Assembly: GCA_937907245.1 (NCBI GenBank)
Contig: CALCUM010000002.1
Span: 620,001-684,000 of the forward strand
DNA from: an uncultured Rhodobiaceae bacterium
GTDB taxonomy: Bacteria > Pseudomonadota > Alphaproteobacteria > RS24
Direction of reading: 5' to 3'
Length of the DNA stretch: 64,000 nt
Shown: positions 1 through 64,000 of the stretch, piece by piece
Numbering within the stretch: position 1 is the first letter of the stretch
How the letters are laid out: every line of letters begins with the position of its first letter
Program-made: the position numbers and the translations under genes
The notes under the pieces: model-generated
The model's input: the letters and a program-made list of their open reading frames with translations, nothing else
The model's database searches: none
What the model was told of the DNA's origin: nothing

Positions 1-138
<138 letters not shown>

Positions 139-222
139 CTAACAAGCCCTCAATATAAGGCCGTGTATACGGGGCGTTGCTGGAAAGCCGAAATCAAACA
201 GTTTTGCGTAATGTTACGATGG

Positions 223-270
223 CTAACTTGCCAGAGCTTCTAAACCCTAGCTTGCCAAAGCTTCTAAACC
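223..270. repeat. 24-bp tandem duplication covering the 3' end and stop codon of the acyl-CoA dehydrogenase gene
   Basis: Bases 247-270 and 223-246 are two adjacent 24-bp copies differing at two positions. On the minus strand the first copy encodes the last seven residues GLEALAS and the stop. The second copy lies just past the stop and would encode the same seven residues and a second stop. Confidence 0.9.
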
Positions 271-2019
271 AATGTCTTCCAACATGGCATTGCCAGCCTT
301 TACCGCATCCGAAAGACCGCCAACGGCCGACAGAAGGTTGTGCGCATAAAATTGTGCCGAGGCGGTTTTGCGTTGCGCAAAATTAGGTTCCACATCTCCC
401 GTCGTCACACCATGGGCGCCACGTGCCAAATAATGACACCCAGCCACCAGACCAAACAAACGCAAATAAGGCGTCGCGCCAGCAAGCACATCGAGCGAGC
501 CTTTTTGCGCCAATACCCAATCTGTCGTGTCTTGCAACACATCGATGGCGGCGCAAAGACGCTCAGCGATATCTACCAAAACCGGACTATTGGATTGACG
601 GCATGTTTCTGCTGTCTCCCGCATTTCACCCATGTAATCAGCAACCACCGAGCCATTGCCAAGTGGCAATTTACGCCCGACTAAATCCATCGCTTGAATG
701 CCATTGGTGCCTTCGTAAATCGTAAGGATGCGCGCATCGCGAACGTGCTGGGCCGCGCCTGTTTCTTCGACAAAGCCCATGCCGCCATGCACTTGCACCC
801 CGATGGCCGCCACTTCATTGGCGATATCTGTGCTGAAGGCCTTCGAGATAGGGGTCAACAAATCATTTTTGGCCCGCGCCGCTTCATCGCCTGTGGATTC
901 GGCGATATCGGCCATCACGCCGTTCTCATAGCAAATCGCGCGCGAGGCATCGGTCAACGCACGCATGGTTAGCAGCATGCGGCGCACATCTGGATGCTGG
1001 ATAATGGACACGGCGTCATTGTCGTCTTTGCCAGCCCCGGGCGCGCGGCCTTGCTTGCGGTCGAACGCATAAGCCAGCGCATGTTGCGTGGCGGCTTCAG
1101 CGACCCCTACCCCTTGTAGGCCCACGTGCAGGCGGGCATTGTTCATCATGGTGAACATGCAGGCCATGCCGCGATTTTCGGCACCGACCAACCAGCCGAT
1201 AGCCCCGTCGTTTTCGCCAAAGGCCATAACGCAGGTTGGGCTGGCGTGAATGCCAAGTTTATCTTCCAAGCCGATACATTTCACATCATTGCGATCGCCC
1301 AAGGAGCCATCGTCATTGACGAAGAATTTTGGCACAACAAAAAGCGAAATGCCTTTGGTGCCTTCAGGGGCGCCTGGCGTGCGCGCCAAAACCAGATGAA
1401 CAATATTGTCGACCATGTCGTGGTCGCCATAGGTAATGTAAATCTTCGTGCCGGTGATTTTATACGAACCATCACCTTGCGGTTCGGCTTTGGCGCGAAT
1501 ATTACCCACGTCGGAACCGGCATGCGGTTCGGTCAGGTTCATTGTTGCCGACCATTCGCCCGACACCACACGATGCAGATATTTTTCTTTCTGTTCGTCC
1601 GAGGCATGCGCCGCAAGCGCTTCCATGCCGCCGTTCGATAGCATGGGGCAAAGCTGAAACCCAATGTTGGAGTTCATCATCTCGGTAACCGCATTGGACA
1701 AAGACAAAGGCAAGCCTTGGCCGCCATACGCGCTTGGTGCCGCCAAAGTAGGCCAGCCGCCTTCCACATATTTTGTGTAGGCCTGCTTGAAGCTCTCTGG
1801 CACGTGAACGCCGTCGTCGGTCAATTGGCAGCCCTGTTGATCGCCGTCCCAGCTTGCAGGGGCAATAACATCATTGGCTAATTTCGCGGCTTCGCCCAGA
1901 ATCGCATCCAGCAAATCATCGGATAGGTCTTCAAATTTTCCGCTGTCGATTAGGCGTTGAAAGCCCGCCTCTTGCATGAGTGCGAATTGAATTTCTGTGG
2001 TTGGTGCGCGATATGCCAT
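247..2019 (-). CDS. Acyl-CoA dehydrogenase of the large DmdC-like type
   Basis: Flavoenzyme that oxidises an acyl-CoA to the 2-enoyl-CoA. The 590-residue length is that of the large acyl-CoA dehydrogenases with an extra C-terminal domain, the family that includes DmdC (methylmercaptopropionyl-CoA dehydrogenase of DMSP degradation). LTEPHAGSD (162-170) is the FAD/substrate motif. HGGMGFVEE (411-419) and YEGTNGIQ (435-442) are the C-terminal signature, with Glu436 as likely catalytic base. GGGAG spaced 6 nt before the ATG at 2019 supports the start. The gene diverges from a ferric-reductase-like and crotonase pair that could act on the same pathway. Substrate cannot be assigned from sequence: DMSP-derived thioester, fatty acyl or branched acyl are all possible. 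Confidence 0.93.
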   Translation of the reverse strand: MAYRAPTTEIQFALMQEAGFQRLIDSGKFEDLSDDLLDAILGEAAKLANDVIAPASWDGDQQGCQLTDDGVHVPESFKQAYTKYVEGGWPTLAAPSAYGGQGLPLSLSNAVTEMMNSNIGFQLCPMLSNGGMEALAAHASDEQKEKYLHRVVSGEWSATMNLTEPHAGSDVGNIRAKAEPQGDGSYKITGTKIYITYGDHDMVDNIVHLVLARTPGAPEGTKGISLFVVPKFFVNDDGSLGDRNDVKCIGLEDKLGIHASPTCVMAFGENDGAIGWLVGAENRGMACMFTMMNNARLHVGLQGVGVAEAATQHALAYAFDRKQGRAPGAGKDDNDAVSIIQHPDVRRMLLTMRALTDASRAICYENGVMADIAESTGDEAARAKNDLLTPISKAFSTDIANEVAAIGVQVHGGMGFVEETGAAQHVRDARILTIYEGTNGIQAMDLVGRKLPLGNGSVVADYMGEMRETAETCRQSNSPVLVDIAERLCAAIDVLQDTTDWVLAQKGSLDVLAGATPYLRLFGLVAGCHYLARGAHGVTTGDVEPNFAQRKTASAQFYAHNLLSAVGGLSDAVKAGNAMLEDIGLEALAS

Positions 2020-2067
2020 GACAATCTCCCTCGATTGCCCTTAAACTATGCCAAACGGTTGCTAATT

Positions 2068-2086
2068 ACACGGAATTTTTCTGTGT
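2068..2086. promoter_or_regulatory. Palindrome between divergent acyl-CoA dehydrogenase and ferric-reductase-like genes
   Basis: ACACGGAA and TTCTGTGT form an 8-bp inverted repeat with a single mismatch around a 3-nt spacer. It lies in the 95-bp gap between two divergent genes, where a shared operator would be expected. No regulator gene is adjacent, so the role is inferred from position and symmetry only. Confidence 0.35.
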
Positions 2087-2114
2087 CAAAAAGCCACAAG
2101 ATTAAGGACGCAAA

Positions 2115-2747
2115 ATGACCCAGATAAAACGCGAAAATGGTTATGCGCTGGCGCCCCAAGCTTTAGGGCGTTGGATTGCGCTCACCTTGTTGGCCAGCGT
2201 CATCCTTGGGCTCGTTCTTTTTTCCGCCAATTTACCCCAAGTCGAGACATGGCAGCTTTGGGCCCGCTATACGGCACGGCTTTCGTTCTTCTTGTTTCTC
2301 GCCGTCTATTTGGCTTCGCCGCTTTATGAGCTGGTGCAAAACAAAGCCACGCATTGGTTGCGCGTCAACCGCCGCAACGCCGGTATTAGCTTTGGCATTG
2401 CCCACATTATTCATCTTGTGGCTTTGGTTCTGTTTCTCATTCTATCCGAACGGCCCACAGCTCTGGCCACACTCCTTGTTGGTGGTGGTGCCTATGTGGC
2501 TATGTTTGCCATGCTGGCGACCTCGAACGATGGCGCTATCCGCCGTCTTGGCGCTCAAAACTGGCGCCGCCTTCATAAATTCGGCGTGCATTATCTCGCC
2601 TTTGTTTTCGCCGTCACCTATAGCGGCGGCATCGGTACGCCAGATGCCAAGCCGATGGCCCTCATTATCTTGATTTGGGGCGCCATTGTGCTACGCCTAT
2701 ATGTCCATTTTACGAGAAGCCATTTTACCAAGAGGAAGTCATCATGA
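2115..2747 (+). CDS. Ferric-reductase-like six-helix membrane protein
   Basis: A 210-residue integral membrane protein with about six hydrophobic helices. His97 and His100 (AHIIH) in the third helix and His154 and His159 (RLHKFGVHY) before the fifth are placed as haem ligands are in the ferric-reductase-like transmembrane domain (FRE/MsrQ type). It probably carries electrons across the inner membrane, but no flavin or NADPH domain is present, so a partner would be needed. AAGGA sits 6 nt before the ATG. The stop overlaps the start of the downstream crotonase (ATGA), indicating translational coupling. Partner and substrate are unknown. Confidence 0.8.
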   Translation: MTQIKRENGYALAPQALGRWIALTLLASVILGLVLFSANLPQVETWQLWARYTARLSFFLFLAVYLASPLYELVQNKATHWLRVNRRNAGISFGIAHIIHLVALVLFLILSERPTALATLLVGGGAYVAMFAMLATSNDGAIRRLGAQNWRRLHKFGVHYLAFVFAVTYSGGIGTPDAKPMALIILIWGAIVLRLYVHFTRSHFTKRKSS

Positions 2748-3439
2748 GCGAGTTTGCAAACGTAAAAATCGAAGACGGCATTGCCGTCGTAAGTTTGAAC
2801 GACGGGAAAGCCAATGCCTTTAGTTTCGCCATGATGGAAGCCCTCAACGCATGTTTTGATGAGGCCGAAGCCAAAGCAGATGTGATTGTGATGACCAGCG
2901 AAGGCCGAGCCATGTGCGCGGGCTTTGATTTGAAAGTGATGAAAGAACAGCCAGACCGCGTGGCCGAAATGGTTGGCATGGGCGGCAAATTTCTGGCCCG
3001 TGTGTTTGGCAATGATAAGCCAGTGATTATTGCCTCGCCTGGCCATGGCATTGCCGCCGGTGGCTTGTTAATGCTGAGTGCAGACTATCGCATTGGCGCC
3101 GAGGGCGATGCACGCTATGGCCTGAATGAAAGTGCTATCGGCATGGTATTGCCGCCGTATGGCTATGATTTAGCCGAATTTAAAATCAACAATAAGTATC
3201 TCGACATGTGCTTTGTCGGCGCCGAGCTCATCGATACGCCTACCGCCATCAAAGCTGGCTTTCTCGACGAAGCCGTGCCCGCCGATAAGCTTATGGCGCG
3301 GGCTATGGAGAAAGCCAAAGCTTTGCAAGCCCTGCACGCAAAAGCTTATGCCGGCAACAAGCGCCTTATTCGCGGCGCAACCCTAGATCGCATGCTCGCG
3401 GGCTTGGCCGACATATCAGGGCTTTCCGTCAACGTTTAG
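2744..3439 (+). CDS. Short crotonase-family protein (enoyl-CoA hydratase/isomerase)
   Basis: 231 residues, shorter than the usual 255-260. The start is set by an AGGAAG ribosome site and by the ATGA overlap with the previous gene. The crotonase oxyanion hole is present (CAGFDLK at 58-64 and HGIAAGG at 101-107). By alignment of motifs, the first hydratase glutamate (rat Glu144) falls on Leu108, while the second is kept as Glu129 (YGLNES). A single glutamate is typical of 3,2-enoyl-CoA isomerases and some atypical crotonases rather than true hydratases. Next to an acyl-CoA dehydrogenase it probably serves beta-oxidation or a related acyl-CoA pathway. The exact reaction is not determined. Confidence 0.87.
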   Translation: MSEFANVKIEDGIAVVSLNDGKANAFSFAMMEALNACFDEAEAKADVIVMTSEGRAMCAGFDLKVMKEQPDRVAEMVGMGGKFLARVFGNDKPVIIASPGHGIAAGGLLMLSADYRIGAEGDARYGLNESAIGMVLPPYGYDLAEFKINNKYLDMCFVGAELIDTPTAIKAGFLDEAVPADKLMARAMEKAKALQALHAKAYAGNKRLIRGATLDRMLAGLADISGLSVNV

Positions 3440-3474
3440 GCCATGCCAGCTGGCGCACATGCCGCCAATTACGG

Positions 3475-3630
3475 CTATCCATTTAGCATTTTCTTGCGTA
3501 TCTCGTCCTTCAGGGCGTGTTGGCCTGTCAAGACATCCCCATTTTGCCAGCCCAAGACATGGGCTTTTGCGTAAATAAACTCGCAGGCCAAAGCTTCAAA
3601 TCGACGATACTTTTTCCACGTTCTCGCCAT
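3475..3630 (-). CDS. Possible small protein (51 aa) overlapping the 3' end of the GPH transporter gene
   Basis: A 51-codon frame starts at the ATG at 3628-3630, inside the last 35 bases of the transporter gene in a different frame, and ends at TAG 3475-3477. The translation begins MARTWKKYRRFEALACEFIY and ends IRKKMLNG. Its composition is protein-like (basic start, aromatic and aliphatic mix), and it fills an otherwise empty 156-bp gap. No clear ribosome site is visible; translation could be coupled to the transporter. I do not recognise the family. Chance open frame remains a real alternative. Confidence 0.35.
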   Translation of the reverse strand: MARTWKKYRRFEALACEFIYAKAHVLGWQNGDVLTGQHALKDEIRKKMLNG

Positions 3631-5014
3631 GTTGGCGACGCGTGATCTGATAGCGCCTCATCATAAAGAAGGCGGCGATGTAAAAGAAGGCTTCGATAGG
3701 TACGGCGTATAGCACCAAATTAACCAGTGTTTCATCCGCCACTTCAGACGGCTGCGCATTGCGCGGTAAGTTAATCAGCGTCAACACCAGCCCTGCCAAC
3801 ATAATGCCCATACCCGCCACCATTTTGCCGGCAAAGGCACGGGCCGCAAAAATAACCCCCTCATTGCGGCGCGAAGTGTCGACGGCACTGTCTTCCACCA
3901 CATCCGCCATCATCGAGCCGAATAAGATGTAGAAGACGATGATAATCAGCACTTGTAAAAAATTATGGGTCAGCAAAATTGGGAATAAAGCGTCGGATCC
4001 ATTCTCTGGCAAGATACCACCTAGGCGCGATAGCCACATCGACGGGCCGACCATCAACATAACCACGAAACTGCCCAAAGCGGCGCGTTTCTTATCGAAG
4101 GTTTTGCCCAAGATACGCGCTATTGGAACCGCACAAACCGCAGCGACGGCCTGAAAAACCGTAAAAATTGCTAATTGCGAAGGCTTAAGCTCCCAAAAGA
4201 ACGTCGAGAAGTAGATGCTAAGAGACGCGGTAAAGCCTGAGGCTGTACCAAAAAATATCGAGGCGAGAAACAACGCCTGAAAGTTTTTGTTTTTGAAGAC
4301 ATCCAAAATCTCGCGCAAAACAATCGACGGCGTAACTTTGTCTTGCTCGGGGGGCACGTGCAAATGGGGTATCGCCTTATGCGTGCCCAAAGAAGACACC
4401 ACCATGCCAACAAACATAAGAGCCGAGGCCGCCAGTCCGTATTTTACATAGCCGCCGGCTTGCAGAATACCATTGCCATCTTCATTGGCCGCTAGAAACG
4501 TAGAGTAAGCCAGAAACGCCATGCCGATACCGCCCAACCAACCGAACATGAAGCGCAGGCCCATCAGCTCGGTGCGCGTATCATAATCGCTGGTCAGCTC
4601 CGATATCAGTGCCGTGCTTGGCACTTCAAAGAAGGTCAAGAAAACGCGGATGAGAACGGCACAGAAAACCAAATAGAAAAACAGACTCATTTGGTCGTCC
4701 AACACTACGCTCGGTGGGTTCCACATCACCGCATAGCTCAAACAAATGGGAATAATCGAGAGATACATAAACGGATGGCGGCGGCCCCATTTGGAGCGCA
4801 GGTTATCCGACCAATAACCGATAAGCGGATCCGTAATCGCATCCACGGCAATGGCTATCGTAAGCGCGAGACTGGTTAAAAACGGCTGAAGGCCCAGAAC
4901 CTGCGAGTAGAAAATCAGTAGAAAGTAGCTAAACCCATTTTCCTTAATGCCGAAAGGGGCGGCGCCAAGGCCATACACAAACTTTGTTTTACCGTCTAAC
5001 TGAAACTGCGCCAT
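3596..5014 (-). CDS. MFS transporter of the glycoside-pentoside-hexuronide:cation symporter (GPH, MelB-like) type
   Basis: 472 residues with about 12 membrane helices. The N-terminal run YGLGAAPFGIKENGFSYF and the DAITDPLIGYWSDN segment, whose aspartates sit in helix 2, are typical of GPH/MelB symporters that couple sugar or glycoside uptake to H+ or Na+. The start is placed at 5014 because GGAG lies 6 nt upstream; the longer frame would add 25 residues upstream of the ribosome site. Divergent from a GntP-type permease with a palindrome in between. Substrate is not deducible, and no catabolic enzyme for a sugar is adjacent. Confidence 0.88.
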   Translation of the reverse strand: MAQFQLDGKTKFVYGLGAAPFGIKENGFSYFLLIFYSQVLGLQPFLTSLALTIAIAVDAITDPLIGYWSDNLRSKWGRRHPFMYLSIIPICLSYAVMWNPPSVVLDDQMSLFFYLVFCAVLIRVFLTFFEVPSTALISELTSDYDTRTELMGLRFMFGWLGGIGMAFLAYSTFLAANEDGNGILQAGGYVKYGLAASALMFVGMVVSSLGTHKAIPHLHVPPEQDKVTPSIVLREILDVFKNKNFQALFLASIFFGTASGFTASLSIYFSTFFWELKPSQLAIFTVFQAVAAVCAVPIARILGKTFDKKRAALGSFVVMLMVGPSMWLSRLGGILPENGSDALFPILLTHNFLQVLIIIVFYILFGSMMADVVEDSAVDTSRRNEGVIFAARAFAGKMVAGMGIMLAGLVLTLINLPRNAQPSEVADETLVNLVLYAVPIEAFFYIAAFFMMRRYQITRRQHGENVEKVSSI

Positions 5015-5054
5015 CGAGGTCTCCGAATGATTGAGGCCAAACCATAACCTAAAC

Positions 5055-5071
5055 GCGTTACATGTAAACGC
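5055..5071. promoter_or_regulatory. Operator-like palindrome between two divergent transporter genes
   Basis: A perfect 10-bp palindrome TTACATGTAA at 5058-5067 sits in a slightly imperfect longer one (GCGTT...AAACGC). It lies about 40 bp upstream of the transporter start at 5014 and just upstream of the likely promoter of the gene starting at 5129. LacI/GntR-type operators have this form. No regulator is encoded beside it. Confidence 0.4.
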
Positions 5072-5075
5072 TGCA

Positions 5076-5103
5076 TTGCAAGTTGCCAAATCTTGCTTAA
5101 ACT
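5076..5103 (+). promoter_or_regulatory. Candidate sigma-70-type promoter for the GntP-type permease gene
   Basis: TTGCAA at 5076-5081 and TAAACT at 5098-5103 are separated by 16 bp, and the latter ends 25 bp before the start codon at 5129. The operator-like palindrome lies directly upstream of the -35 element. Confidence 0.4.
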
Positions 5104-5128
5104 CGTTTCTTTATTGGGGGATATACTT

Positions 5129-6493
5129 ATGGCTTACTTAGGATTGCTGGCGGGTCTGGCCTTGCTGATTTTTCTCGCGCTGCGCGGGGTTAACATTTTA
5201 TTTGCATCGCTTTTATGCGGACTGGTTGTGGCGCTTACCAATGGACTGCCGGTTCATGAGGCCATGTCCCAACATTATGCCTCTGGCCCTCTCGGTACGT
5301 TTAGTTTTGCCGGCCGTTTCTTTTTATTGTTTATCGCGGGCGCCGTATTCGGTCGCGTGATGGGCGAGAGCAAGGCCGCCACATCTATTGCTTTGGCCAT
5401 GGTCGAGCGCCTTGGCGCGCATCGGGCTTTATGGATTACCGTATTGGCTTCCGCCGCGCTTACCTATGGTGGCGTGGTTGTGTTCGTGGTTATTTTTGCC
5501 ATGTATCCCCTAGGCCTCAGCCTTTTGAAACAGGCCGATATCCCCAAACGTTTGTTTTGCGCAGCCCTAGCTTTGGGCGCGGGCACTTTCACCCTTACGG
5601 CCCTGCCCGGCACGCCGTCCATTCAAAATGTCATTCCATCGGTTGGGCTAGGCACTGATTTATTTGCCGCGCCTATATTGGGCTTGGTCGGCGGCGGCAT
5701 TATGTTTGGCCTTGGCATGATGTATCTGGAGCGGCAACGTAAAATCGCCCAAGCCAATGGCGAAGGCTTTGAGCCGGGCCCGCTGGATAAAGTTGAAAAC
5801 ATTGTTGCCAGCGACGATATGCCAAAATGGCAAATTGCAATTATTCCTTTGGTTACCGTTATCGCGACCATTCTCTTGCCGCGTCTTTTGCTCAGTGCTG
5901 GGCTGGCGCCAAGCGAAGGCATGATTGCGGATGGGCTTGTGTTTGCATCTCAGCAATCTATTTTCTGGCCGAGTTTGGCGCTGTTTTTCGGGAGTGTTTT
6001 AGCCTATGTGCTGTTCCCGACTTTGCATGGCCGTGCCTTGAACGTATTTGGCGAAGGCACGAATGATGCCGTTATGCCGCTGCTCAACACCGCCGCCGTG
6101 ATTGGTTTTGGCGGCATCGTGGTGCAGACCATCGGCTTTCAAGACTTCTCATCGATGATGCTGAACTCGGGGCTACCGCCCAAACTGTCGGCCTTTGCCT
6201 CCATCTCTGTGGTCTCTGCCATTACCGGCTCTGCTTCAGGCGGGTTGCAAATTTTTATGGCGACGATGGCCGACAGCTATTTGGCGATGGGTATTCCGGC
6301 CGACCAATTACACCGTATTATGGCGATGGCCAGCGGTGGCTTCGATAGCCTACCCCATTGCGGCGCGGTGATTGCCATGCTGACCGTAACCCAACTTACG
6401 CACAAGCAAGCCTACAAAGATGTCGGCGTGGTGACCGTGGTCATCCCCGTGGTTGCCACCCTATCTGTTATGGGGCTCAGCGTGTTTATTTGA
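5129..6493 (+). CDS. GntP-family permease (gluconate/organic-acid:H+ symporter type)
   Basis: 454 residues, almost wholly hydrophobic with 12 or more helices, as in the GntP/ion-transporter superfamily. Features seen include an internal duplication pattern, the segment TLTALPGTPSIQNVIPS with conserved small and polar residues, and the C-terminal SGGFDSLPHCGAVI run. These match GntP-like carboxylate permeases (gluconate, hydroxybutyrate, similar). GGGGG upstream of the ATG at 5129 fixes the start; a longer frame from 5093 has no ribosome site. A strong terminator follows. Substrate is not determined. Confidence 0.85.
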   Translation: MAYLGLLAGLALLIFLALRGVNILFASLLCGLVVALTNGLPVHEAMSQHYASGPLGTFSFAGRFFLLFIAGAVFGRVMGESKAATSIALAMVERLGAHRALWITVLASAALTYGGVVVFVVIFAMYPLGLSLLKQADIPKRLFCAALALGAGTFTLTALPGTPSIQNVIPSVGLGTDLFAAPILGLVGGGIMFGLGMMYLERQRKIAQANGEGFEPGPLDKVENIVASDDMPKWQIAIIPLVTVIATILLPRLLLSAGLAPSEGMIADGLVFASQQSIFWPSLALFFGSVLAYVLFPTLHGRALNVFGEGTNDAVMPLLNTAAVIGFGGIVVQTIGFQDFSSMMLNSGLPPKLSAFASISVVSAITGSASGGLQIFMATMADSYLAMGIPADQLHRIMAMASGGFDSLPHCGAVIAMLTVTQLTHKQAYKDVGVVTVVIPVVATLSVMGLSVFI

Positions 6494-6520
6494 CCCGCGT
6501 TGCTTGAAAATCGACAAAGA

Positions 6521-6556
6521 AAAACGACCGGAGCTCTCGCGCCGGTCGTTTTTTTG
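6521..6556. terminator. Bidirectional Rho-independent terminator
   Basis: ACGACCGG (6524-6531) and CCGGTCGT (6542-6549) pair perfectly and are followed on the plus strand by a run of T. The preceding A run makes the minus-strand copy work as well. It would end the permease transcript and, on the other strand, the tRNA-Lys transcript. Confidence 0.9.
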
Positions 6557-6572
6557 TCTATTGTAAAAAAAA

Positions 6573-6648
6573 TGGTGAGCCCGGAAGGATTCGAACCTTC
6601 GACCCACTGATTAAAAGTCAGTTGCTCTACCACCTGAGCTACGGGCCC
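6573..6648 (-). tRNA. tRNA-Lys (anticodon TTT)
   Basis: 76 nt including encoded CCA. Acceptor GGGCCCG pairs with CGGGCTC (one G-U). D loop AGCTCAGGTGGTAGAGC, anticodon loop CTTTTAA with TTT, and T arm GGTTCGAATCC are all canonical. It is transcribed leftwards into the terminator at 6521-6556. Confidence 0.97.
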
Positions 6649-6660
6649 CACTGCGATGGT

Positions 6661-6688
6661 TTCTAACTGCTCCGCCGCCTGAGCGCAA
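6661..6688 (-). promoter_or_regulatory. Candidate promoter for tRNA-Lys
   Basis: On the minus strand TTGCGC (6688-6683) and TTAGAA (6666-6661) have a 16-bp spacer, which places transcription start a few bases before the mature tRNA 5' end at 6648. The -10 element is imperfect. Confidence 0.35.
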
Positions 6689-6978
6689 CACCCAATTTGT
6701 CACATTTCGAAGTAAAATAGCTTTCCAGCCTTTGGTCTTATTGGCCCGCGCCGAGATGGACTTGCGAGGCGTCTAAATTGGCATTCTTCGATAAGGATAA
6801 ATGCCGCCCGCTTTACCGTTTGGTTTGCGCCGCAAAAGGCTTGCTGAGCTTACCCGCGATGGCAGATAAACTAGCGCCCCTCAGAGCGTTAAAAATAACA
6901 TTATAAACCGTGCTAAAGGGCTTGCTTCGCCAGAAACTTCTACTAATCTCGCGCTAAACCGATGTTATGGAGATAGCT
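6689..6978. other. Non-coding stretch between tRNA-Lys and the thioesterase gene
   Basis: Roughly 290 bp with no open frame of useful length on either strand. I see no repeat, no tRNA-like fold and no clear terminator. It presumably holds the promoter of the gene starting at 6979. Confidence 0.5.
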
Positions 6979-7419
6979 ATGATAACCCCACCACCTCAAC
7001 TTGCCGGCTGGGAAAGCTGGCAAGGCAATGACCCTTATGAAGACACCGCGGGTCCGTTTTTTATGAAGCTCAATGCCGAGCCTGGCAAACACCGCTCGGC
7101 GTTTTTATGCACCGAAGGCCATATGAATGGCGGCGGGTTTTTGCATGGCGGTATGTTGATGACTTTTGCCGACTATGCGCTTTTTGTTATCGCCCATGAT
7201 GAGCTGAGCGACATGCATTCTGTTACCCTAACCTGCCAGACCGATTTCATTGCTGGTGCAGCACCTATTGGCGAAGTGGTTTACGCCGATGGCGAAGTAA
7301 CTCGGGCCACCCGCAGCTTGGTTTTTATTCGGGGACAAATTTACATTGGCGAGACAATATTATCCACGTTTACAGGGATTATAAAAAAGACTAAACCTCG
7401 AGAAACACCAAAAACTTAA
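6979..7419 (+). CDS. PaaI-type hotdog-fold acyl-CoA thioesterase
   Basis: 146 residues, the usual size for a single hotdog domain. The central helix motif NGGGFLHGGMLMTFADYAL matches the PaaI/YdiI group, where GG(M/A)xxxxxD(Y/T)A carries the catalytic acid region. Such enzymes hydrolyse acyl- or aryl-CoA esters in the cytoplasm. GGAGATAGCT directly precedes the ATG at 6979, so this start is preferred over the ATG at 6967, which overlaps that ribosome site. It begins a same-strand run of four genes whose common role is unclear. Confidence 0.85.
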   Translation: MITPPPQLAGWESWQGNDPYEDTAGPFFMKLNAEPGKHRSAFLCTEGHMNGGGFLHGGMLMTFADYALFVIAHDELSDMHSVTLTCQTDFIAGAAPIGEVVYADGEVTRATRSLVFIRGQIYIGETILSTFTGIIKKTKPRETPKT

Positions 7420-7468
7420 TTCTTTCTTTTGTCTGTATGACCTCACTTTTTTCTAACGGGAGTTGCTA

Positions 7469-7873
7469 ATGTTTACTTACCCTCTGGCCGCTGCGGTCAC
7501 TCTATTCAGCCTATTTGTATTTTTCTGGATGGACACCCGCGTGGGTGCCGCTCGCAGAAAACACGACATTGCCGCCCCAACGATGACGGGCCCCGAAGAG
7601 TTTGAGCGCGTCTTGCGCGTCTATGCCAACACCCATGAAATGCTGGTGCTATTCTTGCCAGTCCTTTGGTTGTTTGCGCTGACGATTTCTGACTTTTGGG
7701 CGGGTGTGATTGGCGTCTTCTTCCCAATTGGTCGAATTCTGTTTGCCCTCGGTTACTATAAAGCCAAAGACAAACGCGGCCGGGGTTTTACCCTTGGTTT
7801 CCTGGCCACCATCATTTTACTTATCGGTTCAACTTTGGGGGTCGTGCATGCGGCCTATGCCATTTATAGCTGA
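7469..7873 (+). CDS. MAPEG-family membrane protein
   Basis: 134 residues with about four membrane helices. RVLRVYANTHEMLVLFLPVL is the MAPEG signature helix (RxxRxxxNxxE). The family includes membrane glutathione S-transferases and eicosanoid enzymes; in bacteria most members have no assigned substrate. GGGAG 7 nt before the ATG at 7469 sets the start. It lies between a thioesterase and a TauD-type dioxygenase. A glutathione-dependent detoxification role is family-based inference only. Confidence 0.87.
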   Translation: MFTYPLAAAVTLFSLFVFFWMDTRVGAARRKHDIAAPTMTGPEEFERVLRVYANTHEMLVLFLPVLWLFALTISDFWAGVIGVFFPIGRILFALGYYKAKDKRGRGFTLGFLATIILLIGSTLGVVHAAYAIYS

Positions 7874-7884
7874 GGCCTACGTGT

Positions 7885-8727
7885 ATGAATAAATTGTCTG
7901 TTCACCCATTGACTGGCTCTTGTGGAGCCGAGATTTCTGGTTTGGATTTGGCGAACGTGAGCGATGCTGAATTCGGCATCGTTCATGCGGCCCTGCTGGA
8001 CCACGGCGTTATATTCATCCGCGATCAAGACATAACCCTAGACCAACAGGTCGCATTTGCTCGCCGCTTTGGTGAGCTGGAAGTGCATCCCATTGTCGAT
8101 GGTATGGAAAACGCGCCCGAGATAACCAAAGTCTGGAAGCCGAAAGGCCAAAGCGCCTCTTTTGGTACCGGCTGGCATTCCGACAACACCTTTCAAGAGC
8201 ACCCCTCGATGGGCTCCATGCTATATGGGAAAACCATTCCGCCCTTCGGTGGCGACACAGTATTTGCTAATCAGCAAGTAGCCTATGAACGTTTGCCCGA
8301 CGCGATGAAAGAAAAACTCGATGGCCTATTTGCTATCCACTCCGCCTCCGAGGCTTATACGGTGGAAGGAACAAAAGAAAAGTTCGACAAAAAAACCGCC
8401 ATTACCTACACGTGGGATGAATCGATTATGAACGAAGTGCGCCACCCCATCGTGCGCACCCATCCAGAAAATGGCAAAAAAGCTCTTTTCGTCAACGATA
8501 TGTTTACCCTGCGTGTCGATGAGATGGAGCCAACCGAAAGCCACGAGCTGCTACAGACCTTGTATCAGCATTGCACCAAACCTGAATTTTGCTGTCGCTT
8601 TCGGTGGACCGAAAATGCTGTGGCGCTGTGGGACAATCGGTTGGTGCAACACTATGCGGTGGATGATTATCAAGATTACGAACGCTTAATGTATCGTGTG
8701 ACGATAGAAGGTGACCGACCTAATTAA
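7885..8727 (+). CDS. TauD/TfdA-family Fe(II)/2-oxoglutarate-dependent dioxygenase
   Basis: 280 residues, normal for the family. The iron-binding facial triad is visible as His98 and Asp100 (GWHSDNTF) and His256 (LVQHYAVDDY). The 2-oxoglutarate-binding arginine is in ERLMYRVTI (Arg267 or Arg271). Members hydroxylate taurine, alkyl sulfates, aryloxyacids or gamma-butyrobetaine. No sulfonate or sulfate transporter is nearby, so the substrate is open. Only 11 nt separate it from the MAPEG gene, and a glutamine amidotransferase follows 20 nt later, which suggests one transcript. Confidence 0.9.
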   Translation: MNKLSVHPLTGSCGAEISGLDLANVSDAEFGIVHAALLDHGVIFIRDQDITLDQQVAFARRFGELEVHPIVDGMENAPEITKVWKPKGQSASFGTGWHSDNTFQEHPSMGSMLYGKTIPPFGGDTVFANQQVAYERLPDAMKEKLDGLFAIHSASEAYTVEGTKEKFDKKTAITYTWDESIMNEVRHPIVRTHPENGKKALFVNDMFTLRVDEMEPTESHELLQTLYQHCTKPEFCCRFRWTENAVALWDNRLVQHYAVDDYQDYERLMYRVTIEGDRPN

Positions 8728-8747
8728 GTCTTGAGAAAGTTTTTGAA

Positions 8748-9575
8748 ATGACGAGATTTTTAATCCTTGATGCTTATTCACAGCAAGGGCGCGAGAGACT
8801 TGCCTCTGGCGGCGTGCCTTTGGCTGGCACAATGTATCGCAATATGCTGCAACGCCATCGGCCAGATAGTGACAGCGATATCGTATGCATTGCCGACCCG
8901 CAAGCGAGCCTGCCCCAGCCGCTTGAGAGTTATGACGCAATGCTTTGGACGGGCTCCAGCCTAACTATCTACGAAAACCGGCCCGAGGTAAGCAAACAAA
9001 TTGAGCTGGCTCGCCAAGCCTTCAAAATTGGCGTGCCTGCCTATGGGTCTTGCTGGGCGTTGCAACTGGCCATTGTGGCGGCTGGTGGCGAGGTAGAACG
9101 AAGTCCACATGGGCTTACATTCGGCATATCTTATGGCATTACCCTGACGCCCGAAGGGGCTGCCCACCCGGTTTACCAAGGCCGCGCCCAAGTATTTGAC
9201 GCTTTTGCCAGCCATTATGACATCGTTAAAACCATGTCACCGACGTCTCAAGTCTTGGCCCGAAGCCATAGAAGCAATGTGCAGGCGGCGAATATTGAAC
9301 ATGAAAAAGGCACGTTTTTCGCAACCCAATATCACCCAGAGTTTAACTTCGAAGTGCTGAGTGGCATGGTGAGCTCGCGCAAAACACTTTTGGTCGAGCA
9401 AGGGTTTTACCCAGACTTAGAAACGGCAGAAACCGAAGCCGCGGACTTCGAACATCTGCATAGCCCAACTCCGGTCGAGACTTTGGTAGAGAAATACAAA
9501 TTAAACGATAATCTTTTGGACATCGATAAACGGCAAAACGAATTCAAAAATTGGTTGAATAGAATGCAATTTTAA
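8748..9575 (+). CDS. Class I glutamine amidotransferase-like protein
   Basis: 275 residues. The catalytic triad of the class I amidotransferase fold is present: Cys102 in AYGSCWALQ, then His196 and Glu198 in QYHPEF. The domain resembles the GMP-synthase-like stand-alone amidotransferases. About 60 residues at the C-terminus are an extension rich in acidic residues without recognisable motif. As no synthetase partner is encoded here, it may act as a peptidase or hydrolase on a gamma-glutamyl compound, but that is inference. Last gene of the plus-strand run starting at 6979; convergent with tgt. Confidence 0.82.
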   Translation: MTRFLILDAYSQQGRERLASGGVPLAGTMYRNMLQRHRPDSDSDIVCIADPQASLPQPLESYDAMLWTGSSLTIYENRPEVSKQIELARQAFKIGVPAYGSCWALQLAIVAAGGEVERSPHGLTFGISYGITLTPEGAAHPVYQGRAQVFDAFASHYDIVKTMSPTSQVLARSHRSNVQAANIEHEKGTFFATQYHPEFNFEVLSGMVSSRKTLLVEQGFYPDLETAETEAADFEHLHSPTPVETLVEKYKLNDNLLDIDKRQNEFKNWLNRMQF

Positions 9576-9602
9576 GCCAATCAAGGCTCGCCAAAACCAA
9601 GT

Positions 9603-10751
9603 CTAGTCTTGGTACGGAGGGATATCGCCCTGCGCTTGCTGGAGTTTAAACTCCGCGCGAAATTGTTCAAATTTCCCGGCCTCAATAGCGTCTCGCATGG
9701 CGGCCATCAGCTCTTGGTAGAAAGCTAAATTATGCCAGGTCAAAAGCATGGCGCCCAAATATTCACCACACCGATGTAAGTGATGCAAATAGGCTCGGCT
9801 ATATTGGTGGCTGGCGGGGCACTCACTGTGCTCGGCTAAAGGGCGTGGATCGGCGGCGTGGCGTGCGTTGCGAATGTTCACTTTACCGTGCCATGTATAG
9901 GCCGTGCCATGGCGCCCAGCGCGCGTGGGCATAACGCAATCAAACATATCAATGCCGCGCGCTACGGCTTCCACCAAATCGTCTGGCGTGCCAACGCCCA
10001 TGAGATATCGCGGGCGCTCTTGCGGCAAGACGGGCGTCGTGAAATCTAGCACTTCGAGCATCCGCTCTTGCCCCTCGCCTACCGCTAGGCCTCCAACAGC
10101 GTAGCCATCGAAGCCGATTTGCTCCAGCTCGGCCGCACTTTGGTGGCGTAAATCCTCGTAAATACCGCCTTGCACAATGCCGAATAAAGCATTGCCAATG
10201 CCCGCTTCATTGGGGCCATTGTCATATTGCTGAAACGCCGATTTGCTGCGCCCCGCCCAGCGCATCGATAAATGCATCGACTTTTCGGCTTGCGCGTGAG
10301 TGGCCGGAAACGGCGTGCATTCGTCTAGCACCATGCGAATATTGGCCCCTAAAAGCGTTTGTATTTCCAAGCTGCGCTCTGGCGTTAGCATGTAGGATTT
10401 GCCGTCGATGTGGCTTTGAAAGCGCACGCCGTCTTCGCTCATTTTGGCTAGTTTGGATAGCGACATAACTTGAAAGCCGCCGCTATCTGTCAAAATCGGG
10501 CCATCCCATTGCATAAACTCTTGCAAGCCGCCCAAGGCTGCAACTTCCTCGGCACCGGGGCGCAACATCAAGTGATAAGTGTTGCCCAGCACAATATCAG
10601 CGCCCAAGTCACGCACTTGGTCGGGATACATGGCTTTTACCGTGGCCGCTGTGCCCACAGGCATAAAGGCAGGCGTGCGAATGTTACCGCGCGGCGTCTC
10701 AATGGTGCCGCGCCTCGCCATGCCGTCGGTTTTATGCAAAGTAAATTTCAT
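9603..10751 (-). CDS. tgt: Queuine tRNA-ribosyltransferase (tRNA-guanine transglycosylase)
   Basis: Exchanges guanine 34 for the queuosine precursor preQ1 in tRNAs with GUN anticodons. 382 residues, full length. LTDSGGFQV (88-95) carries an active-site Asp, GIVQGG (191-196) is the base-recognition loop, and [12 protein letters not shown] (267-278) holds the nucleophile Asp. Odd point: the zinc site, normally CxCxxC plus His, reads Ser309-Cys311-Ser314 with His340 kept ([17 protein letters not shown]). Two of the three cysteines are therefore serines. The start overlaps the stop of queA by 4 bp, the expected pathway partner. Confidence 0.96.
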
Positions 10752-11836
10752 GAATCCGCGCGCTCCAATAAGCTGCCATCGCCATAAGAATAAAACCGAT
10801 AGCCGGTACTTACGGCATGATCATAGGCCGCTTTCATGCGTTCCATTCCGGCAAAAGCCGATACCAGCATAAAAAGCGTAGACCGCGGAAGGTGAAAATT
10901 GGTTATCAGCATGTCAGCCGCGCGAAACTTATAGCCCGGCGTAATGAAAATCTCCGTCACCGCTTCAAATGGCATAATCGTGCCATCCTCTTTCGTGGCG
11001 CTCTCGAGCAAGCGCAAGGAGGTGGTGCCAACACATACAATGCGCCCGCCTTGTTTATGCACATCGTTAAGGGCTTGCGCCGTTTCTGGCGTAACTTGCC
11101 CCCATTCCCCATGCATTTTATGCGAGGCGATATCGTCAACTTTGACAGGCAAAAACGTGCCAGGCCCCACATGTAGCGTGACTTCGTGCAAGCTAACGCC
11201 TTTGGCTTTTAAGGCGTCCATCAGCTCTGGCGTAAAATGCAAGCCAGCTGTGGGCGCGGCCACGGCGCCGGCCTCGCGGGCAAATAGGGTTTGGTAATCT
11301 TCGTTGTCTTGCGCATCGGGGGCGCGTTTACTGGCGATATAGGGCGGCAAAGGCATGCTGCCGAGGGTCGCCAAAGTGGTTTCCATGCTGTCTGGCGAAA
11401 TCTCGAAGCTCAAAATCGCCTCTGCGCCCTCCCGCCCGCTGACCTTGGCTTTGACACCCTTAAAGTCGATCGTGTCGCCGTCCGCCACCCGTTTGGCAGG
11501 CTTTAAGAAACATTTCCAATCAAGGGGGCCGAGGCGCTCGGTAAGCGTGACCTCACATTTGGCGCCCGTCGAGTCCGCGGACGGCGTTTCGCGCAACCGA
11601 ACTCCGGTTAGGCGCGCGGGTATCACTTTCGTGATATTCACGAGCAAAGCATCCCCGGCCCGCAAAAAATCTGGCAAATCACGCATGATATGATCGCCGA
11701 ACGCAAAGTCCGCCGAGCTGGCCGGGTCTGAAACAGTCGTTGAAACATGCAACAGCCGCGCAGTATCGCGCGGCTGTTCAGGTCTCAAAGCAATCAGATT
11801 TTCCGGCAGGTCAAAATCAAAATCATCTACCTGCAT
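10748..11836 (-). CDS. queA: S-adenosylmethionine:tRNA ribosyltransferase-isomerase
   Basis: Adds the ribosyl part of SAM to preQ1-tRNA to form epoxyqueuosine, the step after Tgt. 362 residues. The N-terminal [20 protein letters not shown] is the family signature, followed by HDxxxxDLPDFL-like text ([11 protein letters not shown]) and [28 protein letters not shown] near the C-terminus is also diagnostic. Translationally coupled to tgt by a 4-bp overlap. The start codon ATG at 11836 lies 18 bp from the cyclophilin gene, so all five genes from gyrA to tgt may share transcription. Confidence 0.97.
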
Positions 11837-11854
11837 GAGAAACCTTCTTGGCGC

Positions 11855-12391
11855 TTAGTCTTCTAAGCGAACGGAAATCATTTTATCTGGGGTCGCTGGC
11901 GGTTCGCCCTTGGCAATCGCATCGACATGCTCCATGCCTTCTACAACTTCGCCAAATACTGTGTATTGGCCGTTGAGGAAGCTGGCATCATCGAAACAGA
12001 TGAAAAATTGACTATTGGCGCTATCTGGATGCTGCGAACGCGCCATGCCTAAAGTGCCACGACGGAAAGGTTCGCTACTAAACTCCGCGCGCAAATCTGG
12101 GTAGTCAGAGCCGCCCATGCCAGTGCCCGTTGGGTCGCCTGTTTGGGCCATAAAGCCGTCAATGACGCGATGAAACACGATACCATCGTAGAATTTCTCG
12201 TTAATTAGGGTTTTCATGCGCTCGACATGGCCTGGGGCGAGGTCTTCGCGCAAGGCTATTTTCACGGTACCAGTTTTTAGTTCTACCAACATAATTGACT
12301 CCTTATGGTCTGCGGCTTGGGCGGAAATTCCATGCCCAACCGGAGCCACAAGAAGAGCCAAAAAAAGCCCGAGTGATGTCAAGTAACGCAT
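11855..12391 (-). CDS. Exported cyclophilin-type peptidyl-prolyl cis-trans isomerase
   Basis: 178 residues. An N-terminal signal peptide (basic MRY start, hydrophobic core to about residue 26, AQA cleavage site) precedes a compact bacterial cyclophilin domain. FHRVIDGFMAQTGDP holds the catalytic Arg and the FMxQGGD-like motif (here AQTGDP). ANSQFFICFDDASFLNGQYTVFG completes the proline-binding pocket. It catalyses proline isomerisation in the periplasm. AGGAG 6 nt before the ATG supports the long, exported form; an internal ATG would give a cytoplasmic version of the same domain. Conserved neighbour of coaD and queA in related genomes. Confidence 0.93.
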   Translation of the reverse strand: MRYLTSLGLFLALLVAPVGHGISAQAADHKESIMLVELKTGTVKIALREDLAPGHVERMKTLINEKFYDGIVFHRVIDGFMAQTGDPTGTGMGGSDYPDLRAEFSSEPFRRGTLGMARSQHPDSANSQFFICFDDASFLNGQYTVFGEVVEGMEHVDAIAKGEPPATPDKMISVRLED

Positions 12392-12417
12392 GAATATCTC
12401 CTGTTATACTACTGTAA

Positions 12418-12897
12418 TTATTTAATTTGTTTTAAAACGCTTTGCGGCACAAAGGCACTCACATCGCCACCCATGGCCATAATTTGGCGCACCAAGGTGG
12501 AGGATACAAAGCCAAACTCTGGCGAGGCCTGCAGGAACACGGTCTCAATGTCGCTCGACATCGACCGGTTCATCGCACTCATTTGCGCCTCATATTCATA
12601 ATCCGAAGCATTGCGAAGCCCCCGAATAATGAGATTGGCGCCGGTTTCGGTAGCCACATTGACCAGAAGGTCTTTAAAGCTGATCACTTGAATTTCCACG
12701 CCCCTCGCCTTCGCAAGCGGGCCGATTTCGGCCTCCAGCATGGCTTGACGCTGCTCAAAAGTAAAAACTGGCGTCTTTGTGGCGCTAATTCCAATCGCGA
12801 TGATCAATTTGTCGACCAAGCCCAGCGAGCGCTGAATAATATCGATATGCCCTTTGGTTATCGGGTCAAAACTGCCTGGATAAAGCCCTACACGCAT
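12418..12897 (-). CDS. coaD: Pantetheine-phosphate adenylyltransferase
   Basis: Penultimate step of coenzyme A synthesis: 4'-phosphopantetheine plus ATP gives dephospho-CoA. 159 residues, the standard length. GSFDPITKGH (8-17) is the nucleotidyltransferase TxGH motif with His17. IIRGLRNASDYEYE binds substrate, and FVSSTLVRQI is the C-terminal ISSTxVR-type motif. Starts 3 bp after the gyrA stop, so it is almost certainly cotranscribed with gyrA, the common arrangement in alphaproteobacteria. Confidence 0.97.
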   Translation of the reverse strand: MRVGLYPGSFDPITKGHIDIIQRSLGLVDKLIIAIGISATKTPVFTFEQRQAMLEAEIGPLAKARGVEIQVISFKDLLVNVATETGANLIIRGLRNASDYEYEAQMSAMNRSMSSDIETVFLQASPEFGFVSSTLVRQIMAMGGDVSAFVPQSVLKQIK

Positions 12898-12900
12898 GCC

Positions 12901-15900
12901 TTAGCCCTCCTCACTTGGATTATCTGCCTCAGGCGCCGACGCCTCGTCTGCTGCGCCACCATCGGCTTCAGCTTGTGGCGCCTCGGTGCCGTCGTTCGCG
13001 GCTTCCCCGTCAGGCCCATCTTCTAAATCCTCCTCATCGGAGGTTTCGCCCAAATGTGCCACGGAAACGACTTTGGCGTCGTCTTCGGTTTTAAAAATCG
13101 TCACGCCTTGCGTATTCCGCCCGGCGATGCGAATGCCATCCACCGGACAGCGAATAAGCGTGCCGCCATCGGTCACCAGCATTATCTGGTCAACTTCCTC
13201 TACCGGGAAAGCTGCCAATAGCTGACCGTTGCGCTCGGTTACGGTCATGGCAAGGATACCCTTGCCGCCGCGGCCCGATACGCGATATTCATAGGCAGAC
13301 GAGCGCTTGCCATAGCCGTTTTCGCTGACCGCCAGGATAAATTGCTCATTGGCGCCCATTTCAGCATAGCGTTCAGAAGACAAGGCAACTTCTTCGGTAG
13401 CGCCCTCTTCGTCCAACGTAGTCTCTTCTATTTCCGCTTCATCTCCCGATGCAGCACGGCGAATGGCCGCGGCTTGCTTCAAATAGGTGGCGCGTTCCGC
13501 TGGCGAGGCATCGCTGCCGCGCAAAATAGCCAAAGAAATAACACTGGCCCCCGCATCGAGGCGAATGCCCCGCACGCCTGTCGAATTACGGCTGCGGAAC
13601 ACCCGTACTTTATCGACTGGGAAGCGAATGGCACGACCGCTAGAGCTGGTCAGCAGCACATCATCCATCGGATTACAGGTTTCCACGCCGATAATCCGCT
13701 CGCCCTCATCTGGCTTCATGGCGATTTTACCATTGCGGTTAATTTGAATGAAATCGGACAGGTCATTGCGGCGCACATTGCCCAGACTTGTGGCAAACAT
13801 CACGTTCAAATCTGCCCAGCTCTCTTCATCGGCCGGCAAAGCCATGATATCGGCGATTTTTTCGCCTTCATCGAGCGGCAATAGATTGACCAAAGCCTTG
13901 CCTTTCGACTGCGGACTACCCGCTGGCAGGCGATAGACTTTCATTTTATAGACCATGCCGGTGGTCGAGAAGAACAATACGGGCTGGTGCGTATTGGCGA
14001 CGAAGATACGCGATACGAAATCTTCGTCTTTGGTGGCCATACCCGAGCGCCCCTTACCGCCGCGACGCTGCGCGCGATAGGTAGACAGGGGCACACGCTT
14101 GATATAGCCAGCGTGACTTACCGTCACGACCATATCTTCGCGCGGAATAAGCGACTCGTCGTTCACTTCGCCATCGTGCTCAATAAATTCAGAACGACGC
14201 GGCGTGGCGAACTCTTCTTTTACTTCCGCCAATTCAGCTTTAATAATCGACATCACGCGGTCGCGACTACGCAGAATATCTAGCAAATCAGCAATTTCTT
14301 CGCCCAACACCTTCAACTCATCGCCAATTTCATCGCGACCCATGGCCGTCAGGCGTTGCAGGCGCAATTCTAGAATGGCGCGCGCTTGCGCTTCGCTTAA
14401 CACATAAGTGCCATCTTCCGCCACGCGGTGGCGCGGGTCATCGATAAGCGCAATCAACTCTGCTACATCTGAGGCAGGCCAATGACGCTCCATCAATTGC
14501 CGACGCGCATCTTGGGGCGATGGGGCTTTGCGAATAACCGCAATCACTTCATCAATATTGCTAACGGCGATGGCCAGACCTACCAACACGTGGGCCCGGT
14601 CGCGGGCTTTATTGAGCTCAAATTTCGAGCGACGCGTAACCACTTCTTCGCGGAAGGTAATGAAACATTGCAGCATCTGCCGAACATTCATCAATTGTGG
14701 GCGACCATTGGTCAGCGCCAACATATTGGCCCCGAAACTGGTTTGCAGCTGTGAAAAACGATACAATTGGTTGAGCACCACATCGGCCACGGCGTCGCGT
14801 TTCAGCTCCACCACAACCCGCATGCCGTGCCGATCGCTTTCGTCTCGCAAATCAGCAATGCCCTCAATGACTTTATCGCGCACCAAATCAGCGATTTTTT
14901 CAATCATCGTTGATTTGTTCACCTGATACGGAATTTCCGTAATGATAATCGCTTCACGGTCTTTGCGAATTTCTTCCACCGAAGCCCGCCCCCGCATAAT
15001 AATAGAGCCGCGACCCGTGGTAACCGACGAGGCGGAACCCGTGTAACCCAGAATAAGCGCGCCAGTCGGGAAATCAGGCCCAGGCACAATGGCCAAAACC
15101 TCTTCATCGCTGAGACTCGGATTTACAATCATCGCCTGCGCTGCGTCGATTAGCTCACCTAGGTTATGGGGCGGCACATTGGTCGCCATGCCCACGGCAA
15201 TACCATTGGCGCCGTTGACCAATAGGTTTGGCAGGCGGGCTGGTAAAACTTTCGGCTCGCGCTCAGAGCTATCGTAATTGTCTTGAAAGTCGACTGTGTC
15301 TTTATCAATGTCAGCCAGAATAGAATGAGCAGGCTTGGCCATGCGAACTTCAGTGTACCGCATGGCGGCTGGTGGATCGCCATCCACCGAGCCAAAGTTG
15401 CCTTGCCCGTCGAGCAGCGGCAAGCGCATCGAAAACTCTTGCTCCATCCGCACCAAAGCATCATAAATCGATTGGTCGCCGTGAGGGTGATACTTACCAA
15501 TCACATCCCCGACAACACGCGCCGATTTGCGATACGGCTTATTGTAATCATAGCCGTTCTCATTCATGGAGAACAAAATGCGCCGATGCACGGGCTTTAA
15601 GCCGTCGCGCACATCTGGCAGCGCGCGCGAGACGATCACGCTCATCGCATAATCGAGATAGGAGGTTTTCATCTCCTCCTCGATGGTAATGGGCTCTATA
15701 TCGCCATCGTCGTCGCCAGGAACAAACCCAACAACCGGCGGCTCTGCACCGCCCTCTCCAGAACCGGCTTCCGCCTCTCCAGGCGCATCTACCGTCTCGT
15801 CGCTACCGGCTTCTTCGTCGGTACCGTCGCTCGCCTCGTCTTGCGGGGCATCGACAATATCATCTTCATTTTCGATATTGTCTTCCGGTGGATTTTCAGG

Positions 15901-15912
15901 CGTATGGGTCAC
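12901..15912 (-). CDS. gyrA: DNA gyrase subunit A with acidic N- and C-terminal extensions
   Basis: Breakage-reunion subunit of gyrase. 1003 residues, against about 875-930 for most GyrA. Catalytic Tyr186 lies in AAMRYTEVR; the GyrA box reads [10 protein letters not shown]. The start is a GTG at 15912. About 70 acidic residues precede the usual family start ([14 protein letters not shown] at 78-90), and no ATG lies between, so the extension appears genuine if the GTG is right; the ribosome site is weak. A second acidic tail of about 50 residues ends the protein. In the quinolone pocket ([10 protein letters not shown], 142-151) the position of E. coli Ser83 is Gln147. An insert near residues 810-840 is also acidic. 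Confidence 0.96.
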
Positions 15913-15969
15913 AAATTAACTTTCTGAAAGGCGTCTCAGCGAGGCGCGAAATACCTCTAAAACATAGCA

Positions 15970-16011
15970 TAAAAATAAACGCTCGGGAGCCTGAAAACAG
16001 CCGCCCGAGCG
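15970..16011 (-). terminator. Rho-independent terminator downstream of ssb
   Basis: CGCTCGGG (15980-15987) and CCCGAGCG (16004-16011) pair perfectly, with an inner CTG/CAG pairing. On the minus strand the stem is followed by TTTATTTTT. It ends the ssb transcript before gyrA, so gyrA has its own promoter in the roughly 60 bp upstream of its GTG. Confidence 0.9.
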
Positions 16012-16048
16012 CAAATATAACCCATTGATTTAACTGGTTTTTTGAGGC

Positions 16049-16498
16049 TTAAAATGGGATGTCGTCATTGATGCCACTGTCCCCGCCCGAAGCCAGTGCA
16101 GGCGCCGGCGAATCGTTGCCAGCGGCTTGAAAATCGCCGCCGCCATTGCGGCTATCTAGCATAGTCATCACGCCGCCGAAGTTTTGCAAAACCACTTCGG
16201 TTGAATAGCGATCGGCCCCATTGTCATCTTGCCATTTGCGCGTTTGCAAATTGCCTTCGATGTAAACTTTTGCGCCTTTTTTGAGGTATTGTTCGGCGAT
16301 GCGGCATAGGCCTTCCGAGAAAATTACCACGCGGTGCCATTCGGTTTTATCGCGGCGCTCGCCCGAGTTTTTATCGCGCCAGCTTTCGCTTGTCGCGATG
16401 CTAAGGTTGACAATCGGGCGACCATCTTTGGTGCTACGCACATCTGGGTCGGCCCCTAGGTTGCCTACTAAAATTACTTTATTGACACTTCCAGCCAT
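16049..16498 (-). CDS. ssb: Single-stranded DNA-binding protein
   Basis: 149 residues. N-terminal OB fold starts [21 protein letters not shown] and contains the KTEWHRVV and [18 protein letters not shown] segments typical of SSB. A glycine/alanine/serine-rich linker leads to the acidic C-terminal tip DDIPF that recruits replication and repair proteins. GGAG precedes the ATG. Divergent from uvrA, the usual arrangement in proteobacteria; both can be SOS-controlled, but I see no clear alphaproteobacterial LexA site in the gap. Confidence 0.98.
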
Positions 16499-16689
16499 GA
16501 TTTTTTTCTCCTAATTGCCGCTTCAATCTAGATGACTCGAAACGAAATACCTAGCCTCGCAGCCAGCTCGGTTCGCTAACCTGTGGATTAATGCTTGCCC
16601 GGGCTCAGGAAACTCGTAAACGAGGGCAAAACTAAGTTCGCCAAACCGCAAAAAAGGTCTACCTTGTGTCACCTAACAGAGAGAAACCT

Positions 16690-19611
16690 ATGCCTGCCCA
16701 AAAGAAGCCCCGTAAAGCCGTTAAAACGCCTCAAGCCAAACTCATCCGAGTGGTGGGCGCACGCGAGCATAATCTCAAAAACATCTCCATCGACTTGCCG
16801 CGGGATGAGCTGATTGTCATCACCGGTCTTTCGGGATCGGGTAAAAGCTCGCTGGCCTTTGATACTATTTATGCTGAAGGGCAACGCCGCTACGTCGAGA
16901 GCCTTTCCGCCTATGCGCGCCAGTTTTTGGAAATGATGCAAAAGCCAGATGTCGACCAAATCGACGGGCTATCGCCAGCCATATCTATCGAGCAGAAAAC
17001 CACCTCACGCAATCCACGTTCCACGGTCGGCACGGTCACTGAAATTTACGATTACCTGCGCTTGCTCTATGCGCGCATTGGTGTGCCTTATTCACCTGCC
17101 ACTGGATTGCCTATCGAAAGCCAAACAGTAACCCAAATGGTCGACCGCGTGATGGCCATGCCCGAGGGCACGCGGCTGTATCTCTTGGCGCCGATTGTGC
17201 GGGGCCGCAAGGGCGAATATAAGCGCGATTTTTTAGAGCTGCAAAAACGTGGTTTTCAGCGCGTTAAAATCGATGGTGAGTTCTACGAGATTGCCGATAT
17301 CCCTACCCTCGACAAAAAAATCAAGCATGACATTGATGTCGTGGTGGATCGTTTGGTTATCAAACCAGACCTTGGCAACCGCGTGGCGGACTCGATGGAA
17401 GTCGCCCTTGGTCTAACCAATGGCATTGCCATTGCTGAGATTGCCGACAAGCCAAAAGACGGAGAGACCGCTGAGCGGATTACTTTTTCCGCCCGCTTTG
17501 CTTGCCCAGTCTCCGGGTTCACGATTGATGAAATTGAGCCGCGCTTGTTCTCGTTCAATAATCCTTTTGGCGCTTGCCCGTCTTGCGATGGCTTGGGCAC
17601 ACAGTTTTTCATCGATCCCATTGCCGTCGTCCCCGATGGCGGGCTGACGCTTTATAAAGGCGCCGTTGCGCCGTGGTCGAAAACAACCTCGCCCTATTAC
17701 ACCCAAACGCTAGAAGCCTTGGCCAAGCATTATGGCTTTAAGATGAGCAGCAAGTGGAATGACTTAGAAAAACAAGCCAAAGACGTCATCTTGTTTGGCA
17801 CTGGCGAGGAAGTCATCACTTTCTCTTATGATGACGGCTTGCGCAGCTATAAAACCAAAAAGCCATTTGAAGGGGTTATTCCTAACTTGGAACGCCGCTA
17901 CCGCGAAACCGACAGCAATTGGGCGCGCGAAGAGATTGAAAAGTTTCAATCCATCACCGATTGCGAAGCCTGTGGCGGCTATCGGCTAAAACCCGAAGCC
18001 CTATCGGTAAAAATTGCTGAGCTGCATGTTGGCGAAGTTACGCAAATGTCTATTCGAATGGCTGAAAAATGGTTTACCGATTTGGAAGACCTGTTGAGCG
18101 ATAAACACAAACAAATCGCGGCGCGGGTGTTGAAAGAAATTCGCGAGCGCCTCCGGTTTCTCAATGACGTGGGGCTAGAATATCTGACGCTATCTCGCAA
18201 CTCCGGCACTTTGTCGGGCGGCGAAAGCCAACGTATTCGGTTGGCCTCGCAAATTGGCTCCGGCCTCACGGGCGTCCTTTATGTCTTGGATGAACCAAGC
18301 ATTGGCCTGCATCAGCGCGACAACACGCGCCTTTTGGAAACCCTCACCCGCCTGCGCGACCTTGGCAATACGGTTATCGTCGTCGAGCATGATGAGGAAG
18401 CCATTATGACGGCCGACCATGTGGTCGACATCGGCCCCGGCGCAGGCATACATGGCGGCGAAGTGATTGCCCAAGGCACGCCAGATAAAATTCTGGCCAG
18501 CAAAAAAAGCCTAACGGGCAAATATCTATCCGGCGCCCTAGAAGTCGCGGTGCCAAAAAAACGCCGCACAACCAAAGCCAATAAATGCATCACCGTAAAA
18601 GGTGCCAAGGGCAATAATCTAAAAAACGTCAGTGCCGAAATCCCCCTCGGCACGTTCACTTGTGTCACGGGCGTTTCGGGCGGCGGCAAATCGACTTTGC
18701 TGATCGATACTTTGTATAAGTCATTGGCGCGCAAATTAAACAACGCCCGCGCCACACCAGCCGAACACGATACGATTGATGGGCTGCACTTGCTGGATAA
18801 AGTCATTGAGATTGACCAATCCCCGATTGGCCGTACCCCGCGCTCGAACCCGGCCACTTACACTGGCGCTTTTACGCCCATCCGCGAATGGTTTTCAGGC
18901 CTGCCCGAAGCCAAGACACGTGGCTATAAGCCTGGGCGTTTTTCGTTCAATGTCAAAGGTGGGCGCTGCGAAACTTGCCAAGGCGATGGCCTGATTAAAA
19001 TTGAAATGCACTTCCTGCCAGATGTTTATGTGGAATGCGATAGCTGCCAAGGCAAACGCTATAATCGCGAGACGCTGGAAGTTCGGTTTAAAGATAAATC
19101 GATTGCCGATGTGCTCGATATGACCGTCGATGAGGCGGCTGATTTTTTCAAGGCCGTGCCGATGGTGCGCGATAAAATGACCACGCTGCAACGCGTCGGT
19201 CTTGGCTACATTAAGGTTGGCCAGCAAGCCACCACGCTTTCAGGTGGTGAAGCGCAGCGCATTAAACTGGCCAAAGAATTGGCCAAGCGCGCGACCGGCC
19301 GTACGCTGTATATTTTGGATGAGCCGACTACAGGTTTGCATTTCCATGATGTGGCCAAGTTGCTCGATGTACTGCATGAGCTGGTCGATGCGGGCAATAC
19401 CGTAGCGGTGATTGAGCATAATCTGGAGGTGATAAAAACCGCCGACTGGATTATTGATATCGGCCCCGAAGGTGGCGACGGCGGCGGTCAAGTGGTGGCC
19501 ATTGGCACGCCAGAAGATGTGGTGAAGGTAAAAGCTAGCTACACGGGGCAATATTTGTCGCGCTTGCTGAAGCCCAAAAAAGCAGTTGCTAAGAAAGCCG
19601 CCGCCGAATAA
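16690..19611 (+). CDS. uvrA: Excinuclease ABC subunit A
   Basis: Damage-recognition ATPase of nucleotide excision repair. 973 residues from the ATG at 16690, which has GAGAGA upstream; a GTG at 16666 would add eight residues. Two ABC modules are visible: Walker [10 protein letters not shown] and GVSGGGKST, signatures [13 protein letters not shown] and [13 protein letters not shown], Walker B LYVLDEPS and LYILDEPT. The C-terminal zinc finger is intact (CETC...CDSC). The N-proximal finger reads CPVS...CPSC, so one of its four cysteines is Ser. To my recollection this is common in alphaproteobacterial UvrA. Followed 39 bp later by the PmtA-like gene. Confidence 0.98.
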
Positions 19612-19616
19612 CCTCT

Positions 19617-19648
19617 AGTTTCCGAATAAAAATAACAATACGGAAACT
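19617..19648. repeat. Inverted repeat just upstream of the PmtA-like start codon
   Basis: AGTTTCCG (19617-19624) and CGGAAACT (19641-19648) are perfect inverted arms around a 16-nt A/T-rich loop, two bases before the ATG at 19651. The right arm contains the only ribosome-site-like bases (GGAA), so folding would hide them. It could also act as a weak terminator for uvrA. Confidence 0.6.
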
Positions 19649-19650
19649 TT

Positions 19651-20304
19651 ATGACAGTTCACACGCAAATTCGCGCCGATGATGTGCGCCGCTCTTATGC
19701 CAAATGGGCGGGACATTATGATTTCACTTTCGCTCTTTTTGGACGCCGTTACATCCGCAAAATTGTGCGTCGGCTGAACCAAGAGTTACATGGTCATCGG
19801 GTTCTCGATGTCGGCACGGGTACGGGGCTTTCCCTGCCCTATTTCGCAACAGATTGCTCGGTAACCGGCATTGACCTCTCGGCGGATATGTTGGCTCGGG
19901 CTTTCAAACGCGTCGAACGGAAAAAGCTATCCAATGTCGAGGCCTTGTTGGAAATGGACGCAAGCGAACTAAATTTTCCCGACGCTTCCTTCGATAGCGT
20001 GATGGCAACTTTCGTGATGTCCGTGGTGCCAGACCCGGCCAAAGTGTTAAGCGAAATTTCTCGGGTAACCCGTCCGGGTGGGCGGGTTTATTTGTTCAAT
20101 CATTTCCGCGCCGAAGAAGACCAGACCTTATTGGCGCTCGTTGAGCGAAAAATAGCCCCTGCCTCGCGCAAAATTGGGTTTCACTCCGATTTCTCGCGCG
20201 ATCAGTTGAAACTACACGATTGCGATTTGCAAATTTTAGAAGAAAATAACTTCGGCCCCTTGGGTATGTTCACTCTGCTGACGATGCAAAAACCTGCGTC
20301 ATAG
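19651..20304 (+). CDS. Class I SAM-dependent methyltransferase, PmtA-like
   Basis: 217 residues. SAM motif I is VLDVGTGTGLSLP (51-63), then the acidic loop VTGIDLSADML. The DASFDSVMATFVMSVVPDP segment and the overall size match the Rhodobacter-type phosphatidylethanolamine N-methyltransferase PmtA, which makes phosphatidylcholine at the inner membrane. Ubiquinone/menaquinone-type (UbiE) methyltransferases are related and not excluded. The start has only a weak ribosome site, which lies inside a hairpin. Situated between uvrA and trmFO, with no functional link to either that I can see. Confidence 0.75.
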   Translation: MTVHTQIRADDVRRSYAKWAGHYDFTFALFGRRYIRKIVRRLNQELHGHRVLDVGTGTGLSLPYFATDCSVTGIDLSADMLARAFKRVERKKLSNVEALLEMDASELNFPDASFDSVMATFVMSVVPDPAKVLSEISRVTRPGGRVYLFNHFRAEEDQTLLALVERKIAPASRKIGFHSDFSRDQLKLHDCDLQILEENNFGPLGMFTLLTMQKPAS

Positions 20305-20361
20305 ACGCCTAGGCTTTTAGACCCCTTCCCCTCTCTCCTTAAACCGTGTATTTCATGAGCC

Positions 20362-21771
20362 ATGAGCGATGATTTACATATTATTGGTGGCGGGCTTGCG
20401 GGCTCGGAAGCCGCTTGGGCTGCGGCGCAAGCAGGCGTGAAAGTTGTGCTGCATGAGATGCGCCCGACGCGCAAAACCGATGCCCATGTAACCGACGGAC
20501 TGGCCGAATTGGTCTGCTCAAACTCTTTCCGTTCCGATGATGCCCAAACCAATGCGGTTGGCCTTTTGCACGCTGAATTGCGCGATAGCCAAAGCCTCAT
20601 CATGCGCTGCGCCGATGAACATCAAGTGCCAGCTGGCGGTGCCTTGGCCGTGGACCGCGAAGGGTTTTCGCAAGGCGTAACCGCCGCTATTGAAGCGCAT
20701 CCCAATATCACGATTGCCCGCGAGGAAGTGACCGCCATTCCAGACACCTGGAAACATGTCATCATCGCAACGGGGCCGCTTACTTCGCCTGCTTTATCTG
20801 AGCAAATTGGCCAGATGACAGGCAAAGATAAATTGGCCTTCTTCGATGCCATTGCGCCAATTATTTATCACGACAGCATCGATATGGATATCTGCTGGTA
20901 TCAATCTCGCTACGACAAAATCGGCCCCGGCGGCACCGGCAAAGACTACATCAACTGCCCGATGGACGAAGCGCAATATAATGCATTCCTCGATGCCCTC
21001 ATCGAGAGCGATACGGCAGACTTCAAACAATGGGAAGCCGATACGCCCTATTTCAATGGCTGTTTGCCCATCGAAATTATGGCCGCGCGCGGTCGCGATA
21101 CCTTGCGCCACGGCCCTATGAAGCCACGCGGGTTGACCAATGCTCATAACCCAGAGGTAAAAGCCCATGCCGTCGTGCAATTGCGCCAAGACAATGCGCT
21201 GGGCACTTTGTTTAATATGGTGGGGTTTCAAACGAAGCTGAAATATGGCGAACAAACGCATGTGTTTAAGCTAATTCCAGGTCTCGAGGAAGCGCGTTTC
21301 GCCCGTCTTGGCGGCTTACATCGCAATACATTCCTCAATAGCCCAACCTTATTGGATGGCGAATTGCGCCTTAAAAAGGCGCCGCATATTCGTTTCGCAG
21401 GCCAAATTACTGGCGTCGAAGGCTATGTTGAAAGCACCACCATTGGCCTGATGGCCGGACGGTTTGCAGCCGCCGAAATTCAAGGGCGAAGCGTTTCCCC
21501 CGCCCCGATGACCACGGCGTTCGGCGCGTTAATTTCGCATATTACAGTCAACGCCAATGCCTCTTCGTTTCAACCGATGAATGTAAACTTTGGACTGATG
21601 CCAGAGCTAGGGCCGTTGAGCGCACCGGTTGATGAGAACGGCAAAAAACTGCGCGGCAAAGCGCGGATGCAAGCCAAAAAACAGGCCCGACAAACCGGTT
21701 TTACCGCCCGTGCGCGCGCCGATTTTGCCGAATGGGCCCACGGAAAACACCCCTCAGAAGCGGCTGAATAG
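20362..21771 (+). CDS. trmFO: Methylenetetrahydrofolate-tRNA-(uracil-5-)-methyltransferase (FADH2-oxidising)
   Basis: Makes ribothymidine at position 54 of tRNA using methylene-THF and FAD, in place of SAM-dependent TrmA. 469 residues, normal length. [19 protein letters not shown] (7-25) is the FAD-binding Rossmann motif, followed by the family block [20 protein letters not shown] and SNSFRSDD with the catalytic-loop cysteine. The [15 protein letters not shown] and [12 protein letters not shown] segments are also diagnostic. Occurs in alphaproteobacteria and Firmicutes. Convergent with the squalene/phytoene synthase-like gene, 5 bp apart. Confidence 0.96.
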
Positions 21772-21776
21772 TAACG

Positions 21777-22475
21777 CTAGAGGCGGCCGAGAAAAGCCAT
21801 TTTCATAATTGAAATTTGATACCGCAAAAGGCTTTTCCCTTGCGGAAAATGTTTGGCTTGGCGACGGGCCAAACCTATAGGTAAAAACACCGGCAATAAG
21901 GCCTTACGCTGGGCTCGCGGTAGCTGGTTAAAGCCGGCGCAGGCTGTCGTCAAAAGCTCGTGAGCCCGCGCGGCCACGGCCGCGCCATCCGCAGGCACCA
22001 ATCGCATTAATTCAAACCCCGTCCCCGCCGTTTGCAACAGCTTTGCCTGCGCCTCGGCGCCGATCATCTGACAAGCCAACTTAAGCCAGGCGGGGCCCAC
22101 GAGCTTGGCTTCCGCTTCCAGCTCCTCCAAGTTTCGCCCGCCCTGTTCAAGCGCCGCGTCGCGACCATCTATCAGTGGCAGAAAGTCGGATAAGGATACT
22201 TGCCCTTGCTGCGCCACTTCCAATAGGGCCTCGCCAATGGGGGTGCCTCGGGTTTCGCCGGCTTCTAGCGCGCTAAGCAAATCTCGCCACCATTGCAAAC
22301 GAATGGCTCCCACCATCGGGTCTGAAACCAACGAAGGGATGCGCCCAATATCGGCATAGAAGTGATATAGCGTCAAAACCGCATCGCGCGCGGGCGCAGG
22401 GGCGAATAAATGGCACAAATATAAGTCACCATCTAGGCCTCGAAGTTCGGATCGTAAAGTGTCGAAATCGCTCAT
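21777..22475 (-). CDS. Squalene/phytoene synthase-family protein (NDUFAF6-like)
   Basis: 232 residues. LYLCHLFAPAPARDAVLTLY and VGAIRLQWWRDLL match the trans-isoprenyl-diphosphate synthase fold of the squalene/phytoene synthase family, but the two DxxxD metal-binding motifs of true synthases are not present (ADIGRIPSLVSDP replaces the first). It is therefore closer to the non-catalytic NDUFAF6-like group implicated in respiratory complex I assembly than to a carotenoid enzyme. The start at 22475 has AGGAAA upstream; the longer frame would start inside a terminator. Conserved near secF and trmFO in alphaproteobacteria. Confidence 0.8.
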   Translation of the reverse strand: MSDFDTLRSELRGLDGDLYLCHLFAPAPARDAVLTLYHFYADIGRIPSLVSDPMVGAIRLQWWRDLLSALEAGETRGTPIGEALLEVAQQGQVSLSDFLPLIDGRDAALEQGGRNLEELEAEAKLVGPAWLKLACQMIGAEAQAKLLQTAGTGFELMRLVPADGAAVAARAHELLTTACAGFNQLPRAQRKALLPVFLPIGLARRQAKHFPQGKSLLRYQISIMKMAFLGRL

Positions 22476-22490
22476 AAGTTTCCTAAATAG

Positions 22491-22516
22491 AAAAGGGCCG
22501 CACATCAGGCGGCCCT
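22491..22516 (-). terminator. Rho-independent terminator downstream of the PuuD-like gene
   Basis: AGGGCCGC (22494-22501) and GCGGCCCT (22509-22516) form a perfect stem with a 7-nt loop. On the minus strand it is followed by TTTTCTATTT. It separates the sec-export block from the synthase-like gene. Confidence 0.88.
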
Positions 22517-22538
22517 CTCCAAAACATTAACTCAAACT

Positions 22539-23141
22539 CTAGTAAAGGTTTTGAGCTGCAACCATAGCAAACAACATCGGGATCGACAGCATGGTGTTGG
22601 TCCGTGAGAACAACATAGCTGTGCGTGCCGAAGCCGCTTTTGTGTCGGCGTCTGCTTCTACAATGCCAAGGGCTTTCTTTTGGTTTGGCCAAATAACGAA
22701 CCAAACGTTGAACCACATGATAATGCCCAACCACATGCCAATACCGATGGCTGTGTTTTTAGGCACTTCGAAATCAGACATCATACCGAGGCTTAGCGCA
22801 TCGTGGATGTAACCGTTCAAATAGCCCAAAATCAGGCCCGTTACGATGGTTGCCATGGCACCCCAACGGAACCACCACAAAGCGGCAGGTGCAATTACCT
22901 TACCAATGGCTGGTTTTTGATCGTCTGGGATATTTGGCATGTTCGGAATTTGAACAAAGTTGAAATAATACAGCAGACCAATCCACATGATGCCGCTCAA
23001 GACGTGCAACCAGCGGAAAGTAAAGGTCCAGAATGTCGTGTCGAGTGCGCCGCCACCCTGCAGATACATAATCTCCAGAATAAGCGCCAACACAAAGCCC
23101 GCAATCACAGTGTTGCGGAGTGATGATAAAATTGTAGCCAT
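22539..23141 (-). CDS. Urate hydroxylase PuuD-like membrane domain protein (stand-alone)
   Basis: 200 residues with about five membrane helices. WLHVLSGIMWIGLLYYFNFVQ is the hallmark of the urate-oxidase N-terminal membrane domain (PuuD). Full PuuD proteins carry a C-terminal cytochrome c domain; none is present here (no CxxCH), so this is the membrane half alone. Urate oxidation would need an electron acceptor from elsewhere and no purine-catabolism gene is nearby, so the enzymatic role is doubtful. It sits 70 bp downstream of secF on the same strand and ends in a strong terminator, so it may be read with secDF. Confidence 0.78.
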   Translation of the reverse strand: MATILSSLRNTVIAGFVLALILEIMYLQGGGALDTTFWTFTFRWLHVLSGIMWIGLLYYFNFVQIPNMPNIPDDQKPAIGKVIAPAALWWFRWGAMATIVTGLILGYLNGYIHDALSLGMMSDFEVPKNTAIGIGMWLGIIMWFNVWFVIWPNQKKALGIVEADADTKAASARTAMLFSRTNTMLSIPMLFAMVAAQNLY

Positions 23142-23211
23142 GATGGCCTCCCTTTTTTTTTCGAATCTATCGTTGGTTAAACATTACCACCCCATGAAAC
23201 AGGCAGGCAAT

Positions 23212-24132
23212 TTAATTCATTTGGTTTCCAGACCAATCGCGTTTCACGCCTAGCCACATCAGCAAAGGCGAGGCAATGAAAATGGAAGAATACGTTCCCA
23301 CAATCACGCCCCAAATCATTGCGAAAGTGAAGCCCCGAATAACCTCTCCACCCAACACATAAAGCGCCACCAAAGCGAGAAGCGTCGTTACCGACGTCAT
23401 CACCGTGCGCGACAAGGTCTCGTTAATGGCGATATCCAGCAACTCATTCAGACCCATTTTCTTAAACTTACGCAAATTCTCTCGCACGCGGTCATAAACC
23501 ACCACCGTATCATTCATCGAATAGCCAACAATGGTAAGAATAGCGGCCAAAATGGATAGGTTGAAATCGAGCTGCAAGAGCGAGAAAATACCAATGGTCA
23601 GCACCACATCGTGAACCAAGGCCAAGACGGCCCCGACCGAGAACTGCCACTCAAAACGGAACCAGATGTAAATCAACATAGAGCTAATCGCGACAACAAC
23701 AGCCAGAATACCCGTTTGAATAAGCTCGGCACTAACTTGCGGGCCAACAATCTCTACTCGGCGGATGTCGAAATCTTGGGCCAATTCATCCCGCAATAGT
23801 TGCACCGCGGTTAGGTCTTGGCTGGCGTCTACCGCGCCTTCGGCCTCTGCAATGCGAATGAGAACGTCGGTATCTTTACCGAATTCTTGAATTTGCACTT
23901 CCCCCAGATCCATACCGTTTAACCGGTCGCGCAAAGCTCCGATATCCACTGCGTCTTCAGCGCTGGCCTCAATTAATGTGCCGCCTTTAAAGTCGATACC
24001 AAAATTAAGCCCATTGGTAATAAACACACCGATAGAAGCAATCATAAGCAATATGGAAAGCCCCATAGCCAAATTACGATGCTTAATAAAAGTGATACTG
24101 GTTTTAGCCGGAACGAGTTTCAATGTTCTCAT
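23212..24132 (-). CDS. secF: Protein translocase subunit SecF
   Basis: Works with SecD to pull exported proteins through SecYEG using the proton gradient. 306 residues. Six membrane helices with a periplasmic loop after the first. FGIDFKGGTLIE (47-58) and the later TIVGYSMNDTVVVYDRVRENLR are the SecF signatures, with the Asp in helix 4 needed for proton flow. ATG at 24132 is 20 bp downstream of the secD stop. Third gene of yajC-secD-secF. Confidence 0.97.
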   Translation of the reverse strand: MRTLKLVPAKTSITFIKHRNLAMGLSILLMIASIGVFITNGLNFGIDFKGGTLIEASAEDAVDIGALRDRLNGMDLGEVQIQEFGKDTDVLIRIAEAEGAVDASQDLTAVQLLRDELAQDFDIRRVEIVGPQVSAELIQTGILAVVVAISSMLIYIWFRFEWQFSVGAVLALVHDVVLTIGIFSLLQLDFNLSILAAILTIVGYSMNDTVVVYDRVRENLRKFKKMGLNELLDIAINETLSRTVMTSVTTLLALVALYVLGGEVIRGFTFAMIWGVIVGTYSSIFIASPLLMWLGVKRDWSGNQMN

Positions 24133-24152
24133 GTCATATCCTCCCTATCCGA

Positions 24153-25769
24153 TTAAAGTGGCAAAGCTTCAGGACGACCCTGACGGCGAACCCAGAGGGA
24201 CACCATGAAACGGGTCAGAACGAAAGCGGTGAAAACTGAAGTGATGATGCCAATGGCCAGCGTAATCGCAAAGCCGCGAATGGGGCCTGAACCAAGCTGG
24301 AATAAAACCATAGCCGCCAGTAGCGTGGTGATATTGGCATCCAAAATCGTGCCAAGCGCGCGATTATAGCCTGTATCAATCGCCATGATGGGCGCTTTTC
24401 CTGCAGCGATTTCCTCGCGGATACGTTCAAAAATCAGCACATTGGCGTCGACGGCCATACCCACCGTCAACACGATGCCAGCAATGCCAGGCAGCGTCAG
24501 CGTGGCTTGCAGGCCAGACAAGACGGCCATAATCAGCCCCAAATTGGCCACCAAAGCGATGTTGGCGTATAGGCCAAACAAATTATAGCTGATAATCATA
24601 AAGCCGATAACGGCCAAGAAGCCCACAATAAGCGCAATCCGACCCGCCGCAACACTGTCGGCGCCAAGCCCTGGCCCGACTGTGCGCTCTTCCAAAATTG
24701 TCATCGGCGCTGGCAAAGCACCGGCGCGCAGAAGAATGGACAAGTCATTGGCTTCTTGCACGGTGAAGTTACCCGTGATGCGCCCCGCTCCGCCCAAAAT
24801 AGCCGATTGAATGATCGGCGCAGAGATAATTTTCTCATCTAAGACAATCGCAAATGGACGCCCGACATTGGCTTGCGTGACCTCGCCGAATTTCTTGGCC
24901 CCTACCGTATCAAAGCGGAAGTTTACTTCCGGCGTATTGGTTTGTGGGTCAAAACCGACGGAGGCATCGACAAGACGCTCGCCGCTAACCATGGCACGAC
25001 GGCGAATGAGATAGGGCACAGCCGGTTCGCTATCCGTATAATGCACACGTGCACCCGTCGGGGCTCGCTTGCCGTCCACCACTTCATACGCACTCATGCT
25101 TTGGTCCACGAGATGGAAATTCAGCTTCGCGGTTTGGCCCAAAAGCGCTTTCAAGCGCTGCGGGTCATCTAGGCCTGGCACTTGCACCAAGATGCGCGTC
25201 TCGCCTTGTCGCTGAATGGTTGGCTCTGTCGTGCCCAGTTCATCGACGCGGCGGCGAATAATCTCAATGGACTGCTGCAAGGTGCGCGTGTTGCGGGCCG
25301 CAATGGCCTCTTCCGTTACCTTCAGCTCAAACGTAAGGTCTTGTGTGTTCACCACATCCAAATCGACGCCTTGGCTGAAGCCACTAATCACATTGGCCGT
25401 AATCGGCTGCGACAGACCTTGCAAAAGCGTTTTCGCTTTTTCTAAGTCTTCCCGTTTTCGAATAGAAACCGTCACGCCGCCATTAATTCTGCCAAGCCCC
25501 GTATAGCCTATCCGCTCGCCGCGCAAAGCAAGGCGCACATCGGAGGTCAGGTCTTCCAAACGTTCGCGCTGAACCGAGTCTGTATCTACCGCGAGCAGCA
25601 AATGCGACCCACCTTGCAGGTCGAGGCCCAAGTTAAGCGTGCTAGTTGGTAAAATTTCCGGCATCGAGGCGCGGGTATTTTCACTCAAGAAATTCGGCAG
25701 AGAAAACAGAAAGCCAAGAAACAGCACAAGGGCGATTCCAGCTATTTTGAGGCGTGAAAAGTGCAGCAT
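24153..25769 (-). CDS. secD: Protein translocase subunit SecD
   Basis: 538 residues, within the family range. One N-terminal helix, then LGLDLQGGSHLLL (the D1 motif), a large periplasmic region with the EIIRRRVDELGTTEPTIQRQG block, and five C-terminal helices with AVLSGLQATLTLPGIAGIVL and MAVDANVLIFERIREE. The latter pair contains the aspartate used in proton-driven motion. Partner of SecF and YajC. Start at 25769 lies 10 bp after the yajC stop. Confidence 0.98.
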   Translation of the reverse strand: MLHFSRLKIAGIALVLFLGFLFSLPNFLSENTRASMPEILPTSTLNLGLDLQGGSHLLLAVDTDSVQRERLEDLTSDVRLALRGERIGYTGLGRINGGVTVSIRKREDLEKAKTLLQGLSQPITANVISGFSQGVDLDVVNTQDLTFELKVTEEAIAARNTRTLQQSIEIIRRRVDELGTTEPTIQRQGETRILVQVPGLDDPQRLKALLGQTAKLNFHLVDQSMSAYEVVDGKRAPTGARVHYTDSEPAVPYLIRRRAMVSGERLVDASVGFDPQTNTPEVNFRFDTVGAKKFGEVTQANVGRPFAIVLDEKIISAPIIQSAILGGAGRITGNFTVQEANDLSILLRAGALPAPMTILEERTVGPGLGADSVAAGRIALIVGFLAVIGFMIISYNLFGLYANIALVANLGLIMAVLSGLQATLTLPGIAGIVLTVGMAVDANVLIFERIREEIAAGKAPIMAIDTGYNRALGTILDANITTLLAAMVLFQLGSGPIRGFAITLAIGIITSVFTAFVLTRFMVSLWVRRQGRPEALPL

Positions 25770-25778
25770 GAGGCTTGC

Positions 25779-26102
25779 TTAATCCTTCTTGGACGGCGCG
25801 TTTTTACCACGAACAGAGATAATCATCGACTTCACAACTTTGACACGAGCATTATCGCCAAATTCGACTTCCAGCTCTTCATCGCCAACTTTGACCACTT
25901 TGCCAATCAGACCGCCTTGCGTAACCACGGTGTCATTGCGCTTTACCGATGCGATCATGGCGGTGTGTTCTTTTTGACGACGCGACTGAGGCCGCAAAAT
26001 CATGAAATAAATGATGCCAAACACCATAAGTAGCGGGAATAGCATTTCAAATAATGCAGATCCGCCCGAAGCGGATTGGGCGTATGCCGGTGAAATAAAC
26101 AT
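25779..26102 (-). CDS. yajC: Preprotein translocase subunit YajC
   Basis: 107 residues. A single N-terminal helix (LFEMLFPLLMVFGIIYFMIL) is followed by RPQSRRQKEH and a small cytoplasmic domain with NDTVVTQGGLIGKVVKVGD, the YajC signature. The start at 26102 has GGAG 6 nt upstream; the longer open frame has no ribosome site. Heads the yajC-secD-secF operon. Confidence 0.96.
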   Translation of the reverse strand: MFISPAYAQSASGGSALFEMLFPLLMVFGIIYFMILRPQSRRQKEHTAMIASVKRNDTVVTQGGLIGKVVKVGDEELEVEFGDNARVKVVKSMIISVRGKNAPSKKD

Positions 26103-26196
26103 GAGAATCTCCATTTGATATTGTCCCAGACTATACGCAAGATGAGGCGGTTGGCCAAGCATTTCTGCTTGATTGAGCTGTTTTAGATGGGTTTTT

Positions 26197-27201
26197 TTAA
26201 ATCAAAGATTTGGGGTTTACGGCCCGCGTGCCTTTGCGAACCTCAAAGTGGACTTGCGGCTGGTCCACATTGCCAGTCTGCCCTACTTCGGCGATGGACT
26301 GACCCTGCTTTACTCGGTCTCCTGGCTTTACCAAAAACTTTGAAGCATGCGCATAAGCCGTCACCCACCCTTCGCCGTGGCGCACCAACAACAAATTGCC
26401 ATAGCCTCGCAATTCATTGCCGACATAGACCACCACGCCGTTCTCGGCCGCCTTAATGGGCGTGCCTTTGCGGGCTGCAATGTTAATGCCATCATTGTGC
26501 AGACCATTTGGTTTGGTGCCAAAGTTAGAAATTACCCTACCTTGCACAGGTACTTGAAACCGGCCTACGCGGCGCGGTGCCGCTGGCAAGGCCGCGCGTT
26601 TACCAGGTTTTTGGCCAGATCGTTTTTTCGTCTGGCTTTGCGCTGGGCCTGCCTCGCTCGCCTTGGCTATAGGGTCATGTCGCACAAAGCGCCCCACCCG
26701 ACCGGCGCGTTCATCTGGCACTTGCAGCTTCTGGCCAATGCGGATGCCAAAGGGCTTATCGATATTATTCAAGGCCGCCAGCGTCGATACATCGGTTTTA
26801 TATTTGCGTGAAATCGCGTAGAGCGTCTCTTGGGCGCGAACGATGTGAAAGGCCTGGACGGGTAGTTTAATTTTTGCCCCCGGCGCCAAACGATATGGCG
26901 GGCGGGCTTCATTGACCTCTAAAAGCGCGCGCAAGGGCACTTTATAGCGCAAGGATATTTTGTAATAAGTATCGCCTTTTTTAACGTTGATACTGCCTTT
27001 GGATGGCACTATGGCGCTGCGAAGGCTGCGCTCGCGTCGTACCATTTCAAAGAACCCAAGGCTCGTGGCTTCGGGTTTGCTGCTATACCATTTTTCCGTC
27101 TTCGGCCCGCAGGCGGCCAATAGGGTTAAAGCCAAAAGGCTCAAGCCAAACTGGGAGGCTCGCTTGGGAAGCGCAACGCGGTTTTGATTTTGTCGCCTCA
27201 T
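26197..27201 (-). CDS. NlpD-like lipoprotein with LysM repeats and a degenerate LytM/M23 domain
   Basis: 334 residues. Signal peptide with lipobox LLAAC, so Cys31 is lipidated. Two LysM peptidoglycan-binding repeats (about 70-115 and 117-162), a basic linker, and a C-terminal LytM domain (about 215-334). Zinc ligands of active M23 peptidases are only partly present: HxxxD reads NDGIN, and HxH reads QVH with only the last His kept. This pattern is that of NlpD/EnvC-type activators, which switch on septal amidases rather than cutting peptidoglycan themselves. It stands between surE and yajC, the usual alphaproteobacterial place. Confidence 0.9.
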   Translation of the reverse strand: MRRQNQNRVALPKRASQFGLSLLALTLLAACGPKTEKWYSSKPEATSLGFFEMVRRERSLRSAIVPSKGSINVKKGDTYYKISLRYKVPLRALLEVNEARPPYRLAPGAKIKLPVQAFHIVRAQETLYAISRKYKTDVSTLAALNNIDKPFGIRIGQKLQVPDERAGRVGRFVRHDPIAKASEAGPAQSQTKKRSGQKPGKRAALPAAPRRVGRFQVPVQGRVISNFGTKPNGLHNDGINIAARKGTPIKAAENGVVVYVGNELRGYGNLLLVRHGEGWVTAYAHASKFLVKPGDRVKQGQSIAEVGQTGNVDQPQVHFEVRKGTRAVNPKSLI

Positions 27202-27214
27202 CCCAAATTTATTC

Positions 27215-27997
27215 CTAAAACAATTTCGCTAATTTTTGAGAGAGAGAGGCACTCGTATGATCCATATGCAGCGGCGTGATGGAAATATTGCCTTGCATAA
27301 TTGCCTCAATATCCGTGCCCTTCGTGGGCGTGCTGAGAGAGCGTTCGAAATGATACCAGAAATACGTATTGCCATGCGGCTCGGTGCGCGCTTCTAGCCC
27401 CAAAAGTCGTTTATCGCGCAAGCCCTGTTTGGTGATGCGAATTTCTGGCTTATGGCTCGGCCCAATATCCGGGAAGTTAATGTTGATTAAATTTCCCTCC
27501 TGCCAGTCGAGCTTGAGCAATTTCTTAATAATCGCGGGCGCGTATTTTGCTGCCACTTCAAAGCGCGGCACATATTTGCCAACCGGATCGGCAAAATTAA
27601 TTGCTTGGCTCATCGCAATCGATGGAATGCCCAGCAATGTGCCCTCTTTGGCCACAGCCACTGTGCCAGAATAGCTGACATCTTCGGCGATGTTTTGGCC
27701 AAAATTCACCCCCGACAAAATGAGGTCGGGCAATTTATCTTTCATCAAATGGCGCGTGGCCACCATCACGCAATCGGTTGGCGTGCCGCCAATGGCAAAC
27801 CGACGCGGCCCCAACTTCTTCATCCGCAGGGGTTTCGAGAGACTAAGCGAATGACTAGCGCCACTCATTTCTTCGGCAGGCGCCACCACCCAAACATCAT
27901 CCGATAAAGCCTTGGCGATTTTAATCGTCGTCTTAATGCCAGGGGCATCGATGCCATCATCATTGCTGACTAAAATACGTCCAACAGGTTTACCCAT
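27215..27997 (-). CDS. surE: 5'/3'-nucleotidase SurE
   Basis: 260 residues. ILVSNDDGIDAPGI (8-21) is the family's metal-binding Asp-Asp motif, followed by SGASHSLSLSKPLR and the GTPTDCVMVA and SGVNFGQNIAEDVSYSGTV blocks that complete the acid-phosphatase active site. SurE removes phosphate from nucleoside monophosphates and some polyphosphates. Starts 12 bp after serS. In many proteobacteria a pcm gene stands between surE and nlpD; here surE runs directly into the NlpD-like gene with 13 bp between. Confidence 0.96.
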   Translation of the reverse strand: MGKPVGRILVSNDDGIDAPGIKTTIKIAKALSDDVWVVAPAEEMSGASHSLSLSKPLRMKKLGPRRFAIGGTPTDCVMVATRHLMKDKLPDLILSGVNFGQNIAEDVSYSGTVAVAKEGTLLGIPSIAMSQAINFADPVGKYVPRFEVAAKYAPAIIKKLLKLDWQEGNLININFPDIGPSHKPEIRITKQGLRDKRLLGLEARTEPHGNTYFWYHFERSLSTPTKGTDIEAIMQGNISITPLHMDHTSASLSQKLAKLF

Positions 27998-28009
27998 GTG
28001 TCTCTACCT

Positions 28010-29281
28010 TTACTCTTTTGGCTTAATTAACGTTTGGCCGCCCATATAGGGTTGCAAAACTTCCGGGATGGTAACCGAGCCATCTGCATTTACATAATTT
28101 TCCAACACCGCCACCAAAGTGCGCCCCACTGCCAATCCAGAGCCGTTCAGGGTGTGCACATAATGGGTCGATTTTTCACCCTCGGCGCGATAGCGCGCGT
28201 TCATCCGACGCCCTTGAAAGTCACCACAATAAGATACGCTGGAAATTTCGCGATAGGCATTTTGGCCCGGCAGCCAAACTTCTAGGTCATAGGTTTTGCG
28301 CGCGCCAAAGCCCACATCGCCGCTGCATAGCTGCACTACCCGATAAGCCAGCCCAAGGCGTTTTAAAACTTCTTCGGCGCATTTGGTTTTGCGTTCCAAT
28401 TCGGCCTCGCCGCTTTGCGCATCGACAATACTGACCAATTCTACTTTGGAGAATTGGTGCAAACGTATCATGCCGCGCGTGTCGCGCCCTGCCGAGCCCG
28501 CTTCTGATCGGAAACATTGGGTCAAGGCTGTCACGCGAATGGGTAGGTCGACGGCATCGCTAATTTTCTCACGCACGGTATTCGTCAAGGTCACTTCGGA
28601 AGTCGAGGTCAGCCAAAATCCCTCTTCGGTGCGAAACATATCTTCGCTGAATTTTGGCAATTGGCCCGTGCCGAACATCGCCTCATCGCGCACTAGAACC
28701 GGCACGCTCATCTCGGTGTAGCCAAACTCTTGAACGTGTAGGTCGAGCATGAAATTGCCAAGCGCCCGCTCTAACCGCGCTAGCTGATCGCGCAACACGA
28801 CAAAGCGCGCGCCAGACAAAGCGGCCGCGGTTTCAAAATCCATGCCCAGAGCTTCGCCAATTTCAAAATGTTCCTTTTCGCCCGGCTTTGGCTCGCCGCT
28901 TTTTCGTACCTCTACATTGTCGTTCTCATCTGCCCCAATTGGCACATCGTCAAACAAGGTATTTGGCAGCACCGCCAACATGGCGTTCAGCTCTTGGCTA
29001 AGGGTGCGCTCGGCTTCTTCGGCTTGTTGCAGGCTATCTTTGAGGCCGGCCACTTCATCCATCAGGCGTTGCGCTTCGGCTTCATCGCCCTTACCTTTGG
29101 CTTGGCCAATTTTCTTCGAGGCCTCATTGCGCTTGGTTTGCAAATCTTGCGCCACGCCAATGGCGGCACGGCGGGCATCATCTTTGGCCAGCAAGTCAGC
29201 CGACTGCGCCTCTAGCTTGCGCTTTTGCAAGCCCGCATCAAAGGCTTCGGGGTCTTTTCGTATGGCATTAATATCGTGCAT
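28010..29281 (-). CDS. serS: Seryl-tRNA synthetase
   Basis: 423 residues from the ATG at 29281, which gives the family-standard start [15 protein letters not shown]; an upstream TTG would add five residues. The N-terminal third is the two-helix coiled-coil tRNA-binding arm. Class II motifs follow: motif 2 with [22 protein letters not shown], and motif 3 near the end with [19 protein letters not shown]. Charges tRNA-Ser and tRNA-Sec with serine in the cytoplasm. Lies between tatC and surE as in many alphaproteobacteria. Confidence 0.98.
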
Positions 29282-29377
29282 AACCAGCTCGTACAAATGG
29301 GGTTCGGGGTAGTTCTTTATAAAGGTATAAAAGGGGTCGCTAGCAATTGCCAGCCTCGTGGCAGGCTTTTCGAAAGT

Positions 29378-30175
29378 TTACGAACTCTCGTTTGGGTTTT
29401 TGCTTTGCATCGCTGCCACGCAAATAATGGAAATCTCATACAGCAACAGCGTCGGCACGCCCAATCCGATTTGGCTAATCAAATCTGGCGGCGTGAGAAT
29501 GGCGGCCACGGCAAATACGAGAACGATGGCATAGCGGCGCTTATCTCTGAGGCCTTGAGCCGTTACCAACCCAATGCGCCCCAGCAGCGTAAGAATAACC
29601 GGCAATTGAAAACACAGGCCAAACGCCAGCATTAGCACCATAGTAAAAGACAGATATTCACTGACCCGATTGACCATGCGCACCTGTAAAGATTGCGCCT
29701 CGCCCATCACTTGCATCGATAGAAAAAACTCAAACGCCATCGGCATCACCAAAAAGAAAACCAAAGACGCGCCGAGCGCGAACAAAATGGGAGAGGCGAT
29801 GAGATAAGGCAAAAACGCACCGCGTTCGTTTTGATATAGCCCCGGAGCGATAAAGCGATAAACTTGGAAAGCAATCAACGGAAAAGCCAAAAACAGACCG
29901 GCAAACATCGACAGTTTAATTTGCGTGAAAAAAAACTCATGCGGCGCCGTGTAAATTAATTCCAACCCGCCCTGCGGTCCGACGGCCTGCTCGAATGGCC
30001 AAAGTAAAAAAGTAAAAACCTCACTGGCAAAAAACAGGCAAACCCCAAACGCCAGCGCAAATGCGGCCAAGGCCCAAAGCAGCCGATTGCGCAACTCAAC
30101 CAAGTGAGAGAACAAAGTCATCTCGCCATCTTCGAGCGCGTCATTTGGTTGGGCTTTAGATTTTTGTTTGGCCAT
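29378..30175 (-). CDS. tatC: Sec-independent protein translocase subunit TatC
   Basis: 265 residues from the ATG at 30175, one base after the tatB stop; a longer frame would read through tat[19 protein letters not shown] is the TatC N-terminal signature that, with TatB, recognises twin-arginine signal peptides. Six membrane helices follow, with the glutamate and [10 protein letters not shown]-like loop ([15 protein letters not shown]) typical of the family. Exports folded proteins across the inner membrane. Confidence 0.97.
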
Positions 30176-30176
30176 C

Positions 30177-30506
30177 TTAGCCCTCATCTTTGGGCTGGGA
30201 CTTTTGGGTTTTCTTTTTGGCAGGTTTTTTCGAAGATGCTTTTGGCGGCGTTTCTTTGGCAGCAAATAAATCTGGCGTGCCTACATCTTCTATAAATTCA
30301 TGCTTGGAAAGCCGCTCCACCTCGGCGCGTGCATCTAACTCTTGCGACATCTCGCTGACTTGGCCGCGAAACTCGGCGGCAATATCTCTGGCCTTGGCTG
30401 CATATTGGCCCATGGTGCGCAGCATAGTTGGAAGTTCGCGCGGGCCTACAACCAGCAGCGTTACAATGCCGAGAACCAGCATTTCGGTCCAGCCAATGTC
30501 AAACAC
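30177..30506 (-). CDS. tatB: Sec-independent protein translocase subunit TatB
   Basis: 109 residues starting at a GTG (30504-30506) with GGAG upstream. [20 protein letters not shown] is the TatB N-terminal helix, with VGPRELP at the hinge. An amphipathic helix and a lysine/proline-rich tail follow. The FDIG...VGP motif separates it from TatA. Forms the receptor with TatC; stop and tatC start are one base apart. Confidence 0.95.
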
Positions 30507-30517
30507 GACAGGCTCCG

Positions 30518-30745
30518 CTATTTCTTTTTAGATTTAGGTTTAACCGCTTCGCCTTCGATGGTTTTACCCTTGTCATCCTCGCCCTCGGATTCGGTGCCCT
30601 CGGCTTTGGTGCCTTCGCGCAAGCCTTGACGAAAGCTTGTAATGCCGCGCGCGACATCCCCCATCAAAGACGAAATGCGTCCACGACCGAACAGTAAAAT
30701 CAATAAAACGGCAACAACAACAATCTGAACCCAGCTAATGCCCAT
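30518..30745 (-). CDS. tatA: Sec-independent protein translocase subunit TatA
   Basis: 75 residues. One N-terminal helix ([16 protein letters not shown]), the FGRGR hinge, an amphipathic helix ([19 protein letters not shown]) and a charged tail ending in KPKSKKK. It forms the translocation pore in the Tat system. AAGGGG precedes the ATG. First of tatA-tatB-tatC. Confidence 0.95.
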
Positions 30746-30760
30746 AAGAAAACCCCTTTT

Positions 30761-31741
30761 CTATTGTGTTTTGAATAGCATGAGGCGTGCCCGAGGCACA
30801 AAGAATTTGTTTGCCCCATTTTGAGGTCGCGCACCGCCACGTATTAAAGCCTGCCAAGCCAAGCCATCCGCAAGCGTAATATCACACAGCCAATCGGGGC
30901 CGATGGCGCGCACATTATGCACCTCCCCTTCAACCGAAAAATCCTTCGCCTTACCGCTTAAAGCCATATCGCTTGGCCGCACGCCTATCTGCCCGCCACT
31001 CTGGGCGTCGGCCATAATGTTTAAGGGGCCAAACATAGCGGCAACATGCAAATCAAATGGGTTTTGATAAATCGCTTCAGGCGTATCGATTTGCAAAATA
31101 CGGCCCTTGTTTTGCACCGCAATTCGATCGGCCATCCGCAAGGCATCCGCCGCATCATGGGTCACAATAAGCCCCGCGGCGCCGTTTTCTCGCAACAGGC
31201 GCAAAGTCAAATCGCGCATCTGATCTCGCAATTGTGGGTCGAGGTTGGAAAACGGCTCATCCATCAAAACCAGTTTCGGCTTCGAGGCCATGGCGCGTGC
31301 AAGTGCCGCGCGCTGCTGTTCCCCGCCCGACAAAGTGTTCGGGTATTTATTGGCAAAACCCGACAAGCCAACCGCGTTAAGCAGGTCTAGAGCTCTGGTT
31401 TTTTGTTCATCACTCGATAAATGCCCGAGCCCAAAGGTGACATTTTCATAAACCGAGAGATGAGGAAACAAGGCGAAGTCTTGAAACAAAAAACCGATGC
31501 CGCGCGCTTCGGGTGGCGCCACATCTTTGGGGGTCGAGACAAGCTTTCCATTTAGGAATATTTCACCCTCGCTTGGCACGTCCATGCCTGCGGCCAATCG
31601 CAAGCTGGTTGTCTTGCCGCACCCCGAAGGCCCCAAAAGACAAACCACTTCGCCAGCTTCAATATCAAAGCTCACGTCATCCACAACATCCGCCCCGTCA
31701 AAACGGCAAGAGACATTGCGAAAACTCAAAGCAGATGTCAT
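30761..31741 (-). CDS. ABC transporter ATP-binding protein (Fe3+/spermidine-type, FbpC-like)
   Basis: 326 residues. Walker A GPSGCGKTT (38-46), Q-loop FLFQDFALFPHLSVYENV, signature NTLSGGEQQRAALARA, Walker B LVLMDEPFSNLD and the switch His in VTHDAADAL are all intact. The C-terminal 90 residues form the TOBE-like regulatory region found in FbpC/PotA/MalK-type ATPases. No permease or binding-protein gene is adjacent. Its start overlaps the scpB stop (ATGA), so it is translated with the condensin genes and lies just upstream of tatA, a place where no transporter gene is usual. Substrate unknown. Confidence 0.88.
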   Translation of the reverse strand: MTSALSFRNVSCRFDGADVVDDVSFDIEAGEVVCLLGPSGCGKTTSLRLAAGMDVPSEGEIFLNGKLVSTPKDVAPPEARGIGFLFQDFALFPHLSVYENVTFGLGHLSSDEQKTRALDLLNAVGLSGFANKYPNTLSGGEQQRAALARAMASKPKLVLMDEPFSNLDPQLRDQMRDLTLRLLRENGAAGLIVTHDAADALRMADRIAVQNKGRILQIDTPEAIYQNPFDLHVAAMFGPLNIMADAQSGGQIGVRPSDMALSGKAKDFSVEGEVHNVRAIGPDWLCDITLADGLAWQALIRGGARPQNGANKFFVPRARLMLFKTQ

Positions 31742-32511
31742 GCGTTTAATCCGCCATCTGATCCTTCAGCGCCGTCACCAGCCTCTGGCGCGCCGTCGGT
31801 CAAATCCATTTCGAGAGGCTCTAATTCATCGGAACCATCGTCGCCATCTGCCAAAGCATCCTCATTCGGGTCGCTATCGGGGTCGGGGGCTGGCACGGCA
31901 AAGCCAGGTGGCAGGCGGTCATCTAGCAGGCCAGCCGCTTTCAATTCATCCAGACCTGGCAAATCTTTCAGGTTTTCCAATCCAAAATGAAGCAAAAAAC
32001 CATCTGTCGTGCCATAGGTCACCGGACGACCGGGCACGCGGCGGCGACCACGAATTTTCACCCAAGCACTCTCTAGCAAAACATCCAGCGTGCCCTTAGA
32101 TACGGAGACCCCCCGAATGTCCTCAATTTCAGCCCGCGTTACTGGCTGGTGATAAGCCACAATAGCCAGAGTTTCGAGCGCCGCCCGCGAGAGCCTGCGT
32201 TGCTGCACAACATGTTTTTGCAGCACGTGCGCAAGGTCTGGCGCCGAGCGGAAAGCATACTTATTGCCTACTTTTTGTAAATTGAAACCAGCCTTTTCAT
32301 AGGTCTCGCCAATCGTCGCCAATAGGGCTGGCACATCGGCACCTTCGGGCAATTTGTCTTTAATATTGGCGATGTCTAGGGGTTCCTCGGCGGCAAATAA
32401 AACGGCTTCAACCATCCGAATTTGCGTCGCATCTACGGGCAATAAAGCTGCGGCTTCGTCTGGCGCATCCGCAGTTGCTTCGGGCTCTTGTGTGGGCGTT
32501 TCCTTCGACAT
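31738..32511 (-). CDS. scpB: Segregation and condensation protein B
   Basis: 257 residues. The two winged-helix domains are recognisable: VEAVLFAAEEPLDIANIKDKL near residue 35-55, then RLSRAALETLAIVAYHQPVTRAEIEDIRGV and the RRRVPGRPVTYGTTDGFLLHFGLENL block. N- and C-terminal tails are acidic. ScpB dimers bind ScpA and close the SMC ring that compacts and segregates the chromosome. The ATG at 32511 overlaps the scpA stop (TGATG); a GTG one codon upstream is possible. Confidence 0.94.
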   Translation of the reverse strand: MSKETPTQEPEATADAPDEAAALLPVDATQIRMVEAVLFAAEEPLDIANIKDKLPEGADVPALLATIGETYEKAGFNLQKVGNKYAFRSAPDLAHVLQKHVVQQRRLSRAALETLAIVAYHQPVTRAEIEDIRGVSVSKGTLDVLLESAWVKIRGRRRVPGRPVTYGTTDGFLLHFGLENLKDLPGLDELKAAGLLDDRLPPGFAVPAPDPDSDPNEDALADGDDGSDELEPLEMDLTDGAPEAGDGAEGSDGGLNA

Positions 32512-33407
32512 CACGTCTCACCTTTATCCTTAGAGGTCGGTGCCACTTTCGGGCGCGCGCGGCGAACCAAAAGGGCTTCAAAATTACTACCTTGCTGAAC
32601 TTCTACTTTGCCATCTCGGGCATATTCCAGCACCGCACTAAACGAGCTGGCCAAGGTTGTGCGCCGCTTTTGCGGATCGCGAATATCCCCTGCCACCAAA
32701 GCATCCATCTTTTGCCAGTCATCTAATTTACCCAGCAAGCGCTCCAAACGCATGCGCGCGCGCTCGATAGACAGAACATCCATCTTCGGCGGAGACCAGG
32801 TTTCATAATGATTGCGCAGCCGTTGCGTCGAATAGGCCGCCAGCACTTCAAATAGGCTGGCGTCATAAGTGCTTTCGCGCTTGATGCGAATACCCTCGGG
32901 TTGACCATGGATAAAGAAATCGCGGCCCAGCAAATCACGCCCCATTAATTGGGCCGCTGCATCGCGCATAGATTCCAGACATTGAAGACGAAACACCAAA
33001 TGCGCCGCCATGGCTTCTGGGTCCATCTCGCCATCATCATGCGGCGGCGGCAGCAAGAGCCGCGACTTTAAATAAGCCAACCAAGACGCCATCACCAAAT
33101 AGTCAGCGGCTAGCTCAATACGCAAATCTTGCGCTTGTCGAATAAAGTCGAGATATTGCTCGGCCAATTGCAAAATTGAAATTTGTTTGAGGTCAACTTT
33201 TTGCGTACGCGCCAGCGATAGCAAAATATGCAGCGGGCCTTCATATCCCTCCACGGCAACATCTAGCTCGCCTTCGCTGTCTGGGGATGCGTCTTCGCGC
33301 CCCAAAGCCTGCATCGCAGCGGGGTCATAAGCCAAGCCTTCGCTGAACTCACCAGCTTTTTCGGAAGGTGCCTCAGGGTCGGCAGAATCAGTTTGGGTGT
33401 CTTTCAT
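32511..33407 (-). CDS. scpA: Segregation and condensation protein A (kleisin)
   Basis: 298 residues. VEGYEGPLHILLSLARTQKVDLKQISILQL is the N-terminal SMC-neck-binding kleisin domain, and DYLVMASWLAYLKSRLLLPP follows. The C-terminal winged helix that binds the SMC head is near LAGDIRDPQKRRTTLASSFSAVLEYAR-like text at 240-275. About 45 acidic residues precede the domain. Stop overlaps the scpB start. Confidence 0.94.
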   Translation of the reverse strand: MKDTQTDSADPEAPSEKAGEFSEGLAYDPAAMQALGREDASPDSEGELDVAVEGYEGPLHILLSLARTQKVDLKQISILQLAEQYLDFIRQAQDLRIELAADYLVMASWLAYLKSRLLLPPPHDDGEMDPEAMAAHLVFRLQCLESMRDAAAQLMGRDLLGRDFFIHGQPEGIRIKRESTYDASLFEVLAAYSTQRLRNHYETWSPPKMDVLSIERARMRLERLLGKLDDWQKMDALVAGDIRDPQKRRTTLASSFSAVLEYARDGKVEVQQGSNFEALLVRRARPKVAPTSKDKGET

Positions 33408-33415
33408 ACAAAGAC

Positions 33416-34549
33416 TTATAGCGCGTTCTGCGCCTCGGGGAAAATATCCGCCACCAGTTCTCCCCAGACTTTACGCGCGCCCAAAGGCACATCGCACGAT
33501 AGCTCGCCAATGGCTTGCTCCACGGCGCTCAATCTGGCTTGCGCTTGGGGCGGCAATCGATTGGGAGCCGCCTCGAGCGCGTCTTGTATTTGGGTCATTT
33601 CCTGCGCCTCGCCATTGCAATGCAGCACCACATCGCAGCCAGCTTTCAGCGTTTTATGAACCCGTTCGTCCATATCGCCCGATAAAGCCCCCATCGAAAT
33701 ATCATCGCTCATCAGCAAGCCATCAAAGCCAATAAATTTACGGATAACCTCCTCAATCAGCGGCTTGGAAAACGTGCTGGTCTCGCTGGCATCAATCGCA
33801 TTGAAGCGCAAATGCCCCGTCATGGCCATTAACGGCGACATTTCAGCCGCACAGGTTTGGCGAAACACTTCAAAGTCAGTCGTTTTGAGGGTCGCGATAT
33901 CAGTATCTATCTTCGGCAAATCGAGGTGGCTATCGACGCGCGAACGGCCATGGCCCGGAATATGTTTTATTACCGGCAGCACGCCGCCCATCTGCAAGCC
34001 TTCTAGTACCGCCTGCCCTAAAACCACCACGCGCTCGACATCGTCTCCAAAGGCCCTGTCCCCAATGACATCGCACATCTCTGGCAGCGCCAGGTCTAGG
34101 CAAGGCGCGCAGGTGATGGGAATTCCCAGCTCGTGCAAATCTTGCGCCAAAAGAGCCGCTCCCAAACGGGCGGCCTCCACGGCGCGGGCTTTATCGGTTT
34201 GGTAAATTTCGCCATAGGCCCCCATCGGCGGATAGGCTGGCACGAGCGGTGGTTTGAGCCGCGCTACACGGCCGCCCTCTTGGTCGATAAAAATCGGCAA
34301 ATGCGGATTGCCAGACATCTCGCGCAAATTATCAGTCAGGGCGCGAACTTGCGCGCGAGTTTCAATGTTTCGTGCAAAAAGGATGACACCCCAAGGCCGA
34401 GACGCATGGAAAAAAGCCCCTTCTTCTGGCGTGAACGCGAGGCCTTGAAGGCCATAAATCACCGGAGACACGTCTGGCTGAACCTCTGGCTGAACGTCTG
34501 GCTGAACGTCTGGCTGAGAGATGGCCGGATTAGGGCTGTTTTCTGACAA
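33416..34549 (-). CDS. nagZ: Beta-N-acetylhexosaminidase, glycoside hydrolase family 3
   Basis: Cleaves N-acetylglucosamine from anhydro-muropeptides during cell-wall recycling. Up to 377 residues. FIDQEGGRVARLKPP binds sugar; KHIPGHGRSRVDSHLDLP carries the His/Asp catalytic loop specific to NagZ, and the nucleophile Asp is in LLMSDDISMGAL. The frame opens with a TTG at 34549 inside the previous gene and begins with a repetitive segment of Q-P-D/E-V units (about residues 12-26) from a 12-bp DNA repeat. The domain itself starts just after a GTG at 34462 (VIYGLQGL). Which start is used is uncertain; neither has a strong ribosome site. Confidence 0.93.
   Translation of the reverse strand: MSENSPNPAISQPDVQPDVQPEVQPDVSPVIYGLQGLAFTPEEGAFFHASRPWGVILFARNIETRAQVRALTDNLREMSGNPHLPIFIDQEGGRVARLKPPLVPAYPPMGAYGEIYQTDKARAVEAARLGAALLAQDLHELGIPITCAPCLDLALPEMCDVIGDRAFGDDVERVVVLGQAVLEGLQMGGVLPVIKHIPGHGRSRVDSHLDLPKIDTDIATLKTTDFEVFRQTCAAEMSPLMAMTGHLRFNAIDASETSTFSKPLIEEVIRKFIGFDGLLMSDDISMGALSGDMDERVHKTLKAGCDVVLHCNGEAQEMTQIQDALEAAPNRLPPQAQARLSAVEQAIGELSCDVPLGARKVWGELVADIFPEAQNAL
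34471..34518. repeat. Four tandem copies of a 12-bp repeat at the nagZ 5' end
   Basis: CGTCTGGCTGAA-type units at 34471-34482, 34483-34494, 34495-34506 and 34507-34518, nearly identical. In the nagZ frame each unit codes for four residues of the Q-P-(D/E)-V pattern. Confidence 0.92.
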
Positions 34550-35447
34550 GGCAGTCTTGCCCCCGCTTTTTCAAATTGGCGCAAAACTGCTTGGCGCTAT
34601 TTTGATTTTGAAAGCCCGGCACGTTCACTCGATAAAAGATACCTTTATCCCCCAAATCAACTCGCAAAATCAGCGGGTCACGACGACCCAGCATGTCATT
34701 ATTGCTTTTCTGCAATCGGGAATACAAACCGCGGGCCAGCGCGCGCGAACGAGCCGCGGCTAACTGCACCATGAAATCTTGGCGGGCGGCCACGGCAGGC
34801 GCTGCCGCGCGATTGGGCGCGGGCCTTATGGCTGGCTCAGCAATCTGTTGAGAGGCGCGCGGTGCGCGGTTCAGCTCAGGGCGCGGAGGCGTAACTTTCA
34901 CGCCTGCGTTCTCTTGCAAAACTTTAATTGAATTACCGGCTGGCAAAGCCTTATTAGCTCGGCCATTGGTCGACGTCTCATCTCCAGATAGCCCCTCATT
35001 AGATAAAGCGTCTCCAAAAGGATCGCTTTGCGCAATCAAGCTCTCGATGGTTCCCGGGGCATTATCAGCAGGCGATTGACGGGCAGGCACTTGTGTCGCC
35101 TTCGGCTCCCCGCGCATCACACCATAAATGTTTAACTCGTCCGACTTTGGAGCGACGCCGCCTGGCACTTGCTCGGGCGGCACTTTAATCGGCGTGTTTT
35201 GCGCCAAAACCACGGGCGGCAAACTGCGCTGGCCTTCGGCTAGGCCTTCTTGGAAAGCGTAATAATAAGTGCTGACGACCGCCAGCCCCGTGAACACCAA
35301 AACGAAGCCAATGCTGCGTGCAGATGGAAAACGGAAAGACGAGCTGCGCGAGTAAATCTCGGCACCGGGAGATGGGTGGCCGATTTCCAAATCGACATCA
35401 CTATCAAGGAAGTTACGTTCAAATCCACCTGGGTCGTTTTGCGACAT
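34530..35447 (-). CDS. SPOR-domain membrane protein
   Basis: 305 residues. A cytoplasmic N-terminus of about 45 residues, one membrane helix (SIGFVLVFTGLAVVSTYYYAF), a long low-complexity periplasmic linker rich in Pro/Ala/Arg, and a C-terminal SPOR domain (about 225-300: FMVQLAAARSRALARGLYSRL and FYRVNVPGFQNQNSAKQFC). SPOR domains bind denuded septal glycan, so a role in division is likely (FtsN-like layout). The gene overlaps the nagZ frame by 20 bp and follows argS by 40 bp, the usual alphaproteobacterial order. Confidence 0.88.
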   Translation of the reverse strand: MSQNDPGGFERNFLDSDVDLEIGHPSPGAEIYSRSSSFRFPSARSIGFVLVFTGLAVVSTYYYAFQEGLAEGQRSLPPVVLAQNTPIKVPPEQVPGGVAPKSDELNIYGVMRGEPKATQVPARQSPADNAPGTIESLIAQSDPFGDALSNEGLSGDETSTNGRANKALPAGNSIKVLQENAGVKVTPPRPELNRAPRASQQIAEPAIRPAPNRAAAPAVAARQDFMVQLAAARSRALARGLYSRLQKSNNDMLGRRDPLILRVDLGDKGIFYRVNVPGFQNQNSAKQFCANLKKRGQDCLVRKQP

Positions 35448-35487
35448 GTGCTCTCCGTACGGGGCTTTATGCCCTTCTTGAAATAGA

Positions 35488-37239
35488 TTAGCGCATTTCC
35501 TCTTCAGGTGTCACGCCGATAACATCTAAACCCGATGCCAGAACCGTCGCGGTCGCACGGATAAGCGCCAAACGAGCTAGGCTGCCCGGCTTATCTTCGT
35601 CCTGAAGGAAGCGTAACTCAAGGCGTTCCTTGCCTAAATTCCACAGCGAGTGAAATTCAGCCGCCAAGTCCATCAGATAAAACGCCACCCGATGCGGCTC
35701 GCGAGCTTCCGCCGCCGATGCCAACATACGAGGATAATTGGCCAGATTCCGAATCAATGCCAATTCCGCCGGATCCGTCAGGCTATCCAAACTTTGGCTC
35801 GCAAGGCTTGCATCGCTCACCTCCGCTTCGCTGAATCCAGCCTGCAACGAATTACGCAGCACTGAGCAAATACGCGCATGGGCATATTGCACATAGAACA
35901 CCGGATTATCGCGGCTTTTGTCTTTCACCACGTCAAAATCGAAATCCAAAGGCGCATCATTCTTGCGGGTCAGCATCATAAAACGCACCGCGTCTTTGCC
36001 CACTTCGTCCACCACCTCGCGCAACGTAATGAAACTGCCCGAGCGTTTCGACATTTTTACCGGCTCACCGCCGCGCATCAGTTTAACGAGATTGCACACT
36101 TTTACTTCTAAAGCCGCCTCGCCTTCGCTGATGGCCGTGACGGCAGACTGCATGCGCTTGATGTAGCCAATATGGTCAGCCCCCCAAACATCAATCATCT
36201 GGGTATAGCCGCGCGAAATTTTATTAAAGTGGCAAGCGATATCGGGCGCAAAATAGGTCCAACTGCCGTCTGATTTCTTTAAAGCGCGGTCGCTATCGTC
36301 ACCAAAGTCAGACGAACGGAACAGGGTTTGTTCCTGCGGCTCCCAGTCTGGCGGCGGCGACTTTCCCTTTGGTGGCTGCAATACGCCCTTGTAAATCAAA
36401 CCCTTAGATTCCAAAAACTCAAGTGATTTATCAACGGAGCCATCGTCATGCAGGCTTTGCTCCGACAGGAAATATTTATGCGCCACACCCAAAGCAGCCA
36501 AGTCCTCTCGGATGCGTTCCATCATCATGGGCAAAGCCACAGACTTTGCTACTTGCACTTGCTTGGCCTCGTCTTGGCTTGCCAAATCCGGGTGGTTTTC
36601 TGCCAGAGCCTGCCCCACGGGAATGAGATAATCTCCGGGGTATAACCCCTCTGGGATGGTGCCAATGTCTTCGCCCATCGCTTCGCGCATCCGCAACAAA
36701 GCGGAGCGCGCCAGCACATCTACCTGCGAGCCAGCATCATTGATATAATATTCACGCAACACATCATGGCCGGTTTTCTCTAGCAATCTGGCCAAAGCAT
36801 CGCCAAACACCGCTCCCCGCGCGTGGCCCACGTGCATAGGCCCCGTGGGATTGGCCGACACATATTCAATATTCAGCTTGCCAGCCCCCGTTTGGTCTCC
36901 AAACCGAATGCCCTGCTGCAAAATCTTCGGCACGAGCCCAAGCCAAAGCTGCGGTGATAGGCGTAAGTTCACGAAACCCGGCCCCGCAATATCGGCACTT
37001 TCAATAACCTCTGACTTAACCAATTCCGCAACCAAAAGCCCCGCCACATCGCGTGGGTTTAATCCGGCTGGCTTGGCTAATACCATGGCCGCATTGGTGG
37101 CCATGTCGCCATGGCTCGCGTCACGTGGCGGCTCAACGCCTACCCGATCTAGGTTCAAATCATTGGGCAAGGCGCCGCTCGCTTGCAGCGCTTTTAGGCT
37201 GTCGCGCACTTGGGTTTCAATCTCGGAAAATAAATTCAT
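35488..37239 (-). CDS. argS: Arginyl-tRNA synthetase
   Basis: 583 residues. N-terminal Add1 domain, then ANPTGPMHVGHARGAVFGD, where HVGH is the class I HIGH motif. The second signature reads VKMSKRSG (the KMSKS loop). The C-terminal anticodon-binding DALR domain contains RFMMLTRKNDAPLDFDFD and VQYAHARICSVLRN. Charges tRNA-Arg; activation needs bound tRNA. Forms a block with dgt upstream and the SPOR gene downstream. Confidence 0.98.
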   Translation of the reverse strand: MNLFSEIETQVRDSLKALQASGALPNDLNLDRVGVEPPRDASHGDMATNAAMVLAKPAGLNPRDVAGLLVAELVKSEVIESADIAGPGFVNLRLSPQLWLGLVPKILQQGIRFGDQTGAGKLNIEYVSANPTGPMHVGHARGAVFGDALARLLEKTGHDVLREYYINDAGSQVDVLARSALLRMREAMGEDIGTIPEGLYPGDYLIPVGQALAENHPDLASQDEAKQVQVAKSVALPMMMERIREDLAALGVAHKYFLSEQSLHDDGSVDKSLEFLESKGLIYKGVLQPPKGKSPPPDWEPQEQTLFRSSDFGDDSDRALKKSDGSWTYFAPDIACHFNKISRGYTQMIDVWGADHIGYIKRMQSAVTAISEGEAALEVKVCNLVKLMRGGEPVKMSKRSGSFITLREVVDEVGKDAVRFMMLTRKNDAPLDFDFDVVKDKSRDNPVFYVQYAHARICSVLRNSLQAGFSEAEVSDASLASQSLDSLTDPAELALIRNLANYPRMLASAAEAREPHRVAFYLMDLAAEFHSLWNLGKERLELRFLQDEDKPGSLARLALIRATATVLASGLDVIGVTPEEEMR

Positions 37240-37266
37240 TCACTTCACTCAAATAAAAATAGGGCT

Positions 37267-38469
37267 TTAGGACATCGAACCCGAAATATCGAACAAACGA
37301 CGATGCTCTTCCATCGCAAAACGGTCGGTCATGCCAGCTAGATAGTCGCAGATAATTCGTGCCTTATGGGTTTCATCGCCACTCATAGCAGAAAGGCGCC
37401 AGTCTTCGGGCAGCAGCTCCGGCTCGGCAAATTGCAAATCAAACAAATCACGCATCACCCGACGCGCCTTGCTCATCGAGCCGTTTACGGTGTGATGACG
37501 ATAAACCCGCTCATATAGAAACGATTTTATGGTTCTGTGTTTCTTATCCATCTCTGGCGAAAACTCGGCCAAGGCACCGCCCAGATTGCGCACATCGTCG
37601 GCGCTTTCAATGTGATGCTCGGCCAAGCGATGGCGAACTACGCTCACCAAATCGCCAATCATCAACGAAATCATCTCCCGCACCAATTCGTGACGAATGA
37701 GTTGTTCATCAATTTTGCCATGCTCAGCATCGATTGCACGCAAGATATCGCCCGTCATCGGCAACTCGCGCAAATCATCCAAAGTAATAAGATTGGCGCG
37801 CAAAGCGTCGTCGATATCATGGTTGTTATAGGCAATATCGTCGGACAAGGCCGCGATTTGCGCCTCCGCCGACGGCCAAGTGTGCAAATGCAGGTCTTGT
37901 TGTTTTGCATGCTGCTGAATGGCAAAGGGCAAATCGGTCAGTTTTTGCTCGCCCACCAAAAGCGGGCCATTGTGTTTCACCAAACCCTCCAGCGCTTCCC
38001 ACGTCAGGTTTAGGCCATCAAAGGGGATATAGCGCTTCTCGAGCTGCGTGACGATGCGCAAGGTTTGGGCATTATGGTCAAACCCACCAAAGGGCTGCAT
38101 GGCGGCATCTAGCGCATCTTCGCCAGCGTGGCCAAAAGCCGTATGCCCGAGGTCATGCGCCAAGGCCAAGGTTTCTGTTAGCTCCTCATCTAAGCCCAGC
38201 TCACGAGCAATAGAGCGGCCAATTTGTGCCACCTCAAGCGAGTGCGTTAGGCGTGTGCGGTAGTAGTCGCCGACATGGGCCAGAAAAACTTGCGTCTTAT
38301 GCTTTAGCCGACGAAAGGCACCGCAGTGTAAAACGCGGTCGCGGTCGCGCTGATAAGGCGTGCGCGTTCGGCTTTCGCTTTCAGGATACAGGCGCCCTCG
38401 CGAGCCCCCGTTTTCCAATCCAGTGATCGGTTGGCAGGCATAGGGCGCGTGATAGATTTCATGAGTCAT
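37267..38469 (-). CDS. dgt: Deoxyguanosinetriphosphate triphosphohydrolase-like HD protein
   Basis: 400 residues. HD-domain metal ligands are visible in THSLEVAQIGR (first His) and ALAHDLGHTAFGHAGE (HD motif), plus DDIAYNNHDIDDALR further on. SRTRTPYQRDRDRVLHCGAFRRLKHKTQV is the N-terminal dNTPase signature (shown here in two parts: SRTRTPYQRDRDRVL, then HCGAFRRLKHKTQV). It hydrolyses dNTPs to the nucleoside and triphosphate. Divergent from erpA beyond two short genes. A hairpin lies just upstream of its start. Confidence 0.95.
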   Translation of the reverse strand: MTHEIYHAPYACQPITGLENGGSRGRLYPESESRTRTPYQRDRDRVLHCGAFRRLKHKTQVFLAHVGDYYRTRLTHSLEVAQIGRSIARELGLDEELTETLALAHDLGHTAFGHAGEDALDAAMQPFGGFDHNAQTLRIVTQLEKRYIPFDGLNLTWEALEGLVKHNGPLLVGEQKLTDLPFAIQQHAKQQDLHLHTWPSAEAQIAALSDDIAYNNHDIDDALRANLITLDDLRELPMTGDILRAIDAEHGKIDEQLIRHELVREMISLMIGDLVSVVRHRLAEHHIESADDVRNLGGALAEFSPEMDKKHRTIKSFLYERVYRHHTVNGSMSKARRVMRDLFDLQFAEPELLPEDWRLSAMSGDETHKARIICDYLAGMTDRFAMEEHRRLFDISGSMS

Positions 38470-38481
38470 GCTTCCCTTTTA

Positions 38482-38510
38482 CGGGGCTTTCCGCCCAATG
38501 AGAAGCCCCG
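38482..38510. repeat. Strong hairpin upstream of dgt
   Basis: CGGGGCTT (38482-38489) and AAGCCCCG (38503-38510) pair perfectly around 13 nt. It lies between the lipoprotein gene stop (38512) and the dgt start (38469). No T run follows on the minus strand, so it looks more like an mRNA processing or stability element than a classical terminator. Confidence 0.6.
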
Positions 38511-38511
38511 A

Positions 38512-39033
38512 TTAAGAAGCCCCCGTTAGGAAGTTGAAAATTTTTTTCTCAATGCCGCCAAGCGAGACACAAGGCCCCGTGTGCGTAATCACCTGCGCCG
38601 CATAATTGTCCATCACATCCAGCCGATACTGACCCGTAACACTTATCAAGACTTGCGACGTCGCCTCAAACCCACGGCTGAGATGAACCCGCACTTTGGC
38701 GTGTTTTTGCAACTTGGGCGGTGTAATGGCGGTGTTGATGTTAAAACGCCCGCAGTCAACTTGCGTGTCGTCATCGGGCAAAGCGAGGCGCCCTTGTATC
38801 AAACCAAGGGCCTCGTCAATATCGGTAATTTCCAATTCATGCGCATCGAACCACCCAATGGTGCGCGACCAAGCCGTAGGATAAGCCACTTTCAAAATGC
38901 GGGCCGACGGCGGTGCGAGCCTTGCGTCTGGCGGAATAATTTCGACACTGGCACAGCTTGCCACCAATAGGGCTGACAAAAGCCCGCCGGCTATCGCATT
39001 GCGTAAACGGTTTCTATTTTTAGTTTGTTTCAT
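38512..39033 (-). CDS. Predicted lipoprotein of unknown function
   Basis: 173 residues. The signal peptide ends in a lipobox LLVASC, so the mature protein starts at that Cys and is anchored to a membrane. Start ATG at 39033 has AGGTGGG upstream. The rest looks like a small periplasmic domain with two conserved-looking cysteines (DCGRF and GPCVS) that could form a disulfide. I do not recognise the family. Same strand as dgt, with a hairpin between them. Confidence 0.75.
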   Translation of the reverse strand: MKQTKNRNRLRNAIAGGLLSALLVASCASVEIIPPDARLAPPSARILKVAYPTAWSRTIGWFDAHELEITDIDEALGLIQGRLALPDDDTQVDCGRFNINTAITPPKLQKHAKVRVHLSRGFEATSQVLISVTGQYRLDVMDNYAAQVITHTGPCVSLGGIEKKIFNFLTGAS

Positions 39034-39121
39034 ATCCCACCTGACTTTTAAACAAAGTGGCACGCGCGCCCCTCAAGACAAAGCAGTCTATTTTCAATAA
39101 GTTAACTTAAGGGAAACAACC

Positions 39122-39607
39122 TCAAAACTCTTGCCGCAACATCACCATGTCTCGCAGCAATTGACCGTTCTCTATTATGGGAATGGGGTAACGACTAAAG
39201 AAGCCTTTCAACACGCCATCGCGCTTAAAGCCCAGTTTTTCATAGAGACGAATTTGCGAGTTCCCCATCACGCCAAGGGTTTCGCCAGTTCCAATTTCAA
39301 TCGCTTTGACGCCGCGCGATCTAGCGAGCTCGACCACATGGGTAATCAGCGCGCTGGCCATACCTTGCCGGCGCATGATGGTGCGGGTGGCGACATTCTT
39401 TATTTCAAATCCATCAGCAATCGGCACGATGACGCACATTGCATAGGGGTGATTGGGATGGCCAATGCGAAAAATCTCCGCCTCCGCTTGGGTGGGTGGC
39501 AGGTAATCCAGCACCGCCTCTAGCCATGGATCCGCATCTAGCAGCAAGTCCCAATGGGCGCGGGTTAGCTCGGCTTCGTGCTCTATCTCATGTTTAATAA
39601 CGTCCAT
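39122..39607 (-). CDS. GNAT-family N-acetyltransferase
   Basis: 161 residues. The acetyl-CoA loop reads RRQGMASALITHVVELARSRG (RRxGxA-type, split: RRQGMASAL then ITHVVELARSRG), followed by the LYEKLGFKRDG motif typical of the GNAT C-terminal half. Acceptor substrate unknown; could modify a small amine or a protein N-terminus. Divergent from erpA with 49 bp between the two starts. Confidence 0.85.
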   Translation of the reverse strand: MDVIKHEIEHEAELTRAHWDLLLDADPWLEAVLDYLPPTQAEAEIFRIGHPNHPYAMCVIVPIADGFEIKNVATRTIMRRQGMASALITHVVELARSRGVKAIEIGTGETLGVMGNSQIRLYEKLGFKRDGVLKGFFSRYPIPIIENGQLLRDMVMLRQEF

Positions 39608-39656
39608 AAGTGCACAATATCTTGAATCGTTATGAAATCCGCCCTATTTAATAGCT

Positions 39657-39989
39657 ATGGAACAAAACCAATTTGGTATCTCCGAAAGTGCTGCGGTACA
39701 AATCGGAAAAATTCTCGCCACCGAGGCAGACGGCGCGTGTTTGCGCGTGGCCGTACAAGGCGGCGGTTGCTCTGGCTTTTCTTATATATTCTCCATCGAT
39801 GCCAAACAGACGGCGGAAGACCTTGTCGTCTCGCGCGATGGCGTCACCGTTTTGGTCGATGACATATCGCTGCAATATATGCAAGGCAGTGAAATCGATT
39901 GGGTCGATGATCTCATCGGTGCCAGCTTTCAAATTAAGAACCCGAACGCGACCGCAAGTTGCGGCTGCGGCACGAGCTTCGACGTCTAA
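39657..39989 (+). CDS. erpA: Iron-sulfur cluster insertion protein (A-type carrier)
   Basis: 110 residues. The three cysteines of A-type carriers are present: one in QGGGCSGFSY and two in ASCGCGTSF. These hold a [2Fe-2S] or [4Fe-4S] cluster that is passed to target enzymes. ErpA and IscA are hard to tell apart by sequence; position next to dgt and xth is the usual place of erpA in alphaproteobacteria. Its stop shares a base with the xth start. Confidence 0.93.
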   Translation: MEQNQFGISESAAVQIGKILATEADGACLRVAVQGGGCSGFSYIFSIDAKQTAEDLVVSRDGVTVLVDDISLQYMQGSEIDWVDDLIGASFQIKNPNATASCGCGTSFDV

Positions 39990-40783
39990 TGAAAATTGCT
40001 AGCTGGAATGTGAACTCAATTAAAGCGCGCCTGCCAAATGTGCTGCGCTGGCTGAGCGAAGAACAACCCGACATCGTGGGCTTGCAAGAATTAAAATGTG
40101 TCGATGAAGCCTTCCCGCGCGCTGACATTGAAGCGCTTGGCTATAACGTCGAGACGCACGGCCAGAAAACTTACAATGGCGTGGCCCTGCTTTCCAAACA
40201 CCCGCTCGAAGATGTCTCTCGCGGCCTGCCCGGTTTTGAAGACGAACAATCGCGCTATATCGAAGCCGTAGTTTCGACCGATAAGGGGGCTTTGCGCGTA
40301 GCTTCGCTGTATTTGCCAAATGGCAATCCGGTAGGCGACGATGGCTTGCACGAAAAATACGTCTATAAATTAAATTGGATGAAGGCATTGCAAGAACATG
40401 CGAAAACGCTGCTTTCCTATGAAGAAGCTTTCATTCTATCGGGCGATTACAATGTCATTCAGCAACCCGAAGATTGCTATAATCCCGAAGGCTGGGAAGG
40501 CGATGCGCTGTATCGCCCCGAAACCCATGCCGCCTTTCGCGCCATTGTAAACCTCGGGCTCACGGAAGCCGTGGCTTCCTTGGCTCAAACGGGCGATGAC
40601 ACTTATACGTTTTGGGATTATCAGGCCGGCGCTTGGCCAAAGAACAATGGTATTCGCATCGACCACCATCTGATGTCACCACTCGCCGCAGACCTGCTGG
40701 CCAGCTTCGATATTCATAGCCATACCCGCGACTGGGAAAAACCTTCCGACCACGTGCCCGTGGTGATTGAAGTGGACGCTTAG
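39989..40783 (+). CDS. xth: Exodeoxyribonuclease III / AP endonuclease
   Basis: 264 residues from the ATG at 39989, which overlaps the erpA stop by one base. MKIASWNVNSIKARLPNVL is the family start, and LQELKC holds the metal-binding Glu. SGDYNVIQQPEDCY carries the catalytic Asp and Asn, and RIDHHLMSP and SDHVPV the C-terminal Asp and His. Repairs abasic sites and removes 3' blocks. Cotranscribed with erpA. Confidence 0.96.
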   Translation: MKIASWNVNSIKARLPNVLRWLSEEQPDIVGLQELKCVDEAFPRADIEALGYNVETHGQKTYNGVALLSKHPLEDVSRGLPGFEDEQSRYIEAVVSTDKGALRVASLYLPNGNPVGDDGLHEKYVYKLNWMKALQEHAKTLLSYEEAFILSGDYNVIQQPEDCYNPEGWEGDALYRPETHAAFRAIVNLGLTEAVASLAQTGDDTYTFWDYQAGAWPKNNGIRIDHHLMSPLAADLLASFDIHSHTRDWEKPSDHVPVVIEVDA

Positions 40784-40793
40784 GCGTTTATTT

Positions 40794-40819
40794 GGCTCGC
40801 GAGCTTTTTCTCACGAGCC
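40794..40819. repeat. Hairpin between xth and the TSUP permease gene
   Basis: GGCTCGCGAG (40794-40803) and CTCACGAGCC (40810-40819) pair with one mismatch around six bases. It lies 27 bp before the next start codon. No T run follows, so it may be an attenuator-like or processing structure. Confidence 0.5.
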
Positions 40820-40845
40820 CCCTAAAATCATCTACACTCCCGTGC

Positions 40846-41592
40846 ATGGAAACATTTATCCTCTTTTTGGCTGGCTTGATTGGCGGCACCATGAACGCGC
40901 TGGCTGGCGGCGGTAGCGGCATTACGTTTGCCGCCTTGGTGTTTACTGGCATGCCGCCCATCATTGCCAATGCGACCAATACATTCGCTGCGACTTTCGG
41001 ATATATCACCGGCGTGCTGGGCTATCGGCAACATATGAGTGGCATGGGCAAAGACCTGATATGGCAGGCCCCCTTGGTGTTTATTGGCGGGCTTTTTGGC
41101 GGCTATGCTTTGCTACAAACCGACGCGCAAGTGTTTGAAGCGGCTGTGCCTTGGCTGCTTTTATTCGCTACCGTATTGTTTATGGCCGGGCCGCAGCTCG
41201 AACAGATTGCCGCGCGCTTTGGCGGTCGGCGGGTAAAAATAGCTGGCGCTTTGGCGATATTTCTCACCTGTGTTTATGGCGGATATTTTCAAGGCGGATT
41301 TGGTATTCTTATGCTGGCCGCCTTATCGCTGTCCGGCTACACGGCCGTTCGCGCCATGAATGGGCTGAAGCTGGTGTTCGCCACAATATCCTCTATCGCC
41401 GCGCTTTTGCTTTTCGCTTTCGAAGGGAAAATTGATTATATCGGCGGCTTGGCCGTTATGGCTGGCATTGGCATCGGCAGCTATGGCGCAGCGCGACTAA
41501 CCAATTATATATCCGATGCCAACGTCAAACGCGCCAGCCTTGCGGTCTGCCTTTTGGTAACCGCCTATGCTTTTTACGTGGCTTACGCTTAA
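40846..41592 (+). CDS. TauE/SafE (TSUP)-family membrane permease
   Basis: 248 residues, about eight membrane helices. GLIGGTMNALAGGGSGITF is the TSUP N-terminal signature, repeated in degenerate form in the second half (YGGYFQGGFGILML), reflecting the internal duplication of the family. Members move sulfite, sulfoacetate or other anions. The ATG at 40846 is preferred; a TTG at 40792 would add a non-hydrophobic leader and span a hairpin. Convergent with valS. Substrate unknown. Confidence 0.9.
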   Translation: METFILFLAGLIGGTMNALAGGGSGITFAALVFTGMPPIIANATNTFAATFGYITGVLGYRQHMSGMGKDLIWQAPLVFIGGLFGGYALLQTDAQVFEAAVPWLLLFATVLFMAGPQLEQIAARFGGRRVKIAGALAIFLTCVYGGYFQGGFGILMLAALSLSGYTAVRAMNGLKLVFATISSIAALLLFAFEGKIDYIGGLAVMAGIGIGSYGAARLTNYISDANVKRASLAVCLLVTAYAFYVAYA

Positions 41593-41594
41593 CC

Positions 41595-44288
41595 CTACCC
41601 AAGCCGTTTCAGCGCTTCGCCCAACTTATCGCGCCGCGCTTCTTCTTCTGCCAGACGCGCTTTATTCTCATCGATAACGGCCGCCGGCGCTTTGTCTAAA
41701 AAGCCTTGATTGTTTAGCTTGCCAGAGATTTTCTTAATCTCAATTTCCACTTTGCCAATATCTTTTTGCAGACGCGCCCGCTCGGCATCCACATCAATCA
41801 CATCCGTTAATGGCAAAGCCAGAACGGCCTCCCCTAGCACAGCTTGCACCGCGCCTTCGGGCACAGCCTCGGCCAGCGTGATGCTTTCCAACCGCGCCAA
41901 ACGTTGCAGCACCGCACCCGTCTCATTCAATCGGCTTTGGGTTTCTGCATTGGCACCAATAACCACCAGCGGCACTCGCGCACCCGCTGGCACATTCATC
42001 TCGGAGCGCACGGAGCGGATTTCGCTAATCGCGTCAATCATCCACGTCACTTCGACATCGGCTTTTGCGTTAACCAACGTATCCGGCAAGCTCGGCCAGA
42101 CGTCTAACATGAGGTGATTATCGCGGGCGCCGGTTTTGGCCCATAGCTCTTCCGTCACAAAAGGCATGAACGGATGCAACAGGCGCAGCGCATTTTCTAA
42201 CGCCCATTTGGTGGCGGCCTGGACTTGCGCTTTTTGGCTTTGCGCCTCGGCGCTCATGTCGTCGTTTTGCAAGGCTGGCTTGGCCAGCTCGACATACCAA
42301 TCACAAAAGCTATTCCAGATAAATTGATACACGCCATTGGCCGCATCGTTAAAGCGATAGGCCTCTAGGGCTTGCGTTACATTGGTTTGCGTGCGCACCA
42401 CTTCGCCGACCAGCCACTGGGTCAGCGGTAGGCTGGCTGTGGCGGGGTCAAATTCTTCCGCCTCAAAACAGCCGTTCATATCGCAAAAGCGGGCGGCGTT
42501 CCAAAGTTTGGTGGCGAAATTGCGATAGCCTTCCACGCGGCTCTCCGACAATTTAATGTCGCGCCCCATGGCCGCCATGGCCGATAAGGTAAAGCGCAAA
42601 GCATCGGCGCCATAGCGATCTATAAGCTCGAGCGGGTCGACGACATTGCCTTTGGACTTAGACATTTTGGCGCCGTTTTCATCGCGCACAAGCGCGTGAA
42701 CATAGACCGTATGAAACGGCACTTCGCCATCCATGAAATGCAGGCCGCTCATCATCATGCGCGCCACCCAGAAAAAGATAATGTCGAAACCCGTCACCAG
42801 CACATCGGTTTTATAATGACGGTCTAGCTCGGTCGTTTTATCCGGCCAGCCCAAAGTCGAGAACGGCCATAGCGCCGACGAGAACCACGTGTCCAACACA
42901 TCTTCATCGCGCGTCAGGGCCACGCCCTCGCCCGCTTGAGCTTGCGCTGCGGCTTCATCTTCACCGACGAAAACATTGCCGTCTGCGTCATACCAAGCCG
43001 GAATTTGATGGCCCCACCAAAGCTGGCGCGAGATGCACCACGGCTGAATATTGCGCATCCATTCGAAATAGGTTTTGTCCCAATTGGGCGGCACAAATTT
43101 GGTGGCCCCCGAGGTCACGGCCTCAATCGCTGGCTTCGCCATAGTCTTGGCATCGACATACCATTGGTCGGTTAGCCACGGCTCGATAACCTGATTGGAG
43201 CGGTCGCCATAAGGCACCATATGAGTGTCGGGCTCAATTTTATCGACTAGACCCATGCCCTCCAATGTCTCCACGACTTTCTTGCGGGCGTCATAACGCT
43301 CAAGCCCGTGCCACTCTTGCTTGGCTGGCATATCGTCAAAAGCTTCGTCGGATAAATCCACGCAAGCCTTTTGATCGAGCATGTTTATGGCGGCCAAGCC
43401 ACAGCGCTTGCCCACTTCAAAGTCATTGAAATCATGGGCTGGCGTAATTTTCACCGCGCCCGAACCTTTTTCAGGGTCGGCATACTCATCCGCGACAATC
43501 GGGATGCGACGCCCGACGATGGGCAGCAGGACAAATTTACCAATCAACGATTGGTAGCGCTCATCGTCTGGATGCACGGCCACGCCGGTATCGCCAAGCA
43601 TGGTTTCTGGCCGCGTGGTCGCAACCGTAATATGGCCCGAGCCATCTTCTAGCGGATAGTTGAAATGCCATAGGTGGCTATTGGTCTCGCGCTGTTCCAC
43701 TTCCAAATCAGAGATAGCGGTCAACAGGCCTGGGTCCCAATTAACCAAACGTTTGTCTTTATAAATCAACCCCTGCTGGTGCAGCGTCACGAAAACTTTG
43801 ACGACGGCTTTAGACAGCCCCTCGTCCATGGTGAAACGCTCACGGCTCCAATCGCAACTCGCGCCGAGGCGGCGTAATTGTTGCGTAATGGTCGAGCCAC
43901 TTTCTTCTTTCCATTGCCAAACGCGCTCCAAAAACATCTCGCGTCCCATGTCGCGGCGGCTCTCGTTGCCCTGCTCGGCCAACTGGCGCTCGACGACCAT
44001 TTGCGTCGCGATGCCAGCGTGGTCAGTGCCTGGCTGCCATAAAACATCGCGCCCTCGCATCCGCTCAAAGCGGCACAAAATATCTTGTAATGTATTGTTG
44101 AGCGCATGCCCCATATGCAGGCTGCCCGTCACATTGGGCGGTGGAATGACGATGGTGTAAGGCTCTGCCTCAGGCACGCGTCCGGCTTTGAAACATCCAC
44201 TAGCTTCCCAATCCTCATAGAGGCGGGTTTCTAACGAATTAGGATCGAAGATTTTATCGAGTTTCTGGGCGGGCGTGGTATCGGACAT
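41595..44288 (-). CDS. valS: Valyl-tRNA synthetase
   Basis: 897 residues. [14 protein letters not shown] has the class I HIGH motif (HMGH), and [18 protein letters not shown] the KMSKS loop. The editing domain shows [19 protein letters not shown]. The anticodon-binding region and a C-terminal coiled coil (from about residue 830) are present, as in bacterial ValRS. Located downstream of the popZ-like and tolC genes on the same strand. Confidence 0.98.
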
Positions 44289-44404
44289 AAAGACTAAACT
44301 CTTCTCAAGTCACTTCAGGGAAAGCAGCATTAAATCTGCTATTTGGAGTTACACCAAGCCGTCTTAAATCTCAAGGGTGCCCTTATCTAATATGCCGACC
44401 TACT

Positions 44405-44731
44405 TTACGAATTTTGCAGGCTTTTGAGCATTAACCCACGCATCTCATCGCGCAAAATGCGCTCCATCAGCGGCGGCAAAGATTGCTCCATCCATTGGTT
44501 CAACAGCGGATCAAGACGCTCGAGTATCAGCAGTTCCAACAATGTTGGCGGTTGTTGTGTGCCACCGCCCAAGCGATGCAGGGCCGCCTCAATACGAGAT
44601 TGAGCCGCATCTGAAGCTAAATTTAAACCTTCACCATCTGACATAACCGCTTGTTCCGCCTCGATTATTCGGCGGATGGCGAGGATGACTTCATCTTGCG
44701 AGGTTTCGTCTTTTTCGTCGCTTTTCTTCAT
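44405..44731 (-). CDS. PopZ-like polar organising protein (DUF2497), short form
   Basis: 108 residues. The N-terminal helix DEVILAIRRIIEAEQ (13-27) matches the partner-binding helix of PopZ, and the C-terminal LDPLLNQWMEQSLPPLMERI plus LRDEMRGL (73-100) matches its oligomerisation region. The acidic proline-rich linker between them, about 80 residues in Caulobacter PopZ, is cut to about 45 and is not PED-rich. PopZ builds a pole matrix that anchors the chromosome origin and cell-cycle kinases. The order tolC-popZ-valS is standard in alphaproteobacteria. Whether the short form assembles a matrix is open. Confidence 0.82.
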   Translation of the reverse strand: MKKSDEKDETSQDEVILAIRRIIEAEQAVMSDGEGLNLASDAAQSRIEAALHRLGGGTQQPPTLLELLILERLDPLLNQWMEQSLPPLMERILRDEMRGLMLKSLQNS

Positions 44732-44806
44732 TGTTGCTCGACCCCAATTTCAGGAAACGCCAACAGCCCCAGACTTACATTGGGCGATACACAACAAACT
44801 TACCTT

Positions 44807-46165
44807 TTAACGCGACGCAACAACTTCGGCCGGCTCAATCCGCAACCGTTTGGCGGTCAACCGACCCATGGTCGCCAGCAAATTATAGGCCGCGACATAC
44901 TGATTACGCTCGGCTTGCACCAGCGCCACATTGGCATCTAGGCGCAATTGTTCAGCATCTAAAACATCTAAATTAGTGCGTGTGCCAAGACGGTTTTCTT
45001 GCCGCACCCCTTCTAAGGCCAATTCTGCCGCTTTGATTTGCTCTTTGGTGGCGGCAATCGTCGATTGGGTAGCCGAAACATTATGCCAAGCCACAACGAC
45101 CTCGCGCTCCAGAGTATTCGAAGCGATATGGATATTACTTTTCAGCGCATTATTATAATCGCGCGCGCCCACAATGGCTGCAATGGAGCGCCCCCCGCGG
45201 AACAAAGGAACGTTTAACCGCACCTGCACGCTGGCCGTATCGACATCCACCTGCGCGGCGCCATTTGGGTTTTCGTTGCGCACATAGCTACCCGTCAAAT
45301 TGATTGTCGGTAGCGCGCTACCAATCGTGGAGAGGCTATTAAACCGACCCGATGTCGCCATCTCCTGCGCTGCTTTCAGGATTGGGCTCTCTTTGCGGGC
45401 AATGGCAAGCGCACGATCTAGCGTACGAGGCAAACGTGGCAATTTGGTCGGCTTGACCAATTTGTCGGCTTCCACGCCAATGATTTCACGATAGACCGCC
45501 CGCGCCGCGTGAAGCGAGCTTTGCGCTCCCAAGCGCTGCGCCAAAGCCCCAGAAACGGCGGCTTTGGATTGAGCAATGTCCGTGCGCGTCACCACGCCGA
45601 CGCTAAAGCGGTCTTTTACTGCCGATAATTGTTTTTCCAAAACCGTGACGTTCTTCTCGCGCAAATCCAAAACAGACTGGGCTTGCAATACGTCTACATA
45701 AGCAGCGACGGAGGCCAGTAATATTTGTTGCTCAGTTGCCAATAGATTGGCTTCTTCGGAACGGATTTCCGCTCGTTTGGCACGAAACGCATTGAGGTTT
45801 TTGCCGCTCGAGAACAATTGCTGCGTGACTTGTAAGCCATAGCTATCATTATCTAACAAATTAGTTTCATACGAGGGCTGCCCCATGGCGTTCACGGCTT
45901 GCTTCGAAAAATCATTCTTGGCATCTGTGTCGCTACGGGTCTCGCTAACAAAGGCGGTCACTTGTGGCAACATATCCGCCATGGTGACGAATTGCGTGAC
46001 ATAAAGCGCTTCATAATTTGAGCGCGCGGCCGACAAAGATGGATTGCGAGCCAGCGTTTGCGACAAAGCCCCCTTCAGCGTTTCCGCTTGCGCAGGAAAA
46101 CTAAAACCTGTGAGGCAGACGGCAATGGCCGTAACTGCTATGAGCGATTGTTTTTTTGTTCTCAT
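44807..46165 (-). CDS. tolC: TolC-family outer-membrane efflux protein
   Basis: 452 residues. Signal peptide to about residue 27 (PAQA cleavage). The two repeated outer-membrane-factor domains show the heptad-like helices of the periplasmic tunnel, with GLQVTQQLFSSGKN in the first and VQVRLNVPLFRGGRS in the second, the conserved turn before each beta segment. NRLGTRTNLDVLDAEQ is also typical. Works with ABC or RND pumps and type I secretion. Follows the PIMT-like gene and precedes popZ. Confidence 0.93.
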   Translation of the reverse strand: MRTKKQSLIAVTAIAVCLTGFSFPAQAETLKGALSQTLARNPSLSAARSNYEALYVTQFVTMADMLPQVTAFVSETRSDTDAKNDFSKQAVNAMGQPSYETNLLDNDSYGLQVTQQLFSSGKNLNAFRAKRAEIRSEEANLLATEQQILLASVAAYVDVLQAQSVLDLREKNVTVLEKQLSAVKDRFSVGVVTRTDIAQSKAAVSGALAQRLGAQSSLHAARAVYREIIGVEADKLVKPTKLPRLPRTLDRALAIARKESPILKAAQEMATSGRFNSLSTIGSALPTINLTGSYVRNENPNGAAQVDVDTASVQVRLNVPLFRGGRSIAAIVGARDYNNALKSNIHIASNTLEREVVVAWHNVSATQSTIAATKEQIKAAELALEGVRQENRLGTRTNLDVLDAEQLRLDANVALVQAERNQYVAAYNLLATMGRLTAKRLRIEPAEVVASR

Positions 46166-46216
46166 AATTCTATCCCGCCTGATTCTGAGAGAGGCCGCAA
46201 GCGCCCCGCTCTAACT

Positions 46217-46900
46217 CTAAAACTCAAATACTGGTTCCGGGTCAAAACTGGTTAACCGCGGCGCCGATAAATCAAACGCAGCCTGAGCTGCAAAACTGTC
46301 ACCTATACGTCGGTAAATATGGGCTTTGCTCGCGCCGTCAAGCCATTGCACACAAACCAAACGTCCACCCTCAGCCAATTGCCCCAATAACGCCTCTGGC
46401 AACTCAGCAATACAGCCATTTATCAGAATAACATCAAAGGGCCCCTGCTTGGCCTGGCCTTCGGTCAAGGCGCCACTCACGGCAACCGCATTGTCGATGC
46501 CCAGCTCTTGCCAAATCGCGCTGGCTTTCTCGCCCATAGCTTCATCGTCTTCCAAGGCGATGACGGTGCTGGCGAGCCCTGCCAAAACAGCGGCTGAATA
46601 GCCCGTGCCGCCCGCGATATCCAACACGACATCCTCGGCTTGCACATCGGCCAGCTCAGCCAAGCGCGCAAAAGCCGTGGGGGTGAGTAACGTGCGGCCA
46701 GCCTCTCCGGCTAGGCTTTCAATTTCTAGGTCTGCATAGGCCAAGTCGCGCACGTCAGAGCTCACGAAGGCTTCGCGCGGCAAACGGCTAAGGTGAAGGG
46801 TTAGGCGATAGTCGCGAACGCCACCTGGTTTAACCTGGCACTCCACCATGTTGAAACGGGCCTGGGCGCCAATATCATCGTTTAATTGCGTCGCAACCAT
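46217..46900 (-). CDS. Protein-L-isoaspartate O-methyltransferase-like protein
   Basis: 227 residues. RFNMVECQVKPGGVRD is the family-type N-terminal helix, and VVLDIAGGTGYSAAVLA is the SAM motif I. In true PIMT the segment before it contains a (T/S)ISxP motif with the catalytic Ser; here it reads RTLLTPTAF, so the isoaspartate repair activity is doubtful. Such proteins next to tolC are common in alphaproteobacteria and usually annotated as PIMT. ATG at 46900. Methyl acceptor unknown. Confidence 0.82.
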   Translation of the reverse strand: MVATQLNDDIGAQARFNMVECQVKPGGVRDYRLTLHLSRLPREAFVSSDVRDLAYADLEIESLAGEAGRTLLTPTAFARLAELADVQAEDVVLDIAGGTGYSAAVLAGLASTVIALEDDEAMGEKASAIWQELGIDNAVAVSGALTEGQAKQGPFDVILINGCIAELPEALLGQLAEGGRLVCVQWLDGASKAHIYRRIGDSFAAQAAFDLSAPRLTSFDPEPVFEF

Positions 46901-46974
46901 GTCGCATCCTTAGCTGAAATTTTTTGCTGTGTGTTGAGCCTTCTATATACGGGGCGTCACAAGATTTGACAATC

Positions 46975-46992
46975 GGTTTGACTGGTTTGACT
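46975..46992. repeat. Tandem 9-bp repeat upstream of tRNA-Cys
   Basis: GGTTTGACT occurs twice head to tail, followed by GG. It lies in the gap between the PIMT-like gene and the tRNA-Cys promoter. Confidence 0.8.
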
Positions 46993-47056
46993 GGCAATTT
47001 TTTGTTTAATCTTGGGCCCTGGCCGGAGGCTGAATTTGGCGGCGCTTAAAAACCAG

Positions 47057-47084
47057 TTGCACTCGCGGCCAAGCCATTTATAAA
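47057..47084 (+). promoter_or_regulatory. Promoter for tRNA-Cys
   Basis: TTGCAC (47057-47062) and TATAAA (47079-47084) with a 16-bp spacer. Transcription would start near 47091, some 30 bp before the mature tRNA. It probably also drives tRNA-Asn, since no terminator lies between the two tRNAs. Confidence 0.6.
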
Positions 47085-47098
47085 CAGCCTCGTTCACC

Positions 47099-47115
47099 TA
47101 CTGCATTTTGCAGTA
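47099..47115. repeat. Perfect inverted repeat in the tRNA-Cys leader
   Basis: TACTGCA and TGCAGTA flank a TTT loop, ending 6 nt before the mature 5' end of tRNA-Cys. It would form a 7-bp hairpin in the precursor or serve as a protein-binding palindrome. Confidence 0.7.
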
Positions 47116-47121
47116 ACCACG

Positions 47122-47195
47122 GGCCACGTGGCGGAGTGGTGACGCAGCGGCCTGCAAAGCCGTGTACCCCGGTTCGATTCCGGGCGTGGCCTCCA
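47122..47195 (+). tRNA. tRNA-Cys (anticodon GCA)
   Basis: 74 nt with encoded CCA. Acceptor GGCCACG pairs perfectly with CGTGGCC; anticodon loop CTGCAAA with GCA; T arm GGTTCGATTCC. Discriminator base T, as in tRNA-Cys. Confidence 0.96.
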
Positions 47196-47264
47196 AAACC
47201 TTTTCAGGTTTTTCATCTTGGCGTTTACGCGAAGCTCTGTTATATCCCTGTCGCTAGAGGTTAT

Positions 47265-47340
47265 TCCCCGGTAGCTCAGTTGGTAGAGCAAACGGCTGTT
47301 AACCGTTCGGTCGCTGGTTCGAGTCCGGCCCGGGGAGCCA
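47265..47340 (+). tRNA. tRNA-Asn (anticodon GTT)
   Basis: 76 nt with encoded CCA. Acceptor TCCCCGG pairs with CCGGGGA; D arm AGCTCAGTTGGTAGAGC; anticodon loop CTGTTAA with GTT; T arm GGTTCGAGTCC. Its last nine bases are the start of the 34-bp repeat found again at 48027-48060. Confidence 0.97.
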
Positions 47341-47365
47341 CCTTTAGCCCAATCAAATACTCCAT
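47332..47365. repeat. Direct repeat, left copy: 3' end of tRNA-Asn plus trailer (attachment-site-like)
   Basis: 34 bp starting GGGGAGCCACC within tRNA-Asn and ending CTCCAT. 33 of 34 bases match the copy at 48027-48060. tRNA 3' ends are the favoured integration sites of tyrosine recombinases, and a duplicated 3' end is the mark left by such an insertion. Confidence 0.85.
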
Positions 47366-47554
47366 AAAAAGATCACCAAACTGGAAGCGCAATTGGAAAA
47401 ATTATTGCAGCAAGAAACAGTTTTGGAAGCGGATCTGTCAGCCCCTGCATCATTGGCAGATGAGCCCTTAGTGCAAAATATTTTGGCCGATTATGCGGCT
47501 GTCAAAAAACAAGTTGATGAGCTCGAAACAGCTTGGATTAAAGCCCAAAATTAA
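47348..47554 (+). pseudogene. Remnant of an ABC-F ATPase gene (C-terminal coiled coil only)
   Basis: An open frame with no start codon begins after TAG 47345-47347 and ends at TAA 47552. It translates as KITKLEAQLEKLLQQETVLE, then ADLSAPASLADEP and LVQNILADYAAVKKQVDELE, ending TAWIKAQN. The heptad pattern, the L-A-D-x-P insert and the terminal E-x-x-W resemble the C-terminal domain of Uup/ABC-F proteins (E-x-x-I-x-x-L-E ... W-L-E-L). The rest of the gene is absent upstream, where the tRNA and the direct repeat stand instead. Could also be a short unrelated coiled-coil gene with a lost start. Confidence 0.55.
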
Positions 47555-47694
47555 CCGCCGACAAACAAAAATAATGCAGCAATAGCAATGGCTTATAAAA
47601 TATTTGGCCGGTCGCATTTTTTTCGCTTTGAAACGGCGAATTTTGGGCGTATAGCGAAAAAAATAACATTATAATTTTCTCTTTTGAGGCCGCT

Positions 47695-47946
47695 ATGGTT
47701 GACACTGTTTTTCTTGCTCAGGCTACGTCTTTAGTCTTCGGCACTATTCTTGCTGCACCGCTGCTTGCCAGTGTTAGCAATAAAAGCCGTCATTGGGGTT
47801 TCATGGCGATGATGTTAGGCACATTGTCAGCCCTGATTGTCCATGTCGCTTTTTCTCTATGGTTGTTTGCTGGGGCGAGCGTATTTTGGTTCATCATGAG
47901 CGTGCGCGGTTGGCTAAACACGCGCGAGATTCCGCCTGCCTCCTGA
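47695..47946 (+). CDS. Small two-helix membrane protein of unknown function
   Basis: 83 residues starting at an ATG with TTGAGG upstream. Two to three hydrophobic segments are evident (LVFGTILAAPLLASV, GFMAMMLGTLSALIVHVAFSL and a short one with LFAGASVFWFIMSV), separated by a basic NKSRHW loop. No motif I recognise. It is the only plausible intact gene between the two copies of the tRNA-Asn-derived repeat, so it may be cargo of a lost element. Confidence 0.6.
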   Translation: MVDTVFLAQATSLVFGTILAAPLLASVSNKSRHWGFMAMMLGTLSALIVHVAFSLWLFAGASVFWFIMSVRGWLNTREIPPAS

Positions 47947-48026
47947 ACGCTTTTATCTCGTCTTGCTGTAAGCCGCCGGTAAGTTTGGTGCGCTGGACTA
48001 AACTGGAAACAGGAGTGGGGCTACAA

Positions 48027-48060
48027 GGGGAGCCACCTTTAGCCCAATCAAATACCCCAT
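48027..48060. repeat. Direct repeat, right copy of the tRNA-Asn 3'-end sequence
   Basis: Matches 47332-47365 with one mismatch (C at 48057 against T at 47361). It is followed within 15 bp by the terminator at 48075-48109, which probably belonged to tRNA-Asn before the insertion. Confidence 0.85.
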
Positions 48061-48074
48061 TAACACCCCCAAAC

Positions 48075-48109
48075 AAAAGGCCGTTGAAACCATTGTTTCG
48101 CGGCCTTTT
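48075..48109 (+). terminator. Rho-independent terminator, probably of the original tRNA-Asn transcript
   Basis: AAAAGGCCG (48075-48083) and CGGCCTTTT (48101-48109) pair, with an inner GAAAC/GTTTC stem, ending in TTTT. Now about 0.73 kb downstream of tRNA-Asn. Confidence 0.85.
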
Positions 48110-48229
48110 GATTTGTCTCTCTCGAAACTAATTTCAACATATTCTTGCCGCGCACAGGAAACCACCTCGCCAAATCCGCGAATTGCACCATATTAGAAGT
48201 AGTTGATTTTAAGCTTAAGGAGAGCCTGC

Positions 48230-49672
48230 GTGTCGAGTTCAAGTTCTGTTTCCCCTATCCTTGTTTGGTTTCGTCAAGACCTGCGCTTGGACGATAATCC
48301 TGCTCTCGAAGCCGCCCTGCAACTCGGGGCCCCTATTCTGGCTGTCTTTATTGAGGAAACAGATACGCAATCCCAGTCGGCGCGCGCAGCCGGAGCTATG
48401 TCGATGTGGTGGCGCGATCAATCATTGGCCAAATTGGATGCAGATTTGCGCGCGCGCTCTAGCCAATTGATTTACCGAAGAGGCAATCCTGCCAACGTAT
48501 TAACCCGCTTGCTCGACGAAACTTCCGCCCGCGGGGTTTATTGGAACCGCCAATATGAAGCGCAAGATGTCGCGCGCGATACCCACATCAAAGAAGACCT
48601 CAAACAACGCGGCCTGCTGGCAGAGAGCTTTAACGCCTCGCTGCTTTTTGAGCCTTGGGAAATTACCGCCAAATCGACTGGGGGGCCGTTTAAAGTATTT
48701 ACCCCTTATTGGCGCGCCTGCCGCGCCCGCGGTTTAGACAGCCGTTTATGGAGCGCGCCTGATCACTTTTCCAGCCCCGAGACGCAGCCCGACAGCGAGC
48801 CCCTACCGCAAGCTGGTGCCCCCCAAGGCGCTGATTTATTAGGCGCGTGGAACCCCGGAGAAGCTGGCGCGCGCGCGGCTTTAGATTTGTTTTTAACGCA
48901 AAATATTAGCGGCTATGACGAGCGCCGTAATTTACCCGCAGAGCCCGCGACCTCTCGCCTTAGCCCGCATTTGCGTTGGGGCGAAATTAGCCCGCGCCGC
49001 ATCGTTGCCGCAACTTTGGCAAAGCAAGCCTCTGGCGCCATAGAGGTCTCAGACGGAGATAAGTTTTTGGCCGAAATTGGCTGGCGCGAATTTGCTTATC
49101 AACTGATGTTCCACAATCCGCAGATTAAAGACACATGTCTGGTTGAAAAATTCGAAGCTTTTGCGTGGCGCGAGGCACCCGATGATTTGGAAGCTTGGAA
49201 ACGCGGAGAAACGGGCTACCCCATTGTCGATGCAGGTATGCGCGAATTGCGCCGCACAGGCTTTATGCATAATCGGGTGCGAATGATTACCGCAAGCTTC
49301 CTCATCAAGCATTTGCTGATCGATTGGCGGGAAGGCGAAAAATGGTTTTGGCAATGTTTGGCCGATGCAGACCCTGCCAATAATACCGCAAGCTGGCAAT
49401 GGGTGGCTGGGTGTGGCGCCGATGCCGCACCCTATTTTCGTATTTTCAATCCGATTTTGCAGGGCCCTAAGTTTGATAAAGCGGGCGTTTACACCAAAAA
49501 ATATTGCCCGGAGCTGGCGCCCCTCTCGGGAAAAACCTTGTTTGCCCCTTGGACCGCCAAATCAGACATGCTGAGCAGCGACCAAATAACACTTGGCAAG
49601 ACCTACCCGAACCCTATGGTGAACCATGAGGCAGCGCGGGCTCGGGCGCTGGATAGTTTTAAGTCCCTCTAA
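48230..49672 (+). CDS. phr: Deoxyribodipyrimidine photolyase (class I cryptochrome/photolyase family)
   Basis: Repairs UV-induced cyclobutane pyrimidine dimers using light. 480 residues from a GTG at 48230 with AAGGAG 7 nt upstream. N-terminal antenna domain starts ILVWFRQDLRLDDNPAL. The C-terminal FAD domain shows LSPHLRWGEISPR, WREFAYQLMFH, and GYPIVDAGMRELRRTGFMHNR, then WQWVAGCGADAAPYFRIFNP with the Trp and Asn residues of dimer binding. In Rhodobacter, phr homologues belong to the RpoE-ChrR singlet-oxygen response, and a ChrR-like gene lies 5 kb away, but I see no RpoE-type promoter here. Confidence 0.95.
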   Translation: MSSSSSVSPILVWFRQDLRLDDNPALEAALQLGAPILAVFIEETDTQSQSARAAGAMSMWWRDQSLAKLDADLRARSSQLIYRRGNPANVLTRLLDETSARGVYWNRQYEAQDVARDTHIKEDLKQRGLLAESFNASLLFEPWEITAKSTGGPFKVFTPYWRACRARGLDSRLWSAPDHFSSPETQPDSEPLPQAGAPQGADLLGAWNPGEAGARAALDLFLTQNISGYDERRNLPAEPATSRLSPHLRWGEISPRRIVAATLAKQASGAIEVSDGDKFLAEIGWREFAYQLMFHNPQIKDTCLVEKFEAFAWREAPDDLEAWKRGETGYPIVDAGMRELRRTGFMHNRVRMITASFLIKHLLIDWREGEKWFWQCLADADPANNTASWQWVAGCGADAAPYFRIFNPILQGPKFDKAGVYTKKYCPELAPLSGKTLFAPWTAKSDMLSSDQITLGKTYPNPMVNHEAARARALDSFKSL

Positions 49673-49681
49673 GTTATTTCC

Positions 49682-49723
49682 CTGAGTTTGTATCGAGTTT
49701 GCACTGAGTTTGTATCGAGTTTG
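49682..49723. repeat. Tandem 22-bp-period duplication between phr and the FAD oxidoreductase gene
   Basis: CTGAGTTTGTATCGAGTTTG occurs at 49682-49701 and again, exactly, at 49704-49723. It begins 10 bp after the phr stop codon. Confidence 0.92.
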
Positions 49724-49760
49724 AAGTCATTTGCGTTTTGTTTTGTAAAGAGTAACCCCC

Positions 49761-51032
49761 ATGAAAATTGCCATTATCGGCTCTGGAATATCTGGAAATG
49801 TCGCTGCCTATAAGCTGTCCCGCGACCATGATGTCACCGTATTTGAAAAGCGCGACCGCGCCGGCGGCCATAGCGCCACCAAAGACATCGACTATACGGG
49901 GAACGGCGATTGGATGAGCGTCGACACCGGCTTTATTGTTTACAATGAATTAAACTACCCGGGCCTGATTGCCTTATTTGACGAGCTAAATGTCGAGACC
50001 GAAGCCAGTGATATGAGCTTTGCGTTTTCCGCCGACCGAGGCAGTTTTGAATGGTCTGGCCAATCGCTATCGGCTGTATTTGCGCAGAAACGTAATTTAT
50101 TTAACCCTTTGTTTTGGCTCATGCTACGCGGGATTTTTAAGTTCAACAAACGCGCCGCGCGCGACCATGAAGCCGGCACTTTAGGCAAGGAAAGCCTCGG
50201 GCATTGGCTGAAACGACACCGCTTTAGTAAGGTCTTCATTCAGCGCTATTTGCTGCCGATGGGCGCCGCTATTTGGTCGACGCCAGCCGATGAGATTATG
50301 GATTTCCCCGCCCGCAGTTTTTTGCAGTTTTTCTACAATCATCGCTTAATCAATCGCGACCGTCCGCAATGGCGCACCGTTTCGGGGGGCAGTCGGGAAT
50401 ATGTCAAAAAAATCACCCAAAGCTTTGCCGATCAATTGCGCCTAAACGCGGAAGTCAGTGAAGTGCGACGCACGCCAGATGGCGTTGCTTTAATTGCCAA
50501 CGGTCATATCCAACATTTCGACGAGGTAATTTTTGCCTGTCATACCGACCAAGCCAAGGCGATTTTAAAAGACCCTACCCCCGAAGAAGCCAGCCTTTTA
50601 AGCCGCGTGCGCTATTTGCCTAATGATGTCTATTTGCATTGCGATGAGCGCTTAATGCCGAAACGCAAAATCACATGGTCGGCTTGGAATTATATGACTC
50701 AAAAAGGCGCCGACAGCAAAGTGATGACCGTAAGTTATTGGATGAACCGATTGCAAAACCTCGACCACCGTTATCCGGTTTTTGTCACCCTCAATCCGCT
50801 TACACCGCCTTCGAAGGATAAAACCTTTGGCCATTACACCTATGACCACCCCCAATTCGATGCAAGCGCCTTGCAGGCGCAAGAAGACCTGCCTAAGGTT
50901 CAAGGCAGTCATCGAGCCTGGTTTTGTGGCGCTTGGGCGGGCTATGGCTTTCACGAAGACGGTTTGCAATCGGCCTTGCGCGTGGTTGAGGCTATGGAAG
51001 CCAAGAACTCGACGAATAAGGCGGCGACCTAG
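49761..51032 (+). CDS. FAD-dependent oxidoreductase of the amine-oxidase/desaturase type, lipid-modification cluster
   Basis: 423 residues. The N-terminal dinucleotide-binding motif IIGSGISGNVAAYKL and the EKRDRAGGHSAT loop bind FAD. The protein has the layout of flavin amine oxidases and carotenoid-desaturase-like enzymes (AIWSTPADEIMDFPARSFLQ; CGAWAGYGFHEDGLQSALRV at the C-terminus, where FAD is again contacted). Next genes encode a DUF1365 protein (overlapping by one base) and a cyclopropane-synthase-family enzyme. This trio is widely conserved and is thought to modify membrane fatty acids; in Rhodobacter related genes make methylated and furan fatty acids. Exact reaction unknown. Confidence 0.88.
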   Translation: MKIAIIGSGISGNVAAYKLSRDHDVTVFEKRDRAGGHSATKDIDYTGNGDWMSVDTGFIVYNELNYPGLIALFDELNVETEASDMSFAFSADRGSFEWSGQSLSAVFAQKRNLFNPLFWLMLRGIFKFNKRAARDHEAGTLGKESLGHWLKRHRFSKVFIQRYLLPMGAAIWSTPADEIMDFPARSFLQFFYNHRLINRDRPQWRTVSGGSREYVKKITQSFADQLRLNAEVSEVRRTPDGVALIANGHIQHFDEVIFACHTDQAKAILKDPTPEEASLLSRVRYLPNDVYLHCDERLMPKRKITWSAWNYMTQKGADSKVMTVSYWMNRLQNLDHRYPVFVTLNPLTPPSKDKTFGHYTYDHPQFDASALQAQEDLPKVQGSHRAWFCGAWAGYGFHEDGLQSALRVVEAMEAKNSTNKAAT

Positions 51033-51862
51033 TGCCGAAGCCCCGCTTAAATACGGCCTCCAATGCGATGAAAGATGTGATGAAAAATAAGGTGACATCT
51101 GGGCAATCAAACGCACTTTATGTCGGCGCGGTTCGCCACGCGCGCTATCAGCCTAAAACGCACCGCTTTGGCTACCGTGTTTTTTCGGCCTATCTCAATG
51201 TCGATGAGTTGGACGCAAATCAATTGGGCTTAAAGCTTTTATCCGTCAATCGATGGAACCTATTTTCCGTGCGTGCGCGCGACCATGGCGCCCGCGACGG
51301 CACTAACTTGAGGCCTTTTCTAGACAGTTTGTTGGCCGAGGCCGGCCTCGGTTCGCCAGACGAAATTTATATTCTATGTTATCCGCGCATGTTCGGTTTC
51401 GCCTTCAATCCCCTGACGGTTTATTATTGCTTCGAGGGCGAGCAGATAAGCGCAATGATTTACGAAGTCCGCAATACATTTGGCGATGACCATACCTATG
51501 TGGTGCCGCTCAAAGGGCAATCACGCGATACGCTGACCCTGCATTGCCGCGATAAACGCCTGCATGTCTCGCCTTTTATGGAGATGGAGGCGCGCTATCA
51601 TTTTTCTACCGCCGCGCCCAACGATAGCCTGCGGATGGTTATTCGCGAAACGCAAGACGATAAGCCCCTATTGGTCGCCAGTTTCCATGGTCAAAAACAG
51701 CCCCTCACCGATGGCGCGTTGATACGAGCCTTTTTGACGCATCCCTTGATGACCGTGAAGGTTGTGGTTGCAATCCACTATGAAGCTGCGAAGATATTTT
51801 TCAAAGGCGTTCCCTTTATTAAGCGCCCTGAGCCACCTGAAAGCCGACATAGTTCGTCTTAG
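51032..51862 (+). CDS. DUF1365-family protein
   Basis: 276 residues from the GTG at 51032, whose first base is the last of the previous stop; AAGGCGG upstream supports it, with an ATG at 51068 as alternative. The DUF1365 core is visible: HRFGYRVFSAYLNVDEL, CYPRMFGFAFNPLTVYYCF and YEVRNTFGDDHTYVV. Function is not established; the family nearly always lies beside a flavin oxidoreductase and a cyclopropane-synthase-family methyltransferase, so a role in lipid modification is the best inference. The stop codon lies in a 13-bp tandem duplication. Confidence 0.92.
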   Translation: MPKPRLNTASNAMKDVMKNKVTSGQSNALYVGAVRHARYQPKTHRFGYRVFSAYLNVDELDANQLGLKLLSVNRWNLFSVRARDHGARDGTNLRPFLDSLLAEAGLGSPDEIYILCYPRMFGFAFNPLTVYYCFEGEQISAMIYEVRNTFGDDHTYVVPLKGQSRDTLTLHCRDKRLHVSPFMEMEARYHFSTAAPNDSLRMVIRETQDDKPLLVASFHGQKQPLTDGALIRAFLTHPLMTVKVVVAIHYEAAKIFFKGVPFIKRPEPPESRHSSS

Positions 51863-51884
51863 TAAGCCAAATTAGTAAGCCAAA
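51859..51884. repeat. Exact 13-bp tandem duplication over the DUF1365 stop codon
   Basis: TTAGTAAGCCAAA occurs twice head to tail (51859-51871 and 51872-51884). The first copy contains the TAG stop at 51860-51862. Confidence 0.93.
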
Positions 51885-51902
51885 TATTTGGCAGGAGTAA
51901 GA

Positions 51903-53129
51903 ATGAGTAACTCGAAACCGGCAGATAGCGCTGCTGCCCTAGAAAAGCAGCCTCGCCTTCCCGCAGCCGTTAAAATCATGTCGTTGATTTTAAAACATCT
52001 AGCCGAAGGAGAATTGCACCTGGAGTTACCGGATGGCCGACGCTTAAAATTTGGAACCGCGTCGATAGATGGGCCCGCCGTTTTGGAAGTTCACGACATG
52101 AAGCTGTTTCGGCGCCTTATGCGCAATGGATCTATGGGATTTGCCGAAAGCTATATGGAAGGCGAATGGAGCACTCCCGACCTGAGCAAGCTACTTATAC
52201 TGTTAAACAAAAATATGAGTTACCTTGCACAAGCCATTGATAAAAATAAGTTTACTAATTTTATTAATCGGATTATTCATCGCCTGAGACCCAACACTCG
52301 GGAAGGCTCTAAGCGCAATATTCATGCTCATTATGATCTCGGCAACGCGTTTTATAACCTCTGGCTAGACACCACGATGACCTATTCCTCGGCACTATTC
52401 CGAGATAGCCAACAAAGCCTTGCCGACGCGCAAAACGAGAAGTATCGCGCCTTGGCAGAGAGTGCCAATATTGGCCCCAATGACCATGTTTTAGAGATTG
52501 GTTGCGGCTGGGGTGGGTTTGCAGCCTTTGCGGCCAGCGAGATTGGCTGCAAAGTCACGGGCATTACCATCTCGAAAGAACAATTGGCCTATGCTGAAAA
52601 ACGCATTGAAGAGGCTGGTTTGACTGACAAAGTGGACTTTCAATTCCGCGATTATCGCGATGTTACCGAACCATATGACCGCATTGTCTCCATCGAGATG
52701 TTTGAAGCCGTGGGCGAGCGCTATTGGCCAACCTATTTCGAGCAAGTGAAACAGCTTTTGAAGCCTGGCGGCAAGGCAGGCTTGCAAATCATAACCATTA
52801 CCAACGAGCGATTTGATAGCTACCGCAAGAAAGCGGACTTTATTCAGCGCTATATTTTCCCGGGCGGCATGTTGCCCTCACCCGAGAAATTGGATGTAGA
52901 ATTCGACAAAGCGGGCCTGAAACTGGTGCATCGTGAGGATTTCGCGCAAGACTACGCGCGCACTTTGGCCGAATGGCACACGAAGTTCCTTGAGGTCTGG
53001 CCCGAAATCGAGGCGCTTGGCTTCGATAAGCGATTTAAGCAAATGTGGCGCTACTATCTATCCTATTGTGAGGCGGGTTTTGATACGCGGTCCATCGATG
53101 TGTCGCATTTCACCCTAGATCACGCCTAG
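51903..53129 (+). CDS. Cyclopropane-fatty-acid-synthase-family methyltransferase, atypical active site
   Basis: 408 residues from the ATG at 51903 with AGGAG upstream. SAM motif I is VLEIGCGWGGFA (197-208). Compared with E. coli Cfa, the active-site Cys139 falls on Ser163 (MTYSSALF) and His266 on Gln295 (GLQIIT), while the glutamate (Glu268 in EMFEAVG) and tyrosine (Tyr351) are kept. Enzymes of this subgroup, such as UfaM of Rhodobacter and BfaB/TmsB of actinobacteria, add a methyl or methylene group to unsaturated acyl chains instead of forming a cyclopropane. The neighbouring flavin oxidoreductase and DUF1365 fit that. Substrate is phospholipid acyl chains by family. Confidence 0.9.
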   Translation: MSNSKPADSAAALEKQPRLPAAVKIMSLILKHLAEGELHLELPDGRRLKFGTASIDGPAVLEVHDMKLFRRLMRNGSMGFAESYMEGEWSTPDLSKLLILLNKNMSYLAQAIDKNKFTNFINRIIHRLRPNTREGSKRNIHAHYDLGNAFYNLWLDTTMTYSSALFRDSQQSLADAQNEKYRALAESANIGPNDHVLEIGCGWGGFAAFAASEIGCKVTGITISKEQLAYAEKRIEEAGLTDKVDFQFRDYRDVTEPYDRIVSIEMFEAVGERYWPTYFEQVKQLLKPGGKAGLQIITITNERFDSYRKKADFIQRYIFPGGMLPSPEKLDVEFDKAGLKLVHREDFAQDYARTLAEWHTKFLEVWPEIEALGFDKRFKQMWRYYLSYCEAGFDTRSIDVSHFTLDHA

Positions 53130-53153
53130 GCAGGCCCCTGAGAGGCGTTTTGC

Positions 53154-53921
53154 CTATTTATTGGTAGACGACCCCACCAGCTTTACATAGAGCCCACGCG
53201 GCAGCAGATTGATGGCGCGCAAGAGATAGCTAAACCGCTTAGGAAACGAGATATGCGTCTTGCCTTTAGCCAATCCGTTGGCGATACGGCGCGCGGCATC
53301 TTCAGCCTCGATAATAAAAGGCATGGGAAATGGGTTCACATCCGTTGCTGGCGTTTTAACAAAGCCGGGCGCCACCATGGACACATGCACGCCCGAGGCT
53401 TTTAAATCCATCGCCATCGACTCGCCCAAGTTAAACAAAGCCGCTTTTGAGGCGCCGTAAGCGGCCGAGGTTGGCAAGCCGCCGTATCCTGCCACCGAAG
53501 ACACCAGCGAAATATGACCCTGCCCGCGCGAAACCATTAAAGGCATAAGTGCTGCCAGCCCGTTTACCGTGCCAGTTAAATTAACCTCAAAGGTGCGATC
53601 GAATATCTCGGCATCAAAATCTGGAAACGCCGTTGGTAAATAAATCCCGGCGTTCATTATCCCCAAGGCTATCGGCCCCAGTTTTTTCTCAATCTTTGTT
53701 GCGGTGGCTGCCATGGCCTCGCGGTCGGTCACATCGCAAACAAAGGCGGTGATATTATCTTGGCCCTTCGCAATCTTCGCCAAATCGGCTTTGCGTCGAG
53801 CCGAGATAGCCACCTGCCAGCCTCTTGAGGCCAATTCTAGCGCTAAAGCAGCACCAATGCCCGACGATGCGCCCGTAATCCAAGCGCACCCATCTTGAGG
53901 GGTTACAATTTTGAGGCTCAT
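53154..53921 (-). CDS. Short-chain dehydrogenase/reductase
   Basis: 255 residues. NAD(P) motif TGASSGIGAALALELASRG (17-35) and active-site Ser, Tyr and Lys (LVSSVAGYGGLPTSAAYGASKAAL, with YGASK) are intact. The C-terminus carries a hydrophobic, basic tail (RFSYLLRAINLLPRGLYVKL) typical of SDRs that sit on membranes and act on lipids. It is the last gene of a minus-strand trio with DUF6134-like and ChrR-like genes, facing the methyltransferase cluster. Substrate unknown. Confidence 0.92.
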   Translation of the reverse strand: MSLKIVTPQDGCAWITGASSGIGAALALELASRGWQVAISARRKADLAKIAKGQDNITAFVCDVTDREAMAATATKIEKKLGPIALGIMNAGIYLPTAFPDFDAEIFDRTFEVNLTGTVNGLAALMPLMVSRGQGHISLVSSVAGYGGLPTSAAYGASKAALFNLGESMAMDLKASGVHVSMVAPGFVKTPATDVNPFPMPFIIEAEDAARRIANGLAKGKTHISFPKRFSYLLRAINLLPRGLYVKLVGSSTNK

Positions 53922-53960
53922 ACGAAATCCGCCAGAGTTGAAGTATTAGGGGTTAAAGTT

Positions 53961-54677
53961 TTAGGGGCGCGCCCATTCATTGCGCGGTGGTAAAGCGCTT
54001 ATGTCCACCGGGTTAATTACCAATACGTTGCCACCGCGTGAAAATTCAGTGCGTAGCCATTGGCCCGCATCTGAGTACCAAATATCAATCGCCAATTTGC
54101 CTAAAAGCTGAAACCGCGTGGCTTCTAGGCTGCCCGTCGGCACAACCAGCGTTTCACGGCCTATTTCTCTCACTTCCGCCTCCAGCACGCGCGCGTCTTG
54201 GGTGGACACAAAGCGGGTGGCGTGAATGAAATTTGGGTTGAAATACGTCGTCGGCATAATCGGATCTTCAATGGGCCCCTCATATTTGGTGCCACTGCCA
54301 ACCAAAGCAGAGCCTTGGCGTTGTAAATTCGCAAACTCAGGGTCGCCATTGTTATCGGTTTTTGAGACGATGGATTGAACCCTGCCATCACGCCAGATCT
54401 CGCGGTTCTGATGCACATAGCGGAACAAGGTTATGGGGCCGAATTTAAAATTAATTTCAATGTGGACATCAACCACCAGATTGCCAGCCTCGTCGCGGCT
54501 GAAGTCAAATACTTGAAAGCCATGCCGCTTGCCCTTGCGGGTCACTTCATAGGCCAATTGGTTATTTTCCGGGATGCCGCCCAGCCAATTTGTCGATGTC
54601 TGATTTCCAAAAGCCATGGCTGGCACTTGTAAGGACACCAGCAAAACCAACCCTAGAACAAACGCTCTAGCGGACAA
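53961..54677 (-). CDS. Exported protein, DUF6134-like
   Basis: About 238 residues from a TTG at 54677, which overlaps the ChrR-like stop by 11 bp and gives a tidy signal peptide (SARAFVLGLVLLVSLQVPAMA). ATGs further upstream (54728, 54758) lie inside the ChrR-like gene and would lengthen it. The mature part is a beta-rich periplasmic domain with VTRKGKRHGFQVFDFSRDE and LFRYVHQNREIWRDGRV, which I associate with the DUF6134 group often found beside cfa-like genes. Function unknown; may bind or sense lipids in the envelope. Confidence 0.68.
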   Translation of the reverse strand: MSARAFVLGLVLLVSLQVPAMAFGNQTSTNWLGGIPENNQLAYEVTRKGKRHGFQVFDFSRDEAGNLVVDVHIEINFKFGPITLFRYVHQNREIWRDGRVQSIVSKTDNNGDPEFANLQRQGSALVGSGTKYEGPIEDPIMPTTYFNPNFIHATRFVSTQDARVLEAEVREIGRETLVVPTGSLEATRFQLLGKLAIDIWYSDAGQWLRTEFSRGGNVLVINPVDISALPPRNEWARP

Positions 54678-55326
54678 AAAAGTCTCGCGCCATACGGCCA
54701 ATGGTATCGGTGAAGCGCAAGGCGCCATCGGTAACGGCCAAGCAGATGCAGTCTTCATCGCCTTCGGCCCTAGGGCGATGTTGCACATCATGGTCAGCCA
54801 CGGCTAATTCGCCACGCTGATACACACGCTCGCCATCGCGAAACGCGCCGCGCAAGACCAAAGTCGCTTCCATACCATTGTGGGTATGGCGCGGGGCCGC
54901 TTTGCCGGGTTTGATTTTCAATAGTTTTACAGTCTCGCCCGTATCGCCAATCGGCAATTCCATGTGGCGCACACCCGGATAGGCAAAGCGCCAGCGCTCT
55001 TGCTCAATCGGTTTGGTTAGAAAGGCGCGCAAAGGGGCTGGCAAATCAGCATTCAGCTGGTTTGTTTCGATTGAAACCTCTGGTGTTTCTGGCTCATCCA
55101 AGCGCGCCATTAACTGCTCAAGCGCATCCTCATTCATCGAGGCCGTCTCGGCTTCTTCCAGCAAAGCGCCGTTAATTTTCTCCAGCGTCGCTACATCTTG
55201 GCGGGCTTCTGGCGACAACGTAAGATAGCTGGCCATCAATACGGACATGCCATGCCCCAGTTCGCCACTTACATATTGAGCCGTGAGGGCATCTAGGCCC
55301 GAGGGAACTTCCGTTTGTGCTATCAA
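54667..55326 (-). CDS. ChrR-like cupin protein with a degenerate anti-sigma domain
   Basis: 219 residues. The fold matches R. sphaeroides ChrR, the zinc anti-sigma factor of RpoE in the singlet-oxygen response. In ChrR the N-terminal domain needs His6, His31, Cys35 and Cys38; here those positions are non-His/Cys, with Tyr34, Ser38 and Ala41 for the last three (MASYLTLSPEAR). The C-terminal cupin keeps its ligands: His147, His149, Glu153 (RHTHNGMEATLVL) and His183. No sigma-factor gene is adjacent. It may no longer bind a sigma factor and act instead as a cupin sensor or enzyme. Divergent from cysK across a palindrome-bearing gap. Confidence 0.83.
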   Translation of the reverse strand: MIAQTEVPSGLDALTAQYVSGELGHGMSVLMASYLTLSPEARQDVATLEKINGALLEEAETASMNEDALEQLMARLDEPETPEVSIETNQLNADLPAPLRAFLTKPIEQERWRFAYPGVRHMELPIGDTGETVKLLKIKPGKAAPRHTHNGMEATLVLRGAFRDGERVYQRGELAVADHDVQHRPRAEGDEDCICLAVTDGALRFTDTIGRMARDFFVR

Positions 55327-55364
55327 AATCTTCTCTTTACGCTTCTATTAGGTCAACATTTTAA

Positions 55365-55379
55365 CTATATACGATATAG
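55365..55379. promoter_or_regulatory. Palindrome in the ChrR-like/cysK divergent gap
   Basis: CTATAT and ATATAG are perfect inverted arms around ACG, 39 bp upstream of the ChrR-like start and 83 bp upstream of cysK. A/T-rich, so it may be an operator or part of a promoter. Confidence 0.3.
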
Positions 55380-55461
55380 ATCATCGTTTGGATTAGACCA
55401 ATAAGTTTTTCGTCTAAGCCCTCTCACCAAGTGCTGTCGGCGTTACGTTAAGGAGATTTCA

Positions 55462-56460
55462 ATGCAGTTTCACTCAGGCATGATAGAAGCCATCGGAAAC
55501 ACCCCCCTTATCCAGCTCAAAAAAGCGTCGGCCGAAACTGGCTGCATGATTTTGGGCAAAGCCGAATTTATGAACCCTGGGCAATCGGTCAAAGACCGCG
55601 CTGCGCTTTACATTATTCGGGAAGCCGAAAAATCCGGCGCCTTAAAGCCCGGCGGCACAATTGTCGAGGGCACAGCTGGCAACACAGGCATTGGCATTGC
55701 TTTGGTGGCCAATGCCTTGGGCTATAAATCGGTGATTGTGATACCAGAGACACAATCGCAAGAGAAAAAAGATATGCTGCGTTTGGCCGGAGCCGAACTC
55801 ATTCAAGTGCCTGCCGTGCCCTATGCCAATGACGATAATTACATTAAATATTCAGGCCGTCTGGCCGCCGAGCTGAATGAAAAACACGAAGCGGGCGCCA
55901 TTTGGGCCAATCAATTCGACAATGTCGCCAATCGACTGGCGCATATTGAAACCACGGGCCCCGAAATTTGGGCGCAAACCGAGGGCAAAGTCGATGGCTT
56001 CACTTGTGCCATCGGCACGGGCGGCACTTTGGCCGGCACGGGAATTTATTTAAAACAGCAAAATGAAAACATTCGCATTGCCGCCGCCGACCCAATGGGC
56101 GCCAATATGTATCATTGGATTAAAAACGGCGAATTGCGTAGCGAAGGCACCTCGATTACCGAAGGTATTGGCCAAGGTCGCGTGACTGCCAATCTGGTGG
56201 ATGCCCCGATTGACGACGCCTATCAAATCTCGGATGCCGAAGCCCTGCCAATCGTCTTTGATCTTTTGCAAAACGAAGGCCTGGTGCTGGGCGGCTCGAG
56301 CGGCATCAATGTTGCTGGCGCCATGCGGATGGCCCAAGACTTGGGGCCGGGCCACACGATTGTCACCATTTTATGCGACTATGGCACACGCTATCAGTCG
56401 AAACTGTTCAATCCTGAGTTCTTAAAACAGCAAGGTCTGCCCTGCCCCGATTGGCTATAG
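55462..56460 (+). CDS. cysK: Cysteine synthase A (O-acetylserine sulfhydrylase)
   Basis: 332 residues. PLP is bound by Lys44 in NPGQSVKDRAA; TAGNTGIGIALVA is the substrate loop and GTGGTLAGTG the phosphate cup. It joins sulfide to O-acetylserine to form cysteine. Slightly longer than E. coli CysK, as in many alphaproteobacterial forms. AAGGAG precedes the ATG. A GNAT gene follows after 9 bp, and metC lies 5 kb away. Confidence 0.94.
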   Translation: MQFHSGMIEAIGNTPLIQLKKASAETGCMILGKAEFMNPGQSVKDRAALYIIREAEKSGALKPGGTIVEGTAGNTGIGIALVANALGYKSVIVIPETQSQEKKDMLRLAGAELIQVPAVPYANDDNYIKYSGRLAAELNEKHEAGAIWANQFDNVANRLAHIETTGPEIWAQTEGKVDGFTCAIGTGGTLAGTGIYLKQQNENIRIAAADPMGANMYHWIKNGELRSEGTSITEGIGQGRVTANLVDAPIDDAYQISDAEALPIVFDLLQNEGLVLGGSSGINVAGAMRMAQDLGPGHTIVTILCDYGTRYQSKLFNPEFLKQQGLPCPDWL

Positions 56461-56469
56461 GCGAGACGC

Positions 56470-57006
56470 ATGCCGAGCTTTCAAACTGTTGTCACGCATT
56501 TGTCGATGGAGGCGCCGTTTCGCGATCTGGCTTCTCTCGATAGCTTGGTGCAACAAACCCCCGCTTGGCCAGAGGGCGTCCGTTTTTTGCGTGTCGAGGG
56601 CATTCAACTCGATGCCTATCGCGAGATATACGACAAAGTGGGACGGCAATGGCATTGGGTCAACCGGCGATATTTAAACGACCATCAATTGGCCGCGCTG
56701 GTGCATCACCCCGCCACCGAAATTTATTTGCTCAGCGAAAACAATCAAACGATTGGTTTTGTGGAGCTAAATTTCAAATTCTTTCCCCAAGTCGAGATTG
56801 TTTTTATTGGTCTGATTGAAGGCCAAATTGGCAAAGGCTATGGCCCGCTGATGGTGCGCCAAGTGCTAGAGATAATTCAGGCGCGGGAGGCCAAACGCAT
56901 CATCATCCAAACCTGCACGCTCGACCATCCTGCCGCCTTACGGCTTTACCAGCAAGCAGGCTTTAGCGCTTACAATCGCAACCAAGTCGAGATTTTAGAC
57001 GAATAA
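56470..57006 (+). CDS. GNAT-family N-acetyltransferase
   Basis: 178 residues. The acetyl-CoA site appears around IEGQIGKGYGPLMVRQVLEI (Q/R-x-x-G-x-G/A pattern), followed by LDHPAALRLYQQAGFSAY, the usual GNAT C-terminal half. Only 9 bp after cysK, so probably in one transcript. Acceptor unknown; I see no serine-acetyltransferase features. Convergent with aapP. Confidence 0.87.
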   Translation: MPSFQTVVTHLSMEAPFRDLASLDSLVQQTPAWPEGVRFLRVEGIQLDAYREIYDKVGRQWHWVNRRYLNDHQLAALVHHPATEIYLLSENNQTIGFVELNFKFFPQVEIVFIGLIEGQIGKGYGPLMVRQVLEIIQAREAKRIIIQTCTLDHPAALRLYQQAGFSAYNRNQVEILDE

Positions 57007-57010
57007 TCTC

Positions 57011-57036
57011 GCCAAGTTAATGCGAGAGAACTTGGC
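57011..57036. terminator. Hairpin at the convergent ends of the GNAT gene and aapP
   Basis: GCCAAGTT (57011-57018) and AACTTGGC (57029-57036) pair perfectly around 10 nt. It overlaps the last codons of aapP and has only a weak T run after it, so it is a weak or Rho-aided terminator candidate. Confidence 0.4.
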
Positions 57037-57757
57037 TTAAGAACATTTTCGTCCGCTCATTTTGCGGATTGGAGAAAAACGCTTCTGGCTCGTTTTCTTC
57101 GACAATCTCGCCCTCATCCATAAAAATCACCCGATCGGCGACTTGGCGAGCAAACCCCATTTCATGGGTCACGCACAACATGGTCATGCCGTCTTCAGCC
57201 AGCTCTACCATGACGTCGAGCACTTCCTTAATCATCTCGGGGTCAAGCGCCGAGGTCGGCTCGTCGAACAGCATAATGTCTGGGTTCATACATAAGGCAC
57301 GCGCAATGGCCACGCGCTGCTGCTGGCCACCAGACAATTGCCCGGGATATTTATCCGCCTGGTCGGGGATGCGCACACGCTCCAAAAACTGGCGCGCCAG
57401 AGCTTCCGCTTCTTGTTTGGTTTTCTGCTTCACCCAAATCGGTGCCAAAGTGCAATTTTCTAATACGCTCATATGCGGAAATAAATTGAACTGCTGAAAC
57501 ACCATGCCAACATTCGAGCGGATGCTCTCGAGGTTTTTCAACGACCCATCTAGCGAGACGCCCTCCACTTCAATGGTTCCTTCTTGGTGCTGCTCAAGCC
57601 GATTGAGACAACGAATAAGCGTCGATTTTCCACTTCCCGACGGCCCGCAAATGACAATTTTTTCGCCGGCCGCGACCTGCAAGTTAATGTCGCGCAGCAC
57701 ATGAAATGTGCCGAACCATTTGTTCATATCAGAAATGCGAATTACAGGATCAGTCAT
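57017..57757 (-). CDS. aapP: General L-amino-acid ABC transporter, ATP-binding subunit
   Basis: 246 residues from the ATG at 57757. Walker [11 protein letters not shown]-loop [17 protein letters not shown], signature [15 protein letters not shown], Walker [14 protein letters not shown] and the switch His (VTHEMGF) match polar-amino-acid ATPases (GlnQ/AapP). Last gene of a J-Q-M-P operon, 14 bp after aapM. Confidence 0.93.
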
Positions 57758-57771
57758 AGCTCTACCTAGCT

Positions 57772-58887
57772 CTATTGGTTGGGGTCGGTGGACAGATGTT
57801 TTTCCATAAAAATGGAATAGCGCGACATCGCAAAACAAAACACCCAAAACACGAAAGCCGCAAATGCATAGCCCGTGATATGGGTTTCCGGCGTCGCCCA
57901 ACTGCTGTCGGTAAAGTGCAATTGCACAATGCCCAGCAAATCAAACAAGCCGACGATAAGCACCAAAGTGGTGTCTTTAAACAAACCGATGAACGTGTTC
58001 ACAATACCCGGAATCACCAGCTTCAGGGCTTGCGGCAAAATAATCAACCGCGTGGTTTTCCAATACCCAAAACCCAAAGCGGCCGCCGCTTCATATTGGC
58101 CTTTAGGAATGGCTTGCAAGCCCCCGCGCACCACCTCGGCCATATAGGCAGAGGCGAAAAGTGCCACGCCGATAAGGCAACGCATCAATTTGTCGAAGTT
58201 TACTCCGTCGGGCAAAAACAGAGGCAACATGACACTCGCCATAAACAAAACGGTGATCAGCGGCACGCCACGAAAAATCTCGATGAAACCAACGCATAAC
58301 GCCCGCACAATCGGCAATTCAGAGCGCCGCCCTAACGCCAGCAAAATACCCAAAGGCAGCGAGCCGACAATCCCCGTCACCGCCACCACAAGGGTCACCA
58401 AAAGGCCGCCCCAATCGCTGGTCTCGACGGGCACCAAGCCAAAGCTGCCGCCGGTTAGCATGAAGAAAGAGAACAGCGGATAGAAGCCGAGCATAAATAT
58501 GACATTGGCGCGTTTGAAACCAACTTTCGGCATCAATAATGGCACCAAGCCGAGGAGCCCCAAAGCAAACACCCAGTCAACACGCCAACGTTCCATCTCA
58601 GGATAACGGCCATAAATGAACTGCCCCAATTTGGCATCAATAAACGGCCAGCACGCGCCTTGCACTTGCTTGAGGCAGGCGTTGCGGTCTTCCCCGCTAA
58701 AGCTCGCATCGACAATCGCCCAGCCGAAAACCACGTCGAGGACATAAAGTATTAACCCCGCGCAGAACACGGTCAGGGCGCTGTCAAATTTCGTGGCGAA
58801 TAGGTTTTCGCGCGCCCAACCGACAAAGCCAACCGTATTGGCAGGTGCGGGTCTGGCGGGGGTTGGGGTCCAGGTTTTCGCGCTCAT
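57772..58887 (-). CDS. aapM: General L-amino-acid ABC transporter permease AapM
   Basis: 371 residues with about eight helices. Long for an amino-acid permease; the extra N-terminal region is typical of Aap[25 protein letters not shown] is the EAA loop that contacts the ATPase. Start ATG overlaps the aapQ stop (ATGA). Confidence 0.92.
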
Positions 58888-60113
58888 GTCGCGTTCCCCA
58901 CAAAAGCCATGCGCTGATTATAGCGGTTCATCGCCCAAGACGTGAACAAGCTCAAGCTCAGATAAATCATCATAGTGACGAAGATAATTTCGACCGCTTG
59001 GCCAACTTGCGACAGCGTGGTACCGGCCAAAACCGAGACAATATCTGGATAGGCAATCGCCACTGCCAGCGAGGAGTTTTTGGTCAGGTTCAAATATTGG
59101 CTGGTTAAGGGCGGAATGATAACGCGCAAGGCTTGGGGAATGACCACCAAACGCAAGGCCAGGCTCTCTGGCAAACCAAGCGCCGCAGAAGCCTCGCGCT
59201 GGCCTTTGTTAACCGAGTTAATGCCCGAACGAACAATCTCGGCAATGAAAGCTGCCGTATAGAGGCTCAGAGCCAATAGCAGCGCCACGAACTCTGGGAT
59301 AACCGTAACGCCGCCGCGAAAGTTAAAGCCCTTGAGTTGCGGCACATCCAACGCGAAAGGAACCCCCGCCATCACGGCAGCAGCGCCAAATAGAGCTAGC
59401 GCCAAAACCAATAGAGGGCGCCAAACTTGTGTCGGTTGTCCTGAGGTTAATTTGGCATTCAAAGCCCGACGGCGCAACCAGATGAAGCCTGCGGCCAGTG
59501 CCAGCAGCCCCAAACCATACCACATAGCCCCCGCCCCCGCCTCGAGCCAAGGCACCACGATGCCGCGATTGCTGATGAACATCGCATCCCCAACCGACAA
59601 AGCTTGGCGCGGAGATGGCAGGTTTCGAAGCACGCCGAAATACCAAAACATGATTTGCAGCAGCAACGGTACATTGCGAAAAATCTCGATATAGACCATC
59701 GCGATTTTAGAGATTAGCCAATTGCGCGACAGCCGCGCGACACCGAGCGAGAAGCCCAGCAAAGTAGCAAAGAGGATACCCAAAATCGAAACCAGCAGCG
59801 TGTTCAGCAGCCCAATGACGACGACACGGCCAAAGCTATCATCTTCGGTATAGTCGATGAGGGTCTGGTTAATTCCAAAGCCCGCCCGCTCAGACAAAAA
59901 CCCAAAACCCGAGTTAATATTTTGGCGTTCTAAATTGCTTTGCACGTTGCCAACCAGCCAAACCATGCCAGCCACCACAGCGACCAACACCAAGGCTTGC
60001 AAAACGGCGTCACGGTGCAACCAAGAGCGCGTCCATTTAAGAGGGAAAAGGTTTTGGATAACGAGCCTCGTTAGCGAATGGGCGGAGCGTATTGCAGGCC
60101 GCCCTTGGTCCAC
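58884..60113 (-). CDS. aapQ: General L-amino-acid ABC transporter permease AapQ
   Basis: About 409 residues from a GTG at 60113, which overlaps the aapJ 3' end by 43 bp; a shorter start downstream is possible. [17 protein letters not shown] is the AapQ-type periplasmic N-terminal segment, and [23 protein letters not shown] the EAA loop. About eight helices, with AapQ's characteristic long loop in the middle. Confidence 0.9.
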
Positions 60114-61105
60114 AGGGCATTGACCCCGCGCTGGATACCGAGCGGCGTTTTGACGCCAACATTGCGTTCAAAAATCTCGCCATAATTGCCTACCGCACGA
60201 AGGATGTTGACCGCCCATTGTTTCGACAGACCAAGATTACTGCCAAAACTTCCATCGAGCCCCAAGAGACGACGAACGGAGGGATTGCTGGAGGCTTTCA
60301 TTTTATCAATATTTTTGGAAGTCACACCCAATTCTTCTGCCGCCACGGTCGCATAATGTGTCCAGCGCACGAGGTCATTCCAAGACGAGTCGCCTTGGCG
60401 CACCAAAGGCCCAAGCGGTTCTTTAGAAATAATCTCAGGCAGCACAATATGCGCCTTGGGTTGAGATAACTTCAGCTTTTGCGCATAAAGCGCCGAATGA
60501 TCGGTTGTATAGGCATCGCAACGGCCCGAGTTATAGGCGGCAATCGATTCATCAGCTTTTTCAAAAGCCACAATTTCATATTGCATACCATTCGCCCGAA
60601 AATAGTCGGCCGCATTTAGCTCCGTCGTCGTGCCCTGATTGGTGCATAAGGTCGCCCCATCCAGCTCTAGCGCGCTGGTTACGCCCAAATCCGCACGCAC
60701 CATAAAGCCTTGTCCGTCATAATAATTGACCACTGGAAAATCGATGCCCAGCGCCGTATCACGGTGCATCGACCAAGTGGTATTGCGCGCGATAATATCT
60801 ACTTCCCCAGACTGAATAGCCGTGAAGCGTTCTTTGGCCGAAAGCGGGGTGAACTTTACTTTGCTTGGGTCATTAAAAATAGCCGCCGCGATGGCTTTGC
60901 AAAAATCCACATCGATGCCGGTCCAATTGCCGCGATTGTCTGGCGTTGAAAACCCAGGCAGCCCTTGCGACACACCGCATTTGAGATGGCCCCGCTTCGT
61001 TACAATTTCCAAAGTTTCCCCTGCCGCTTGCACAGCCGGCATGGCCAGTAAATTAGCCGCCGCCAGAACCATAAAGCCGACACAAAGTTTACGGAACATT
61101 TGCAT
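60071..61105 (-). CDS. aapJ: General L-amino-acid ABC transporter, periplasmic binding protein
   Basis: 344 residues from the ATG at 61105 (GGAA upstream). Signal peptide to about residue 28 (VQAA). The mature protein is a type II periplasmic binding fold with GIDVDFCKAIAAAIF, RFTAIQSGEVDIIARNTTWS and the C-terminal LRAVGNYGEIFERN, all typical of AapJ/BztA. It captures a broad range of L-amino acids. Heads the aapJQMP operon. Confidence 0.94.
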   Translation of the reverse strand: MQMFRKLCVGFMVLAAANLLAMPAVQAAGETLEIVTKRGHLKCGVSQGLPGFSTPDNRGNWTGIDVDFCKAIAAAIFNDPSKVKFTPLSAKERFTAIQSGEVDIIARNTTWSMHRDTALGIDFPVVNYYDGQGFMVRADLGVTSALELDGATLCTNQGTTTELNAADYFRANGMQYEIVAFEKADESIAAYNSGRCDAYTTDHSALYAQKLKLSQPKAHIVLPEIISKEPLGPLVRQGDSSWNDLVRWTHYATVAAEELGVTSKNIDKMKASSNPSVRRLLGLDGSFGSNLGLSKQWAVNILRAVGNYGEIFERNVGVKTPLGIQRGVNALWTKGGLQYAPPIR

Positions 61106-61192
61106 AATCAATTTCCTTAAAGAATACTCAGAGAAGACATCTCACTCGTATAAGTTTGAACAAATGTAACACTAATCGCGCGAAAGAAAACA

Positions 61193-62344
61193 ATGAAAGA
61201 TGAAACCAAAGCAATCCTTGCCGGGCGCAAATCACAAGACTTCAATGGAGCGGTTAACACGCCCGTTTATCATGCGTCGACCATCCTTTACCCATCGCTA
61301 GCGGCCATTCGCGGAACCGAGAAAATGCCCTTCACCTATGGCCGACGCGGCACCCCCACTTCGGCCGCCTTGGAAAGCGCCATTACCGAGATGGAAAATG
61401 GTGCCGGAACTGTGCTTACCCCCTCTGGGGCCTCGGCGGTCTCTTTGGCCATTATGGCAGGTGTCGAGGCGGGCCAACATTTGCTGATGGTGGATACCGT
61501 GTATGAACCTACCCGCAAGTTTTGTGACAAATTTATGGCTCGTATGGGCGTAGAGACACAATATTACGACCCGCTCATCGGCGGCGAGATTGCCCATCTT
61601 ATTCGCGATACGACAGGGCTCATTTTTATGGAAAGCCCTGGCTCGCAAACCTTTGAAGTGCAAGACGTGCCCGCCATTGTGGCGGCCGCCAAGGCGCGTA
61701 AGGTTAAAACCGCTTTGGACAATACATGGGCCACGCCGCTCCATTTTAAGCCGCTCGACCATGGCGTCGACTATTCGGTTCAAGCTGCTACCAAATATAT
61801 TGTCGGCCATGCCGATGCGCTGCTCGGCACGGTGGCGACCTCGGCAGAAAACCATGAACATTTGCGACGCACGCACGGGCAGCTGGGGCTTTGCGCCGCG
61901 CCCGACGATGTGTTTTTGGCCTTACGCGGCCTGCGCACCATGCCGCTTCGGCTGAAGCAGCACCAAGCTGCGGCTTTGGATATAGCGCAATGGCTGGAGG
62001 CACTTTGTTTTGTTCGACGCGTGTTTTACCCCGCCCTGCCGTCCGATGCGGGCCACGCCTTATGGCAACGCGACTTCAGCGGCGCAGCGGGTCTTTTTTC
62101 ATTTGAACTAGAGCCCTGCAGCGAAACCCAATTGGCCGCTATGTTGGACAATCTCAAGCTGTTTGGCATGGGCTATAGCTGGGGCGGATTTGAAAGCCTT
62201 ATCGTGCCGTGCGAAACGCCGCGCACCGCCGTGCCGTTTGAAACCGACGGGCAAATGTTAAGGATATCTGTCGGCCTCGAGCATGTTGACGATTTAAAGG
62301 CCGACCTAATGGCTGGCTTTGAACGGGCCGGCTATTCGGCTTAA
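61193..62344 (+). CDS. metC: Cystathionine beta-lyase
   Basis: 383 residues. PLP lysine is Lys201 in QAATKYIVGHADALLG; upstream LDNTWATPLHFKPLDHG is the Asp that holds the PLP nitrogen. The YGRRGTPTSAALE segment near residue 49 is the family's N-terminal substrate site. Splits cystathionine to homocysteine, pyruvate and ammonia in methionine synthesis. Closer to beta-lyase than to cystathionine gamma-synthase by the GRRGTPT motif. Divergent from aapJ; overlaps the Sel1 gene end by 4 bp on the opposite strand. Confidence 0.9.
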   Translation: MKDETKAILAGRKSQDFNGAVNTPVYHASTILYPSLAAIRGTEKMPFTYGRRGTPTSAALESAITEMENGAGTVLTPSGASAVSLAIMAGVEAGQHLLMVDTVYEPTRKFCDKFMARMGVETQYYDPLIGGEIAHLIRDTTGLIFMESPGSQTFEVQDVPAIVAAAKARKVKTALDNTWATPLHFKPLDHGVDYSVQAATKYIVGHADALLGTVATSAENHEHLRRTHGQLGLCAAPDDVFLALRGLRTMPLRLKQHQAAALDIAQWLEALCFVRRVFYPALPSDAGHALWQRDFSGAAGLFSFELEPCSETQLAAMLDNLKLFGMGYSWGGFESLIVPCETPRTAVPFETDGQMLRISVGLEHVDDLKADLMAGFERAGYSA

Positions 62345-62934
62345 AACGTATCCGGAATAAAATTATCGGCGCGTTTTTCCCCTTCGGCGATTTGCTCGGC
62401 TGTCATATTGGCCGAGATTTCTTCAATCGCTTTGGTCGCGAAAGGCGCAAAGCCTTGGTCTCGCGACAGCACATAATATTTATAGGCTTCGACTTTGTCT
62501 TGCCCTAGTCCCTCGCCTGTCTCCAGCATGGAGGCGACGTTAAACATCGCCGCAGGCATACCCATACGCGCGGCCCGTAAATACAACTCTCCTGCCTTAT
62601 TACGGTCTTCGCGAACGCCCGTGCCATAATCATACATCGATGCGAGGTCGGTAAGGGCGCGCGCATCATTGCCCTTAGAGGCTTGCTCTAAATATTTCAG
62701 CGCCAACTTAATATCGCGGTCTACAATTTTGGCGTCGAAATATTCTTCACTCAGACGATACGCCGAGCCCGCATCGCCAGCTGCGGCGGCTTTTTTCCAA
62801 TATTCAATCGCTTCTTGGTAAAGCCCGCGTTGATATATATCTAATCCCTCGCGTTCGCTAAGCGCTTGCGCGAAACCAACCAGGCTCATGGACAGAGCGA
62901 GGATGGCTAACTTAATTTTGCCTATCGTTTTCAT
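62341..62934 (-). CDS. Exported Sel1-repeat (TPR-like) protein
   Basis: 197 residues. Signal peptide to about residue 24 (FAQA). Three or four Sel1-like helical repeats follow, e.g. EAIEYWKKAAAAGDAGSAYRLS and LALKYLEQASKGNDARALTDLA (pattern A-x-x-Y-x-x-A-A-x-x-G-x-x-x-A-x-x-x-L). Such repeats mediate protein contacts in the periplasm. Partner unknown. The 3' end overlaps the end of metC by 4 bp on the opposite strand. Confidence 0.85.
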   Translation of the reverse strand: MKTIGKIKLAILALSMSLVGFAQALSEREGLDIYQRGLYQEAIEYWKKAAAAGDAGSAYRLSEEYFDAKIVDRDIKLALKYLEQASKGNDARALTDLASMYDYGTGVREDRNKAGELYLRAARMGMPAAMFNVASMLETGEGLGQDKVEAYKYYVLSRDQGFAPFATKAIEEISANMTAEQIAEGEKRADNFIPDTF

Positions 62935-62967
62935 ATTGCAATCTTGCTCGCTAATTATGACTAAAAT

Positions 62968-62997
62968 TTGACGTATCCTATGCTACAAGTCTTATCG
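62968..62997 (+). promoter_or_regulatory. Candidate promoter for the glutamine-amidotransferase gene
   Basis: TTGACG (62968-62973) and TTATCG (62992-62997) with an 18-bp spacer, about 50 bp before the GTG start at 63047. The -10 element is weak. Confidence 0.3.
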
Positions 62998-63046
62998 GTA
63001 TATCTGCGTTAAGTAAACTCAGCTTAAGTTTCAAAAGGACACGCGC

Positions 63047-63778
63047 GTGCTGCTCGGAATTATTTGTAACGAAAAAAACCAAGACCTAGACACGCTGCAA
63101 GCGGTCAACCATCTGTATTTGCGTGCCGTAGCGGAGCATATGGATGTACAGCCCTTGCTGATACCTGCCGCCATGCCAGGACAAAAATTTAATGCCGATC
63201 GACTGCTCGATACATTGGACGGGGTTTTGATAACTGGCAATCGTTCCAATATCCACCCATCGCATTATGGCGCCACGGCCACGCCGTCGCATGAACCTTT
63301 CGACAGAAACCGAGATGCCGCTGCCTTCTCCCTCATTCAAGGCGCCCTGCAACGCGACCTCCCCATGCTCACGGTGTGCCGAGGCATGCAGGAGCTGAAC
63401 ATTGTTTGCGGCGGCTCGCTGTCTACCGATATTCAAACGCAAACCGGCAAGCTCGACCATCGCACGCCAAATGCCGACACTTTGAAGGCACGCTATGTCG
63501 CCCGTCATTCTGCCCAGTTTTTAGAAAACGGGTATTTTCATAATTTGCTAGGGGTTCAACAGGCGCAAACCAACTCTCTGCATTGGCAAGCCATCGACAA
63601 ATTAGGCAATGATTTAATCGTCGAAGCCCAAGCCGAAGATGGCACCATCGAAGCGGTTCGCCATAGCCAAGTCAGCTATTGCATCGGCGTGCAATGGCAC
63701 CCTGAATATCAAACTGGCGAGAATATTATCTCGGCAAAACTTTTTGGCGATTTGGGTCGCGCCATGCAGGAACGCTAA
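63047..63778 (+). CDS. Class I glutamine amidotransferase, gamma-glutamyl-gamma-aminobutyrate hydrolase type
   Basis: 243 residues from a GTG at 63047 with AAAGGA 7 nt upstream. The triad Cys111 (LTVCRGMQELN), His218 and Glu220 (VQWHPE) is intact. The domain matches the peptidase C26 group that splits gamma-glutamyl-GABA in putrescine degradation, but no other putrescine gene is near. The next gene starts immediately after its stop, so the two are coupled. Confidence 0.87.
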   Translation: MLLGIICNEKNQDLDTLQAVNHLYLRAVAEHMDVQPLLIPAAMPGQKFNADRLLDTLDGVLITGNRSNIHPSHYGATATPSHEPFDRNRDAAAFSLIQGALQRDLPMLTVCRGMQELNIVCGGSLSTDIQTQTGKLDHRTPNADTLKARYVARHSAQFLENGYFHNLLGVQQAQTNSLHWQAIDKLGNDLIVEAQAEDGTIEAVRHSQVSYCIGVQWHPEYQTGENIISAKLFGDLGRAMQER

Positions 63779-64000
63779 ATGGAAGCGCCATCTCAAGACT
63801 TGGTTATTGCTGCGGGCCCCTCGGCTTTGAAACATATTCGTGAAAACGGATTAAGCCCAAACGATATCAGCACAATTTTTGGCGCCTCAGGAGCCGCCAA
63901 ATGGTTGGCCATTGCTGGGCTTGACCATGCGGTTTTTTCCGAGTTTATGCCCAAACGCACCGACCCAAAGCCGGTCGATTTATTCGGCACCTCGGTCGGG
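63779..64000 (+). CDS. Patatin-like phospholipase, 5' fragment
   Basis: 74 codons, cut by the window end. Starts at the ATG at 63779, directly after the upstream stop. Visible are GASGAAKWLAIAGLDHAVF, which resembles the glycine-rich oxyanion loop, and the last residues LFGTSVG, which fit the G-x-S-x-G nucleophile elbow with Ser72. That pair is the N-terminal half of a patatin active site (Ser-Asp dyad; the Asp lies outside). Another serine hydrolase cannot be excluded. Confidence 0.6.
   Translation, partial: MEAPSQDLVIAAGPSALKHIRENGLSPNDISTIFGASGAAKWLAIAGLDHAVFSEFMPKRTDPKPVDLFGTSVG

Follow-up and report, generated by a model that had tools for sequence, protein, structure and literature searches.

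A cyclopropane-synthase-family gene beside ufaD and ufaO in a Rhodobiaceae genome is a probable ufaM of the furan-fatty-acid pathway

The cyclopropane-synthase-family (CMAS/Cfa) gene located in the window, that is, the whole stretch of 64,000 nucleotides from an uncultured Rhodobiaceae bacterium analyzed here, very probably encodes UfaM, the first enzyme of furan-fatty-acid synthesis, within a photolyase-ufaD-ufaO-ufaM run (Table 1). The three-gene ufa set is known from light-exposed bacteria, in which it converts fatty acids of the membrane to furan fatty acids with a protective role. This pathway is an already known system and the gene is an ordinary member of it; the unusual element is the neighboring regulator. 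The protein family, the residue changes, the clade, the gene order and the promoter conserved in relatives were established directly in this analysis. The furan-fatty-acid pathway is thereby located in an alphaproteobacterial family with small genomes and a rhodopsin, and the presence of a photolyase gene beside the ufa genes fits a role in light stress.

Table 1. Features of the ufa locus and its surroundings (positions in the window).
Feature	Position	Strand	Evidence or remark
Upstream region of the photolyase-ufaDOM run	48171..48229	+	ECF11-like ATCC-N16-CGTA in relatives; degenerate AATCC in the window
DNA photolyase; opens the same-strand run in the window's genome family	48203..49672	+	GTG 48230 is the likely start
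ufaD, FAD/NAD-binding oxidoreductase (Amino_oxidase/NAD_binding_8); putative fatty-acyl desaturase by orthology	49761..51032	+	Pfam, Cereibacter comparison
ufaO, DUF1365 protein	51032..51862	+	PF07103, 256 bits
ufaM, SAM-dependent fatty-acyl methylase, CMAS/Cfa family	51903..53129	+	ORF, Pfam, alignment, tree
SDR oxidoreductase, counterpart of the RSP1087-type SDR	53154..53921	-	Pfam, Cereibacter comparison
DUF6134 protein	53961..54791	-	Because of an ORF overlap with chrR, the true start is probably further downstream
ChrR-like cupin anti-sigma homologue	54667..55326	-	Cupin HHEH kept; anti-sigma-domain HCC changed to YSA
ECF11-like promoter TAATCC-N16-CGTAT	55369..55395	-	69 bases before chrR, kept in relatives

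The open reading frame of ufaM (51888-53129, forward strand) opens with TTG, and the ATG at 51903 was preferred as the start because AGGAG lies directly 5' of it. The coordinates 51903-53129, given previously by a reading made from the sequence alone (the sequence-only reading), were therefore correct. Residue numbers counted from this ATG are five below those of the TTG-opened frame. The encoded methyltransferase is full-length, belongs to the CMAS/Cfa family (PF02353, 294 bits) and is the sole strong match to this family in a whole-genome search, in which no second full CMAS gene was found. Its AlphaFold model was of low quality over the N-terminal half (mean pLDDT 68), and the top solved-structure match was E. 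coli Cfa (PDB 6bqc, E 2e-56), with which it shares the family, the SAM site and the equivalents of Glu239, Ile268 and Tyr317. The full length of the protein, this match and the retained site residues would also suit a cyclopropane synthase of the ordinary kind that had lost Cys and His by drift and still made cyclopropane chains. However, both NCBIfam cyclopropane-synthase models were missed, with scores of 285 bits for PRK11705 (cut-off 400) and 287 bits for CPFASynBruc (cut-off 600).

In Cfa, a bound bicarbonate (Glu239, His266, Tyr317) takes a proton from the incoming methyl group, and mutations of its ligands lower the activity (PMC11387697); since these mutants are described as reduced and not stated to be nil, this work also leaves some room for a drifted cyclopropane synthase. 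The alignment of the window protein with MG1655 Cfa (MAFFT) matched Cys139 to Ser168 (Ser163 from the ATG) and His266 to Gln300 (Gln295 from the ATG), and the remaining residues were kept, Glu239 as Glu273 (Glu268 from the ATG), Ile268 as Ile302 and Tyr317 as Tyr356 (Tyr351 from the ATG). The bicarbonate site Cys139/Glu239/His266/Tyr317 is thus incomplete, with Glu and Tyr present and Cys and His replaced. The sequence-only reading had given the same correspondence (Ser163 and Gln295, with Glu and Tyr kept), and the alignment agreed with it. Nevertheless, although the residues are real, they are no oddity of this gene, being common to its UfaM-type relatives.

In a first set of such relatives, taken from related genomes, Gln was present in all 26 proteins and Ser in 25 (Ala in the remaining one); a further set of 30, made up of 23 class-wide loci and seven Rhodobacterales, gave Gln in 30/30, Ser in 27/30 and Ala in 3/30. 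UfaM-scoring homologues were widespread in the class. Cereibacter UfaM was included among the Ser/Gln relatives from UfaD/UfaO loci, and the same pair was observed in the UfaM-type proteins of Azospirillum, Caballeronia, Acinetobacter, Pseudoalteromonas and Rhodococcus, that of Photobacterium being Cys/Gln. Gln was hence invariant, and Ser nearly so, across UfaM-type proteins of alpha-, beta- and gamma-proteobacteria and Rhodococcus. Ser is not essential, since four of the proteins examined carried Ala and one carried Cys at its position. Outside the UfaM group, Cys and His were found in 13 of the 14 homologues, E. coli Cfa among them, the exception being a divergent paralogue (L066). As the substitutions are fixed in the clade, they are not due to chance, and their conservation across phyla is unlike drift. 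The Ser/Gln pair is the ordinary UfaM signature and not a peculiarity of the window gene. With the conserved Gln and the accompanying Ser, a sequence test is available by which UfaM can be distinguished among the many genes of the Cfa family that carry a cyclopropane-synthase annotation.

The phylogeny supported this assignment. In a maximum-likelihood tree of 53 proteins (IQ-TREE), the window protein fell inside a 37-member clade (support 100/99) together with Cereibacter UfaM, to which it is 47% identical. Members of this clade were the only Cfa-family protein of each of Cereibacter johrii, C. azotoformans and C. ovatus as well as methylases from UfaD-UfaO operons of other phyla; E. coli Cfa and the proteins with Cys/His lay outside it. 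The paralogue L066 was also inside the clade, on a very long branch, and its placement is unsure. As R. sphaeroides 2.4.1 was absent from the genome set, its tested enzyme is represented here by those of the Cereibacter sister species; the identity of their ChrR proteins to R. sphaeroides ChrR was 95% in C. johrii, 89% in C. azotoformans and 78% in C. ovatus. The sequence-only reading had proposed such a tree as a check, and the protein was found not in the cyclopropane-synthase clade but in that of UfaM. This separation from Cfa, in addition to the missed model cut-offs and the conservation across phyla of Ser and Gln at Cys139 and His266, makes a drifted cyclopropane synthase a very unlikely explanation. 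With the known UfaM proteins (RSP2144 of R. sphaeroides, RPA2569 of R. palustris and YLGW01_00254 of Halomonas) the window protein shares the clade of the R. sphaeroides sister-species orthologue and the Ser/Gln pair.

The gene neighborhood pointed in the same direction. In the published pathway, UfaM converts cis-vaccenate to 11Me-12t-18:1 by methylation, UfaD (a FAD-type protein, RSP1091) desaturates this product to 11Me-10t,12t-18:2, and the furan is formed by UfaO (DUF1365, RSP1090), its oxygen coming from O2 (Lemke et al., 2020; PMC7380195). The R. palustris genes RPA2571-2570-2569, arranged as ufaD-ufaO-ufaM, are necessary and sufficient (PMC7380195), and Halomonas UfaM expressed in E. 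coli yields 11-methyl-octadec-12-enoate (PMC12089945). In the window, UfaD and UfaO orthologues are encoded together with ufaM, and the gene order is that of R. palustris. When compared with the proteins encoded beside rpoE-chrR in C. johrii, the window UfaD was 42% identical over 432 aa and UfaO showed a low identity of 31%. The start of ufaO is uncertain, as residues 1-23 of the ORF have low model confidence and precede the Pfam match. The photolyase-UfaD-UfaO-UfaM order was found in those relatives of the same family whose contigs span the locus, and UfaD-DUF1365-Cfa operons were also present in Azospirillum (adjoining RpoE-ChrR), Caballeronia, Acinetobacter and Rhodococcus. Unlike the known UfaM loci, the ufa genes of the window follow a photolyase gene and lie near a chrR-like gene, not beside rpoE. 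The RSP1087-type SDR, whose counterpart follows ufaM, is dispensable for furan synthesis in R. sphaeroides (PMC7380195).

The proximity of a Cfa-family methylase gene and a FAD enzyme gene is also characteristic of the TmsB/BfaB systems (with TmsA/BfaA), compared here by their published description, in which 10-methyl saturated chains are made with the neighboring flavoprotein as reductase. The sequence-only reading had drawn this comparison, which does not fit: the tms genes were chosen for a conserved Cfa bicarbonate site (PMC7791843), and that site is lost in the window protein. Moreover, the flavoprotein of the window is of the Amino_oxidase/NAD_binding_8 type and an orthologue of UfaD, and a DUF1365 gene stands between the flavoprotein and methylase genes. 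An enzyme of the TmsB/BfaB type is hence extremely improbable. The same low probability was given to a methylase like FufM, which adds a second methyl group onto an already formed furan chain and likewise belongs to the Cfa-family relatives, with an identity of about 26% to UfaM (PMC7380195). However, the window gene is the sole full CMAS gene of its genome, so that the first methyl would have no source, and its product groups with UfaM, at the 47% identity to the Cereibacter protein given above. The broader proposal of the sequence-only reading, that the locus makes C-methylated or furan-type chains and not cyclopropanes, was largely right, considering the UfaM clade and the UfaD and UfaO orthologues in R. 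palustris order.

The following scheme is proposed for the UfaM pathway in this organism, the three Ufa reactions being taken over by analogy from the published work on orthologues. UfaM would methylate C11 of phospholipid-bound cis-vaccenoyl chains, with SAM as the donor. In Cfa, the bicarbonate base, in a site lined by Cys139/Glu239/His266/Tyr317, deprotonates the new methyl and the cyclopropane closes. With Ser and Gln in place of Cys and His, UfaM would probably not hold the bicarbonate base at the site. As bicarbonate would then not be placed for the methyl proton, the carbocation would lose a proton from the neighboring chain carbon; the methyl would stay and the double bond would move, giving 11-methyl-12-trans-18:1. 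UfaD would convert this chain to the 10,12-diene, and UfaO would insert oxygen from O2 into the diene, yielding a mono-methyl furan chain. The Ser/Gln change may thus be the cause of the different proton loss, which fits the published UfaM product, and it offers a testable idea of why one methyl transfer ends in a methyl-alkene and not in a cyclopropane. No FufM is expected in a genome lacking a second full CMAS gene, and a mono-methyl furan is therefore predicted. The most likely product, deduced from the sequences, would be a mono-methyl furan fatty acid formed via 11-methyl-octadec-12-enoate, and neither a cyclopropane nor a TmsB-type 10-methyl chain. We infer that the organism of the window produces such furans.

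The regulation of the locus was also analyzed. The promoter layout ATCC-N16-CGTA was read from the rpoE promoters of Cereibacter and of the outgroup genome G025, TGATCC-N16-CGTA preceding rpoE in both C. johrii and G025. This layout was found before the photolyase-ufaDOM run in 12 of 16 relatives (0.009 expected per stretch); in front of the window's photolyase gene only a degenerate AATCC remains of it, and the chrR-like gene of the window has a clean copy 69 bases upstream (Table 1). Earlier ECF11 patterns (TGATCC followed by TAAGA at 17-19, and a looser TGATC) gave almost no matches. A whole-genome scan with ATCC-N16-CGTA returned 19 matches vs 16 for the reversed control; since there was no excess, the scan does not define a regulon. 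The window's genome encodes elsewhere an RpoE orthologue (L080; G000:C3:854335-855087), whose top PDB match was R. sphaeroides RpoE, and two RpoH-like sigma factors.

The ChrR-like protein was the only full ChrR homologue found in the window's genome, and the chrR gene was also present in near relatives. In the R. sphaeroides protein, H31, C35 and C38 of the anti-sigma domain and the HHEH of the cupin are zinc ligands. The cupin residues H141, H143, E147 and H177 are kept, whereas Y, S and A occupy the three anti-sigma-domain positions. This loss was observed in 17/17 copies of the window's family (Tyr or Phe, Ser or Glu, and Ala, respectively), and HCC was retained in 69/69 others. Furthermore, rpoE adjoins chrR in outgroup genomes (e.g., G025, G027, G028 and G033, by coordinates) and is unlinked from it in the window's genome. 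The locus therefore resembles the RpoE (ECF11)-ChrR singlet-oxygen response of R. sphaeroides in the RpoE orthologue, the ChrR cupin zinc site, the promoter layout and the furan-fatty-acid genes near chrR, and differs from it in the unlinked rpoE and the lost anti-sigma-domain ligands. A tentative explanation, which we doubt somewhat more than we believe, is that ECF11 still drives the ufa genes of this family while ChrR has been rebuilt, being split from rpoE, with a zinc-free anti-sigma domain and only the cupin metal site intact. If this were true, ChrR would bind the sigma factor without zinc, or its role would be limited to that of a cupin sensor or enzyme, and the wiring of singlet-oxygen sensing would differ from that in Rhodobacter.

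Additionally, the model of UfaO was good (pLDDT 84.5) and showed a beta-barrel. Its best structural matches were nitrobindin beta-barrels (Z 8.2, rmsd 3.8, 136 aligned), a Z near 8 being the stated background, and Foldseek returned no match below 0.001. No heme or cofactor is claimed because of this empty Foldseek search and the background-level Z; the nitrobindin-like barrel of the model may give a weak lead on how this O2-using enzyme works.

Caballeronia and Acinetobacter have in their UfaDOM loci a second methylase gene of the Cfa family, only distantly related, which adjoins a DUF1295 gene and lies near one for a lipocalin (L177 1115-2218 and L179 6888-7937, respectively). In the window, a 37-base direct repeat, which starts within the 3' end of tRNA-Asn, was found at 47332-47368 and 48027-48063 (47332-48063 overall), and the approximately 695 bases that it brackets are missing in a near relative (L036). 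The bracketed stretch looks like a small element, or the remnant of one, inserted at tRNA-Asn between the tRNA and the photolyase gene. Finally, a rhodopsin gene was detected elsewhere in the window's genome (G000:C2:258606-259253, reverse strand; PF01036, 167 bits), which fits a light-exposed life.
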